Assembly: GCA_033675265.1 (NCBI GenBank)
Contig: JAUJYZ010000403.1
Span: forward strand, 62,001-126,000
Direction of reading: 5' to 3'
DNA from: Actinostola sp. cb2023
Taxonomy: Eukaryota > Cnidaria > Anthozoa > Actiniaria > Actinostolidae
Length of the DNA stretch: 64,000 nt
The position numbers and the translations under genes were made by a program. Position 1 is the stretch's first letter, and every line of letters starts with the position of its first letter. Positions 1 through 64,000 of this stretch are shown piece by piece. The notes below the pieces were generated by a model. It did not search any database and had not been told where the DNA came from. It saw nothing but the letters and a program-made list of their open reading frames with translations.

Positions 1-120
1 GATTTCCTTGGTGTGGTACACATTTTTGGTCCACATATCATCATTGTAAGATTAAAATCTGTATGATAATTATGTCATGACGTAATAACAGTATAGAAGA
101 GAGTGTACATGCTCTCTGGG

Positions 121-327
121 AAAGTTACGAAAATCTCACTGTGTACACAGGAAGCCCAAACATGTAAAAAATATATTTTAAAAATGTTCGTGCCGGTTGT
201 CATGGCAACCGATAGTCCAAATGGGTTGCCATGACAACCGGCACGAACATTCCCCCCCCCCCCCTCCCCCCCCGATTTTTTTACATGTTTGGGCTTCCTG
301 TGTACACAGTGAGATTTTCGTAACTTT
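121..327. repeat. Foldback (MITE-like) element with poly-C tract
   Basis: Bases 121-210 are repeated in inverted orientation at 223-327, around a loop of about 12 bases. The arms carry the phrase CACAGGAAGCCCAAACATG, and a related CAGG(A/G)AGCCCAA motif recurs near 52.9-53.2 kb and 54.7-55.0 kb. The right arm is interrupted by a C-rich run at about 251-273. No clear target-site duplication is visible. The small reading frame across the right arm is only palindrome sequence and is not called as a gene. Confidence 0.8.
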
Positions 328-419
328 GCGGCATTACTTCCGATGCGAATTCTGTAAACGCCAGATTGTAGAGCATGGAAAGTTGCCGGGTAGAACCCGG
401 AGGGAAAGTAAATACTTAA

Positions 420-1085
420 GGTGATTCCCTTGAAATAGAAGCAAATCCTAGAATTTTCTATAACTTGGCATGGTGATACATTACGGTATTGAGTTTCAAA
501 AAATGCACTAAAAACAGGGGGTCACCGCGCTCATTTTTGCGCTACACTGCTTTGAAATTATGGTATTTTAGGTCTTTCAGTCGAGTCTCGCGTGACATCG
601 GGATCGGGTAAATAATTTTCCACAACTTAAAAGACAAACTATTAATAATGAACTAAAGTGGTTGCTATAGCTATTGTATCTCTAGCCTACCGTCTGAGAG
701 TAAGAAAATGCTCGAATTTTGCATAGTTGTCGAAAAATAGAACAAAAAACGCAGATGTTCGAACCACCGAGAGGGTCTAAAAATCGATACTCCGTATGCT
801 TTCATTCAATTTTTTTAATGTTTGAAATCCTACCTTTTTTTAATACTTTGCTATATACTAGAGAACTATAGTGTGATGAAAGTTATTGAATAAAAAATGG
901 GGGTCACCGTGCTCGTTTTCGATTTATTTTGAGAAAACTTCAGTTACACTTGAAATATTTAACGATTTCCAATGGTCTCCAATGTGCGCGAGCTCGATGG
1001 CTAAGTTAGCGCACGCTCGTCAACTAAAATTTTATTCAGAATCGTGAGCAGTAGAGCGTGCGCAATGCAATTCAAGGGAATCACC
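420..1085. mobile_element. Non-autonomous TTAA-flanked DNA element (666 bp)
   Basis: The ends are inverted (GGTGATTCCCTTGAA at the left and its reverse complement at the right). Each end abuts a TTAA (416-419 and 1086-1089), the target-site duplication typical of piggyBac and Kolobok elements. Two internal segments near 513 and 890 both contain GGGGGTCACCG. There is no long reading frame. The element at 54033-54697 has almost the same length, the same TTAA flanks and the same GGTGA start, so the two may belong to one family. Confidence 0.7.
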
Positions 1086-1098
1086 TTAACGAGTATAC

Positions 1099-1462
1099 GT
1101 GCTGAGATAATTAAAAAATAAATGAACTTACGTTTTCAATTAACGATGCGGAAGAATCGGTTGACTCTCGAAGATGTGAAGAGTTGAAGAACTGAAAAAA
1201 GATGTTATCATTTAAGAAAACGTGCTGAGATAATTAAAAAATAAATGTACTTACGTTTTCAATTCACGATGAGGAAGAATCGGTTGATGTGAAGAGTTGA
1301 AGAACTGAAAAAAGATGTTATCATTTAAGAAAACGTGCTGAGATAATAAAAAAATAAATGTACTTACGTTTTCAATTCACGATGAGGAAGAATCGGTTAA
1401 TAATATCGGTTGATGTGAAAGAGTTGAAGAACTGAAAAAAGATGTTATCATTTAAGATAAAA
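1099..1462. repeat. Tandem repeat, three units of about 115-120 bp
   Basis: A block starting ACGTGCTGAGATAATTAAAA and ending in GATGTTATCATTTAAGA is present three times in a row with small indels. The rest of 1086-2426 holds no recognisable gene. A pyrimidine-rich stretch near 1530-1620 and a palindrome-poor AT-rich stretch follow. Confidence 0.85.
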
Positions 1463-2426
1463 TCTCGAAAATACATTCCTCATGAATGGTACTTATGTAC
1501 ATCTTGTAAGTTACCTTACAGTTACCTTGGCTTTCCTTTTTGCAGCTGGCTCTCCTTCCGCCTCCTTTGGAGTTGACTTTTGCTTCGTTCTCATCACTGC
1601 TGTTCTGTCTTTCTTGCCTTCGTATCGCGATCGGTGTATGGATATCCCTTCATAAATAAAGTAGGTTTCCAGCAAGAATGACATCTGTATCCATCGGAAA
1701 AGTGCTTTGAGCCCTCAAACCACTCCATAAGCTCCACCTTCGTCACCAATATGTAAGATAGATAGGATGCAGACCTTTGCCATGAAAGTCAGCCGGGGTA
1801 AGACTAAAATCATGAGTTCACCCAGCCTAGTCCCAGGTGTTATCTCTTCTAGCCGAGCGCGGAAGTGTGAGAGAACGCCCAGTGAATAGTGCCAAATACT
1901 ATCCTGATTTGGTTAAAATCTATCCTGATTTTGCACTAATGTTGCAAGTGATATGAAGTTTTCATATGATAGTTTCAAATTTTCTTGAAACTTGGCAGCA
2001 GTAATCCCTCACAATTGTACACTTGTTTGAGATAATTTGAATAAAATCCATCTTGGATTTTAGAAAATATCACAGCATTTTCTCTAAAAATGGATTTTCA
2101 CTATCAAGATGAAAAATATCCGAAATCGGTAAACGTTTTGCTGCTCAAAACATCGATTTAAAATGAGACCCATCGTCCAAAAATAGGGAAAAAAATAGGA
2201 ACACACCACCTTACTGAACAAAGCGAAAAATCGATAAATATTGAGTAGTATGCTGGTTGGTTTCTACCAAAACAATTAATTCATAGAGTTTGTTAATTGC
2301 ATTCAGCATGCGCAACAAATTTTTTAACAATGGCTCCTACAATGTACGATTTGATTCTTACAGACAGTGCAGCACTGATAGAGCTGTCTTAGAAGAATGA
2401 CTGACTACTCCTTCCTTCGAGCAGCT

Positions 2427-2657
2427 CCCCTAAAGGGTCGACCCGCCCGCCAAACAGATGGTTCCCGTATCTCGCCTGAAATCTTCTTCGAATACTTCAA
2501 CGATATCCTCGTTGAGCAATTCTGTGGCCGTTAAAATGTATTTCAGTTCTTTAGACAAAGAACTGAAATCGTCTCGACTTTGTTTGCCTTTACCAGCTGC
2601 TGGTATTTTATGCGCATTTCGTTTGGCATTTTCAATCAGCACATCGATTTGGTCCTA
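2427..2657 (-). pseudogene. Exon of unknown repeated gene, copy 1 (frameshifted)
   Basis: On the minus strand a splice acceptor (GTCTAG) precedes a reading frame beginning DQIDVLIENAKRNAHKIPAA. The peptide is about 75 residues, charged and helical, with no family I recognise. Compared with the copy at 9119-9357, a short deletion after 'VFEE' shifts the frame, so the C-terminus differs (FRRDTGT... instead of IQARYGN...). The copy near 9.1 kb keeps the longer alternative ending. Function is unknown; it is probably part of a transposon or a multi-copy gene. Confidence 0.45.
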
Positions 2658-2793
2658 GACGGGTACCTTGGAATTAGAATAATAATAATAATAAAGAAGA
2701 AGACGAAGAAGTAATTAATAAATAAACAAATAAATAAGGAAAACACATTACAACTGTGAAAGCATATATTTATGCACACACTAAAACAATTTT
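2427..2793. repeat. Dispersed repeat, copy 1 (paired with 9135-9508)
   Basis: About 370 bp starting CCCCTAAAGGGTCGACCCGC and ending in a (AAT)n/AAG-rich stretch and AAAACAATTTTAATC is almost identical to 9135-9508. Both copies contain the same exon-like reading frame on the minus strand. Sequences just outside (2305-2400 and 2893-3000) are themselves a direct repeat beginning AACAATGGCTCCTACAATG. A 44-bp unit is doubled at about 2806-2893. Confidence 0.9.
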
Positions 2794-3140
2794 AATCCTT
2801 TGTAAAGACTTGAAGACGATTACTCTTACCAATATTATTGATAGTCCCCATCCTCTGTGAAGACTTGAACACGATTACTCTTACCAATATTATTTAACAA
2901 TGGCTCCTACAATGTACGATTTGATGCTTACAGACAGTGCAGCACTGATAGTGGTGTCTTTGAAGAATGACTGACTACTCCTTCCTTTGAGCGGCCATCG
3001 CACAGAATTGCCCATTGAAGTCGGTCATGACCGGGAATAGCCTGAGTTCTAATGACTTTGGGCCAGAAACAATTGCTATTGTTAATTCTATGTTTTGATT
3101 GGCCAATTCTGAATGAAGTGTTTAGTATTCATAAAAAAAC

Positions 3141-4333
3141 ATGGCGGACAGAAAGAGACAGAGAAAAGGGTTTTATAGCGATCTAAATAGATTTAGCACT
3201 GTGGACGAGTGGAAAACATTGTATCTAGGAATCAAGAAGACAAGAAAAACTCAAGGGATTTATCATGTTGAAGATCTGATTGCCAAAGAAAGGTAGATAC
3301 TTACCGGGGACATTGCATATTTATCGAACAGATAAATTTGTAAACAAGCCGACTATTTCATTTGTTCCAATTTTGTTCTATAAACTTAGAATGAAGAGAG
3401 AGAATTCTTGGTCAAATGGAAAGGATGGGGCTCCGAGTTTAACTCATGGGAGCCCAAGTCACACATTTTAGACAAGAAACTAATACAGTGAGTTTTGCTT
3501 GCAAACTGATTATTATATTTACGCTCGTAACCGGAATTGCATGAGCCTTATACATACATTCGCTTAGATAAACCCGTGTTGCTCAAGCAAGTCTAGATCC
3601 ATGCATACTATGTCCAGATTCAATATTCATGTAATGAGCTGAATTAACTTATATACACTCACTAAATACTCGCTTATGTTATGTACATATAAAGCTTAAT
3701 AAACTTCATTTATAAATAAAATATATAATTCTTATAGAGTGATTCCAACTTATATACACTCACTAAATACTCGCTTATGTTATGTACATATAAAGCTTAA
3801 TAAACTTCATTGATAAATAAAATATATAATTCTTATAGAGTGATTCCAATAAACCTGGGCACTACTAATTAGCTGTCAGTGTTTATTAGATGCAAAGGAA
3901 CAAAATAAAACAAAAGAGTGAGTGTCTAATAGTATGTATTGGTGTAGTTAGTAATGCCCAGGTTTATTGGAATCACTCTATGTAAGCTTACGTAACTGTT
4001 AACTAACAATAACTATTGGTTTATTCATAAAGTGATCACATTAATTTTATGTCTTTATCATTTTATTATTGCAGACAATTTGAAAAGCCAAAGCTAGAAA
4101 ATTGTTTCGTCGAGGAAGCTGTGGAAGCACTAATGAATGTGATTGATAGTGGTTTGAAGGAATCTCTGCAAACAGATGTGATAATTCCTTTTCCACACAG
4201 TGTGTATCGTTTGCTTTTCAAAGGCAAGGGAAATGTGTGTGGAAACAGAAGTTTTGCATTAAGTCCAGAGGACTTTTCTGTGATAGGCTTTCCTTATGTC
4301 ATCGTTTTTCTTTTCGACCCCTTAAATAAATAA
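3141..4333 (+). CDS. Two-exon gene of unknown function
   Basis: Exon 1 (3141-3292) starts at ATGGCGGACAGAAAG and ends at a GTAGAT donor. Exon 2 starts at 4075 after TTATTATTGCAG and runs to a stop at 4331-4333, with AATAAA overlapping the stop. Codon phase agrees across the junction (AG|A, Arg). The product is about 136 residues: a basic N-terminus (MADRKRQRKGFYSDLNRF), then an acidic helical segment (FVEEAVEALMNVIDSGL) and a segment with PFPHSVYRLLFKG. I recognise no domain. The intron carries a tandem repeat and a MITE. The last 60 bases lie antisense to the final exon of the convergent minus-strand gene, so the annotated C-terminus may not be native. Confidence 0.5.
3646..3847. repeat. Tandem duplication, two 101-bp units
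   Basis: The unit AACTTATATACACTCACTAA to ATAGAGTGATTCC is repeated exactly one unit later, with a single visible substitution. The second unit runs into the left terminal repeat of the MITE at 3836-3980, so the first unit also ends with the first bases of that repeat. Confidence 0.9.
3836..3980. mobile_element. MITE, 145 bp
   Basis: The first about 30 bases (TAGAGTGATTCCAATAAACC and onward) are found inverted at 3950-3980. The interior is AT-rich and non-coding. It lies in the intron of the plus-strand gene at 3141-4333. A TA target is possible but not provable. Confidence 0.8.
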
Positions 4334-7300
4334 TAATAATAATCTTTATAAGAGGTATATGTTAGTACAGAAAAGGCAGACAATATGCGAATATCAGCTG
4401 TATTTATTTTTCAATATAAATTATGCTTACCTTGACCGGTAAATATTTTGAGTGTACCAATATTTTTGAGAAAAACTGGTACATGATAGACAAGAATGTG
4501 AATGTACGGGGTTATTGGATTGGTCCAATTGTAGCCTTCTCCTTTAATGGACATCAAATGCTTAGCCCAATCCATAACCTTCAAAATAAATTTTCAAGTA
4601 AACTCAATTATAACTAATAGATTTGTATTGTAAATTCTGTGCACAGCAATTTGGTGATTTACTGTAAATATCATTCTATTGCAACAATATTACCTCTTTC
4701 TCAAAGTTGTGTATGTCATTTGGGTGTGGATTAAGGTTTGTGATTGTGTCATACAAATCACCAAAGTCCTGCATTACAAATTGACTGTTATTAATAATTA
4801 TGTTATGTTATTTGTATTTGTTTAGTTGGAGTAAACAGGGCTAGTAAAGCATTGTTGTTTGTATTATTATAAAATCCAAGTTCATTATATATAATATTAT
4901 GTGTGCGTATACAATTCAAATAATCACAAACCTGCCAAAGCTTTCTAACATCTTGTAATTTAGAGGGGTGAATACATTTGTCAAATTTCATGGGCAGATT
5001 TCTTAAGAGCTTTTTTTTGTCGGTACCCATCAGTGATGTCCATTCTAACTTGTTATCTTTGTTTTTCCAAACAGAAAAGCTCACCCCACAGCTGTTTATT
5101 ACTTTAATTAATGTTTTTAAATGTAGATCTTGGCATTGATGTTTTGGTTTGCCTGAATTGTCTTCCTATACAATTAAGAAAAATATTGAAAAAAATGTCA
5201 ACATATTTTCAGGTCATATAAAAACTTTTAATTAAATAATAATAATAATAATAATAATGATACCAATACTAATAATATAATAACATAATTTGCAAAGCTA
5301 GGTAACACAAGTGCTTGTGTATTTGCCAAACCTCATCCCAGTCGATGGCATCATAGATTAAAGCATGTTCAAGCCTATCAGTCACTCTCAACATCATGTG
5401 GAGCTCATCAATAATTATGTGGTCTATTGGTATGTCGAATATATACTGGTGTCCACACCCTGGATCTTTATACCACTCGGGATGAAGGATTCGTTTCATC
5501 TCAGGGGAATCATAGTATTGCAATGGCTTAGTTAAGTCTTGTCTGTTGAAAAGATATAAACATGAAAAATATAAATACAAAGTATCTTTATGCAGTCTGT
5601 GTACTGATTAGTTTAAGCTACAAATGTACTTAAAGTAGTAAATAAATTATTTGTATTACTTCTTATTCGGAGAGATAATATTATACTCAGAGAAATATTA
5701 AAATAACATCAGCTAGTTCAGTTCGACTGTTATCAGCTCTGTCTATCAGTATAAGCAAAAAAATCAAATACCTTTGAAGCTTGTGAACTTTGCAATAAAT
5801 ACACGCATTGTTTGATGTTGCTTGCTTCATTCCCAGACAAAGGAGAAGAAACTGTATAAAGTAGAATTAATGCAGATTCATTTAATTTCATTCCAATAAC
5901 ATTCCAAAAATATCTCAAATTGTGTCAGTTTTAACTGTACCTTATAATCTCCACCAAGAACAAATTCTAGCTTAAGCTTTTTTCCTTCAACCTCAATGAA
6001 ACCATCTTTTTGCAAGCTATTTACATCACAGACAACATTGGCCAATGATTCCTTCAGGTTGTGAAAGCTCTCTGCTGTTTTTATTATAGCTATTGTGTGG
6101 TTACCTATGTGTCAAATATATGATATAATTAATGAGCAAAAACTAAGGTTTATTGATTATACCACATGTACATATAATAAATACAAATTAATACATGTAG
6201 GGATATTGTATTGTAAAAATGTTAATTTCTTTATGTGTGAATATTAAACATTGTTATAATTAACATTACTATACCAGTGCTTGACATCACAGTACCACCT
6301 TGATCAAGCAGAGCAAAGGAGAATACAACAAGGTTGCTGTTTCTTGTCATTTTTGCCCCGTCTCCACTAACTTTCACCTAGATGATCATTAACAAATAAT
6401 TATAATAAAGACATTCTCCCATTCTTATATACAGTGCATGTGCATTACTGTGTCCATATAAATAACTAAATATAATAAGGCTAGCAAAAAAAAGTATTCT
6501 AGTAAAGTATTGCATATTAAACACTTTATTTACAATTTATACTTACCTTATAAGTGATTTTTTTCTGGATCTTGGATGTCAGAGTTATTGACCTTCAATA
6601 TTAAAATATATGTTAAATCATTTAATAATTTACACATATTTGTGGTATATGTACATTTAATCTTATTTAAATCAGTGTCATTTAATTAAAGCAAACAGAT
6701 AGTCACACAATACTTGGGCAAACATACATGGTTATTTAAAGCTTCCTTCAAGAGCACTTTCAAATTAAGTTCAGCCCCTTCAAATGGTCCAGGAGTCTTT
6801 GTAACTTCTAGCTGGTCATCAAAGTAGGATTGACATCCTTCTACCATATATGACCGAGCTATTTCCTTATTACCGGGGAGCTGTGTTATTTCATGATATG
6901 CCTCTAACGACACACCAAACTTGTTCAAGATAAAGGTAAGACTTTTGATTGTCTCCTTTTCCTCATCTGGCATGCTATCAAATCTAGTTGTCTTGTATTG
7001 TTTGGATGATGTTGGACTAGTATCAGTCAATGTAACACTACTGCAGTTTTCTCTGACGTGTGTTGGAGAAACCGGTGGTGTGCTTTGGCTTTCTTTGTTA
7101 GGTTTATCTTGTTCTGGAATATAAATATGATAATTCTTATGAATCTTAGCTGTGTAATATGTTTTACAAATAAACTATTACAAATTCCATGACTATATTA
7201 TTTATATAATATGTACATGTTTCATATATCTTCACCGCATGTACATGTCTTACCAAGATTAATTGTGTGCTGTTTTATTGACCCTCCTTCCTCCATTGTA

Positions 7301-8403
7301 AGGCTCTTTGGCATAAGTCCATATGTCTCGGCAAACCATAATGCAGCATTGGCTCGATCTCTTATTGTTAAATTATAAATATTAGTTAATATAAGCATCT
7401 CACTTTGTATTTAACTTCTTTGATTTATATTAGGTGACCCAGTTATAAGTGCTTGATTATAAATGCAGCTATAAGCTACATGTAGTAGGAGGCAGGGGAT
7501 AATAATATAATAATTATAATAATAATACGAAAACGTCCTCCATCGGTTGTAAAGCATTGAGACATGAAATGCGCTATATAAGAACCGACATTATTATTAT
7601 TATTATTTATTTATTATATATGAGATACTTAGCAATGTATGTACTGTAAGGAAGCATTCATATTTTAGAGGGGTGCAAATACAGGAATATTTTTGTACAA
7701 AATGGAGGGTCCCCCACTATTCTAATGCTAGTACTTGCTGTACTGTCATAACTTCAATGAATATTCAAAAGTACCTGACTTCATTAAGTTTCCGATGCTG
7801 TTGTCTGTGTTTAACACCTTCAATAGTCTTGCCTTTGTTACTCATTTGTTTGTCTAATATATTTACTTGCTCCAACTCTTTGATGTGATTTGCGTTTTTC
7901 AATCCTTCTTCTAGAAGTTGCACAATAATTTCGTTTTTTTCATCCAATTTCTCATTTAATTCTTCCATATCCCTTTCGATCTTCTTTATTTCTTATTCTC
8001 TTTTTTGCATGACATCCGATGGCATTGATACCATTTCGCTATCCAGCAATCTGATGGAAAACCATTTCTGTGCCAATGTATCTTTCTTTTTGTGACTACT
8101 GAATGTTTTCACTTGTTTCACAAAGCGGTGTGTCATGGCCCGCAAATGGTTGCCTATCTTTGACTCAATACTGGAGGACATTCTGTATCCAAGTGGCTGC
8201 AGACTTACATTAAGGGAGATGAAATAATCATGCCAAGTCAGATTCCTCCAAATCCATAAGGCTTCAGCGGATATTTCTATTGTAAAGTAGGTTTCTGCTT
8301 CTTTTGCCGATGAAGGAATGACATTTAAGAACAGGGGACTAACTTTTAAAGAGGTACTTTCATCGAAAGCAGAAATAATATCCAACGCTTGTAAAGCCGG
8401 CAT
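4259..8403 (-). CDS. RAG1/Transib-like recombinase-family gene, 12 exons
   Basis: Exons on the minus strand: 8403-7775, 7360-7254, 7113-6728, 6570-6547, 6377-6275, 6104-5941, 5851-5772, 5542-5332, 5165-4932, 4768-4694, 4578-4431 and 4320-4259. Each junction has GT/AG and codon phase is continuous. Order of motifs: coiled coil; ALWFAETYGL; SGDGAKM followed by VVFSFALL; GNHTIAII; LGGDYKF then CIYCKVHK (zinc-knuckle-like); PIDHIIIDELHMMLRVTD; SLMGTDKKKLLRNLP; ITPYIHILVYHVP; GQGVEKKNDDIRK. In RAG1 the catalytic acids fall in blocks of the same order: an Asp before an FSF strand, an Asp before a C-x2-C finger, a 'PSID-LH' block, then 'ITNYFH-LAHVPE' and the final Glu. I infer a DDE RNase H-fold relative. 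An in-frame TAA at 7993-7995 interrupts exon 1, and the chain ends early after the last motif, so this copy may be dead. I know the family only as unnamed multi-copy invertebrate proteins. Confidence 0.6.
5231..5263. repeat. AAT microsatellite in intron
   Basis: A (AAT)n run lies in the intron between the eighth and ninth exons of the RAG1/Transib-like gene. Confidence 0.85.
7500..7615 (+). repeat. LINE/SINE 3' tail with ATT microsatellite
   Basis: The phrase GACATGAAATGCGCTATATA followed by AGAACCGACATT and an (ATT)n run looks like the 3' end of a non-LTR element. The same 'GAAATGCGCTATAT' phrase occurs twice inside the satellite at 21.15 and 22.14 kb. It lies in the first intron of the RAG1/Transib-like gene. 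Confidence 0.55.
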
Positions 8404-8588
8404 TTTTAAGCGCTAAAAATTAAAATTTCGCGCAAAATTTTCTATTATGGTTACCAGTCTCCGCTCGGACAGTCCATGCCCCATATTTCGCAAGTTATCG
8501 GTCCAATATTTCCGTGGATTTAAAAGAAACTGGCGCTAGACGTTTAGTTACTATAGGAACAGAGGCTAGGCTGCTAGGGCTTTGAAAA

Positions 8589-8927
8589 ATGGCTGCCGAA
8601 AGAGTTATCGTCGAACATTTCGACGTTTTCAGCCGCGGAAAAGGCGTGTTCGGTTTTGAGCTGCTACATAGAGCACAACAGACTTTTAAAAAAAGTCGCA
8701 AGAAGAAAAGTTCCTGAGCAAAAACTAGATTTCGTAAGTAATAATACAATGTTTGGGCACCAATATTCCGTTGTTACAATTATTGTATTTTCAATCGTGA
8801 AGCGGCATGACTCGATCAATCTTTTACAGTGCAGGAAATCCATACAAATATCAAGTGACCGGAGCAGACATTGCCCTGAAAAAGTCGCATGAAGACGAAA
8901 ACCTAATCCAAATCAGAAAGTAAGGCA
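8589..8927 (+). pseudogene. Candidate first exons of a plus-strand gene, divergent
   Basis: An ATG at 8589 opens MAAERVIVEHFDVFSRGKGV and continues about 43 codons to a stop in an A-rich run. A one-base shift would carry the frame on to a GTAAGT donor at about 8733. A second exon-like stretch (about 8830-8921) after TTTTACAG reads AGNPYKYQVTGADIALKK and ends at GTAAGG. The two starts, 8403 on the minus strand and 8589 on the plus strand, are only 186 bases apart and point away from each other. Shared promoter use is an inference. The product is unknown. Confidence 0.35.
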
Positions 8928-9118
8928 GTAATATGTGATTGTTATTAGTTTATTTTCTGTTGTTACAATTCATTGTAGAACACTCGATCTTTTCCAAACA
9001 GTGGTTTAAAAACTGACTTTTAGAGTTTTTACTGTAAAATTTGCTGGCCGTGAGATGAATATTATCGTCTGGGCGATTGGGTACGAGTATTTTTCATCAA
9101 TTATCCCGGATGTGACAC

Positions 9119-9357
9119 TCAATTCTGTGCGATGTCCCCTAAAGGGTCGACCCGCCCGTGAAACAGACGGTTCCCGTATCTCGCCTGAATTTCTTCTTCA
9201 AATACTTCAACGATATCCTCGTTGAGCAATTCTGTGGCCGTTAAAATGTATTTCAGTTCTTTAGACAAAGAACTGAAATCGTCTCGACTTTGTTTGCCTT
9301 TACCAGCTGCTGGTATTTTATGCACATTTCGTTTGGCATTTTCAATCAGCACATCGA
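9119..9357 (-). CDS. Exon of unknown repeated gene, copy 2
   Basis: Second copy of the exon at 2427-2657, within the duplicated block 9135-9508. After the acceptor (GTCTAG at about 9363) the frame reads DQIDVLIENAKRNVHKIPAA and continues EVFEEEIQARYGNRL to a stop at 9119. The copy lacks the deletion that shifts frame in copy 1. No domain is recognised. High identity between the copies, including the adjacent microsatellite, suggests a recent duplication or gene conversion. Confidence 0.45.
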
Positions 9358-9508
9358 TTTGATCCTAGACGGGTACCTTGGAATTAGAATAATAATAATA
9401 ATAAAGAAGAAGACGAAGAAGTAATTAATAAATAAACAAATAAATAAGGAAAACACATTACAACTGTGAAAGCATATATTTATGCACACACTAAAACAAT
9501 TTTAATCG
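9135..9508. repeat. Dispersed repeat, copy 2 (paired with 2427-2793)
   Basis: Near-identical to 2427-2793, in the same orientation, about 6.7 kb away. The pair flanks the RAG1/Transib-like locus and its convergent neighbour. The ends do not show clear inverted repeats or a target duplication. Confidence 0.9.
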
Positions 9509-9603
9509 AGAAATAATTAAACAATAATAATTATTCTGATAGATGAAATAAATTTAGTTAAAGTTTTTACAAACTTGATGGACAATATTTATTAATTTTA
9601 ACT

Positions 9604-9840
9604 CTACATACTAGTCAGAGGGATATTCGAAGAAGTTGCATGCTTTATATGTTTTGCTGAATCACTCCAGAAGTTATGTTGAGGAGAAAATGAAGGCCAC
9701 ACTTTCTGGTTTTCATTGAAGTCATATGATTGGTCTGTTTTTCCAACACCAATGAACTCTATAAGGGCACGGTATTCATCATAGTTCCAATGGTGCTCTT
9801 TAACAGGAGACTTGTGTAGTGGAATTAACCACTGGCCTTT
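9604..9840 (-). CDS. Exon of unknown protein, C-terminal
   Basis: A minus-strand reading frame of about 78 codons ends in a stop at 9604. It contains KGQWLIPLHKSPVKEHHWNY, then YRALIEFIGVGKTDQSY and WPSFSPQHNFW. Its composition is protein-like, with Trp, His and Pro rather than the low-complexity residues of random frames. No partner exons are obvious. I do not recognise the family. Confidence 0.35.
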   Translation of the reverse strand, partial: KGQWLIPLHKSPVKEHHWNYDEYRALIEFIGVGKTDQSYDFNENQKVWPSFSPQHNFWSDSAKHIKHATSSNIPLTSM

Positions 9841-10063
9841 TGAATTTAATATCATTAACTATAAACATAACAATGAGACAAATGTGTTATTTTATTATAT
9901 AGACAGTAGTGTTTTACTGGGAAATACGCCACTCGTATTATTCGTACGAACTACATCCGGGACTTCTGTAACATATTTTCCATATCCTCACACGTGAAGA
10001 TATCGATGACGTCAATTCCGATGTTTTCCCGCTCACTTGACGCGCGTTGCAATCGAGGTCAAA

Positions 10064-10303
10064 ATGGCGAGCGAGACGGCAAGTGACATGTTTGTCAAAG
10101 TCTGTCGACGAGTACATAAATATCTTTAGCGAGGAACAAGAGAATGAAAATTGAACAAAGAAGACGTTGTACGACGTGAAAATATTCAAATAATTTCTTG
10201 AAAGCGAATATGAGAACAGGAATATTGAAAATATTCCTCCAAGCGAGCTACAAGAATTGTCCATTAAGTTTGTCCTTGGCATTAGAAAGAAAGGTGGTGA
10301 GGA
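10064..10303 (+). pseudogene. Decayed KIAA1958/ZMYM (Crypton-derived) N-terminal exon
   Basis: ATG at 10064 starts MASETASDMFVK. After a one-base shift the frame reads SVDEYINIFSEEQENEN, a TGA stop (10152-10154), TKKTLYDVKIFK, a TAA stop (10191-10193), and then IPPSELQELSIKFVLGIRKK before a GTAAGA donor at 10304. The 'TKK-T-YDVK-F--FL ... PP-EL--L---F---RKKGG' pattern is that of the tyrosine-recombinase-like domain in KIAA1958/QRICH1/ZMYM relatives, which are common in cnidarians. One frameshift and two stops show it is dead. Confidence 0.5.
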
Positions 10304-10858
10304 GTAAGAATGTCTATATAATAAAAAGAAAATTACACGTTGGCTTGAAGATATGAAGTTTATCTTCTCGTGGTAAAAATATTAGGAGATACTCTATGTC
10401 AGCAATAACAAACAAACTGCCCTACAAATTTAAAAGTACGAGTGTTGGAATAGTTGTAAATAGCTTAAGTAATCTTCATTTACAGTTAAGTCAAATATAT
10501 ATGCATAAGTAATTAGCAGGCTAATCTTCAAAAGAATGCTTTGGGGACTAATAACGACAGCAAGTATAAAGTGATATCATCCATATTGGGCACTTGGCAG
10601 CCCACAATGCAATGAATGATTGCTTTTATTATTACCTATTTGTTTGTTGCCTGATTATTGGGTTCTACTCAGATTTACACATATTAATGACTTACTACTT
10701 TTACTTGAACATTATCTCTTTTATCTCCAAAGTGTCTAGGCTCGAAATACTTACATTTTCACATGGCGTTTAAATACATATACAGTCCTTACTAGCTAGT
10801 TTACTCTCAGTAACTAAGAAGTGTTTCTGAGAACATTAGCAGATATTTGAATACTTAC

Positions 10859-11336
10859 CTCCCATTTTTCTATTGTGTGAATCTGGCATTTATCAACATG
10901 AATGCATTTGCAACAATTGAAGCACAGGAAACGCATTGGGCACTCAAGACAACGATACAACATTTCTTCTTCACTGCAAATTTGGCAAAGGTCGACGGCA
11001 CAGAGGCCTTCTTCTTCAACGGCAGCTTCAAAGAAATGGCTTCGTAAAGCTTCCCAAGCAGCAGTGTTTCTTTCTTTTTCCTCTTGTCATATGCCTGGCT
11101 ATTCGTTACTGTATCGGAATTTGTGGTCAAATTTGTAGTCTCTGCCTGCACAGGATGGGAACATCATCGTTTCCCATTTCATCGTCAAGATCAGGCAAAT
11201 CTTGAGCTGATGGTGTGGCAATGTGATCTCGAAGATCACTTCTTTCAAAATAACCTTCTTCTCCATCAGAAACAAAGGTTTTGACCACAGATTTTCTACC
11301 GACGCCAGCCTTTCTTCTGTAGAATCGGAACGCCAT
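10859..11336 (-). pseudogene. KDZ-transposase-type Cys-cluster exon, frameshifted
   Basis: Minus strand: ATG at 11336 opens MAFRFYRRKAGVGRKSVVKT and closes at 11127. Two frames later the strand reads AAWEALRSHFFEAAVEEEGL followed by C-x5-C-x2-C and further Cys/His pairs (YRCLECPMRFLCFNCCKCIH), ending IHTIEKW at a GTAAGT donor. The motif 'C..C....YRC..C....C..C...H.....H..E.W' matches the CxC cysteine clusters that precede KDZ (Kyakuja/Dileera/Zisupton) transposases. The change of frame, in an A-rich run near 11070 and again near 11127, indicates decay unless an unseen intron lies between. The catalytic domain is not in this window. Confidence 0.55.
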
Positions 11337-12056
11337 TTTGAGTGTTATTGGTAGCATTTGTTTAACAGTAGAGTTCGCAGTCCTCTTACTCACAACTCAT
11401 CAGATGTTGGACTGGACTCAACAGACATTCAACACCAGTTTTATGACTGAACTCAACGTGCGAGGCTGCTAGCCACTAACTGGACTACCCTGCTGTTCTT
11501 ATTTAATTTTAAATAAAGGTGTCTATATATCTATCTATACTTTTGGATTTAATTTTTTCAAGTGAAATTAAAATAATATTGTCACAATTTTGACAACAGG
11601 TTGGCAGGAAACTCTCCTTTGATTCATCCCAGAAATATGACAGTTCACAAAATCTTGATCCATGCCAAATGTCTTTGTATGGAACATCATTTTGGTTAAT
11701 TTATACAATGTTCTTTCTCTGTCCAGTATGCCAAATGGTCAACAATGTTATTTGTACTGAGGTATATTGATTTCATGTTTATATTCAGTATAAAATCATC
11801 AGCACATCTATCTTTGGGATTGTACATTAGTAAAATGCATTTCAATTTTGCAAAATTTATGTTTTTCTGAGAGAATTTTCACATTTTGTTTGTGTCGGAA
11901 GCTGTTTCACTCTAGTGCCTTGTGAAAATACACAAATTTGAAAGTGTTGCAACGCAATGAAAAACTCTACAATCGCATTAAATTTGGCATATGGAGCAAG
12001 AACAACATATCATAAGCAAGGCTGTGATTTTAAAATTGTCCAAATTATGCATGTCA

Positions 12057-12341
12057 TTACAGCGAAAATCCTTGTATCGCGACCTTTCGTTTTGAAAACT
12101 TCAGTTGGATTTTGGGTTTTTCTGTTCTGACAATCACTATATATGTTCATTTCTTGAGTACAAAGTTAACTCAGCATAAACATCATTATTTAAAGTACTA
12201 AATAGTGACATTTCTATTGTTTTGTATTGTATTTAGTACTAATTAATGCAAAAATATATATTGGCGGAACAGAAAAATCCAAAATCCAGCTGAAGTTTAT
12301 ACAAAACGAAAGGTCGCGCGATACAAGGATTTTCGCAGTAA
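12057..12341. mobile_element. MITE, about 285 bp
   Basis: The left end TTACAGCGAAAATCCTTGTA is mirrored at the right end, and the inverted arms are about 75 bases long (through GGATTTT-GG-TTTTTCTGTTC). The AT-rich interior has no gene. It sits between the KDZ-like exon and the SANT/Myb-like exon. The rest of 11340-12500 shows no gene. Confidence 0.8.
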
Positions 12342-12507
12342 GATTTGTCTTCGATCTCTTTGTCACAGAATGAAAAAATACAAAATTTCAAATCGGGTGG
12401 TTAAATCTTACAGAGACAGCCTCTTAATGTAGTACTAGATGTGTCTGTTGGACAAAGAAGTTCAGTAATTAATTTTTAATTCTCCATGACATTGCTGGCT
12501 TGATCAC

Positions 12508-12912
12508 TTAATGTACTACTAGATGTGTCTGTTGGACAATGGCATAGTAATGTGTTTGGTTATCATGAGTGCTGAAATGGGTTGGATAAACAATAGTGAA
12601 ATAGTTACTGTCATCCAAGTCTTTGACTGCGTCCTCAGAGAGTGGTCGCTCAGAGAGATCAGTTGACTGTATTTTTATTATACGTACGTCATCCTTGTCT
12701 GATGCTGTAATGGCCAAGTTAACCAGGTTTACTTTGAGAAGTTGAGTGATTTTGTCCACTGTCACTGAAGTTGATGTTGATGCAGTTGATTCCATTGAAG
12801 TGCCCATGTCATTGTATGTCGGGATAACCAACAATTTGACTTTCTCTAAAACTCTTTCATACATCTGCTCGAGATGTACAACTTTAAGTATCTGCCAGTT
12901 TAAATTAATCAA
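12508..12912 (-). CDS. Unrecognised exon downstream of SANT/Myb-like exon
   Basis: A 134-codon minus-strand frame with a mixed, protein-like composition: VHLEQMYERVLEKVKLLVIP, a Ser/Thr stretch, VTVDKITQLLKVNLVNLAIT, then SERPLSEDAVKDLDDSNYFT. A GTACGT donor candidate lies within it near 12686. It directly follows the SANT/Myb-like exon on the same strand, 8 bases into its end, so it may be a later exon of the same gene. No domain is recognised. Confidence 0.35.
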   Translation of the reverse strand: MINLNWQILKVVHLEQMYERVLEKVKLLVIPTYNDMGTSMESTASTSTSVTVDKITQLLKVNLVNLAITASDKDDVRIIKIQSTDLSERPLSEDAVKDLDDSNYFTIVYPTHFSTHDNQTHYYAIVQQTHLVVH

Positions 12913-13220
12913 TACAATTCTTCCATGTCTATAATCTCCATGATCGCTTGATCGACCTCAAATATTTCTGGAGATATGTCACTTTGTTTCTCTTCATCTT
13001 TCATTCTCCTGTTGAAATTTTTAATAAGAATGGCGATGTGATCCCGTACCGATCTTCTATCAACAACGAATCTTGGTTTATCGGTGGAGTTGAGATTGCC
13101 ACTTATGGTTCCCCATAAGTTTCTTCTTTCGGTGGAACTTTTCGGAGTTGTGTACGGGTTTACGACAAGTATTTCTATGCATATATAAGAGTGTATGTCA
13201 TGTTCTTTTGTCCAATTCAT
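12909..13220 (-). CDS. SANT/Myb-like DNA-binding exon (Harbinger-associated type)
   Basis: From MNWTKEHDIH at 13220 the frame reads ILVVNPYTTPKSSTERRNLW, then GNLNSTDKPRFVVDRRSVRD and SDISPEIFEVDQAIMEIIDM before a stop at 12909. This follows the same template as the protein at 49164-49859 ('--NPY--K..ER---W--I--NLN----P-F-V--RSVRD+---L ... ----I-P----D--+-+II'). This Myb-like family usually accompanies PIF/Harbinger transposases. It ends earlier than the 49 kb copy, just after the acidic helix. A Harbinger-like terminal repeat at 13712-13740 supports an element origin. Confidence 0.55.
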   Translation of the reverse strand: MNWTKEHDIHSYICIEILVVNPYTTPKSSTERRNLWGTISGNLNSTDKPRFVVDRRSVRDHIAILIKNFNRRMKDEEKQSDISPEIFEVDQAIMEIIDMEELY

Positions 13221-13750
13221 AATTCTAAAGAAATCACAAAGAATGGAAAAATTATAAACTCGTCTGAGCTTGTGTGTACAGCACAACATTATGAAAAGAC
13301 ATACAATCACTTTACCGTTTGCTAAAACGGAAAATTTTGAAAATAATAAAGACAGAAGAATTGATCACTTACTTACTCTGCCTTTGACTTTGTGGGCTTG
13401 CTCATGATTAGTTTGAACAAAATAGGTACCTGGAAGCAAAGGGGGAAAAAACACTTAAAAATCTACTCGATATCGGCAAACCTCAGCTAAAAATCAAAGA
13501 TAATTTATTGCTGAAATAGTTTGTTTTCAAAATCACCGACATATCAAAGGATTTCTTGGAGAAAAGTAAGTATTTATACTCACGTTTTCGGTACAACTTC
13601 AAAGCACATGGAATGGCGTCGTAGACGTGACGGCAACGCGAAGGAAGCTTCTACTTGACATGCGCAAACTGACATATTCACTTCCGTTGACGTCGTACGT
13701 CGTGTTTTGCTCCTCGCGTCGTCGAATCTTAAAGTCCCTAATAATAACAA

Positions 13751-14060
13751 CATCACATCACATCACACTGATCACATCACACGGATCACATCACACGGAT
13801 CACAGACACTGATCACAGCACACTGATCACATCACACTGATCACAGCACACTGATCACAGCACACTGATCACAGCACACTGATCACAGCACACTGATCAC
13901 AGCACACTGATCACAGACACTGATCACAGCACACTGATCACATCACACTGATCACATCGCACTGATCACATCACACTGATCACATCACACTGATCACATC
14001 ACACTGTTCACATCACACTGATCACATCACACTGATCACATCACACTGATCACATCACAT
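13751..14060. repeat. 14-bp minisatellite, array 1
   Basis: Repeats of GATCACATCACACT with variants GATCACAGCACACT and GATCACAGACACT. Each unit carries a GATC. The matching array in unit 2 is at 14627-14866. Confidence 0.95.
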
Positions 14061-14117
14061 AATAATAATAATAATAATCACATCACATGCATTAAATATA
14101 TTTATGAACAATCTTAC

Positions 14118-14486
14118 ATGTGATGAGAAGGTCACCATTGTCATTGATGGTATTGGTTGGGGCAATTGCCTGGTAGAATCCATTTACAAAGGCATCCCTA
14201 TCATGAAATGAATGATCATGCAGAATCTTGTCACAGGCCAAGCAGATTTGCTTTCCATTACAAGAATGGCATCTTATGACTATCTTGCCAACATTACAAT
14301 GGGTACACACGTCTGATTTTCCCTCCTCCTTAACCACTTCTTGGAAAAGTTGGGTACGGCAGTTATCCCAATTGTCATTGAGAGCGAACATCCTGTCGTC
14401 CCAATATTTGCAAGAAGGCACATTTGGGAAAGACTCAATCATGTCTTTGCACCTCTTTATGGTGTCTTCTAAACTATCTTCTGTCC
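14118..14486 (-). CDS. Cys/His-cluster exon, KDZ-associated CxC type, copy 1
   Basis: The exon starts after TTATAG at 14486 and ends at a GTAAGA donor at 14118. It reads TEDSLEDTIKRCKDMIESFP, then KYWDDRMFALNDNWDNCRTQ, VCTHCNVGKIVIRCHSCNGK and ICLACDKILHDHSFHDRDAF, ending near TNTINDNGDL. The C-x2-C, C-x2-C, C-x2-C-D and H...FHDR spacing matches the CxC Cys/His cluster placed before KDZ transposases; B-box-like folding is an alternative. The frame is open throughout. Confidence 0.55.
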
Positions 14487-14626
14487 CTATAACAAATTAT
14501 GAACGGTTTAGCCTTTGTTTTTATATCATTGACATGCGCAAACTGACATATTCACTTCCGTTGACGTCGTACGTCGTGTTTTGCTCCTTGCGTCGTCGAA
14601 TCTTAAAGTCCCTAATAATAACAACA

Positions 14627-14866
14627 TCGCATCACATCACACTGATCACATCACACTGATCACATCACACGGATCACATCACACTGATCACATCACACTG
14701 ATCACATCACACGGATCACATCACACTGATCAATCACACTGATCACATCACACTGATCACATCCCACTGATCACATCCCACTGATCGCATCACACTGATC
14801 ACATCACACTGATCACATCACACTGATCACATCACACTGATCACATCACACTGATCACATCACATA
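14627..14866. repeat. 14-bp minisatellite, array 2
   Basis: Same 14-bp unit as array 1, with fewer of the CACAGCAC variants. The two arrays therefore diversified after the duplication, or copied different progenitor units. Confidence 0.95.
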
Positions 14867-14919
14867 ATAATAATAATAATCACATCACATGCATTAAATA
14901 TATTTATGAACAATCTTAC

Positions 14920-15256
14920 ATGTGATGACAAGGTCACCATTGTCATTGATGGTATTGGTTGGGGCAATTGCCTGGTAGAATCCATTTACAAAGGCATCCC
15001 TATCATGAAATGAATGATCGTGCAGAATCTTGTCACAGGCCAAGCAGATTTGCTTTCCATTACAAGAATGGCATCTTATGGTTATTTTGCCAACTTTACA
15101 ATGGGTAAACTTGGAAAATTTGGATACGGCAGTTATCCCAATTGTCATTGAGAGCGAACATCCTGTCGTCCCAATATTTGCAAGAAGGCACATTTGGGAA
15201 AGACTCCATCATGTCTTTGCATCTCTTTATGGTGTCTTCTAAACTCTCTTCTGTCC
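14920..15256 (-). pseudogene. Cys/His-cluster exon, copy 2 (deleted)
   Basis: Duplicate of the exon at 14118-14486. About 33 bases around 'FQEVVKEEGKSDVCTHC' are missing. This shifts the frame and removes one cysteine of the first pair, so the downstream part (HCKVGKITIRCHSC onward) lies in a different frame from the upstream part. The remaining cluster and the GTAAGA donor are conserved. It is probably non-functional. Confidence 0.6.
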
Positions 15257-15299
15257 CTATAACAAATTATGAACAGTTTAGCCTTTGTTTTTATATCAT

Positions 15300-15900
15300 T
15301 TTATAAGTTTGAATTCAATGAACCAGGGGTTAATGTTTTACATTTTTTGGGGTTTCCTTGTCAACAGTAATTTTAATTTATTGCATCTGAGATAGAGCCG
15401 TTAAAAATCCTCTGGCTGGCTGATGGACCAACAAATTTGAAAATCCAGACTGCATGGGTACATGTTACCCTAACCCTAACCCCACAAATACCTGCTTCAC
15501 GAAGCCAAACATTCCATTCCATTCCCACGAGCAAAAACGTAAAATATACCCCTATCCCAGAAAGAAACAGTGATTTTTATACCCTTAGTAGTTGTTCCAG
15601 AGTCTGATGCTAAAACCATACCCGGCTGTCGAGCTGCATGCGCACATCCTCATATTACCCATTCCTGGTCCCCAACAGGATTACCTTATAAAATTCTTGT
15701 CATACCTGTCTTGAACAGATCTTCAGTCATCTCAACATCATTGCTTTCTACTGAAACACTCTCTGAATCTAAAATAAGAAAATTTCAATAGCGCATAAGT
15801 ACAGTAGATACCGACTAATGTGATGGTACCTGAAAACACAACTCAATCCTCAACTTTCTTGCCATTTAGTCTTTGAATAGAAAACAGCTTTTACAGTCTC
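15300..15900. other. No gene seen; short CCCTAA run
   Basis: No supported gene. At 15469-15483 there are two copies of CCCTAA, too few to be a telomere. Confidence 0.6.
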
Positions 15901-15924
15901 TTTTTCTAAATTTTATATTATAAA

Positions 15925-16440
15925 ACAAATAGACGATGGCTCTCCATGCTTCTCTAGCATAATAATGCACACTGAGGTCTTAAAAAGCTGCTGAATGCAC
16001 TTGCGTTCCGATTGTACATGTACATCCAATTCCAGCGTTTTAAGACCTTGGTGTGTATTGTTATGCTTTGCAAAATAACTATGATATAACATGCTCAGAT
16101 TGGACAAAGGAAGCATATTCCGCATGCTCTATGAGAGCACACATAAAGCACGCACAGATATTCAAACATTTTTGCAATGGAAAACATTGAAGACTTGCCT
16201 TAAAATCGTAATTATATTTTATGGAAGAAATATAAAACTCGGCAGCTACATGTATGCTCTATTGAGTTATAGAAGATGACTCTGCACGCTTCTATACAAA
16301 AATAATGCACACAGGTCTTCAAAGCTGCTAGGGGATGCACGAGCGGAACGCGAGTGCATTCAGCAGCTTTCAAGACTTCAGAAGTATATTATTTTTGTAT
16401 AGAAGCACGGATCGAAAGTCATCTTCTATTCGATTTATAA
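15925..16440. repeat. Two related foldback sequences
   Basis: Segment 16273-16430 is an imperfect palindrome (CTTCTATACAAAAATAATGC against its complement). Around 15930-16080 lies a diverged relative with the same 'GCTGCTGAATGCAC' and 'AATAATGCACAC' phrases. Small reading frames here arise from the repeat. The following stretch to about 17060 is AT-rich with no gene seen, apart from a short dyad at 16500-16600. Confidence 0.65.
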
Positions 16441-17067
16441 TGTAAAACTAGTTTTAAACAGGATTTTCGCTTTCTTTTCGCTGCTCCATGCTTCTATTTA
16501 TCAATTAGTCAATGAGCGTCAATGCGCCCATTGCGTTATATAGCGTTATATAGCGTCTATAGCGCTATGGGTGCATGGAGGCGAGTTGACTAATAATTAT
16601 TGATTTATAATATGGCATCTAGATCTTCAAGCTTGCAGCAGCCCATGGGGAAATTAAGTTCATAGCAATTTTAGCCAATGAGCATTACAGTGCTGTCATT
16701 TTCATTCATTTGTTGTTGTTGTTGGATTGCTTATATTATAATTACCGGTATTTTTAAAATAATTAATCGATTTCAATTAATTTAACTAATTTTTTGATTG
16801 ATATAAACGATTTATCGATTGGATATCCGATCATCGATTACGCCGGGATGCAAATTATACATGGCATTACAATATCTATTGTATTGATCTTTGTTAAAGC
16901 CGATGATGTCTATTTAACCAAAGAGAATTGTGCTACGGATTCTGGTATTCGCAGAAGGAACAGGCGTTTGCAATTGCATAATTTTCCAAACCGTCCTGTT
17001 TAGTTAAACCACTTTAATTAAGCCTTGGTGTGAACAAGGTGTATGCAGGGAAGTGCTAAATTACTGA

Positions 17068-17340
17068 TTAAAAATGCAGTTTATAGTATTTCTTATCGAA
17101 GCCATCGCCAGTACTGGCAGTAGTCGCCTCATTTGGCAAATAATCTGAGAATCGAGGTTTATATGGGTGCTTTGAACATGATCTTCTTCCTGTTTCGGGA
17201 TCCGTGTGGAATTCATAGTGACATGGGCGTCTGGCTTTCTTGGGAGGTTTTGTAGCTTTCAAAAACTCCTTAGCTTGTTCCATTATAGTTTTACGATCGG
17301 ATTGTCGATCTAAATCTGTTCTTTTACTGCCAGACGCCAT
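17068..17340 (-). CDS. Small basic protein or terminal exon, unknown
   Basis: ATG at 17340 gives a 90-residue product starting MASGSKRTDLDRQSDRKTIM, with KKARRPCHYEFHTDPETGRR and a terminal GDGFDKKYYKLHF before the stop at 17068. It is basic and has one Cys-bearing 'DPETGRR-C' segment. The exon at 17672-17907 carries a similar 'LRDPVGERQTHC' segment on the same strand, so the two may be related N-terminal modules. A 'GGCGGA/GGCGTC' first-codon context (ATGGCG) is typical of start exons here. No family is recognised. Confidence 0.4.
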   Translation of the reverse strand: MASGSKRTDLDRQSDRKTIMEQAKEFLKATKPPKKARRPCHYEFHTDPETGRRSCSKHPYKPRFSDYLPNEATTASTGDGFDKKYYKLHF

Positions 17341-17671
17341 TTTGGATATATTGGCAATTAATGCTAGTTCCCAGTTTATCCCAGATCGAATATTGCCCTC
17401 CAAAACAATGATAATGGTTGATTTGAGGCGATTTGGCAAATAATGATAATCATTGTTTTGAGGAAGAGATTGTGTTGGACGCTGTGGGAAAAGTCCTTTA
17501 GGTAAGTGGTAACAGAACAACAACAAGCACTACACCACGGAGAAAGGACAACTTCGAGTTAATTTTACTTGTAAATATTTTTTAGCGTGGTGCCCGATAA
17601 TAGAATCTGCCCGATAATAGATGCCAATACCTTATATTAAGCTTATAATTCGCCAAAATGTTCTTACTTAC

Positions 17672-17907
17672 CTTGTAAAATTACTTGCTCAGTTGAATCA
17701 GAGATTGTGCTACTTTTTATAAGCTTAGTTTTCTTTGAAGCTCTTGATGCTGGTCGATATTTGCAGTGTGTTTGACGTTCTCCAACTGGATCTCGCAAGA
17801 ACACGTACTCAACATGCTTTTTCTGTTTTGCTGGTTTTAAAGAGGAAGCTAACGCTTCGCAATGCTTCAAGGCTCAAATTTTTCACGTTTTCGATTGCTC
17901 TCCGCCA
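17672..17907 (-). pseudogene. Candidate first exon with one frameshift
   Basis: ATG at 17907 opens MAESNRKREKFEP and meets a TGA. In the next frame the strand continues LKHCEALASSLKPAKQKKHV, EYVFLRDPVGERQTHCKYRP and a Ser/Lys-rich tail, ending at CAAG|GTAAGT (17672). The strong donor and the continuing frame point to an exon that has lost or gained a base near 17868. The product is unknown. Confidence 0.35.
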
Positions 17908-19291
17908 TCTTTTAAACTGGCACGATCACATCGGTCACATGAGTCGAAACGTCAAATAATTATAATGGTTAATTCAAGAAGGATTGCTATTTAAGAATTA
18001 TAGTTAATTCAACCGGGAGGACATGTTGACCTGTCAAACTCGTCTGCCATCTTGTTATTGCGGAAGAAAGGGCCTTGGGGCCGATGTGTGTGGGTACCAA
18101 TCTTCCGCACCGTTGAAGATCTTAGGGGGCTGGGGAGGAGGAAGGGGTCAAGTCGCAGCGAGGAACGCCTGGAAACTGCCGGTCAAAGGGGGAAGTCGTA
18201 AGTCAGAATTCGTAAGTGGAAAGTGGTTATTCGCCAGTTACGACTTTTCACTTACGACTTTAGGTGGCCATCCTCGGCCACTGTAGATAAAACACTTGTT
18301 TATTAAACAGTACATACATATATAATATATATAACAACAATACAAATTTAACATTTCGACGTATGTTCATCGCCATTATGAAGCCTAATTCAATGATACT
18401 GAAAGGTACTAGATATATAGTGAAGGAACATGTTGGAATGAAAAACAATTACGTAATAATTAAAATGAAATGAAAAGAGTCCCTAAGGGACTAAAGTAAA
18501 CGATGCAATCAAGTAAAAAGTTTGGAACGGATAGAATCACTTTGAATATTATGATTAGGTTGTAAGTCCTTAATAAAAAGCATTTCATATATTATACAAT
18601 CGAACTTGTTAGTGCATTTCTTAAGAGATCATATTTACAAATATGAGATAAAACTAAAATTTACTGGCAAGGGGGGTATCTCCGATTTTCTTTTAATTCC
18701 GCACAGTGTTAGCCTATTATATATCTAAATTCGCTGTGCAGTTAGTTTCGAAAAATATTTTTTAATTTTCGAGAAATTCGTCATAAACGAAGTCCTCTTG
18801 AAATCGACTCGAAACACGTCAGAATTAGAGACACATTTAACGAGCTCGGAAATAAGGAAAATAACAGTACTGCTCTTAAAAACCATACGACCTTCTTTCT
18901 CACTCTCTAAATACTAGATTGCGTGATTTTGAGGTGAATTGCGTTATGTTTCATGAGCGAATTATTTTTTTTGGCGAGGCATACATTTTAACTCGCCGAA
19001 AGTATCTATTCAACAAAGCTAATTTTCACCAGGCGATAAACCTTCAAATCTTTCTGGCCTGCGCTTGTGAACTCTATGGATGATCATCTTTTCATATATG
19101 TAAACATTTCCTTGGGCAAATAATGTAGCGATTAGCTATAGCTGCCGAAAGTTGGTGAAAATGTGTTATTTACTTGACCTTTACAGGTCAATATCTCATA
19201 GCAAGTGTAGTATGAAAATACCTATCTGATCTTCAATCACTAGTTTTGGCGAATAAAATACACCAAAATCAAATCACTATGAAGCTCTTAC

Positions 19292-19530
19292 CTCAATGAT
19301 ACGGATATGGACTTGAGAAACGTCAGTTTTATTGTAATCCCATGGTCTTCCTTTTCGACTGTCTATTTATAACTTTCGATGAATGTTCAAAATGTCAAAA
19401 GTTTGACCGTATTTTTAGCGTACCTTCCCATTCCTCTTCTGATACGGTAAATGCGTAGAGGTTCAATAGGCCCATTTGTTTTTACGTTACTTTGTTCTTG
19501 AATTGTAGCTGTACTGTCGCAATTCTTCAT
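19292..19530 (-). CDS. Two-exon N-terminal gene fragment in left arm
   Basis: Exon 1 (19530-19424) starts MKNCDSTATIQEQSNVKTNG and contains EPLRIYRIRRGMG. Exon 2 (19358-19292) reads RKGRPWDYNKTDVSQVHIRI and ends at a GTAAGA donor. The phase matches at the junction (AG|T). Exon 2 lies wholly inside the inverted arm, so an identical exon sits at 23088-23154 on the plus strand. Later exons would lie outside the element and are not seen. The family is unknown. Confidence 0.4.
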
Positions 19531-19840
19531 TGATTAGAACTAGACAAACAAACGTAAATTATGCAAATTACTGCAATAGGGATGATTGACAGAGCGAGAA
19601 GGCTTCCTTGAAATTTTAAGTTAGGGAAATTTATCAGATTGATATCAGTATTAATATATTTAAATTGAAGAAAAGTAAGATAGATACCTAGCAAAAAGAG
19701 TAAAAGTCGAAGACTATATAATTTAAAACAATTTCTTTTTTACTTCTGAAAAAATGGAGCTGCAAAAATGATACATAACTCCCGTCCCCACCTACCTGGG
19801 GTGTTTTGGTCACCTTACAATAAAAACATTTAAAATCAGT

Positions 19841-20257
19841 TCATTATTGGAAGCTTGCTGTTCGTTCAAATCTCTTGTTGGTGGCCGTCAGTGTAGTTTC
19901 GATCCAAAAGACAAAAAGCGACAAACTCAGATAATACCTTTACTTTCCACGAAGGATATTTCCAGGCATAAGTCTACTCTGACCTTTTCAGGTCCACAAA
20001 ATGAAATCGATCTCATTCTTTGTCGGACATTTTTATTCACCGAGCCAGCTCATCTAAATTCCATGACAATATGTCCGTATCATCGAGCTTCACTTGGAAT
20101 AGGATGGACGCGAGGATCCAGCACAAGGTGTAGAGTTCCCCAAACCATTTCTGGTCATAACAAAGCAAGGCAAGCACCTGGCCAAAGGGTGATCGAGGAC
20201 TGGGAAAGGAAGAATCTTGGATCATATTACATCGTACTGGTTTGTTTGTACCAGTAG
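19841..20257 (+). CDS. Cys-rich exon of unknown multi-copy family
   Basis: A 136-codon plus-strand frame: [40 protein letters not shown], then the Cys/His motif [20 protein letters not shown] and [14 protein letters not shown], with a stop at 20255-20257. The 'CP-HR--LG--W-----C--P' arrangement suggests a small metal-binding domain that I recall from unnamed cnidarian proteins. It lies inside the palindrome loop, just before the 17-bp satellite. No clear ATG is found, so an upstream exon is expected, possibly with an acceptor near 19835. Confidence 0.45.
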
Positions 20258-20402
20258 GTTCAGGTGCGTTCAATGACATGCAGCTTCAGTTGTTGTTTAC
20301 GGGATGACATTTATAGAGGAGAGTCCAAAACAAATGTCAGATCAGTCAATAAGTGATCACATGAGCAAACTAACTTTGGTGGTAAGTTTATTTTACAATC
20401 AT

Positions 20403-22340
20403 ACAGTTGAACCTCCCGTAAGCGGACACCTCCCGTAAGCGGACTCCTCCCGTAAGCGGACACCTCCCGTAAGCGGACACCTCCCGTAAGCGGACACCTC
20501 CCGTAAGCGGACACCTCCCGTAAGCGGACACCTCCCGTAAGCGGACACCTCCCGTAAGCGGACTCCTCCCGTAAGCGGACACCTCCCGTAAGCGGACACC
20601 TCCCGTAAGCGGACACCTCCCGTAAGCGGACACCTCCCGTAAGCGGACACCTCCCGTAAGCGGACACCTCCCGTAAGCGGACACCTCCCGTAAGCGGACA
20701 CCTCCCGTAAGCGGACACCTCCCGTAAGCGGACACCTCCCGTAAGCGGACACCTCCCGTAAGCGGACACCTCCCGTAAGCGGACACCTCCCGTAAGCGGA
20801 CTCCTCCCGTAAGCGGACACCTCCCGTAAGCGGACACCTCCCGTAAGCGGACACCTCCCGTAAGCAGACACCTCCCGTAAGCGGACACCTCCCGTAAGCG
20901 GACACCTCCCGTAAGCGAATACCTCCCGTAAGCGGACACCTCCCGATAGCGGACACCTCCCGTAAGCGGACACCTTCCGTAAGCAGGCACCTCCCGTAAG
21001 CGGACACCTCCCGTAAATGGACACCTCGTATGCGTACACCTCCCGTAAGCGGACACATCCCGTGAGCGGACACCTCCCGTAAGCGTACACCTCCCGTAAG
21101 CGGACACATCCCGTAAGCGGACACCTCCCGTAAGCGGCCACATCCCGTAAAAGCGCATTGGGACGAATGTGAAATGCGCTATATAAGAATGGCCATTATT
21201 AAAATATTAATGTTAATGGACACCTCCCGTAAGCGGACACCTCCCGTAAGCGGACACCTCCCGTAAGCGGCCACCTCCCGTAAGCGGACACCTCCCGTAA
21301 ACAGGCACCTCCCGTAAGCGGCCACCTCCCGTAAGCGGCCACCTCCCGTAAGCGGCCACCTCCCGTAAGCGGCCACCTCCCGTAAGCAGGCACCTCTCGT
21401 AAGCGGACACCTCCCGTAAGCAGGCACCTCCCGTAAGCAGGCACCTCCCGTAAGCGGACACCTCCCATAAGCAGGCACCTCCCGTAAGCGGACACCTCCC
21501 GTAAGCGGACACCTCCCGTAAGCGGACACCTCCCGTAAGCGGACACCTCCCGTAAACAGGCACCTCCCGTAAGCGGACACCTCCCGTAAGCAGGCACCTT
21601 CCGTAAGCGGACACATCCCGTAAGCGGACACATCCCGTAAGCGGACACCTCCCGTAAGCGGACACCTCCCGTAAGCAGGCACCTCCCGTAAGCGGACACC
21701 TCCCATAAGCAGGCACCTCCCGTAAGCGGACACCTCCCGTAAGCGGACACCTCCCGTAAGCGGACACCTCCCGTAAGCGGACACCTCCCGTAAACAGGCA
21801 CCTCCCGTAAGCGGACACCTCCCGTAAGCAGGCACCTTCCGTAAGCGGACACATCCCGTAAGCGGACACATCCCGTAAGCGGACACCTCCCGTAAGCGGA
21901 CACCTCCCGTAAGCAGGCACCTCCCGTAAGCGGACACCTCCCGTAAGCGGACACCTCCCGTAAGCAGGCACCTCCCGTAAGCGGACACCTCCCGTAAGCA
22001 GGTACCTCCCGTAAGCGGACACATCCCGTAAGCGGACACCTCCCGTAAGCAGGCACCTCCCGTAAGCGGACACATCCCGTAAGCGGACACATCCCGTAAG
22101 GAGGCACCTCCCGTAAGCGGACACCTCCCGTAAAAGCGCATTGGGACGAATGTGAAATGCGCTATATTAGAATGGCCATTATTAAAATATTAATGTTAAT
22201 GGACACCTCCCGTACGCGGACACCTCCCGTAAGCGGACACCTCCCGTAAGCGGACACCTCCCGTAAGCGGACACCTCCCGTAAGCGGACACATCCCGTAA
22301 GCGGACACCTCCCGTAAGCGGACACCTCCCGTAAGCGGAA
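20403..22340. repeat. 17-bp satellite, about 105 units, with 238-bp higher-order repeat
   Basis: The unit is CCTCCCGTAAGCGGACA. Blocks lie at 20408-21147, 21218-22131 and 22201-22340, separated twice by the same about 70-bp spacer containing GAATGTGAAATGCGCTATAT. The middle block carries a higher-order period of 238 bases (14 x 17): variant CCTCCCATAAGCAGGCA recurs at 21461 and 21699 in the same neighbour context. The minus-strand unit has no stop in any frame, so three long overlapping frames of 240-320 codons all spell the same 17-residue peptide. They are not called as genes. Confidence 0.95.
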
Positions 22341-22369
22341 ATATGCTTTATAGATAGTCAGTTGTGGTA

Positions 22370-22460
22370 TTCTAAAACAGATACAAATGTAGAAGGCTCA
22401 CTCTCGCCTTCTATCGGCTCCGATAGAAGGCTTGAGTTCGAGTTCTATCTGTTTAAAAAT
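22370..22460. repeat. Hairpin beside the satellite
   Basis: CCTTCTATCGG and CCGATAGAAGG face each other across a 2-base centre near 22415-22440, with weaker outer pairing (AACAGATA and TATCTGTT). Otherwise 22340-22960 shows no gene. Confidence 0.6.
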
Positions 22461-22963
22461 AGTATGCCAGGAGTGATACTCGACACTTGGTGCGCGTTTT
22501 AATCCTATTACAATGAAATGCATTTATTTGCAAATCTTAGTTATCCCTTCTGATGTGATAGTGTAATTTGTATTTGTATTTGTAAGCTTTATACATTTAT
22601 GAATACCTTTATAAAATAAATATTAGGTACGAAAATAAGTCTGCAGCGCCGGACCACAGGAAGCCCATGTATTTTTTTTCACGGGCAAGAAAATTTAAAA
22701 CGTTTTATGAAAAAGATCAACTGTGGTTAGATACGACTAATGAAAGTAATTGACTTCGAAGAAATGAATTGAAGGCTTCGTATACATTATTTTCACTTGT
22801 CAGCTACTATCCAGCTCCCTTCCTATACCCCCTGAGTATCATATGTGGTCACGTGAGTAAACAAGCAGCGGTTGAAAATATTCAGTGCAGTCCTCAACTG
22901 CAAATCATAACCAGAATATTCGTATTCCATCGATTGTTATCAAGCATCATATCAGAGGATACA

Positions 22964-23154
22964 ATGAATGTTACAAGTAAGAATCTAACCAAGAGGAAAG
23001 TACGCTAAAAATTGGGTCAAACTTTGACGTTAAACCCGGTTGCCTCGACGTCGTCTTCAACATTCATCGAAAGTTATAAATAGACAGTCGAAAAGGAAGA
23101 CCATGGGATTACAATAAAACTGACGTTTCTCAAGTCCATATCCGTATCATTGAG
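22964..23154 (+). pseudogene. Right-arm copy of the two-exon fragment, exon 1 diverged
   Basis: Exon 2 (23088-23154) is identical to the left-arm exon 2 and faces right. Its exon 1 counterpart (22964-22999, MNVTSKNLTKRK) lies outside the identical arm and has diverged. It is shorter, and splicing at the conserved GTACGC would put exon 2 out of frame. The left copy alone keeps matching phases. Confidence 0.4.
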
Positions 23155-23789
23155 GTAAGAGCTTCATAGTGATTTGATTTTGGTGTATTTTATTCGCCAA
23201 AACTAGTGATTGAAGATCAGATAGGTATTTTCATACTACACTTGCTATGAGATATTGACCTGTAAAGGTCAAGTAAATAACACATTTTCACCAACTTTCG
23301 GCAGCTATAGCTAATCGCTACATTATTTGCCCAAGGAAATGTTTACATATATGAAAAGATGATCATCCATAGAGTTCACAAGCGCAGGCCAGAAAGATTT
23401 GAAGGTTTATCGCCTGGTGAAAATTAGCTTTGTTGAATAGATACTTTCGGCGAGTTAAAATGTATGCCTCGCCAAAAAAAATAATTCGCTCATGAAACAT
23501 AACGCAATTCACCTCAAAATCACGCAATCTAGTATTTAGAGAGTGAGAAAGAAGGTCGTATGGTTTTTAAGAGCAGTACTGTTATTTTCCTTATTTCCGA
23601 GCTCGTTAAATGTGTCTCTAATTCTGACGTGTTTCGAGTCGATTTCAAGAGGACTTCGTTTATGACGAATTTCTCGAAAATTAAAAAATATTTTTCGAAA
23701 CTAACTGCACAGCGAATTTAGATATATAATAGGCTAACACTGTGCGGAATTAAAAGAAAATCGGAGATACCCCCCTTGCCAGTAAATTT

Positions 23790-24400
23790 CGGGCCCTAGT
23801 AAATACTTGCTCTTAAGAACTAAAAGAACTGTGATAATATTGTCAAATTTAGATACCTCAATACTTCTCATTTAAATGCCAATAACTAAGGCCTTATGCT
23901 CATTCATACCTTGATATACGTGTCAGGCAGTATATCAGACATAATCCGCATCACACAGATCACATTTAAAATTATATACAACGCAGTGGTTATTTATGAT
24001 AGCAGGCTTCTTCTCGTTATGTCTGAAAAATTACTGAATAGAGTGGCTACTAAAAACTGGCTCAATTTCAACGCCAATGTGCAAACTTATATTTTTCAGT
24101 TGTTTCTTCACCAAATTGGCCGAGACCTGAGCCTTAAATGGCAACAAGATCCTTACAGTTTGTACATCAGCATGGTTAGAAGTGCTATCATTACTATTCA
24201 ACTTGATCAAAACATCCAGTAAACATGGAACTAATTAGAGTAGGATAATCGAGTTTAGAAAAAATGGAACAAAGTTTGTCACATTTGTTATTAAAACCGG
24301 AAGATAAACGATACTCACGGTAAATCATAGTTGCAGAAAGCAGTGTTTATACTGTTTATCTATAAATGTTATTTATTTTTATGGCTATAAAAATGTAATA
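23790..24400. other. No supported gene
   Basis: A 108-codon plus-strand frame (23896-24222) is present, but it has no splice context I trust and no family. It could be an exon or chance. Confidence 0.4.
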
Positions 24401-24418
24401 AAAGTCCAGTGAATGATG

Positions 24419-24890
24419 TTAGTTGTTCTCGTTCTTTGCATTTCCTTCTGTCTCTTGTGTTTTGTTTTTATTCTGCAATGATATACTGATGCACTGCTGA
24501 AACAAAATACTCTTCCTAGTTTTCTTTATTAATGAAGAATAACAGCTGTTTTGTGTGTTTATCACTGACATATGATATAGCATGGACAATGTTAAAATTT
24601 TAGAATGATTGTATCTTGTAAAGATAACTGGCTTTAACAGTTTCTCAAGCTTTGCTATTATTTGCAAAAGCTTTTTGCATGAGCTGCAAGTAGAAGTAGA
24701 ATGGGCTGGGGGTTGGTTAGCCGGAATTGGACCAACTTCCTCTTCATCATCTTGACCACTCAGCTGGTCTTCCTCAATGTTGCAAACATTATTTTTGTTA
24801 CCAATGCATTTCTTTCTGCCAAGGCACTTTTGTCCTTGTTGTTTTGGTATTTCCTTTCTTGCCTTTCTCTCTTCTTTCTTTCAATTTACT
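24419..24890 (-). CDS. LINE ORF1-like or unknown exon, Lys/Cys-rich
   Basis: Minus-strand frame with KARKEIPKQQGQKCLGRKKC, then an acidic QDDEEEVGPIPANQPP stretch, TSTCSSCKKLLQIIAKLEKL and a C-terminal basic tail. A basic region, an acid run and a CxxC followed by a coiled coil recall the ORF1 proteins of non-LTR elements, but this is weak. The plus-strand hydrophobic frames over the same bases are antisense shadows. Confidence 0.3.
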
Positions 24891-25249
24891 TTGTCGCCAA
24901 CAACAATTTTGGTTTGGTTTCTGTTTTTCTTTTCTTTATATGGATTTGTTTCATTTTGGTTCGTTTAGATTTTTCACTCTTTATTCCAATCAATATTTTT
25001 TTCTTCAGTAGATCATCTTTCTCATCTGTAATGTAATGTAATCTTTATTTAAGTAGGGTGGTCCATTCAGCACTTGGCTGGTAACCATAGCAGCAAAATT
25101 CTACAAAATTCTCATTTTTTAGTCTCTTGGTTACCGTTTTTTATAAATATCAATAGCTTGTGCATGATGGCAATCCTTTTTGTCACGTTCCCAGCATTGT
25201 CAGTCACGGGGTGATGACTGCTAAGTTCGCTAGTATTAACCAGCAGGTC

Positions 25250-25517
25250 AGTGAAAGTAGAACAAAGATAGATAAAGTAGATAAGCATTTTCAATGTTAT
25301 TTCCTAGTTTCTTATCGTAGTCAACATTCACAGCAGGAGGTCTATATAATCCAGCAATTAAAATGGATCGTTTGGACTTAAAAGGAAATACCTGCATCCA
25401 TATAATTTCAAGATCGCTGTCTTCAAGATCCGTACGTCTTGTGATGTTAAGTTCTTCATTTGAATAAATGGCAATCCCGCCTCCAGAGTGTTTCGATTTT
25501 CTATCTCTCCACAGCAA
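25250..25517 (-). mobile_element. LINE endonuclease fragment
   Basis: The frame contains KHSGGGIAIYSNEELNITRR, LEIIWMQVFPF and ILIAGLYRPP. This is the 'GGGVAIY ... LE-IW--+ ... +---YRPP' pattern of the apurinic-like endonuclease of CR1/L2-type LINEs. Only about 85 residues survive, and no reverse transcriptase follows in order, so it is a truncated copy. Confidence 0.65.
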
Positions 25518-26146
25518 AAATGAGATAACTTACATCTGATCCAGACTCCGTGGGTTTACAAGAGCTCCTAATGTATCAACTCCTATGTACTCCAAAGAAA
25601 CTCCTTAAAACTCCGATGTTCACTCCTTGGCGATAACTAAACTCTACTGAAAACTAGGTGTGGGAAACGTGCCTTAAACTAGATAACATGCATTCCTACA
25701 CGATTACTACAGGAAATGTTGTTACAGAAAACCGCGGCTGTCTAAAAATACTTTGATTAAACAATGATAATATCAACAAACAAATTGGAACAATAAGTCT
25801 TTGATTCAAGTCTCTATCTAAAAACTTGGTAACACAACAATTTTCACCAGCCCTGAAAATGTACACATTGTCCGAAAGCTCCTTATTTTAAATAAATTCA
25901 CATGGTTGAAACAGTACTGTTTCAATATTGTAATTATATATGAAACATATGAATCCAAATGGAGCCTGAAGCTACCTTTGCGATACCGGTGCAATGCTCT
26001 GTGTAATTATACTTACAAGTTGTTTCAGTTTATGATATCTCTGCTCCTGAGTAGTTCATCTCCGGGAGTAGGCTTGATTTCGCAAGTAGTGTTTTTAACT
26101 TCTCCCGGCATTGTTTGATAAGGAATGATTGAGGCATACCTTAAAT

Positions 26147-26298
26147 AGTCATCCATAGCTCATGGATAAGGGCATCAAGAGAATTTTCATCTTCATCCAA
26201 TGCCACCACTCACCAATGGCACAGTCATCCATAGCTCATGGATAAGGGCATCAAGAGAATTTTCATCTTCATCCAATGCCACCACTCACCAATGGCAC
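26147..26298. repeat. Tandem duplication, two 76-bp units
   Basis: The unit AGTCATCCATAGCTCATGGA to ACTCACCAATGGCAC is repeated head to tail with no visible difference, indicating a recent event. The surrounding 25520-26740 holds no supported gene. Confidence 0.9.
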
Positions 26299-26747
26299 AT
26301 AAACAGTACATCCTTTGTTTTCTTTATGCAATAAATATTTCATTCAACTGCAAAACATCATTTCATGGGGAGTCAGATACAGTATGTCACATAACTCGTG
26401 TACGAAGTCAAAAGAACACTGTTGATTTCATGATTGCATTTAGTATTGATTAACAATCGATATCAAGATTTAATATGATCAACAATAATACATGCTATGA
26501 CAAAGTAATTCCAAAATATTAATTAATATTACCTCACATTATCAACAATGGGCAAATTCAAATCATTTTCAGCAGTTACTTCTCTGTTCAATTATTCGGC
26601 AACTAAAACAGATGGTTATTTAATATTCATTTATTACAGATTAGCCATAATTAGGGCCCTTAATCAAGTAAATATGGTATGCCTTATTAGCTACCGAAGC
26701 TACATATCACCATATTATGCCTTCGGTGTGTAATAACTTATAGAGTA

Positions 26748-27205
26748 AAGAAAAGAGATTTCCAAAATGTACTGTTCCACAAAACACCACTGTCACTTAT
26801 TCGTCCTTGACAACCAACATCTGCAAATATGAACTTATAGTCGGCATCTACAATGGCCATGAGGACTATTATACCCCTTATAGTTGTAGAACTCCGAACC
26901 AGAGTGCCTGAGATGTAGCATTCGTTTCCATCAGCTGCTCCATTACAATTTGGTAGATGCCAACGATCTTCAAATAGTCCAGGTGTGCAATTTCTAACTT
27001 TTCGGCTGAACTCGGGCATTTGAGGCGATCTTGTTTGAGAACTTCATAAATTGCACCACAAACGTCTGGGATCATCAGTGAGGAGTACAAGCACTTTTTC
27101 TAAATTGATATTGGAGGCTAGAGAATAATTCACCAGTTGCCAAAAATCTCAACGTCACTTCCAGGCGTTCACCAGCTGTGTCTTCCGGTTTGTCTCTTAC
27201 TAGAG
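26748..27205 (-). pseudogene. Broken PIF/Harbinger transposase
   Basis: Minus-strand pieces in different frames follow the HARBI1/DDE_Tnp_4 order: GERLEVTLRFLATGELFSSL, then IPDVCGAIYEVL, then RWHLPNCNGAADGNECYI, a canonical SGSEFYNYKG in another frame, then IVLMAIVDADYKFIFADVGC and GRISDSGVLWNSTFW. At least three frameshifts are needed to join these pieces. The usual first catalytic 'GAIDG' reads GAADG, which keeps the Asp. The last catalytic Glu region is not seen. This copy is dead and distinct from the transposase at 56.8-58.2 kb. Confidence 0.75.
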
Positions 27206-28026
27206 CCTTCGATTTTTCTAACGCTGAGAAGGATCTGGGTACGAGAATGTCTATATTTGTATTTTGTCTTTGTATTTTGTTAGATTGCGCGTTGTCTTCA
27301 TCCCTGACAACACTCGTACGTATAACCTTATCTGCTGTGAATGCCGTAAAATCAACAGTTTAAAAATATGTTGTTGTTAATGAAATATTTCTTCTTTATC
27401 AGCAATTTCTTCCTTTATAATTTATATCGTATTTCTTCTTCTATTTTCTTTAAGTGTTGGTTTGTATATTGGGTTCGGGTGATACACTTTGTAGGGGACT
27501 TAATGTTCTATTGGATTGGCAAATGGTTTAAATAAAATAATAAAATAAAACATGTTCAGTTCAGCTGAGAGGTGGCATGTTCATCTTTTTGTATTGGATA
27601 CTGATACCATGCACTTTAGTGGCACAGTCTGAAATACTTGAAATACAGTCTGAAAATGAGATGGCATTCTGTTCTGCTGATTTACACGCAAACTGAATGA
27701 TTTCCGAGTCTCGGAAGTCCCTTTTTTGGATGTTGCATACAAGAAAGTGATGCCTTTCTTCATTCCAACCTACGCAAGACTTAATAAAATAATAAATTTA
27801 TTTCTTATATTGCGCAAAAAACATGTGAATGATCTATTGCGCATTACATTATATATATATACTAAAAATACTACGAATGCAAAACTAATGATTATAATAA
27901 AAGAGTTTTAAAAAGGCTAAGAGTTTATGTATAATATTTGTAAGAATTCCAAATAAAAATTCTAATATTTAAAACTGTTCATATATAACTATGTAGCTTT
28001 AGTATACGTTTTATCGATCGCAACGT

Positions 28027-28990
28027 TCACGTATATGTCAATTTAAATAAATAAGTTTTCAGTTGTCGCTTAAAACTGTCAATGTTATCAATGTTGCGAA
28101 GTTCATTTGGAATGCTGTTCCATATCTTAGGGGCGGCTGCTTCGAAAGCCCTGTCCCCTAGGGTCTTTTTTTGTCCTACATCTGGGTGGATCCAAGAGTA
28201 GCTCATCAGATGATCTTAGGTTATAATGATTGGATTTTATAGACAATAAGTCACTGAGATACTTGGGAGCCATGCCATGTAGAGCCTTGTAAGTAAACAG
28301 GATTACTTTGAATACAATTCGTGATCTGATTGGTAACCAGTGAAGTTGAAAGAGAACAGGTGTGATGTGACAGAACTTTGGTAAGTTGCACACCACTCTG
28401 GCAGCGGCGTTCTGAACACGCTGTAGCTTGTCAATTTGTACATTGGGTAGACCATAAAGCAGACTGTTGCAGTAGTCCACGCGACTTGTAATAAATGCAT
28501 GTACCAGCACTTCAGCAGTATCACGTGATAGGTATTTTCTGATTCGTTTGATGTTGTAGAGATGGAAAAAAGCTGAGCTACAGACTTTAGATACATGAGT
28601 GGACATGGAAAGCTCAGAGTCGAACCACACCCCCAGGTTACGAACAGGAGTGGCAGGGATAACTTCAGAGGTTCCAACAGTAATTGGTTCGGGATCAACC
28701 TTTGCCAGTTGCTGCCGGGTGCCAATCAGCATGAACTCAGTCTTACCATCATTTATCATCAATTTGTCAGTTATCATCCAGGATCTGATAGCATTAATAC
28801 AGTCAGTCATTGCTGATATGGCGGCATCCTTGCCCGTGGAGACGTCAGGGCTAAATGATAGATAGAGCTGACTATCATCAGCATAACAATGGACTTGTGG
28901 TAGTTGATTTCGCACTATGTCAAAGAGTTTGCTTGTGTAGATTGTGAACAAAATTGGACCAAGACAAGAGCCCTGTGGCACACCATGGAT
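28027..28990 (-). mobile_element. 5'-truncated LINE reverse transcriptase
   Basis: The frame starts inside the RT domain at VPQGSCLGPILFTIYTSKL and keeps the catalytic YADD (HCYADDSQLYL), the LGVWFDSELSMSTHVSKVC block, YCNSLLYGLP and the C-terminal RT-thumb region. A length change in a T-run (28165-28172) shifts the frame. The expected terminal 'DRAFEAAAPKIWNSIP' block continues in the other frame to a stop at 28027. Endonuclease and ORF1 are missing from the 5' side, as usual for LINE insertions. It is of the CR1/RTE-like type common in cnidarians. Confidence 0.85.
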
Positions 28991-29664
28991 TCTTTCTTCA
29001 TTGTATTTCTCTTTGCCAGTTTCGATTTCTATTTATTTCAGAGTAGGCTTTGAACTCTTGGTCGGTGGTTATTGATCCCTTGAGGTCATTTAGAGTTTTT
29101 TCCCTCCGCGTTTTGATTTAGATACCCTCTATGTTTCTCCAGTGAGTGAATTTTATGTGTGGTTGTTTTTCGCTTATTTCTTCACGCCGCTTTGAAAGCT
29201 CTTTCTGATTTTCTTAGGCTATCTTTTACTACATAATAATTTAAGAAGAACAATGGAAAACGAACAATGGCAATAAGTCCTATGAGAAGTGTTTCACCTT
29301 AATGGAGTCTGATTGTACATTAAGTGTTGGTTTGTGCAACTTAATAAACAACATTTTGTAGATTGAATAATCCAAAATCTAACGTTCTGTGTTTGGTGTA
29401 TGTTTATTTGCGAAACTTTAAACCACATTTGAACAATCAAGAATTGGAAAAGGGATGGACCTACTTCGGTGTTGTTATTAAATATAATCTCTGTCGCGTT
29501 CCCCTTCAATGTGTGCGTATCTAGGAGACTGCTAGTGTCAACCAGCTTGGTTTGATTGAATCATCTTTAATAATGGATTTGACCTTCGTCGTTACAAGCG
29601 GTGAAAACTAGATATACAAGAAATATAGAAACTGATTTAGGCGAGGAGCGTGAAATAGACGGAC

Positions 29665-32600
29665 CACGGCGGGCCCAGACCCTCGAAAAAACGTCACGTT
29701 CGCCAGACAAATTGGCCAGCGGTTTAGCGCATAAATGTAAACTAAATGGCGTCGTGTATAAACATGCGGTGAGGTCTTAGAGCATTTTGTTCAGCGAAAT
29801 TGACGGGAAAATGAACGAGTAAAATATTTCTTTGGTGAAGAATGGTGAAACAGTTAATTGAGTTTGTTGTTGGATATGGTTGGGAAAGAAATAGGCCTCC
29901 ATGATGTATTTTGTTAAGGAAAAAGCAACAGACTTCTGCTATTCGATCGTGAAATATACTTCGGTACTTCAATGAAGAACACTCGATTTAATAGACGGTA
30001 AGTTTCTCTGAAATATCTCCTCTTTCTTTGTGCCCTACAGTAATTTTAGGGGTTTCATGTTGTAAGATTTAACTCATCGTTAAATATATTTTGCTCTTCA
30101 CGGTAAATCTAGCAAATGAAATGACACTACATATACAATGCTGTACAGTAACAATACCATTGTTTATCTCTATATAGTTCATATGCAGCGACATGAGTAA
30201 TTGTTTTAAATACAATTTTATGTATTGTTTTTCTTTTAGGTACTGTACTATAGGTCCTTAACGTCAAGAACTTGAGTGTACAAACTTGTATGATCTTTGA
30301 AAATAAGCTTATATAATTTTAAAATCATTTAAGCTTATTAATTTATTAATTCAGTAAAAATTATTAGTCTATGTTCTGCAACTGAGTGATGGTACATGTG
30401 ATGATATATATGTTATTGTTTGTTGTTTTCGACAACATTCAACATTATGTTCTTGACTATTATTAAATAGTAGTGGTGGTTAAAATTAAAATTATAAGAT
30501 TAGCAGGCACAGCAATAATGCCCTAATTAGGCATTTATTGTTTGAATGAGTAGAAGAGTAGTATGGCAACGTCTCATTTTAGGGAGGAAACACTTGGTAC
30601 ATGTACATGCACACAGATGGAATGAACGCAATAGTACAATAATAATTATAATACAATTATTGGGTACTACAGTACCCTTCAGTCTTTGTTTATGGTGTTC
30701 AAATTCTGAGTTCAGGTGATTCATCTGCACTTACATGTACAAACATTCTCAACTTTCAATAAAGTTAAACACATTTCAGAGTGTGACGACAAGTTTCATT
30801 ATGTGTAGGGCTCATTGTGAGGCAAGCAAGTGTTACTACCATAGTATTTGAATACTTCCATTTCAACCTGAAACATATAGCATGCAACAACAGACTTATC
30901 ATTATAAGTTAGTCATACTTTGCTTGTGTCACGTACACTCCTATAACATACTTCTTTTACCCCAGTCATGTATATTTAAGTCAATGCTATTGTATAGACT
31001 GTAACTGTAAGTTGCCGTCATGCATGTCTGCAATGAATCTTGAATTTGATGTCACTGTCTGTGGACTAACACTCTAGCTTACAGTCAACTGAACAAGTTA
31101 GATGAATTGCTAATCAGTACTGATTAAAAGGTAAATAAATATTGGGAAAGGTAAAATGACCAACTGGTATAATCAGAATATTTGAAAATGGCCTCAAATA
31201 GTGTTATCATATGAGTAAATTTATAGAATACACAATCCTAAAACAAGACATGGACAGTATTTATTTTATTTATTTATTTATAATAATAGAGTACGAACAC
31301 TATATGCATGCAATATTTTGTTCTAAATAGCACTAATTAAACGAGGATATAAATATCAGTATTTAGTACTAATAATACTATTATATTTATGTTGCATGGT
31401 ATAAGTGTTTGTCCTCTTAAGTTTGTGGACTTTGTGTCCTAATGTAAATCCATAGACTACTGCAATGATTGGTATAATAACAAAATAACAATTATTGTTA
31501 TATTTAAACTGCAAATATTATGCAAATAGTACACAAGGTATTGTATGTAATGATATTTTATATGGATTAATTATATTTAATTATTATAACAGCATAAATG
31601 GAGTACATAAATAAATATAATTAATCAGATAACTTATCTGTTAGTTACTGTCACCATTATTTAGATGAAAACTTGTCACACTTATACTAGTTGATTTGAT
31701 ATTTCTGCAGTTGCAATTGTAACCAATAATTATTGGTCGACACCAATAGATCAAACTTTACCTTACTTCACTGTGGAATTATTTAAAACGGTATTTATTA
31801 GTTCGAAACCAGGCTAAGTATTGGTCTCACATGCAGTAGAAGTGTTCATGGGGTGAAGAGAGTTTCACTGTGAAACAATAGTTATGTCATGTCAGCCTGT
31901 TTATAGCATATCAAGTTTTCAGACTACCATATTTGTATTTTTGAATATCTCATTTATATACATGCAATGACAATATAATATAATTACTTTTATGTCAATA
32001 AAAATATAATTTGTCACAGGCATATGGTACATACTAGTAAACTTACATCGAATATACACATTCATTGTTCAGTACAGTTCAATTTTTAATTGTACACAGT
32101 ACATTCATGTATACAGTTTTACTTTACAAGATAAGCTTAGGTTTTTTTCATCAGTATTATAACCCTTATCAATACACATTCATTTCCTCGGTGTGGTTCG
32201 GGGTACAACATGGCCTAAACTGCATGGCTAAAGTAAAGTTACAGGAGGGAAATGGAAAAAAATGTTAATTCAGAAATTAAATTTCCTTGCTGAGCTGATT
32301 TCGCGCGTCACAACCAACAGCACATGAGACCTATAACTAGCTCTTTTATGCATCTTCCACAAAAAAAGATGAATGATCTCCCTCATTTACCATTATTTGC
32401 TTTCTAACTCTTTTTGTTTACTTAGTTTTCTACTTCTTGCCTAATAGACTTTTCCATTACAGTGTTTTTGATTAGCGATGACTCCTTAATATCTCTTCGT
32501 AATTTGGCGACTTGTAAACGCGGCAGCGTTGAAACTTACAGTTAATGTAGTGAAAATTGACCAAAAGCAACCGCTCATGACAGAAAATCAAAAACTAAAT

Positions 32601-33009
32601 TCAAAAAACTAAAACGATAACAATTTCAAACAACTATCGAGGATTCAAAATGTGTTTATTTCATTTACAAAATAATTAACACGGCGAAAATTTACCAAGG
32701 GTCAAAATATGCCCTTCAAATCAAAATCTTCAGTTTTTCAAAATCCAGGACAAAACGACAATCATATAAAATCGCTTTTCAATATTTACCCGTCGAGTTT
32801 GGTACCAAAATGGACATCAAGGAAGGCTTCGTCTCTTCCTGTCTTCCGATTGTTATTCGGAAAAACACGATCGACATACGAGGCTCCGAAAGAGAAGTCG
32901 TTTTGCACTCGTGAAATTCGTTCCCAGACTCCCAAAATATGCGCCCGTCCAATATGGCGGCTGGTTACACTCGAACGTGCTGTTTTACGAAGCGCGCGGG
33001 CCCGCCGTG
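29665..33009. mobile_element. Possible non-autonomous CACTA/EnSpm-type transposon, 3.3 kb
   Basis: The left end CACGGCGGGCCC is matched by its complement GGGCCCGCCGTG at the right end. Pairing continues imperfectly inward (CGTCACGTTCG against CAGCACGTTCG). Both sides are flanked by GAC (29662-29664 and 33010-33012), the 3-bp duplication expected for this superfamily. The interior is very AT-rich and holds no transposase. Small frames at 29742, 30527 and 32709 have no recognisable content. Confidence 0.5.
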
Positions 33010-33236
33010 GACTGACAAGTGACAATACGAAACAAACATTAAACTTACTTCTGATGATCTATGGCGGACTGATTAAGATATAAGCTGACTCCTTTGAAGT
33101 TACGTCTTGTACTGAACTACACGTGGCCCGAGAGGACGCTAACGATTCGTATTACACTGATCAAAGTAAACAGACGATAACAATTACTTGGGTTAACAAT
33201 TAACTGAGTAAACTACAGGTACGTGACAATCTCCGT

Positions 33237-33420
33237 ACCTTTCTTGATTGTAAAATCTTCCAAGTCGTAAGTTGTTGGTGTTTGTGCGCTCTTATTGTCG
33301 AGGAGAGGCTTTGATCTGTCTTCTTTTCTTGTTCAATTTTTTTCACTAGATCCGTGTACGATGAAATGAGGCGGCATTCAACAAGATTGTCTAACTCTTC
33401 ATTACATTGTTTCAAAACAG
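33237..33420 (-). CDS. Coiled-coil exon, unknown
   Basis: Minus-strand frame containing MKQCNEELDNLVECRLISSY and TDLVKKIEQEKKTDQSLSST, ending at an AAG|GTACGG donor. It is a charged helical segment. It may belong with the exons at 33981-34236 and 34640-34984 on the same strand, but phases could not be joined with certainty. Confidence 0.35.
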
Positions 33421-33540
33421 ACTAGACCAGCTTAATCAGTGAGAGGTTGTTGCAATTCTATTTTTTTGAAAAATGTACAATTCAGAACACTCCGTTCCTC
33501 TAAAATTCAGGATTTAGGTTATCCAAAGTGGGTCCACCAT

Positions 33541-33600
33541 CTAAATTTTCTAAGTTTCCTTTGACACACACACACCCACACCCACAGAGAGATTATACAA
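33541..33600. repeat. CA-rich simple repeat
   Basis: A run of CACACACACACCCACACCCA lies in non-coding sequence. Confidence 0.8.
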
Positions 33601-33980
33601 TACAAACAATTTGAACAATTAAGTGCACTCATGAATAATAATATCAATAGTTTACCCTCTTGAAATAAAGTCTTCATCTTCATCTTCACAACACAATATT
33701 TTAACTGTTAATAAACAATACATGTACAAATGTAATTCATTATGCAACCTACCACGGAAAGCCTCTTTCTTGGAATCTTCCCATGCTATAAATCAAAGAA
33801 AGTTGGCAATTATTACAGGTTCTTGCAAACAACCAAAATATATTGTCCCAGCCACCAGCCATACATTTATTGTAATTTAAACCTCCCCGTAATGGCCACC
33901 ACTACTGTACCAGGGCACAGTGGCCACAAAAGTTTTTCCCGATGGTAGCAATATGTATAGAGCATAATTATTTCTATACC

Positions 33981-34236
33981 TCTATCAAGCTTGGCCAAGA
34001 GGTCTTGCTCCACGAAACTCCTACGTATGTGGAAGCCATGCTGCTGTCCTTGGCCCTGGAATATCAGCTTCACTGCATTGCAGCCAATACCCTTCCTCCT
34101 AATGAAGGTTTGTAGTTTCTCTTCTTCCTTACTTCTTCCCACAAATTGCAGCATTTGTGTAACTTTGAAACCAAGCACTTCACCACAGTAACACTTTCTT
34201 GCATTGTATTTTGGCTTGAAACAATCTTTCACCTGA
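33981..34236 (-). CDS. Internal exon of unknown gene
   Basis: After an acceptor (AATTCAG) at 34237 the frame reads VKDCFKPKYNARKCYCGEVL, then GFKVTQMLQFVGRSKEEEK, GIGCNAVKLIFQGQGQQHGF and HIRRSFVEQDLLAKLDR. The C-x-C and 'QQHGFHIRRSFVE--LL--LD' blocks look conserved and protein-like. No domain is recognised. The antisense plus-strand frame is a shadow. Confidence 0.45.
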
Positions 34237-34340
34237 ATTGATTAATGAAAATGTCTGCACTGCCATATATCAATGAATGAATAACTAAGTTTATTTCCAC
34301 CCCGGGATTTCCACTCAGTTTGATATCATTAATATCCCCC

Positions 34341-34582
34341 TATTTAAAAAAAACGTCGCATTCAAATCAACAAGTGTCAAGCCAAGACCGAAGTGAATGA
34401 TGGTTTTGTGTTGGCAAATTATTCAAATCAAACCTATTTTTTTTCTATGGAGCAAAGTGAGTGCGATATGCAAACAAGCATATTTTGTAATAATTTAGTC
34501 CTTATAGAAAAATTGTGATTTAGCATTCACTTTGGTCTTGGCTTGACGCTTGTTTGTTTGAACACAACGGGTTTTTTTAAAT
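34341..34582. mobile_element. MITE, copy 1 (paired with 60288-60488)
   Basis: Inverted ends (TATTTAAAAAAAACGTCGC and its rough complement) lead into a strongly paired core, CAAGCCAAGACCGAAGTGAA, around a TTAGTCCTTATAGAAA loop. The element at 60.3 kb has the same core and loop. Confidence 0.75.
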
Positions 34583-34639
34583 ACCGGTAGGTGTATGTAT
34601 GTGAATAATATTATCGTTCAATAATACTTCTAAAGTTAG

Positions 34640-34984
34640 CATATACCTCTTGCATGTTGCTGATTTATGATACAGACTATATAATCCCACTAACTCAAAC
34701 TTGATTATCTCGAACATATTAGGAAGGCTAGCTGGGTCACAACAGGAAGGTTGTGGAAGGCATGATAAACCACATCCTTGTTTTAGAACTTCGTTTGTAT
34801 CCATTGAAGTCAGTTCCAGTTCATTACTCGTGCCCAGGCCGAAGGCCGGGGCAGGACTCTTGAATTGCATATCGTCTTTATTTTTTTTGGCGGTCGGGTT
34901 ATAAAATGGGTGGAGACATGAAGTCTCATCACAAGAGAGATTACAAATCACAAACCAATCAGGAGGCAACGGAGGTCAAGCAGG
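34640..34984 (-). CDS. Candidate upstream exon, unknown
   Basis: Minus-strand frame with CNLSCDETSCLHPFYNPTAK, an acidic middle and CGLSCLPQPSCCDPASLPNM, then FEIIKFELVGLYSLY. It is Cys-rich. It ends near a CAAG junction 400 bases before the exon at 33981-34236. No family is recognised. Confidence 0.3.
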
Positions 34985-35069
34985 GGCAAGTTCAGTTGTC
35001 AGAATCTATCACGAAAATATATCTAGTTCACTAGTTCTATAATATCTAAGTATGTTTTCTCGATGTTGG

Positions 35070-35480
35070 TCGTTTATACAAATTCTGAGCTGGCCCGGCG
35101 GTATTATGTTGTTGAGTCCCGGGCGATTCCAAATTCTGTATTGAGCCATCAAATTAAAACTCACGTAAAGTAGTTTCCCAAAATCTAAATATGTTTTGCT
35201 AGTACTATTACTCACTATCTTAATATAACCAGCCGTTTATACAAATTCTGAGCTGGCCGCTATTATGTTGTGGAGTGCCGAGTCACCGAACAAGTAACCA
35301 AACACTGAGTTGATAACTAATCGTTCAGTGTCAGATCTAAATATAGAGAAATGTTTAAGGAGTGAATATACCTATCACTCAACAAGTAACGAGACACTGT
35401 TGTGATCTCTATAATCGTTATCTCAGATCTAAACATAGAGAATGTTTTTAAAAATCAGTGAATACACGACAAAGCACAAT
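35070..35480. repeat. Degenerate tandem repeats
   Basis: CGTTTATACAAATTCTGAGC occurs at about 35070 and 35231. AACAAGTAAC(C/G)A(A/G)ACACTG occurs at about 35290 and 35382 with matching downstream sequence. No gene is seen from here to 36440. Confidence 0.7.
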
Positions 35481-36452
35481 CTGTAATAATATTGAGTGGG
35501 TCTGGGAACGAGATCACTAAAAGCTGATTTATGTACATGTCTGCAATCGAGTATGACTGAACGAGAATGATAAACACTAAAGCAACTCTTGCTAGACAGG
35601 TTTTACACATATCGTAATAATTATTGGAAGGACGGAATATCCCTGGCCTATCTAGTCAACGAGCTAATAGGCCCTTTGCAGGATTACGTGGTTGTACTGA
35701 CTGGCAAAAAAATCTGACTTTATTCATTTGAAGAATCTTACATGATATCAGTAGTGACAGTAAAGAAATCTGTTTGAAATGCTATTTTTCAACCTCCAGT
35801 TGATTGTCGATCTTTCTCAATCAACGCCTCAAAGTTTGTTTGCCAGTCAGCAGAGCCGTTACCATGGGATTTTCGGCTCAGTTCATTCGTTATTCAAGCG
35901 ATATATTGGCATGTGACTGTAAACTGCCAAGGGCCTATTCTGAATGGCTTGAGTTTCCTTGCCAGCATTGTCCTTTTTCCAATAATACCTTTATAATAAA
36001 AGTGGTTCAAAGAAAATTGTCTGCACTGAGAATGAAAATGTGTGTCAGTTCTGTTCGTTTCTGATCTCTTCATTCTTCACGTGCACAACTCAGTCCCTCG
36101 CCGATTGGAAGGTGGAGGCCCATATGAGGCCCATACACAGTATATACTTCTTTCATGCTACAATGCATCCCAATGTTTTTATTGTCTTTTTCACCTCAAC
36201 ACTCTATTGCTGATCTGTACATGCATTTACATGTACATGTAAGCACATGCAGGCACTGGCCAAGCTGTAATTTAGTAACTTTTGGTAAAATTTTCAAATA
36301 CAGCTAAAATGGGGAAAACATTCACACAAATAACAATAAAATAAAAAATAAAAAAATACACACAAAAACAACAAATAAATAGCACCCTTAAACAAATTAT
36401 CTTCGATGCTGCTTCAGCAATTAAAATTTTAACAGTTTTCACAGTGATAATT

Positions 36453-36691
36453 ACTGTACGTTTTTAGGATGCGAAGCTGCTGTCTGCACAATTTCATGTA
36501 TCAGCAGCTTCATTTCTTCATCAACTTCTTCTTCATGCTTAGAGCTCACTGTATTAACATGTTGCTGGCGGTGGTCATCTGAAGATCCCAACAACATGAT
36601 CTCTTTGTGGTTGGGAATGACCGCTTCTATCACCCACTTCTTCACCAGGGGAAAGTATTGGTCTCTTAAACCCAGCTTTTCTAGGATCTGC
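36453..36691 (-). CDS. Exon of unknown protein
   Basis: An acceptor (TTTACACGCAG) precedes ILEKLGLRDQYFPLVKKWVI, then EAVIPNHKEIMLLGSSDDHR and an acidic EEEVDEEMKLLIHEIVQTA, ending at AAAAC|GTACAG or at a stop three codons later. The frame is open and has ordinary protein composition. The function is not recognised. Its relation to the MULE 3' end upstream on the same strand (37527) is unclear. Confidence 0.4.
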
Positions 36692-37048
36692 GTGTAAATA
36701 ATAATATTTCAATAGCACATATTATGAAAGCAGTTAACTAGATGTTGAAATAATATTGGTTTTATAAAGAATATAATGCATACTCTACATGTATGTCAGG
36801 GCTCTTGCAATTTTTCAGAATGTATTCAACTATAGTTTAAGTAAAATTCAATATGAATTGTGTCCCTTACTGCTGGAGAAAACACAACCTTCAGCACCAT
36901 GTCAAAATATAATGTAACAAAAGTGTGTCCAGAATTGGGAGATTATTTTATTGCTAATGAGATACACAATGTATATTATGCATACAAAGAATATTCCAAC
37001 AAAAAATAATTTGGACGTCATTAACTTTTTAGTCACCCAAGGAATTGC

Positions 37049-39627
37049 GGTCGTTCCGCCCGAGAGTCGATCCGTCCGATGTTTTATAAGCAGGGATATA
37101 AGTGGATATGAGATAAAATATCATCGATTTACATTCTAAAATACGAATGCCAGTCACTTATGCGAGATTTTAGAGTAAAATATATTTGATTGGCGGCTCA
37201 CCTTCGTTTTATATTGTTGTGTATTGGTTTGGGTTACCTGTGTTAGACATGCGCATTGAGAGGCGTTGGAACCCGGGAGCACATAGAATATAAAGGTGCC
37301 GTTTTGACAGTCCACAAATGAGTCTTATATTCGTCCCGGGATACAACAGTGACTGTGGTATTTCTATTTATTAGTTTGTGTACTTTTATTTTTCATGTAA
37401 GATGTGATTGCATGTGCATTTCAAGTCATGACCTTTTTAAGCATTTGGTGGCTCCTAAAGAAGCCGTTGTGGCTCTTAAAAGAGCCGTTGTTTGTTTTGT
37501 TTTCAGCGTTTCAGGACCAGGCGTTGTTAAGCGTCACGTACAGGACCATACAGATGAGAGCATGCTTTCACAAGCTGGAACACAGTCTTCTGGCTGTGGG
37601 TATAGTCCTCCCAGTGCTGGAAGAGCTTGGCCTGGAGTTGGCGGTACCGTTTTCTCTGAATTCGCTTCAGCTTCTTTTCGGCCACCAACCGGATCTGGAT
37701 GGTCACCAGCTTCGCTTCTCTATGCAATAATTGTATTAGCATGTAAAACGGTAGGTGAACTCTTCCTGAAGCACGACGGTTAAGGCCGTTGTGCCATCCC
37801 TCAACGTCGTTGTTTGTTCGGACGGCCTGACCGTACACGCTCCAGTCCCTGGGATGGATTGTGTTGTTGTGGACCCAGTTCACTGACAAATAGTTGACCA
37901 GGTCTTTCAGGGGGGCAGTGGTGGCCTGTAGAGACAGCCTGGCGAACACTCTTGGTATTTCAGTAGCTGGGAGGAATGGCAGTGCCATCAGTTGGCGGAT
38001 GTAGCGGTGTGTACCATTGTCTTCTGAGTACACAGTTGCAAGTCCAAGCACTTGTACCTGCAAAATATAAAATAGACGTATAAATTGGGTATTTAAGAAT
38101 ACAATTTTTGGGGGTTGGGGTTAGGGTCAACCTGTTTTTTTATTTGATTTTATCAAACGTAACTTACGTCATACTGCTTGCGTCCAGTGGAATACACACC
38201 CCATTATGTTGGCATCTGGCAGTGTTTCTTTCAGTGCTGACCACATGGCCTTCTCAAAGTCCACAACAACCTTTTCAACAGCAAGGTACTCTCCGGGTAT
38301 CACCTCGATGATCTTACGCAAAACCTAAATTTGAAAAACAGAAGAAATCGTGGATAAGTCAGTGTATCCCAGTTGGCTGTTTATCCCAGTTTAACTTAAC
38401 TTCTTGTAGTCTTTTGTCTTTCGTCCAGACATGAGGACAAATACAAGAGGAACTTGTTTTGCATACCCCTCATGCCTGACAAAAGCGTTGATTGAAAGCA
38501 TAAGAGCGATTTCATGTAAATTGTTCGCGTGGCTGAGAGTGAATCGATCGGGCGGATCGACTTTCATAAATGAATGGGCCTAAATGACGCCAAGAATCAC
38601 GTTTGATGTTTTCTGTGTAACCCACATCACAATCTTGTGGTTGTTTAGTCATAAAATCGAAAAGAGTTTAATAAAAGTAAGGTTTTGAGTTTCATCAAAG
38701 TAGGTAGGATCAGCTTGGATTTGCTTGGGCACACAACGATGGGTTTGCCCCAACTAATTTGAATATTATCCCATCCAATCATAAGAGCGATTTCACGTAA
38801 AATAAGTTGTTCGCGTGGCTGCATTTTGTTGTTACTAGATTGACTCGGTCGTTAGGAACGCCAACTCATGAACCAGAATGACTCGCCGTTCATTTGAACT
38901 TGATCCTACCTCTCTTCAGTAGTAAAAACTATATGTTATAATAAATATAAATGATGAATCAGTTTGTTAAGTAATACCTCCGCAGTACGTATGAGCGAAC
39001 GAAACTGAATAATCGATGTTAGATCTGAGAGTGAATCGATCGGGCGGATCGACTTTCATAAATGAACGAGCCTAAATGACGCCAAGAATCATGTTTGATG
39101 TTTTCTGTGTAACACAGTATGAATCCCACAGTATACACATTTCACGTAAAATAAGTTGTTCACGTGGGATTGACTCAGTCGTTAGGGATGCCAACTCATG
39201 AGTCATTATTAAACGTCTGGGCTTTTTCACCTGATGGTAATTTGCAGATGGCGACCAGAGAACAAGCATAACGTAACACGTTTTACAAAACGAATAATTA
39301 GTAGCCACTTTGAACTATATATCTACTTCAATAGCTAGAGACTTATCGGGCAGACATTATTACATTTCATATGATCTCGAATTTCTCTTACACTGGGAAA
39401 AAAAAAACACTATAAAGTTTTTGCTTGAGGGAAAAAAACCCACTATAAAGTTTTTGCTTGAGGGAATAAAAAAATGACGGCAGTTTGTTTTCTTTGACTT
39501 TGTTTAATATAACGTTTAGTCACGCATGCTTAGTACTTGTATTTACACACGTATATATACATCAGGCGAATCAACCAAACATCGGGCGAATCGACTGCGG
39601 GCGGATCGACTCTCGGGCGGAACGACC
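37049..39627. mobile_element. MULE transposon with terminal inverted repeats
   Basis: GGTCGTTCCGCCCGAGAGTC (37049 onward) is matched exactly in inverted orientation ending at 39627. A weaker inner CCGATGTTT match follows. The MULE transposase lies inside on the minus strand. A further direct repeat (AATCGATCGGGCGGATCGAC at about 38543 and 39035) lies in the right half. The 9-bp flanks (AGGAATTGC and TGATATCCA) do not match, so the target duplication has decayed or recombination has occurred. Confidence 0.65.
37527..38324 (-). pseudogene. MULE-type transposase, C-terminal half
   Basis: Exon A (38324-38168) reads VLRKIIEVIPGEYLAVEKVV, then VDFEKAMWSALKETLPDANI and CVFHWTQAV, the usual MULE blocks with the catalytic Asp and the C-x2-H motif. 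The Trp codon expected next is TGA, and the intron donor is out of register by one base. Exon B (38057-37527) follows a TTTTGCAG acceptor with VQVLGLATVY and the NNDVEGWHNGLNRRASG block and ends in a basic helical tail. The N-terminal part (FLYWCH or similar) is not found. One nonsense change and a damaged donor argue for a dead copy. Confidence 0.75.
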
Positions 39628-39885
39628 TGATATCCACCCAAGAGACCATCAGCATATAGCTCTTGAACAAAGCTGAATGCCAAAACAATGGCCAGGACAA
39701 ACTTAATTAATGTTAGCTACTCGATAGAATAAAATAATTTTCTGAAAGTTTGTCAAATTTCATATTTTAAATTTCTGATCGATGGATTTGTAAGTTATAA
39801 ATTGCAATGCATGCAAAGAATAGCAATTCAACAAATATTTTTAATACAAACAAGCTGTAGTTTTGAGAAATTAAAAATCTTCAAA

Positions 39886-40205
39886 TTAATATATATTAAA
39901 CGCAAGCTGAAACTTTAAAAAGTTAATTACTTTGTCAGTTGAAAACACCAGAAGTGCACAATTCAATTGGGCTCTCATGTTGAGGCCATCCAATGGCATC
40001 TTCAGAATATCTTTGAAGAGATCGTCTGTCTTTATTCTGGAAAATGAGGCACTCCACTCCAAAATGATTCCAATGCTGCAAACCACCTTCTCCATAAGTG
40101 GCTTAATTTCGGTCTGGAAATTGATTGTACTTTCGAGGTTTTGGTCCACAGCCTCCCGGTTAAAGGGGATAACTGCTATTCTTGAAAACACTCTGCAGAA
40201 CAAAG
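39886..40205 (-). CDS. Exon of unknown protein
   Basis: After a TTGTTCTGCAG acceptor the minus-strand frame reads VFSRIAVIPFNREAVDQNLE, then INFQTEIKPLMEKVVCSIGI and FKDILKMPLDGLNMRAQLNC, running to a stop in AT-rich sequence. A donor may lie near 'KVIN'. It looks like an internal helical exon. It is not recognised. Confidence 0.35.
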
Positions 40206-40434
40206 AGAGGAATTTGTTATAGGTAGCATGCATTTTTGATTAGACTACAATTACAATTACAAATACAAACGGAGGAACCTGATGGTTTTGGAATGTCAAG
40301 CACAAGAACAATTGGAAGTGCTTAGAGAAGTGACACAATAAGTTACCACTAGTCTTGTTACACCACATGCTATTCAACCCAAGTGCGAGATCCGCCCACG
40401 AAGGTCGCGTTACGGCCGAATTGTTAAACCTTGA

Positions 40435-40613
40435 TGTAACCGCGAAAAATTGGTTACTACAATAAGTAAAGTTCAGTTCATTTCTTCTTACAAGTCCTTG
40501 TTAACTATAAATCTGTACGAAGTCCAACCTGACGATCACTCACGCAACCACAATGCTGCACCATGAACTGAAGTTTACTTATATATTGTAGTAACCAATT
40601 TTTCCCGGTTACA
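40435..40613. repeat. LTR-derived inverted structure
   Basis: The sequence begins TGTAACCGCGAAAAATTGGT and ends with the complement (...ACCAATTTTTCCCGGTTACA), giving paired ends of about 45 bases. The right part reappears at 58724-58844. A TATATAAG-like box is present in the minus direction. Because of the inversion, two opposite LTR orientations meet here. Confidence 0.7.
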
Positions 40614-42528
40614 TTTTGGTGTCAGAAGTGGTGCCATCGTCAGCAGGGTTTTCAGATGATCAAACGCTGCTTTGCACTCAGGTGTCCATAGGTTTCCAAT
40701 CTGCTTACGGGTGGTTCTGTTACTTCCACCGCTGCCAAGCTCAGCTACTACCTTGTGTAAGGGACCAGCAACTTGTGCGAACTTAGATACGTATCTGCGG
40801 TAATATGACGCAAAACCAAGAAACGACGTTAAGTCACGCACAGTACTTGGGGCCGGCCACTCACTGACAGCTTTTGTCTTTTCTGGATCAGTCGAGACTC
40901 CGTCAGCTGAGACGACATGTCCCAGGTAGGCCACCTTGTCACAGAAGAACTGACACTTTGTCGGTTCGATCTTCAGACCATGCTCCCTCAACTTGCGAAA
41001 CACTACCTTTAGGCGTTCCAGCTGTCCCTCTATGGTGGGAGAAAAGACGATGATGTCATCGAGGTAGACCATCAACTTCTGTAGTAGATCTTCCCTGAAG
41101 ACACCTTGCATCAGTCGTTGGAACGTTGCCGGAGCGTTTTGTAACCCGAACGGCATTCTATTGAGTCCCATCGGTGTGGTGAAGGCGGTCTTGTGACGGT
41201 CTCGAGGATCCACTTCTACCTGGTTATACGCTGATGCCAGGTCGATGGTGGAAAAGTACTTCGCACCTCGCAGTGCGTCCAGCGATTCCTCGATCCGTGG
41301 CAGTGGGTAGGCATCTCGCTTGGTCTTTGCATTCAGTTTCCGGTAATCGACACACATACGCAGAGCACCAGACTTCTTGCGCACCAGCACTATTGGGGAT
41401 GCATAGTCACTCTTACTGGGCTTTATAATACCCTTTTGTAACAGTTCCTGGAGATGTTGTTGTACCTGTTGGAATTGATTAGGGGGTATCCTCCTGTTGC
41501 GCTCCATGACAGGGACATCATCCTCCGTATGGATCCGATGATATGTTGTCGATGTACACCCCAGGTCTTCCTTATTCGTAGCAAACAGTACCTTGTATTC
41601 GGTGAACAGGGCCAGAGCCTCCTCCAGTTGTTGTGCTGTCCCGGGAAAGTTATCTAGAGTAATCCCGTTTGGGAGCTCTTGCTTCCTCTGCCGTTGTGTG
41701 GTGCCCTCAGCCTCCCGTGTGGGTGGCTGCTGAGGACTAGCACTGAGGTTGCAAGAGACAATTACTCTGTTACTTGCCTGATAGAACTCCAACTGCTCTC
41801 CTGTCTGGACCACTACACCCTCCCTGATGATACCAATGCGTGTCCTTGGCTTGAGCCAGATGTCCTTTGCAGTGTGGTTAGCAATGCGGATCACGAAACA
41901 CGACTTGGTTGTATCAACTAGAGTGTTAGCTACTGTAAGGTTTCCCTGAACCGGTACTCCAAGAGGTTCAACAACCGCACTTGTTCCACAAGGTGGACCA
42001 GTAACTGTGACGTCAGATTCGGTAAAGGGTGGCACCCAGACTTTGTCTGTGCCAGCCACTTTAGTAAATCCAGTTCTTAATTTTCTTTCGGGTTCTTGTC
42101 CATGTAGCTCAAGAATATTCTTATACTTGGGCACCTGACCAAGAACGTTTGTCCCAATTAGACCAGGCGCACCTCCTCGCATCCGCGTAGTGGCTGGAGT
42201 GTCTTTCATTACCAATACTCCACAATTTGGCACTGTTACTCCATCGATCTCTACAGTTGTCTTGATGTAGCCAATGTAGGGGATCTCTAGGCCATTAGCC
42301 CCCCGAAGCTCAATAACAACTCCTCTCCATGAGGTCCCCATGCATTGGTTGCAGCTTTTCCTTAAGTAACGACTCTGTGATGAACGTCACCATGGAACCA
42401 GTATCCACTAGACTCTGTACTGGGACTCCTTCAACCTTCGCCACAATGGTAGGGCTTGCGCCGACTATCTTGATGTCATCCTTCATAAGATCAGAGCCAC
42501 CACGCTTCTCCTCCACGACATGGCTCAC
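40575..42528 (-). pseudogene. Ty3/gypsy protease-reverse transcriptase region
   Basis: The minus strand carries an aspartic protease (VDTGSMVTF, in the frame 42528-42310) and, in another frame from 42341, a pol region with RYRIPPNQ-type entry blocks, YASPIVLVRKKSGALRMCVD, FSTIDLASAYNQVEV, the catalytic YLDDIIVFS, and LGFASYYRRYV. It stops at the start of RNase H, where it runs into LTR sequence at about 40633. The protease/pol frame change is a frameshift. RNase H and integrase are absent. The element is defective. Confidence 0.9.
40617..40631 (+). other. Primer-binding site remnant (tRNA-Leu type)
   Basis: TGGTGTCAGAAGTGG follows the LTR end after TTT. It matches the complement of the 3' end of leucine tRNAs (…CCACTTCTGACA-CCA). 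It points right, while the adjoining pol reads left. Confidence 0.65.
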
Positions 42529-43060
42529 TGCCGTGAGGGTTGGAGTTTGACGACTCCCTATTCTTGCTTGGCTTTGCCCCTTTCAGGGCTGCCATTTCCT
42601 CCTTGTATTTTGGACACTCTGGCCTGATGTGGCTGGGGTCGTTACAATGGAAGCATCGCCTTTCCTTCCTTACGTTGACTTGTTTCGTCAGCAGGGACAA
42701 CGCTGCCTGTGTTTCTGTCAGGATCGTTTGCTGTTGCTGGAGGCTCTCAGTCAGCAGTTTCTGCTCCGCTACTAGATCCTGAATAGCCTTGGATGAGAAA
42801 CCACTGGCCTGGCTGCACTCCACAATAGTACCAGCCTTCTCCTCTCTAGCGACAACTTGCATGGACCGTGGACGGCCCTCCTCCAAACTGCGGCGAGCTT
42901 CGTCCCTTAGTTCGTGAAACGTCTTGCCAGAGTGTTCCCGCATCATCCACCGAATGTCCCTCCATAGTTGGGAATCTCGTAGATTCTCTACAAAGTGGTC
43001 TCGCAGCACCCGATCCTTGTCTGCGACGGCTCCCAAGTAGCTCTTCTGTAACTGCTCCAT
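42491..43060 (-). CDS. Ty3/gypsy Gag fragment with CCHC zinc knuckle
   Basis: The minus-strand frame MEQLQKSYLGAVADKDRVLR carries a capsid-like helical region (FHELRDEARRSLEEG), a coiled coil and one zinc knuckle, CFHCNDPSHIRPEC (C-x2-C-x4-H-x4-C), then a basic tail. A TAA lies a few codons upstream of the ATG in both this copy and the copy at 58.2-58.6 kb, so the ATG may be the real start or both copies share an old mutation. It is followed directly by protease and pol. The 5' leader runs to about 43243, where the element is truncated. Confidence 0.8.
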   Translation of the reverse strand: MEQLQKSYLGAVADKDRVLRDHFVENLRDSQLWRDIRWMMREHSGKTFHELRDEARRSLEEGRPRSMQVVAREEKAGTIVECSQASGFSSKAIQDLVAEQKLLTESLQQQQTILTETQAALSLLTKQVNVRKERRCFHCNDPSHIRPECPKYKEEMAALKGAKPSKNRESSNSNPHGSEPCRGGEAWWL

Positions 43061-43359
43061 GATGGATTAGCTCTCACGAGGTTCACTTGGCCAACGCCGC
43101 CCCAGTTATGGAACTTATGCTTAGCCAACAGGGAGACTTCAATACAATTCACCGAAACACATGCGTCTGGAGGTTGAGGATACCACATTCAGGAGTAGTG
43201 AACCGATAGTGCAGCATTGTGGTTGCGTGAGTGATCGTCAGATTGGAAAAAGAAAAAGTTTGCTAGAATATGCTCCTTGCTCATATCTTTTCATTTCGTA
43301 ACATCTTCAAATCTTTTCTGATGATTTTCTGACGATTTTCGACGATTTGGCACGTTTCA

Positions 43360-43532
43360 AACCTGCTTTAGTTCCAGCCTCGTTTCCATGCTGACATGAG
43401 GACCCGTGCGTTTTTTATCCAATTTCTTTAAAGTCTGTACAGCCATATCCATTTGTTCACCATTATTGGACAGAACATGACCTACACGTTGCTTTTCAAG
43501 ACTAACTTCATCAATATAGCAGTCTGTGCGAA
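43360..43532 (-). CDS. Exon of unknown gene
   Basis: Acceptor (TTCGCACAG) then CYIDEVSLEKQRVGHVLSNN, GEQMDMAVQTLKKLDKKRTG and METRLELKQ at a weak GTTTGA donor. A small helical exon. It could be a later exon of the F-box gene upstream on the same strand, though nothing proves this. Confidence 0.35.
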
Positions 43533-43806
43533 TTTTACAAGGATTGAAACATGTCAGAATTGACAAAAATAGTGATTTTTGATGAAAAATGATCACGTGA
43601 CATGTCACGTGACATACTCTGAAGCCATGTAAGCCTTCAAACTTGAGACACAGGCCTACTCATCACATTTTGATAGTTTTTGGGATACTTTGACGAAAGA
43701 CAGTACGTTTAATATGATAAATTAAGGTTGAGCGTCACTTCGACGCTAATCACCATATTTGGGCAAAGAACCCCTTATATCTCGTCAGTGGTACCACAAT
43801 TCGGGA

Positions 43807-44349
43807 CTACATAGTACTTAGTCTTAAAGAAGAGTTATTCCTCTGTAGGAATCCGGTGTCAGACCTTTTCTGTCGGGTGGGTTGAACAAAACTATATTTT
43901 TCAGGGCCTAGCTCCTTGACTAATGGCATGCTGGTAGGCAGCTTTGATAATAATTCTTCATCTATGAAAGTATTGGATAAATTTAAAGTTCTAAGATTTG
44001 GAAATACATGTAATGCATCTGATGCAGGTTGTTTTTCAAACAAAGGTAGAAAAATATTTTTTGTTTGTGCAATATTAATATAATTGACTTCATTTCTTAC
44101 AAAAAGAAAAACGTTCTTTGAAAAAAATAATAAAACAAACTTGGTATCTACTTCACCTTCGAAACCTCTTAGATATATCTTTCTGTGATTACTCCATGCC
44201 GACTTTGTCCCAAGTAATAATTGCGAACGTCTACATACTAACATACATTGTGCCATGCTTAATGTATCCAAGTTTTTAATTACCTCCATGAGGCAAAGGT
44301 CGGGCAATTCATTTATAGTACATGTAGTTGTTGAGTTCAGCTTTAACTA
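43807..44349 (-). CDS. F-box / leucine-rich repeat exon
   Basis: After a TTTTTAG acceptor the frame reads NELPDLCLMEVIKNLDTLSM and AQCMLVCRR, an F-box start (LPD..L--+---L---+---+-VC+). Further on, HVFPNLRTLNLSNTFIDEEL and LSKLP form leucine-rich repeats. F-box proteins recruit substrates to SCF ubiquitin ligases. The chain ends at 43807 with a Ser/Arg-rich tail, so downstream repeats are probably lost or in later exons. The frame is open throughout. Confidence 0.6.
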
Positions 44350-44523
44350 AAAACATAAAATGAAATTTGAAATTTGATACGTTGTTTTTAAAACAATGCA
44401 TGTTGCATGAAAGAAATTTGGAAATAAATTTTCAGGTGTTAGTTAATTTTTAGAGCTGGCCTGGATACATACACTGTAAATGTATTGCCCTGGAAATAAG
44501 CTATATATCATTAATATATCTTA

Positions 44524-44620
44524 AATTATGGGATAACTTCCCTGATATTTTTTCATGAAGCCTCGATGGTAGACAAATACTGTATTAAAATATCAGCGCA
44601 GCCATCCCATAATTTAATAA
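44524..44620. repeat. Short foldback
   Basis: AATTATGGGATAACTTCCCTG faces its rough complement near 44595-44620 (CAGCCATCCCATAATTT), an approximately 97-bp hairpin. Confidence 0.6.
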
Positions 44621-44638
44621 TTAATTTTCTCAGTTTAA

Positions 44639-45197
44639 AGGGGGACTAGTACGTAAATCGTTCAAAATTTGATTTAGCTGAAACTTCACTGAAATAATCT
44701 CAAAGACCCATACAATCAATGGTTAATTTTTTTTCTCAAAAATTCCAATGGAAAGTAATACATTTTTATGAATCTTTAGAGGTGCCAGTGACGTCACTGA
44801 CTCAACCCAAACTCAGCTCCATACATTTCTTTGTATTTTGTGATCAAAATATCTGAACGGTTTGTTCAGATAACAGCTCTGCACTGAAGAAAACTAGTCA
44901 AACAATTAATCCTTAGCACATACAAGGTAAGAAAACTCCTTCACACAAACGTTTAGCTTCATAGAAATAAAATAATTCAAGACATTAAACATGAGGAAAT
45001 GTATGGAGCGAAGCCGTGATGATTGTTTGGGTTGAGTCAGTGACGTCACTGGCACCTCTAAAGATTCATAAAAATGTATTACTTTCCATTGGAATTTTTG
45101 AGAAAAAAATTAACTAGTGATTGTATGGGTCTTCGAGAATATTTCAGTGAAGTTTCAGCTAAATCAAACTTTGAACGATTTACGTACTAGTCCCCCT
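44639..45197. mobile_element. TTAA-flanked foldback MITE, 559 bp, at BEN stop codon
   Basis: The left end AGGGGGACTAGTACGTAAAT is mirrored at the right end, and arms of about 165 bases pair nearly perfectly. TTAA flanks both sides (44635-44638 and 45198-45201), as for Kolobok/piggyBac insertions. The interior is non-coding with TGACGTCA motifs in both arms. The right TTAA contains the stop codon of the BEN-domain reading frame. Confidence 0.85.
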
Positions 45198-46850
45198 TTA
45201 AGCTGTCGTGGCCGTGGCACGAAATTCCCTAAGGAGAGCCTTATTTATACTAATGATACATAATTTCCATGTGTCCGCTTTCTTTTGGTCTGACATCGGA
45301 AACTTTTTTTGGACCAGTTCTTTCACATATTTCAGTTTTTCTGAGTTGAGGGGTTCTTTCATGTTTTTTCCATCTTTAACAAAAACCTTTCCTGTGCAGT
45401 TACGTCCTATTCGTTCTTCTTTTGAAAATATTAAAAAATATATATCATCTTGGTCAGAATCAGTAATTAAATGCTCAGGTTTGAAAAAAGGTAAGGATGC
45501 AGCTCCAGATACTGTAAAAGACTGTAGTAATCTTGTAATTGTGTCTAGTTTGTTTTCGATCGTCAGGCAAATTTCGTTTGTTGTTCGTTTTCTTTCGTGA
45601 TCGGTTAATATCCTGTCCACCAAATCACTTATGGGGTTAATATTTGTGGATATGGGTGATGGTGTTGGAAATGTGAAGATTGGATATGAAGGATGCAATG
45701 ATGTATCAAGCTCTGTAGTTATTGATTGTGACGTATATGTTGGTGAAGGTGAAAGTGAAAAATCTGGCGATATCGATGCCATGAAGTCAGTGGGTGTGAA
45801 TGGTTTTGGTGTAAGATGACATGACATGTCAGATGACTCAATGGATGAAAATGGTGGGATGAGGTCAAATGACGATGTGATTTGTGGCAGTGAAATGTTT
45901 GTGGGTGTGGTTTGTGCAGTTGTTACTGGTATTTTGGATGTGATTGGCGGTAGAGTGATGGTGTTTGTGGAGGTGGTCATCGATGTTGATGGTGGCAATG
46001 ATGTTAATATGGATGTGATTGGTGGTAGAGTGATGGTGTTTGTGGAAGTGGTCATGGATGTTGATGGTGGCAATGATGTTAATGTGGATGTGATTGGTGG
46101 TAGAGTGATGGTGTTTGTGGAGGTGGTCATGGATGTTGATGGTGGCAATGATGTTAATGTGGATGTGATTGGTGGGAGGATAATTGTACTTGATGTTGTT
46201 GTTGCAGGTACAGGCACTGGAGACATTGACAACATTAACTGCGCATAGTCAACAACATTGATTGTACTATAACTATTGGCAGGTTGGCTAATTACTTGCA
46301 GATCATTGGCTGGTTCTTGTTGTCCCTCGCAGACTGGTGCCTATGGATTAAAGATCAAAGATGGAAGAGCATTAGGCTTAGTATCCAGCCGCTGGGGTTT
46401 CGTGCACCCGGAGAGTATCGCGGGAGCACGAAACCCCAGCGACTGGATACTGAGCCTAGAAGAGCATCTTATTTCTGTATTGATGATGAGATTCCGTGAT
46501 GAAATAAAGAGTATGTAAGCTTATGTACATGCAATTACTGCATCGGGCATTTCAAATACAAATTTTGTACTTGTAACTTATTTAAACTACAGTCATTTCA
46601 GTTGTATGTGCAGGTGTATGGATAAATATAACACAAAAAATTAAGCTGTTGATCATTATCTCACCTCTTTTGTTTTTTTTCTCTTAGGTTTGCATACAGT
46701 AGTGTTGGCAGACTTTGCAGAACTAGGTCTAGATACAGTATTTGTTCTCTTCTTCGAATTTCGTTTACAATGTTCTTCTTCTTCGAGTTCCAGTTGTTTT
46801 TTCAACATATAATCCATGTCATATGTCAATTCATCAAAATAAGACAATTA
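45198..46850 (-). CDS. BEN-domain protein, two 3' exons
   Basis: An upstream exon (about 46850-46665) reads YDMDYMLKKQLELEEEEHCK and a basic Ser/Lys stretch, ending at GAG|GTGAGA. The large exon (46243-45198) follows a GCGCAG acceptor. It starts with a Pro/Thr/Ser-rich region carrying tandem repeats of 'TSTNTITLPPITS-LTSLPPS', then a helical segment, then a BEN domain: GRNCTGKVFVKDGKNMKEPL, KLKYVKELVQKKFPM, WKLCIISINKALLREFRA. BEN domains mediate DNA or protein contacts in chromatin regulators. The stop codon lies inside the TTAA of the adjacent MITE. Confidence 0.65.
46366..46465. repeat. 100-bp palindrome
   Basis: AGAGCATTAGGCTTAGTATC through GGGGTTTCGTGC is inverted after a 20-base loop. 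It lies in the intron between the two BEN-gene exons. Reading frames here are palindrome artefacts. Confidence 0.8.
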
Positions 46851-46954
46851 ATAAAAATATATGATACATTATAAGCTTAAATTTAACTTAAGTTAATAGG
46901 CTTATTTTAGGAGTGAAAATCATTTTATCTTGTTCCAAGACTGAAAGCAATAAT

Positions 46955-46975
46955 AATAATAATAATAATAACGTA
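46955..46975. repeat. AAT microsatellite
   Basis: (AAT)n run. The flanking 46850-47470 shows no gene. Confidence 0.85.
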
Positions 46976-47481
46976 AGCTGAATAATAACAACGACGATTG
47001 TAAGCTTAACTAATATTAGGACATGACAAAAAATTGAAATCCGAATTTTTCACTAGTAGTAGTAATAATTTTAGGGGTGTCGAATGGCATTACTACAGTA
47101 TGGAACTTGGTTTTTCGCTGTTGTCAATCAACATAACAAATCTGAAAACTTAAAAATAAAAGTTAGAAGATCCACCAATGCAAATGGGAACCAAATACGG
47201 TATGATTTTGAGCTAAATTATGGATCATTTGGGCGAATAATGTAGTTTTGAAGATGTTTGAGTTTTGAATTTGATTGACAGAAGCGAAAACCCAAGTTCA
47301 GTCCAGTCAGTGAATGTCTAATACTGAGAACCGCAGTAAGCTTATAGTCTCGCAGCCGTTTTAAAATTAGACTTCATGTACTGAGGTTTGATCAGACGAA
47401 GACATGGCCGAGACGAATCGATCTCTTGACCATTCGCCATCCCTAAATTTATACATATTTCCTCGATATTGAAATCCTGTT

Positions 47482-47740
47482 TTAGCCATCCGTAATGAAA
47501 ATCCCTTCAGGTGAAGCTCTCCGTGAAATTTTAATGAAAACCAGATGAAATAAATCAAAATCCGGTTCCGAAATCGTGGCCTCCACTAGTCCAGCTGGAA
47601 TCGTGTGACGATTGATCACGAGGTCAGTAAAATTACTCGGGCAAATTCGAGCTTGCTGATCCTTGAAGGAATGCCGAGTTGAAAACCTTGCTGTCGTCAA
47701 CGGTCGCAGGTCGCCGTTGTTTCGCACCACTGGTAATCTG
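47482..47740 (-). CDS. Exon of unknown protein
   Basis: A possible acceptor (GGCGTGACAG) precedes LPVVRNNGDLRPLTTARFST, RHSFKDQQARICPSNFTDLV and HTIPAGLVEATISEPDFDLF, closing at a stop at 47482. The ending 'FIKISRRASPEGIFITDG' may be native. It lies on the same strand as the candidate first exon at 48078-48206. Confidence 0.4.
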
Positions 47741-48077
47741 TCACGCCAAGGTCATTTTATTAGGCTAAAGATTTTATATACATGTATGCATGTACAAAAT
47801 AGTTTTAAATATGTTTAGCATATGGTAACAAATCGATAAAACTTTATCCTTCTTACCGTTTTCATTAATTTGATATCTTTGTATAGTCACAAGGTTCGAA
47901 ATTTTTCTCTCTCGATATTTTTCAAACAAATCTGAATGACCAATAAGAAAAGCGTTGTTTCTCCCCAGTCATTCCCCTCCCTTCCCCTCCCCTTCCCCAC
48001 CCCTCCCCTCCTCCCTCTCCCTCTCCCTCTCCCCAATTCTCTCTCTTCTCTTTGGAAGGGCCGGCCACGCAGGCTAC

Positions 48078-48206
48078 ACTTACCCGAACTGTCAATGACA
48101 ATGGCTTGCCATTCTTTGTCCTCAATGGTGCAAATACATGTATTTGTGGCGCTGTCACCGAAACTGGCGGGAAAGTTGACGACTCCATGGTGATAAATAC
48201 CGTGAT
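48078..48206 (-). CDS. Candidate first exon
   Basis: ATG in AAGATGGCAATC starts MAITVFITMESSTFPPVSVT, continues APQIHVFAPLRTKNGKPLSL and ends at CGG|GTAAGT. Downstream, 47950-48060 is a long pyrimidine/purine-rich simple tract. It could be joined to the exon at 47482-47740, but the phase is not verified. Confidence 0.4.
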
Positions 48207-48479
48207 TGCCATCTTCAAATTTAAAAAAATAATACTTCTTCACGCAGAGCGCTATGGAAACAATCCCAACAAAATTGTAAGTAATACATACATAAGCTTA
48301 CTGTAAAAGAGCACCAGCCTACGAATTTTGCTCACCTTTCATCAGTGTTGCATGGTGCGGGTAGTCATGCTTGCAGCAGAGTAGCCGGTGATCGTCCGAT
48401 CACGATGAAAGTCTGATTTGGTCTGCACATTCAACACATGGTTCAGCCTTTTTCTCAGTAGATTATAGTGACGTAGTTG

Positions 48480-49190
48480 TCCGGAGTTGTTCTTGCTTTG
48501 CGTTTGCTATGAGTTTGCTCTGGGTTTGCTTCAATACAGTGTTCTTACGCTCGCTTTGGGTTTGCTTTGGGTTCGCTTTCAGTTGAAGTTTTGATTAAGT
48601 CTTATATTAAAATACTTTCAGGAATATAAGCTTACTAGTATTTGCTTTGCTTTGCGTTTGCTATGAGTTTGCTCTGGGTTTGCTTCAATACAGTGTTCTT
48701 ACGCTCGCTTTGATTTTGAACTCGCTAAATGGGTGATCTTTGGTTTGGGTTGATCTTTGGGTTCGCTTTCAGTTGAAGTTTTGATTATAATATTTTCGGC
48801 AATATGCTTTACTATCTCTTTGCTTTGCGTTTGTTTGAGTTTTTTTTAGTTTGCTGTACCATTTGCTTATTTTTATTTGATCTGACTCAAGCGTGCTTGG
48901 GCCGTTTGTTGTTTTGGTTCGCATCCATCGTTAGCTCTTATAATAATATTTAGTTTCCCCCGTTTTAGCAAATGAATGCACTTTGACACACTTTCTGTGT
49001 GCTGTATTCTTTATTGAACTACATGTATGGCGATCTATCAGTTAAATACACACGTACACTGTACAGTGTGTACATGTATAGCTTCTACGCGTTTGCTTTG
49101 AGCGCGCTCCGAGCAAACCCACTCAAATGCAAATGAAGTTTTTGCGTTCGCTTCAAGCAAACCTTGGGTTTGCTTTGTGTTTGTGAAAAG
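48480..49190. repeat. GCTTTG-rich degenerate repeat region
   Basis: TTTGCTATGAGTTTGCTCTG and TACAGTGTTCTTACGCTCGC each occur twice (near 48500 and 48660), with many GTTTGCTTT words up to 49170. A related AAGCAAACCC-rich stretch occurs at 61640-61770 in the opposite orientation. No gene is seen. Confidence 0.7.
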
Positions 49191-49859
49191 CGAACTTTAG
49201 CTCGCTTTTGTTTCAGGTTAGTTTCGAGCGGTACTGTAGCACAACAGCTTAATGCTATAGATCAGCCCATCTTCAGAGTAACGTCTAGATCAGTATGGGA
49301 TAGATTTTCATTGTTATCAACCAAGATGGCTCAAAAACTACGAGATGACGAGAGAGCTTCAGGGATCGATGTGGATCAAACAGAATTAGATAGATTACTC
49401 GAAGATATATTGGAGCGGGAAAAGGAGGCAAAGCTAAAATTAGAGTCACAAGATCTTGAAAAAAAGAATAATTCAGTAAAGGAAAAGACTGCAGCAGAAG
49501 AAGTCAGGAAGCAAGCACTACAAAGAATGGGCAAAAGAAAAACTGACGACAGTGAGACTGAGATTAAGCCAAAAACCAAGGTCAGACGAAGCACAGCTGA
49601 TGTCATAGAGTACTTGACAAATAAATCAGAGATGGATAGGGACTACAAAAAAGAAGAATTGGAGATTAGGAAGAGAGAGATTGAGCTGGCAGCAGATAAA
49701 CAAGATCAAGCTCAGAAACAGCAACAGACCATGCTCACAGCAATGATGGGTCAAATGCAACAACAACAACAGCAACAACAGTCTATGCAATCAATGCTAA
49801 TTGCACAACAACAACAGCAAAGCAAAATGTTAATGTCCTTAATGGAAAAAAAGGTATAA
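49164..49859 (+). CDS. SANT/Myb-like DNA-binding protein (Harbinger-associated)
   Basis: An exon starting after CGCTTTTGTTTCAG (about 49216) reads [20 protein letters not shown], then [20 protein letters not shown] and [16 protein letters not shown], followed by a Lys-rich linker and a long Gln/Met-rich coiled coil ([14 protein letters not shown]). The 'F-V--RSV-DR+--L' helix and acidic helix are the SANT/Myb-like domain found beside PIF/Harbinger transposases. The N-terminal domain half would be in an upstream exon, not identified. It is convergent with the transposase at 56816-58160, as expected for two-gene Harbinger elements. Confidence 0.6.
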
Positions 49860-49975
49860 ACTTGTTGTATTGTGTATAAACTCAAGTTCAAGTCAGCGTT
49901 GTTTTCATACAAGTTTTCATGTTTGGAAAGTTAAAAAAGAAAAGTTTGTTTTTAGAAAGACATATTCTGTTATGT

Positions 49976-50268
49976 ACATCCTCGGGAACCCAGGGGTATA
50001 TTCTGTCGCTCGTTGCTCACTCCCAGAGAAATACCCCTGGGAACGAAGTCTGTTGGAGGTTGTTCCGGAAGTCAAAATTCAAAATGGCGGCTGTCCTATT
50101 CAAACCAGAAATACTTGATACTGATTGGTCGACCATATAAGGTCGACCAATCAGAAACGAGAGTAATTTTGACTTCCGGAACAAGTTCCAACAGACTTCA
50201 TTCCCAGGGGTATTTATCTGGGAGCGAGTAACGAGCGACAGAATATACCCCTGGGTTCCCGAGGATGT
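49976..50268. mobile_element. hAT-like MITE, 293 bp
   Basis: ACATCCTCGGGAACCCAGGG at the left is inverted at the right, and the arms pair over about 45 bases and again inside (GGTCGACC core). It is flanked by GTTATGT on both sides (49969-49975 and 50269-50275; GTTATGTA on the right), a 7-8-bp duplication as in hAT elements. Confidence 0.85.
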
Positions 50269-50642
50269 GTTATGTATTGCTTCTGAATAAAACCACATCT
50301 GTTTTGGTTTTCTAAATTGCAGAAAAGTTCAAGTTATTATAGTAAGCCATATCAGTGTAAACTGGATTGTTTATTTTTTGCTGACTCTCTAATGCTGTGA
50401 CATGCAACATAGGTCTAATTGTGTTTATGCAATAAAATTTAGATCAGTTCATCATTCAGAAAAATCTTAGTTTATTCTATGAAGAATATTCATCTGTGTG
50501 AGGGAACTACTACAGTTCATTTTTGCATTACATTTTACTGTAGACATATACACTTTTAGTATAATTTAGGAATTACTGTAGTTAGAGTATAAATACTAAA
50601 ACTGTTCCATAATGTGCAGTAAATAGTTCCAAAAGACACTGT

Positions 50643-50840
50643 AGTCCTGGGAGGGGGGCACTGTACTTGATCTGTGTTTGGGTATGGGGGTGCCACTGAT
50701 GGTTTGAAACCCTGGCCCTGTTTAGGACATGTCCAGACCCTATTTAGGACAGCTCGCAAAAAAAATATACACCCAAAACCATACCCTGTCAAGCAACACG
50801 CCCCCATATAGGCCATATATGAGAGTGCCCCCTGGGACTG
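50643..50840. mobile_element. MITE-like element with GGGGGGCACT ends
   Basis: AGTCCTGGGAGGGGGGCACT is roughly inverted at AGTGCCCCCTGGGACT (50824-50840). Two 'CCCTGTTTAGGACA' / 'CCCTATTTAGGACA' repeats lie inside. The rest of 50270-51100 shows no gene. Confidence 0.55.
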
Positions 50841-52939
50841 GAGTATAAACACTAAAACTGTGCATTGAAAGTTTTGAGCCCTGGCCAAACACTCAAACAT
50901 TTTCATCAAACATTTTGTGTGCCAAACAAATGTTTTGAGCATTTGGCCAGGGCTTTATCACTAATTAATACTAATTATAGCACTAATAAAACAATGGAGA
51001 ACAATATAAATATCACTATTTAGCACTGAATAGTACTATTAGAGTACAAACACAAACCGTGCAACATATAAAATAGTACTATTTAGGATTTAGTACTAAA
51101 TAGTAATACTCAAGGTACTTAAGGCCTGGTTCAAGCCTTAAATAGCAGAAAAACGAAAAAAATTATAATGTCTAATCATTTTGACTAAACATCACAAAAC
51201 TTGGCACAGCTTGAGAGTTTTATATCCTCTACTCATTTGAGTGAATGAAATCCAAAACAGCGTATCACGTGGTTAACCACGTGACAAAGAATTTTGAAGA
51301 CAAAATATAAAATGCGGTCGCCAGTTTAAGAGGAAAGTGAAAGCAAATAGTTGTGTATAATCACGTTTATGATCATCTATTAACCCTCGTTTAGAAAACC
51401 TGTCTCCCGCTTTTTGCAAGGAGAATATTTCGGAAAAGAGGTCACGTAACCATTTCATCAGATTATATTTCTGTAGTTTTCTCTTAAACTATATATAATT
51501 CCGAGGTTTTCTAAACGCTATCTTGTTTAAGAGGGCTCTTCTGTAAAAGTCACCCAACTCGAGCAGACCTTGAAAAATCAAAAATCCCCAAACTTTGTCA
51601 GAATATAGCCTTATAGGAACTAAAAATAATGATATAACTTTGGGATTGATTTGGTCGTTATTTTTGGTGAACGACCGTAATTTCCATTTTCGCCCTCCAA
51701 GAGGCCATTTTCGCCCCGAAATATGGCTCGTACATCAAGGTCGATTTAAAATCAGAATCAAAACAGACATGCTATCTGTTGTTTGGAGAAGAACGAATAG
51801 GTATCAAACTGCATTTGTGGAGTTTTGTTGGCTAATTCTCTCAAATTCAAATATTTTAAAGATTTTTGATTTGGGGCGTTTTGGGATGGACTTCAAAAGT
51901 GCCTAAAATTCGTCAAATCTTAATATAAATATCTCCACTGGTATGACGATCCAGAGCGTAAAACTCACGCTGATTGATGAGCAACGTTTCCTCTTTTGAA
52001 ATGCGAGATAACATTTTGGGGCCACTCAAAATCCAGAAAGTTAGAGCCGATAATGTTCAGGTCATAACCTCAAAATCTCACTGTTTACAAATTTGGCCGT
52101 GTCACGCAAACTTATGCCAACAATAAGATAAAATAATGATTCTGTCCTTGGAATATCGTTGATCACGAACAGCATGCATCATATTTTGTTGTTATACCAT
52201 TAATAAAGCTGGGTTATGTTTCAGGTAGATTTTATGCCACGAAATCTTGGATGGAACTGAATTTTTGGCGGTTCATACAGATGAATATTTGAATGAACGC
52301 ACACTTTTATTCGGCTTTATGCAATATTTTTCTTAACGACTCTAGTCCTTCCATTGCCCTAAACTACTTACCAATTGATGGTTTCGATCCCATCCGGTTT
52401 GCTAGGCAAAGCATTTAATAGAAGAGTTTATCTTCAAGGTTTGGGATGAAGCATTGACGATCAGTCATGACCAAAACTCAACGATTGCGTTACACACAGG
52501 TAACCCATGAGTGAATACTTGTGTCAATGTATGTTGGGCGGGATGTTCTGGAAGTCTTACAGAACGAGCTTTATCTGCTTATGTGTTTATAAAAAAAAGA
52601 GGAATGTCATGAAAATTACTGTAAAGGGTCTTTTTCGCCAAATGCGACGAACTGGTACCGAGGGGGCTAACATATGACCTGTTTTCAATTTATACTGGAC
52701 AGAAAGCAAACAAAATTTAGACAATAAAATAAAGTCCAGGTTGTGCAATCATTTTTCTTTGCGTTGCTTAGCGTACGAAAGAAAGCATTATCCTGTATTT
52801 GTAAACTACCAATCAAATATTTTTTTTTTGTATGCGCGCGCCTTTTTCCAGTGTTTTCTGTGGTTGAGCGCGCGCGCGTTGGGATCCCTGTGTGCGTCCC
52901 GCAGGACAAATATAGTAGTGTGAAATACTACATGCATTG

Positions 52940-53245
52940 TTGCCCAACATAGCTTATTTCTACGCACAGGGAGCCCAACATAAAACGTATTTCGCAAGCG
53001 CGCGAATTGATCGGTTTCCTGTGGTAGAGCGCGCGCGCGATACGTTGGGTTCCCTGTGCATAGAACTGATTGTATAATGTTGGGATCACTGTGTACGTCC
53101 TGCAAGACGCGCCCGCAGCTATACACATGTACTGCGGGACGCGCCGGTTGCGCACACGGAGCCCAACATTATACCTTACTCAACACAGGAAGCCCAATAT
53201 AATATATACGTATTCCACGCGCGCGCTCTACCACAGGAAACCCAT
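52940..53245. repeat. Clustered CAGGGAGCCCAAC hairpin repeats
   Basis: The word CACAGG(G/A)AGCCCAA(C/T)AT and its complement occur repeatedly (52965, 53050, 53155, 53185, and again at 54717 and 54995), mixed with GCGCGCG stretches. The same word forms the stem of the foldback at 121-327. Confidence 0.8.
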
Positions 53246-53414
53246 CAAAAAAATACGCGCGAATCAGTAATTATTAAATGTATTTATATTTATTATTAAA
53301 TAGCCTCAAAAGCTGTCTGTGGAAAAAGCTGTCCGGCCCTGCTCGATTTTTGTCAGGAGATTTTTTATGCTTTTTTTGCAGCAAAATTTATTTTTTACAT
53401 GTGAACCACAAAAG

Positions 53415-53529
53415 GGTAGTTGTGTAATACGGCTGGATATTTTTTACTCGTCTGTTTGTATTTTTACTACGGCTCGTCAAAATACGGCACGACTCGTAAA
53501 AATATCCAGCCGTATTACACAACTACCCG
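53415..53529. repeat. Foldback, about 115 bp
   Basis: GGGTAGTTGTGTAATACGGC and GGATATTTTTAC are inverted at the right edge (53499-53529). Confidence 0.85.
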
Positions 53530-53747
53530 TGTAATAACCTCTATGTACGGACCAGCTCCAAAAATCCGTATCTGCCCAATCACGTGACTTTCTCCAAATG
53601 GTGAAATGCGCGCACGGTGAAATACGGGTCATATGATAAAAATATGTATTTTTAATAACTAGAATAGCGTTAATACGAGCAACAAAATCGCGCGATGTTT
53701 CTCGTATTACCATCGTTCGCGTAACTTGCAACGCAACAACTCGGTTG

Positions 53748-53960
53748 CGCAACAAGTTGCACGATTTTTACGTTTCTCGTATTACCATCGTTCGCACAAC
53801 TTGTCGAGCAACACATTTTCGTGTTGCAGGTTAAAAAACTTTGTTGCTCTTTCTACTTCATTCAACAAAGTTTTGCAACCTGCGACACCGAAAATTAAAG
53901 TTTTGCGCGACAAGTTGCGCGAACGATGGTAATACGAGAAACATTGCTCTGCAACATGCT
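53748..53960. repeat. Foldback with GTTGCGCGA words
   Basis: CGTATTACCATCGTTCGC near 53788-53806 faces GCGAACGATGGTAATACGAG near 53919. AAGTTGCGCGA words recur on both strands. Confidence 0.7.
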
Positions 53961-54032
53961 ACGCAACAATCTGAACAATGTTGCGCGACAAGTTGCGCGA
54001 TTTTGCATGTGGCTCGTATTACCGCACCTTAA

Positions 54033-54697
54033 GGTGACTCCAACATAATTGCGAGTGCATTTTGTAATATTTTTAACTCGCTCGTATCGCGTCAAAAACA
54101 CTCGGATATTTCTGCATTTAACACATGTAATAACTCAAACATCTAGGCTTTTAAGGGTGTATTCAAAATTTTATTTTTCAGTCACGTTTGCCATTACGGG
54201 CCGATTTTCTAACAGTGGTTTTTCATAATATTGTCCTCCTGTTCGCTCAAAAATCGTACGATTTCTACGAAACTTCAGATTCTTGTTAAATAGATTGTCA
54301 TAATTTTGTCTGCCGGGTTTTAAAAAAATCTCTCGACTGCAAGTTGCGCGGCATTATTTTTATGGTCAGTTTTTAGGCCGCGCAACTTGCAGTCGAGAGA
54401 TTTTTTTTAAACCCGGCAGACAAAATTATGACAATCTATTTAACAAGAATCTGAAGTTTCGTAGAAATCGTACGATTTTTGAGTGAACAGGAGGACAATA
54501 TTATGAAAAACCACTGTTAGAAAATCGGCCCGTAACGGCAAACGCGACTGAAAAATAAAATTTTGAATACACCCTTAAAAGCCTAGATGTTTGAGTTATT
54601 ACATGTGTTAAATGCAGAAATATCCGAGTGTTTTTGACGCGATACGAGCGAGTTTAAAAAATCACAGAATGCACTCGCAATTATGTTGGAAGTCACC
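54033..54697. mobile_element. TTAA-flanked foldback element, 665 bp
   Basis: GGTGACTCCAACATAATTGC at the left is inverted at the right, and pairing runs almost to the centre (54350-54380), so nearly the whole element is a hairpin. TTAA flanks both sides (54029-54032 and 54698-54701). It is nested in the centre of the 4.9-kb palindrome. Confidence 0.9.
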
Positions 54698-56815
54698 TTA
54701 AACGCAGGGAGCCCAATACATTACTTAGCACAGGAAGCCCGCCAAAAGTGACCAGCAGAAGTCATCTCTAAGCATTTATGTTTGACAATCCCGTTAGTGA
54801 TGTTTTTCAGCGATACTATATATTGCAATCAAAAACCCATTAACCTGAGATTGTGTGTGACAATATCCCACAGGCAGCTCAACCATTGATTCTGAGGCTA
54901 TTCTAGTTATTAAAAATAATTTTTTGTATGCTCGCGTCTTTTTTCATGAGTTTCCTGTGGTAGAGCGCGCGTGTGCGAAATACGTATTATGTTGGGCTCC
55001 CTGTGCGTAGAAATAAGCTATGTTGGGCAACAATGCATGTAGTATTTCACACTACTATATTTGTGCGGGCGCATCCTGCGGGACGCACATAGGGATCCCA
55101 ACGCGCGTGAGCTCAACCACAGAAAACACATGAAAAAAGGCGCATACAAAAAACAAACAAATTTAATTGGTAGTTTACAAATACAGGATAATGCTTTCTG
55201 ATGATCGTACGCTAAGCAACGCCAAGAAAAATGATTGCACAACCTGGACTTTATTTTATTGTCTAAATTTTGTTTGCTTTCTGTCCAGTATAAATTGAAA
55301 ACAGGTCATATGTTAGCCCCCTCGGTACCAGTTCGTCGAATGTGGCGAAAAAGACCCTTTACAGTAATTTTCATGACATTCCGGCCTCTTTTATAAACAC
55401 ATAAGCAGATAAAGCTCGTTCTGTAAGACTTCCAGAACATCCCGCCCAACATACATTGACACAAGTATTCACTCATGGGTTACCTGTGTGTAATGCAATC
55501 GTTGAGTTTTGGTCATGACTGATGATCGTCAATGCTTCATCCCAAACCTTGAAGATAAACTCTTCTATTAAATGCTTTGCCTAGCAAACCGGATGGGATC
55601 GAAACCATCAATTGGTAAGTAGTTTAGGGCAATGGAAGGACTAGAGTCGTTAAGAAAAATATTGCATAAAGCCGAATAAAAGTGTGCGTTCATTCAAATA
55701 TTCATCTGTATGAACCGCCAAAAATTCAGTACCATCCAAGATTTCGTGGCATAAAATCTACCTGAAACATAACCCAGCGTTATTAATGGTATAACGACAA
55801 AATATGATGCATGCTGTTCGTGATCAACGATATTCCAAGGACAGAATGATTATTTTATCTTATTGTTGGCATAAGTTTGCGTGACACAGTCAAATTTGTA
55901 AACAGTGAGATTTTGAGGTTATGACCTGAACATTACCGGCTCTAACTTTCTGGATTTTGAGTGGCCCCAAAATATTATCGCGTATTTCAAAAGAAGAAAC
56001 ATTGCTCATCAATCAGCGTGAGTTTTACGCTCTGGATCGTCATACCAGTGGAGATATTTATATTAAGATTTGACGAATTTTAGGCACTTTTGAAGTCCGT
56101 CCCAAAACGCCCCAAATCAAAAATCTTTAAAATATTTGAATTTGAGAGAATTAGCCAACAAAACTCCACAAATGCAGTTTGATACCTATTCGTTCTTCTC
56201 CAAACAACAGATAGCATGTCTGTTTTGATTTTGATTTTAAATCGACCTTGATGTGCGAGCCATATTTCGGGGCGAAAATGGCCTCTTGGAGGGCGAAAAT
56301 GGAAATTACGGTCGTTCACTAAAAATAACGACCAAATCAATCCCAAAATTATATCATTATTTTTAGTTCCTATAAGGCTATATTCTGACAAAGTTTGGGG
56401 AATTTTGATTTTTCAAGGTCTGCTCGAGTTGGGTGACTTTTACAGAAGAGCCCTCTTAACTGGTTATCCTTAATGCTATTACGTAAAAGATATTTCATTG
56501 TGAATTGAATTCGCGACCGCATTTAAGAAAAACTATATTTTCCTCCATAAGGTCACGTGACCACATGACGTCACAATTGTTAGATCCAAATTGTCTCAAA
56601 TCTTGTATATAACCTTATGCCTAAATATGAGTGCCTAAGTAAATTAGAGCAGCGAGTTATTACAAGAAATGTGATTTTCCAAGTTGCCTTTTTGAACCAG
56701 GCCTTAAGTACCTTGAGTACTTATATTGTTTCCTTAGTGCTATATATCCGGTAGTACTAAGTGGTAGGTTTATGTTCCACAGTTCAATTGTTTGTACTAA
56801 ATTTATAGATGTTTG

Positions 56816-58160
56816 CTAATTAAAATATTCATCAAGTGTTGGAGGTGCAAGATCAAAATAAGTTGCAGTTAGGTTTCCATATAAACATGTCAAAGCATTT
56901 CGAAGGATTACAGAGACAACATACATTTTTCCTACACTGCTTAGTAGAAGTTTCAGATTTTTTTTGAAGTCCATGAACTTAAAAGAGTTTACAACATCCC
57001 CAAAAAGCCACTCCACTGAGGTCCTGACAGCACTCATCGCAGCATTGTATGCCTGCATCTGGGGGGTGAGAACACCATACTTGAAAGGACCTTGGAGGTG
57101 TATTCTGAGAGGATATGCTGGGTCACCATAAACACAGAGGGGCTGACCAGCTGCATTGAATGCAAATTGCTGAAGGTTGTTCTGCAGCCCAGAATCAGCT
57201 AACATTCCTGCATCCTGCTTCTTCCCTTCTAAAAATTAAGGCATAATTTTAATATCATGTACAATTAAATATCCTTTTTTAAATACTATTTACTTATTTT
57301 TACTGTCCAATTTATATACATATGATGGAAAAGGGGAATTTAATTTATCTGGATATGAAAAATGTGTTGACTGTCAAATGGGGGAATAAAAAAATAGTTT
57401 TGAGTCCATTCGTTCTTCCTAGAGCAAGATCAGTATTTATTTATCAATTATTTGATTTCATTCAAAAATATGTAGAAAATAGCAAACAGGTTATCTTACC
57501 AACTGGGCCATAAAGATTTCCTATCAGACCATTAGGCAGTGCAATGCTTTGGAATTTCAATGCATGGACCCTCTTATGCCCATTGTAGACAATACGCTGG
57601 TTTTCCCCTGGCCTTGATATGGGTCTCACAGTCCCATCTATGAACCCAAAACAATTTTGTAGTGGAGCTTCCTGAGCTGTAATGGCATCAACATATGTCT
57701 GAAGTTTTACCGGGTTCAGAAGTTCATGGTTCCACTGCAGAACCTTGTGTCCATGAGTGTCATAGATGTGGTCTAGCACTTGGTTTGTGACCATATTGAG
57801 CACTGGCACTGGTTTAGCGAATCTGTGTATCATGTCTCCATATCTACAAGGGTAAGACATCCGCTTGAGTAGCATGCATAGACCCTCAGTACCATCGCAG
57901 ATAGAGCGTTGATCGCACAGTATGGTGTCATGAATTTGAAGGACATCTGAAAGAACAGGTATGTCTCGTTTTCGGAATCGAAATTCAGCCAGGCACTCAG
58001 CTTCGTCTACTTCATCGAGATCAAAACTAGCGTAATCATCGTATGGAAAATTGGGATTTCTTGAAGAATATTCATTGAATAGTAAAAGAAATTCTTCGTC
58101 ATCAATTAAGCCTTTGTCATGACCGAGGAGAAGTAAATTTTGCACATCTCTGAACGACAT
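56816..58160 (-). CDS. PIF/Harbinger transposase, apparently complete
   Basis: Exon 1 is 58160-57500 and exon 2 is 57228-56816, joined in phase (V|E) by GTAAGA and TTTTTAG sites. The product is 357 residues from MSFRDVQNLLLLGHDKGLID. The DDE_Tnp_4 triad is visible: D175 in FIDGT, D256 in VYGDPAYP and E293 in SVEWLFG. HKRVHALKFQSIALPNGL and QDAGML fit the family. No stop or frameshift is seen. Alternative upstream starts are possible. It should cut and paste an element whose right end is the terminal repeat at about 58300-58328. Confidence 0.85.
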
Positions 58161-58289
58161 TTCAGGTCTGACTAACACTATTATAAAACGTCGTCGTCTT
58201 CGATCAAAATAGTTTGCTTAACCTGTCAGATTTCCCGCCGAAAACGAAACCCTCGCCCCAGTCTTTTTTCGACATAACGTCATTTTTTC

Positions 58290-58331
58290 GTCGTCGTCGT
58301 CCATTTCGTCGTCGATGCTTAAGCTCCCTAA
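58290..58331. mobile_element. Harbinger right terminal repeat
   Basis: Reading outward, GACGACGAAATGG...GCTTAAGCTCCC ends next to TAATAG. The end at 13712-13740 and 14594-14614 is similar (CGACGAATCTTAAAGTCCC, then TAATAA). A TAA/TWA target fits Harbinger. The mate at the left was not found. Confidence 0.55.
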
Positions 58332-58332
58332 T

Positions 58333-58720
58333 AGCACCAGCCTCCTCCTCTCTAGCGACAACCTGCATGGACTGTGGACGGCCCTCCTCCAAACTGCGGC
58401 GAGCTTCGTCCCTTAGTTCGTGAAACGTCTTGCCAGAGTGTTCCCGCATCATCTGCCGAAGGTCCCTCCGTAGTTGGGAATCTCGTAGATTCTCTACAAA
58501 GTGGTCTCGCAGCACCCGATCCTTGTCTGCGACGGCTCCCGAGTAGCTCTTCTGTAACTGCTCCATGATGGATTAGCTCTCATGAGGTTCACTTGGCCAA
58601 CATCGCCCCAGTTATGGAACATATGCTTAGCCAACGGGGAGACTTCAATACAATTCCCCGAAAGACATGCATCTGGAGGTTGAGGATACCACATTCAGGA
58701 GTAGTGAACCGATAGTGCAG
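58333..58720 (-). pseudogene. Ty3/gypsy Gag fragment, second copy
   Basis: Gag sequence antisense to the LTR: MEQLQKSYSGAVADKDRVLR at 58566, then REHSGKTFHELRDEARRSLE, ending at the Harbinger end at 58332. Nearly the same as 42820-43060. The frame then runs on into the Harbinger terminus, giving a chimeric 120-codon frame (58566-58204). Confidence 0.8.
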
Positions 58721-58723
58721 CAT

Positions 58724-58844
58724 TGTGGTTGCGTGAGTGATCGTCAGATTGGACTTCGTACAGATTTATAGTTACAAGGACTTGTAAGAAGAAATGAACT
58801 GAACTTTACTTATATATTGTAGTAACCAATTTTTCCCGGTTACA
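58724..58844 (+). repeat. Gypsy LTR (partial or short), plus orientation
   Basis: TGTGGTTGCGTGAGTGATCG to CCAATTTTTCCCGGTTACA. The same sequence forms part of 40435-40613 and the first part is at 43213-43243. It starts TG and ends CA. Confidence 0.6.
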
Positions 58845-58847
58845 TTT

Positions 58848-58864
58848 TGGTGTCAGAAGTGGGA
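58848..58864 (+). other. Primer-binding site, tRNA-Leu type
   Basis: TGGTGTCAGAAGTGGGA three bases after the LTR end. Another copy is at 59062-59079 after CCGGTTACATGTT. Confidence 0.7.
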
Positions 58865-58926
58865 CTGCATGGGTTTGGGCTGGTATTTGTTTAGGTATTT
58901 GAACAAACGGGAACGAGTGTAATAGC

Positions 58927-59028
58927 ATGGCTGATGTTACAGAACTGGCACAGAAGTTGGCTGAGCTACAGGCGAGGCTTGACCAGGTGACACAGTCGGC
59001 TGGAACGAGTGCCCAGTCCTTGTTTTAA
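58927..59028 (+). pseudogene. Gag N-terminal fragment, plus orientation
   Basis: ATG at 58927 gives MADVTELAQKLAELQARLDQ and stops after 34 codons. The start follows the primer-binding site at a spacing normal for a gypsy leader. Its direction is opposite to the Gag fragment at 58333-58566. Confidence 0.5.
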
Positions 59029-59079
59029 AGCCGCGAAGCGCTTGCTGCCGGTTACATGTTTTGGTGTCAGAAGTGGGAT

Positions 59080-60280
59080 ATGCAATCTGATATGCGGTTG
59101 AAACACTTGAGTTGCACTGAGGAAATCATGTAAACTAAGGTTTTAAGGGAATTATTGCTGGTTATAATTTACGAATTATGGATAAATGGGTCAGCGATTA
59201 TACCAAGGAGCTACAATATTTGCTAACCGCAAGGTGAGATTATTAACAAAACACTTATTGTGGATTAGAAGTTTATGACCTTCAGAACACGACGCGGATT
59301 ATAATCTTACGTTTAGTATTATTGAACAAAGAAGCAATTATTCTACAATTAACCATAACAGAAACAAACTATAGGTTTGGTTGATGTGTTTAGGAATTTA
59401 GGAAAACTTGTTCTTTTAAAAGCGAACTTCCAACTTATAACTTGCCGTTTACAGTTTAGTGCAAATCGCTAGACAAAATCTTTTAAGCAAATAAGACGCT
59501 ATGTGTGTTATTAATCTATATAGTGTTTCTTAAAACAATTTTAACATAGATTTAGCTAGTTTAGTCAAGATTAAGGTTCTAAGTCTTATTTGACATCACA
59601 AATCCAACTCTCCCACCTCCGGATAGCAGTAAATGGTAATAAACAACAGCAAACTGCTACTGTCTGTGGCCTGGTCAGGGGTCACGTTTGCGTTCGACCG
59701 TTGGAATGTTTGAAATGTGGTCCACCTGAACGATCCGAGCCTCTGCACGCCAGAATTTGGAGGTGAATGGCGCTTTACGAAGGCAAACTTTTCGGGTACA
59801 TAAGGGGATTGGAACCGTAAGATTAGGCAGACAGAAATAAAAATTATCGTACAATTACGTTATGGCGTCAAGGATTTATTTGCATCTGAAGTGAGCCGAA
59901 TAGGTAATTTGGATCGCCGTAGTTGCCAACCTTCCCAATTATTATACGGGTCAGAGAAGGGCTACTTTTAAAATGGCTATAACTCGCTCAATTCTCGTCC
60001 AAATCGCTTCAAATCTTCACAGGCTTTATAGAGGATTTCATTTTAACTTTATCATCTTATTGAATTTATTGACATTATCCACATACATTCTCTTCTAATA
60101 ATGTACTGATATACTGATATATGGGCTACCTGTGGCTTCCCCTGAACTAAATGAAGGAAGCCATAAATTTATGCTTTCCCTGAACCAAATAGCCAGGCAC
60201 AGAATCGCGTGTCTAGCTAAAATGATTTCTTATTTTTATATTCAAATTTTGTTGGTGTCGCAAAGACTGAACGATTCGTG
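59080..60280. other. No gene seen
   Basis: No reading frame or repeat I can support, apart from the second primer-binding-site copy at its left edge. Confidence 0.5.
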
Positions 60281-60287
60281 AGGTGAC

Positions 60288-60488
60288 TAAATAATGTCGT
60301 CACGTTGAAAACAAGAAGCACTAAGCCAAGACCGAAGTGAATGCTGATGTTCACATTTTATAATTTATTAGTCCTTATAGAAACATTCAATTGTGATCGA
60401 TTTCACTAATTTCCAGCACAAAACCAGCATTCACTTCGGTCTTGGCTTGGCACTTTCTGCTTTGAACAGGACAACGTTATTTGAAATA
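60288..60488. mobile_element. MITE, copy 2 (paired with 34341-34582)
   Basis: Core AAGCCAAGACCGAAGTGAAT and its complement surround a TTAGTCCTTATAGAAA loop, as in copy 1, with weaker outer pairing. Confidence 0.75.
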
Positions 60489-60967
60489 GGTGTATTATAT
60501 GGAAGTTTATTATATAGTCAAGTCAATATGCGCACTCTGATTGGCTGTAAACTGTGCTGTATCAGAGATGCTTTTGAAATTAAAATTCCACGCGTACAAA
60601 ACGAATATAGAATGAGACACGTGACATTTACTGTAGTGTTAATCTCTTTTTAGCTGGACAACGTTAATGACATTCACTGTATATTTATATAATATCTGGC
60701 TCGTTGTCTCTGTAACACGGTGTGGCCAGTAGTTTTTGGATAATCGATACTTTTTCTCCAACATCTTCGGCAACCATGACGCAGTGGCGCTTACTCAAAA
60801 GACTTTCAATCATAGTGTTTTCTAAATATTATGGAATTAAAATTTTATCAATACATAATTGTTTTTAAATAAATAAAATACTCGGGACACAACCCTGTAT
60901 TTAATACGAATATTCAGAGAAAATAAAAGTGGTAGTCCAATCATATAAAAGTAGTATAACATATTAC

Positions 60968-61090
60968 CATTCCCACAATCAGCATCAAGTATTGTGTCTC
61001 CCTGATTGATCAGGAAACTCACTAACTTCCTTGGTAGTCTCAATCAATTTTCATTTGCATAGGAAAACACATTTGAAGCATCTTCCTATT
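60968..61090 (-). pseudogene. Methyltransferase-motif exon, copy B
   Basis: RLPRKLVSFLINQGDTILDA and DCGNG before a GTAATA donor. It lacks 15 bases ('HLSAE') present in copy A and has lost the upstream acidic part to substitutions. It is the 3' member of a tandem pair. Confidence 0.45.
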
Positions 61091-61223
61091 TTTGGAATTG
61101 TATATTTTCTTAGGTTACAATCCCCCTTTTATTCCAGTGACAGATCAAAAGAGGCTGGATTGACTGGCATAGTTTGTAGCCTAAGTGGTAGTCCAATCAC
61201 ATAAAAGTAGAATAACATATTAC

Positions 61224-61400
61224 CATTCCCACAATCAGCATCAAGCATTGTGTCTCCCTCAGCGCTCAGATGATTGATCAGGAAACTCACTAGCTTCCTT
61301 GGTAGTCGTCTAAAGCAATCGTCATTTGCGTAGCAAAACACATTTGATGCATCTTCCTCTTTTTGGAATTGTTCCGTTACAATCCCCCTTTTATTCCAGT
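61224..61400 (-). CDS. Methyltransferase-motif exon, copy A
   Basis: The minus-strand frame contains NDDCFRRLPRKLVSFLINHL and EGDTMLDADCGNG, ending at G|GTAATA. 'K-+V-FLI-H-----GD-+LD---GNG' resembles motif I of SAM-dependent (DNA N4/N6-like) methyltransferases, where the Gly-rich loop binds SAM. Only this exon is seen, so the enzyme class is inferred. It is duplicated downstream as copy B. Confidence 0.4.
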
Positions 61401-62469
61401 GACAGATCAAAAGTGGCTGGATTGATTGGCATAGTTTGTATCCCCCTTTTATTCCAGTGACAGATCAAAAGAGGCTGGATTGACTGGCATAGTTTGTATT
61501 CCCCTTTTATTCCAGTGACAGATCAAAAGAGGCTGGATTGATTGGCATAGTTTGTAACCTAAATAAGGAAAATTTCAAACTGAACCACTGCACAAGTATA
61601 TAATTCCGATCGAAACTGACCTCAAACGCGATGTTATAAATATATGTTAATGAAAAGCAAACACTGGCGTGCGATTGGAGATAATGCAAAACAAACGCAT
61701 AGCAAACCCTGCAGATTTTTGCGTTTTTTTACAAATAGCGTTTACTAAATGAACGCAAAGCAAACCCAAGCGATGGCAAGAGCCGTGCCATCCAATGCAT
61801 TTTCCAAACAAAATCTTAGAAAAGATCCATTTTATTTATTTTTGTCATTTCTTCTGTGTCAGACATTATGCGCTGAAACTTCGCCCTTTTACTATTTTGA
61901 CACTGCTGTTCGATTTAAGGGTGTTGGGGTCACGTGACCTCTTAGTGCAAGTCGCCTATTGTGATCAATGGAGCTTTAAGTTTTGCTCATAAAACAGAAA
62001 AACTATGTGTAGGTTTTAAGAAGACATACTGTATGGCAATTAAATCAGAATTTAGAAAATTTACAAAGCCACAAAACTGCATGATGTACATTATTTAGTC
62101 TTTCTCAAATCTGTTGGGAGAAAATTTACTGCATCGTGGCTGGTAATGCTGATACACAACTCTATCATGTCTGAAACATCTATTGCAATTACTCCGGCTG
62201 TTTCCTTTCTGACTGGTATGATATGAGGAATTGTTGCTCCAGTGATATAACCTTTGCCCGCTGAACATCTGAATGTGTGAGAGGTGTTACTATGGCTAGA
62301 TAATAAGGCACTTTACAATCACAAGACTGGCCACAAAACACTGGATTTGGACATTCTCGATAAACCTTATCTATAATAAACCTTACCCTAAAAATTATCT
62401 ATAATTATTTATGATGTCTCCATCTGTGTGTTATGAATGAATTGGCAATCTTATATTTATTGCCGCAAC

Positions 62470-62655
62470 ATTCATAAACAAAACCTTGATGTTTATCAAC
62501 AAAAAAAAACGAACATAGCTCTTCCAGGAAAGATCTTCTTCTTCTTTTTTAGTAAAAGTGCCTTGTACTTTTCTTGCTCGCTTTTGATACCGTTTGCCGG
62601 TCCTCTTTAGTAATTTGTTCAAACGTTGGTCCTGAAGGGTTGCTTCCTGTTACAC
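62470..62655 (-). CDS. Basic exon, unknown
   Basis: Acceptor TGTGTAACAG then EATLQDQRLNKLLKRTGKRY, QKRARKVQGTFTKKEEEDLS and WKSY. Basic then acidic; no family recognised. The end of the exon is uncertain. Confidence 0.3.
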
Positions 62656-62875
62656 AACAGAAATATAAAATTTAGCTGATGTGCATTTGTTAATCATAGA
62701 TTCATTCTCAAATGATCAACTAGTATATCCTATATAGCATCTATGTATGGTATCCTCGTATCTAAAGATGCTACTCGCTAGTGGCAAGGTTGTTGGCGTT
62801 CCAATCACTACTCGTATTCTGCCTATATATACAATTTTATGTATTTGTTTATATTTATTTATCTCTTTTTTATTG

Positions 62876-62891
62876 GGGGGGGGGGGGGGGA
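62876..62891. repeat. Poly-G run
   Basis: About 16 consecutive G residues, a possible sequencing-length-uncertain site. Confidence 0.9.
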
Positions 62892-63243
62892 GATATCCTC
62901 GATAGGGTTAACCTCTGGTATCTCCTTTCATTGTATTAATGTATTTAATATTAATGAATAAAACCATCATTATACGACAAGGATAATGGGATTTTTATGA
63001 CGTGGCAGTTTAGTTCTTAGCTTGCCATGTTCCCAACTATCTGATGTAATTGTAAGAGAGAGGTATGGGAGGGAACCTGCTGATTGGCCAAACCAATCAC
63101 GTGAGATTAGAACATGTGGAACTCGGTTTATATAAGGGCTGTCGTATCAATCGCACGTCCCTTTCCTCGTTCACATTGGTACATCAAGTATATGAATTCT
63201 TCACTGAAAAGAAACTATTGTCATCAATGATACAGGCAAGTAC

Positions 63244-63249
<6 letters not shown>

Positions 63250-63285
<36 letters not shown>

Positions 63286-63607
63286 GGTATTTGGAGCATA
63301 ATACTATTGTCTCTATGCTCTTACAAAACTGTCTAACGACATTAATCAAATCAAATAAAGATCGAATGTAATAAACTATAAAAATTAATATAAAAAGTGT
63401 TCATTTAGTGTTTATAGTGTTTATAACTAAGGCAAATATTTCTTATAAAGATATGTCTTAACTAAACCTTTAAAATTACTTAATGTATTTAATAAACGGA
63501 TGCTGCTAGGCATCGAGTTCCATAATTTTGGTGCAGCTGTTTGGAAAGCTCTGTCCAGTCTTTGTTTTATAGGACAGTGTACTCGCGAGTATCCTGTATC
63601 ATATTAC
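63250..63607 (-). mobile_element. LINE 3' end with microsatellite tail
   Basis: The minus-strand frame to a stop at 63427 reads KQRLDRAFQTAAPKLWNSMP and KTYLYKKYLP, the C-terminal block of CR1/L2-like LINE proteins. An (AAT)n run at 63250-63286 forms the tail. Upstream, a stop separates it from further sequence at 63604-63831. Confidence 0.65.
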
Positions 63608-64000
63608 ATATTACTTATTCCCCTGTTTTCAATTTTGCTTTTGCTGTTCCTCTCTATGAATAGTTTGGCACAAACAAGCAATTGTAACTCCGGATGAATC
63701 GTGCAAAAGGCGTACGAATTCTTAGAATATAAACCCAACGTTCCAAGGCGTGTGGTCGGCGAGGTCGTTTGTACCGATCGAGTTGTACATTGCAACGTCG
63801 GATCTGAAGGGTTCTGCCTCATGTAAATCATGCAGAATGGGTTTTATTTATGGCTTGATCAGGAATGTTCATGTTCCAATCTGAAGAGTTGTTCAGTTTG
63901 GTAAATTGATTTAATCGACGGATAAAGGAATGATCAAGAAGCAATACACGTGGAGGTGCCATAACTGTTCATAAAGGGAGTCATCGAAGCCGTTTAGTCG

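Follow-up and report, generated by a model that had tools for sequence, protein, structure and literature searches.

The window, by which we mean the whole 64,000-nucleotide stretch of Actinostola sp. cb2023 DNA that was analysed, contains a transposon of 6139 bp at positions 2996-9134, bounded by perfect 15-bp inverted repeats. Two comparisons locate its ends exactly: one with a paralogous site in the window that lacks the insertion, the other with L009, a further copy from the same genome. The paralogous site matches the insertion flanks on both sides (2319-2425 to 2889-2995 at 93%; 2426-2797 to 9135-9507 at 98%). L009, which is 7212 bp long and has the same 15 bp CATCGCACAGAATTG at both its ends, aligns with the window copy from 2995 to 9134, at 97.6% over the main 4.9-kb block. 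With as many as 3 mismatches allowed, the end motif has 3 occurrences in the window, where chance predicts 2.1, so that the case for terminal inverted repeats (TIRs) in this copy is made by the two exact motifs placed at the breakpoints and not by motif count. A sequence-only reading had taken 4259..8403 as the unit; the real one is larger and includes a second gene, on the plus strand and convergent with the transposase gene. The features are:

2319..2797, no strand: uninterrupted paralogous target site, junction 2425/2426 (sequence alignment to insertion flanks)
2889..2995, no strand: left insertion flank (match to paralogous site)
2996..9134, no strand: whole transposon copy, internally deleted (exact breakpoints against 2319-2797; L009 alignment)
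2996..3010, plus: TIR CATCGCACAGAATTG, partner-gene end (exact match to opposite end; also in L009)
3141..3292, plus: partner exon 1, frame disturbed relative to L009 (L009 comparison)
3390..3487, plus: partner exon 2, chromodomain core EFLVKWKGWGSEFNSWEPKSHI (Pfam Chromo E 2.9e-13, 50 bits, cut-off 25.1, manually joined exons)
4075..4281, plus: partner exon 3, conserved C-terminal domain, 3' part missing (comparison with other elements)
4259..4320, minus: transposase exon 12, catalytic Glu in GVEKKND (near-invariant E673 of P0010; L009 comparison)
4431..4578, minus: transposase exon 11, HxxxxH zinc pair TPYIHILVYHVP (near-invariant H648, H653 of P0010; aligned with RAG1)
4694..4768, minus: transposase exon 10 (exon joining; L009 comparison)
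4932..5165, minus: transposase exon 9 (exon joining; L009 comparison)
5332..5542, minus: transposase exon 8, DELH motif (invariant H488 of P0010)
5772..5851, minus: transposase exon 7, CxxC zinc pair (invariant C423, C426 of P0010; aligned with RAG1, RAG1L)
5941..6104, minus: transposase exon 6, second Asp in GGDYK (invariant D404 of P0010; weak-stretch alignment to RAG1 Asp)
6275..6377, minus: transposase exon 5, first Asp in SGDGAKM (near-invariant D323 of P0010)
6547..6592, minus: transposase exon 4, frameshifted (46 nt against 45 nt in L009)
6728..7113, minus: transposase exon 3 (exon joining; L009 comparison)
7254..7360, minus: transposase exon 2 (exon joining; L009 comparison)
7775..8403, minus: transposase exon 1, N-terminal region, premature stop near 7993 (stop not in L009)
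9120..9134, minus: TIR CATCGCACAGAATTG, transposase end (exact match to opposite end; also in L009)
9135..9507, no strand: right insertion flank (match to paralogous site)

On the minus strand, twelve exons between 8403 and 4259 join with GT-AG at all internal borders, and every block quoted in the sequence-only reading was found, in the order it gave: SGDGAKM (exon 5), GGDYK/F (exon 6/7 border), CIYCKVHK (exon 7), PIDHIIIDELH (exon 8), ITPYIHILVYHVP (exon 11) and GQGVEKKND (exon 11/12 border). The transposase has 38 homologs (best E 1.8e-135), and a profile search returned 281 matches at E<=1; judged on sequence, the block set is far beyond chance. In the window gene itself, exon 1 contains a premature stop, exon 4 is frameshifted, and about 1.24 kb present in L009 is lacking; this internal deletion, at about 4277-4281, truncates exon 12 and removes most of its coding part. 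The window copy is dead. Elsewhere the frame is open in one copy of 864 aa over 12 exons and in three single-exon copies of 818-874 aa, and short derivatives of the element are dispersed at unrelated flanks.

Across 48 sequences, C423, C426 and H488 (P0010 numbering) are invariant, and H648 and H653 are conserved in at least 90%. A pattern search found the full C(2)C/LH/H(3-4)H motif set in 67 of 145 homologs, many of which are fragments, and 66 of those 67 also have the Glu; P0022 has Ala in place of the catalytic Glu. Among 120 matches listed of 281, one protein from a hemichordate and one from a mollusc (P0120, P0140) extend the family beyond its wide cnidarian presence, and both of these proteins have SAP or Ish1 tails just under the Pfam cut-offs. 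The earlier reading had proposed a family active in cnidarians, and perhaps in other invertebrates; the window copy is broken. Searches of bacterial and viral contigs (query A4), each with one short peptide pattern and of low sensitivity, gave 12 hits each, none confirmed.

Structure prediction followed by structure comparison gives a transposase fold that is RAG1-like across the whole core, about 430-450 residues, with an RNase H core of the RAG1 type; in most structure-comparison rows the match to mouse RAG1 starts at about residue 457-461. This supports the proposal that the protein is a distant RAG1/Transib relative or belongs to a separate superfamily of the same fold. Of the three acids that had been placed at RAG1 catalytic positions, the Glu is borne out, aligning together with HxxxxH to the RAG1 counterparts within a significant stretch of the profile alignment. 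The second Asp and the CxxC align in a further stretch, in the right order and not significant by itself (3.5 to 9.3 bits), and the first Asp is assigned solely from its position in the predicted model. The Pfam RAG1 family is missed by 43 of 48 members at E<=0.01, with P0010 reaching 18.2 bits against a cut-off of 25, and on such scores the absolute strength of the sequence link with RAG1 is low. In two profile searches no Transib chains were found among 59 and 19 PDB sequences at E<=10; nearer relatives could be CMCT groups absent from the matched solved structures, namely Chapaev, CACTA and Mirage. One hit, to Fic chains of IbpA (E 0.0044), was taken as chance. The N-terminal segment is long and helical, and in four transposases the nonamer-binding and RING/zinc N-terminal regions had no Pfam match at E<=0.1.

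The features of the CMCT clade are present: a predicted RAG1-type RNase H DDE core, C(2)C, LH and H(3-4)H between the second D and the E, and 5'-CA..TG-3' ends in 9 of 10 TIR-bounded elements, the remaining one having CG..CG. The ends of these ten read CATCGCA, CATAGCG, CATTACC, CATTGCC or CGTTACC. RAG signals are of 12- and 23-bp types. Here, in 4 of 7 lineages, the 11-mers that match best between the two ends are displaced from each other by 10-11 bp, much like those two signal types, a post hoc observation; the shared 11-mers, each taken singly, are not beyond chance, the score being reached by 145 to 300 of 300 shuffles, so that an RSS-like 12/23 asymmetry of the ends is a lead only.

The second gene encodes a protein of about 220 aa with a chromodomain and a conserved C-terminal domain. 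The two genes lie tail to tail in all 10 TIR-bounded elements examined, although the partner match of L026 is weak (E 0.001). In other species, P0149 and P0087 lie on contigs of equal length (23,720 bp), a mere hint that the genes may be linked there too. For the partners of both L009 and L022, the Pfam matches at E<=0.1 comprise chromodomain families and include neither kelch nor PHD. Conservation extends past the chromodomain, the four aligned partners being 32-55% identical to the first. A Foldseek search of the C-terminal model against the PDB gave nothing at E<=0.001 (best E 0.7), a result of little weight because four of five models were poor.

Insertion leaves almost no target duplication: of three empty sites, two indicate 0 bp and one 1 bp. 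At 28 independent insertions there were no duplications of 4-8 bp, duplications of at least 2 bp were not beyond chance, and 1-bp matches were more frequent than in shuffled data (16 of 28 against 7.1). Among these 16, L040 counts as 0 bp when judged from its empty sites. The set of 28 leaves out L049 (flanks equal to L048), L012 (flanks equal to L011) and 10 of 20 candidate stretches in which no second end was found. For L031, an empty-site search with joined flanks matched its own two flanks alone. A palindromic target was hinted at by the flanks of the window copy and L009 and is absent by eye at L010 and L011. The sequence-only reading had proposed a search for TIRs and 5-bp duplications: the TIRs are perfect over 15 bp, and 5-bp duplications were found at 0 of 28 insertions. 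The broken gene, TIRs other than CACAGTG/CACWATG, the missing 5-bp duplication and the chromodomain partner had not been foreseen or differ from that reading.

The window element is, with high probability, a dead member of a new lineage of two-gene, cut-and-paste DNA transposons within the RAG1/Transib (CMCT) clade. It combines exact ends with TIRs, a convergent chromodomain gene and a transposase of the DDE type that has C2/H2 zinc ligands and is predicted to fold like RAG1; the family has many copies, open frames, spread short derivatives and insertion with 0-1 bp target duplication. We propose that the transposase would bind and pair the two ends, cleave as RAG1 and Transib do, by a nick and then a hairpin on the flank, and join the ends to two target phosphates lying opposite or one base apart. 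The partner chromodomain may read a methylated histone tail while its C-terminal domain tethers or regulates the transposase, a job that we infer to be akin to that of the RAG2 PHD finger, without kinship to RAG2. More tentatively, and as slightly less likely than not, we suggest a RAG1-fold lineage, neither Transib nor RAGL, with its own convergent histone-reader cofactor and near-zero-stagger end joining.

That these are domesticated host genes, as their multi-exon structure and wide cnidarian presence might suggest, is scarcely credible, and is ruled out for the elements studied by exact TIRs, empty sites and short derivatives dispersed at unrelated flanks. RAG signal ends are blunt, and excised blunt ends might be captured in double-strand breaks by host end joining, with no near-zero stagger at all; the lack of 4-8 bp duplications at 28 insertions is as break capture predicts. 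However, bases should then often be lost or gained, yet two of three empty sites are exactly restored and the third differs by 1 bp, and the 1-bp excess (16 of 28 against 7.1, with L040 a 0-bp case) also counts against capture, which we hold improbable. Similarly improbable is that the chromodomain gene is a passenger or a regulator unconnected with integration: it keeps the same place and convergent orientation across elements with three classes of ends and is conserved beyond the chromodomain in the four aligned partners.

Somewhat less unlikely is that the lineage is already filed in Repbase under a CMCT superfamily (Chapaev, Transib, EnSpm, Lanisha) and is new only to open databases. Against this, 48 members together match 25 listed Pfam families, of which RAG1 is the sole transposase family; P0034 has an rve match that falls in a fused integrase part, and none of the 120 matches listed of 281 profile matches is named a transposase. 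The CAT or CGT starts and 0-1 bp duplications also differ from the 5 bp of Transib. They differ likewise from the hallmarks of Chapaev, CAC/GTG termini and 3-4 bp duplications in the available text of PMC4079192. In favour of a filed member, the present elements carry C(2)C, LH and H(4)H, and most of them end in 5'-CA..TG-3', as the portions available of PMC12730594 and PMC4079192 describe for CMCT.

RAG1/RAG2 is the textbook case of a transposon turned immune system. The two-gene transposon described here would pair the RAG1 fold with a domain of the histone-reader type for a second time, apparently without relation to the first, and in the same convergent arrangement. It occurs in animals without antibody genes and has open frames in some copies, and a comparison of the two could show which features of RAG are general. 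If the more tentative reading holds, either a RAG1-type recombinase joined with a chromatin reader arose more than once or the pairing predates RAG2, and the 5-bp stagger of RAG is a changeable trait of the fold. Near-zero duplication, if confirmed, would mean that an enzyme of the RAG1 fold can carry out strand transfer in another geometry, and might provide a tool for seamless insertion.

The Spy (PHIS) transposase belongs to an unrelated clade. Spy likewise inserts without target duplication in the accessible text of PMC11304231. Its insertions lie between AAA and TTT, but an AAA|TTT target was not seen in the element flanks here. Within the CMCT clade, Chapaev/Chapaev3, EnSpm/CACTA, Mirage, Plavaka, ESTA and Lanisha share C(2)C, LH, H(4)H and CA..TG ends, with clade duplications of 2-5 bp (PMC12730594, as available); a chromodomain partner is not mentioned for them in the available text of PMC12730594 and PMC4079192. 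RAG1/RAG1L may differ in the RING, which Pfam at E<=0.1 did not match in four transposases here; the present transposase differs in its long helical N-terminal segment and up to 12 exons. Transib has a single transposase gene and 5-bp duplications, against two genes, 0-1 bp and a different TIR sequence here. RAGL has a RAG2L partner with kelch repeats and a PHD finger, and the RSS-like heptamer CACAGTG; the partner here is a chromodomain protein with no kelch or PHD matched, and the ends lack that heptamer and the 5-bp duplication. The likeness to RAG1/RAG1L and RAGL (ProtoRAG) lies in the predicted core fold and the aligned Glu and C2/H2 ligands and, for RAGL, in the pair of convergent genes enclosed by TIRs, of which the one beside the transposase gene encodes a domain of the histone-reader type.

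The transposase gene lies in a transposon that interrupts one of two copies of its target sequence, and a partner gene of the same transposon converges on it from the opposite strand. The features of the window are listed here (L numbers denote other stretches of the same genome, P numbers database proteins).

2996-9134: transposon copy
8403 to 4259, minus strand: transposase gene, twelve readable exons with GT-AG borders
2319-2425 and 2426-2797: target-site halves, adjoining
2889-2995 and 9135-9507: copies of these halves, separated by 6139 bp
2319-2888 and 2889 onward: coding C-terminal exon in tandem, one copy split by the transposon after GRVDPLG
3835-3981: MITE-like insertion of about 147 bp in a partner-gene intron, with 37-bp inverted repeats (ATAGAGTGATTCCAATAAACCTGGGC...), absent from the sister copy L009
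3646-3847: 101-bp tandem duplication adjoining the MITE-like insertion
1050-1460: repeat unit of 113-127 bp, several copies
13687-14906 and 14062-15300: 14-bp tandem repeat arrays plus duplicates of 190-250 bp, 97% identical

Perfect 15-bp inverted repeats, CATCGCACAGAATTG, are found exactly at both breakpoints flanking the 6139 bp. The sequence-only reading had proposed a search for terminal inverted repeats around copies of the gene, and this pair, present also in L009, answers it. On the minus strand the uninterrupted target copy reads as the terminal part of a coding exon (...GRVDPLGELLEGRSSQSFF, followed by a stop, with a frame change further upstream by our reading), and the transposon therefore cut a duplicated gene fragment; the gene to which the tandem exon copies belong had a best Pfam E of only 0.042. 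The best other match, L009, shares the ends of the window copy but not its flanks; it is 7212 bp long and aligns to the window from 2995 to 9134, and its transposase is a continuous frame of 864 aa across twelve exons. As judged from its sequence, the window copy is dead; its transposase carries a premature stop in exon 1 and a frameshift in exon 4, and about 1.24 kb is absent from it, affecting the 3' ends of both genes.

Twenty stretches (L009-L028) were fetched from the 424-Mb assembly containing the window. L010 and L011 belong to another multi-exon subfamily, whose ends read CATAGCGTA... (L012 duplicates L011). L020 and L022-L026 make up a subfamily with a mostly single-exon transposase and ends like CATTACCAGAAATC; uninterrupted frames of 844 aa (L022), 874 aa (L023) and 818 aa (L025) occur among them. 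L015 is a partial copy, and an end scan of L013, L014, L016-L019, L021, L027 and L028 gave no standout pair of such ends. Three pairs of stretches at separate places are near-identical (L048/L049, L011/L012 and L027/L028, the last two pairs each split between contigs), which would fit an assembly that retained both haplotypes or segmental duplicates. A genome-wide count gave 64 occurrences of the 14-base end CATTACCAGAAATC and one of its reversed control. Nine end pairs about 1.07 kb apart represent one deletion derivative, which combines about 1034 bp and 52 bp from the two ends of L023 and lacks most of the transposase gene; among 20 further single end hits, 10 had both ends inside the stretch, one of these being a duplicate. 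The short elements have thus moved, presumably mobilised in trans. One derivative, L036, has a copy of one 22-bp sequence (GATCAGTAATACCACAATATTG) on each side, which is either a tandem repeat or an unusual long duplication.

The stagger of insertion is 0 or 1 bp. The flanks of 28 independent insertions agree over 1 bp in 16 cases, against a shuffled mean of 7.1 (16 or more in 2 of 5000 shuffles), over 2 bp in one and over 3 bp in one. Agreement over 4-8 bp was found in none of the 28, and the 5-bp target duplications for which the sequence-only reading had advised a search are thus absent from these sites. Empty sites show a duplication of 0 bp for the window, 1 bp for L010 (compared with L024) and 0 bp for L040, the last in all 10 places fetched of the 42 where the joined flanks match through; because L040 counts among the 16, not every 1-bp match is a duplication.

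Within the first 40 bases of the ends, two motifs are shared by the diverged multi-exon subfamilies (window, L009, L010, L011): GGTCATGACC at base 28 on the partner side and GTCAC.TCCGG at base 18-19 on the transposase side. In 4 of 7 lineages, the best 11-mer match between the two ends is shifted by 10-11 bp. Each such match alone falls within shuffles, and both the motifs and the shift are leads to be treated with caution.

Joining the twelve exons at their GT-AG borders recovered the conserved blocks in the order originally described. The transposase core of the window copy had no match in Pfam; a protein search returned 38 homologs, all cnidarian where a species was given, and all uncharacterized, hypothetical or unnamed except P0034, named for its integrase part. 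In this Stylophora gene model a piece of the family is joined to an integrase of retroelement type (rve, E 3.7e-5), probably through a gene-model fusion. A nine-sequence profile matched 281 proteins at E<=1, and among the 120 matches listed none had transposase in its name. The matches listed include proteins of Saccoglossus kowalevskii (P0120) and Mytilus coruscus (P0140), in keeping with the earlier suggestion that other invertebrates might harbour the family. Also among them is P0138, assigned to Candidatus Thiodiazotropha taylori from a bacterial metagenome bin; we take it to be host contamination. An alignment of 48 homologs shows no variation at the second Asp, the two Cys or the LH His, and conservation of 90% or more at the first Asp, the Glu and the two C-terminal His. 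Our own patterns, run over 145 homologs that include many fragments, picked up the first Asp in 116 sequences, the second Asp in 133, CxxC in 129, DxLH in 135 and HxxxxH in 114; they located the Glu block in 96, of which 95 have Glu and one has Ala. The predicted structure of P0010 has a long helix ahead of the core (residues 67-135) that may have a role in dimerisation, and some homologs (P0120, P0140) have a SAP-like tail, scoring just below Pfam cut-offs, that may bind DNA.

Exon 2 of the plus-strand partner gene, in exons joined by us, encodes a chromodomain (Pfam E 2.9e-13). Matches to its product occur in 14 of the 20 stretches (all but L013, L014, L015, L017, L018 and L019; weak in L026, E 0.001), always convergent with the transposase, and the gene lies inside the terminal repeats of all ten bounded elements (window, L009, L010, L011, L020, L022-L026). 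Four exon-joined partners align over their full length, past the chromodomain, at 32-55% identity to the first, and those of L009 (56.8 bits) and L022 (31.6) exceed the Pfam Chromo cut-off of 25.1. A protein search returned 22 proteins, six of them relatives (P0146-P0151, E 3e-44 to 6e-23); the other 16, at E 3e-12 or weaker, we take to have the chromodomain in common at best. The partner P0149 and the transposase P0087 come from contigs of equal length (23,720 bases) and so may be linked in an independent assembly. The predicted model of the partner's C-terminal domain had no match in the PDB.

RAG1/Transib transposases hold the two ends in a paired-end complex, nick and then form a hairpin on the flank, and transfer strands through a DDE site in a zinc-stabilised core. 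Taking as established the ends, the two genes, the fold prediction, the copies and the insertion spectrum, we propose by analogy that the two ends would be joined in such a complex, that a nick and flank hairpin would form at them, and that a DDE site in a zinc-stabilised core would carry out strand transfer. The target phosphates attacked would be opposite or adjacent, and the partner could be a chromatin tether or regulator.

The proposed kinship with RAG1/Transib is upheld, the family being placed in that (CMCT) clade on its predicted fold, its motifs and its mostly CA..TG ends. A literature search on Transib/RAG1 with cnidarians, a chromodomain or missing duplications found no such element, most subscription journals being outside its coverage. 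In published descriptions, duplications are 5 bp for Transib and RAGL (PMC7204232), 3-4 bp with CAC/GTG termini for Chapaev (PMC4079192), 2-5 bp with mostly CA..TG ends for the CMCT clade (PMC12730594), and zero for Spy, outside CMCT (PMC11304231). Compared with these descriptions, the present family lacks both the 5-bp duplication and the single gene of Transib, the kelch/PHD partner and RSS-like ends of RAGL, and the CAC ends and 3-4 bp duplication of Chapaev. These differences lead us to class it as a putative new lineage within the known CMCT clade, as judged against the published features of Transib, RAGL and Chapaev.
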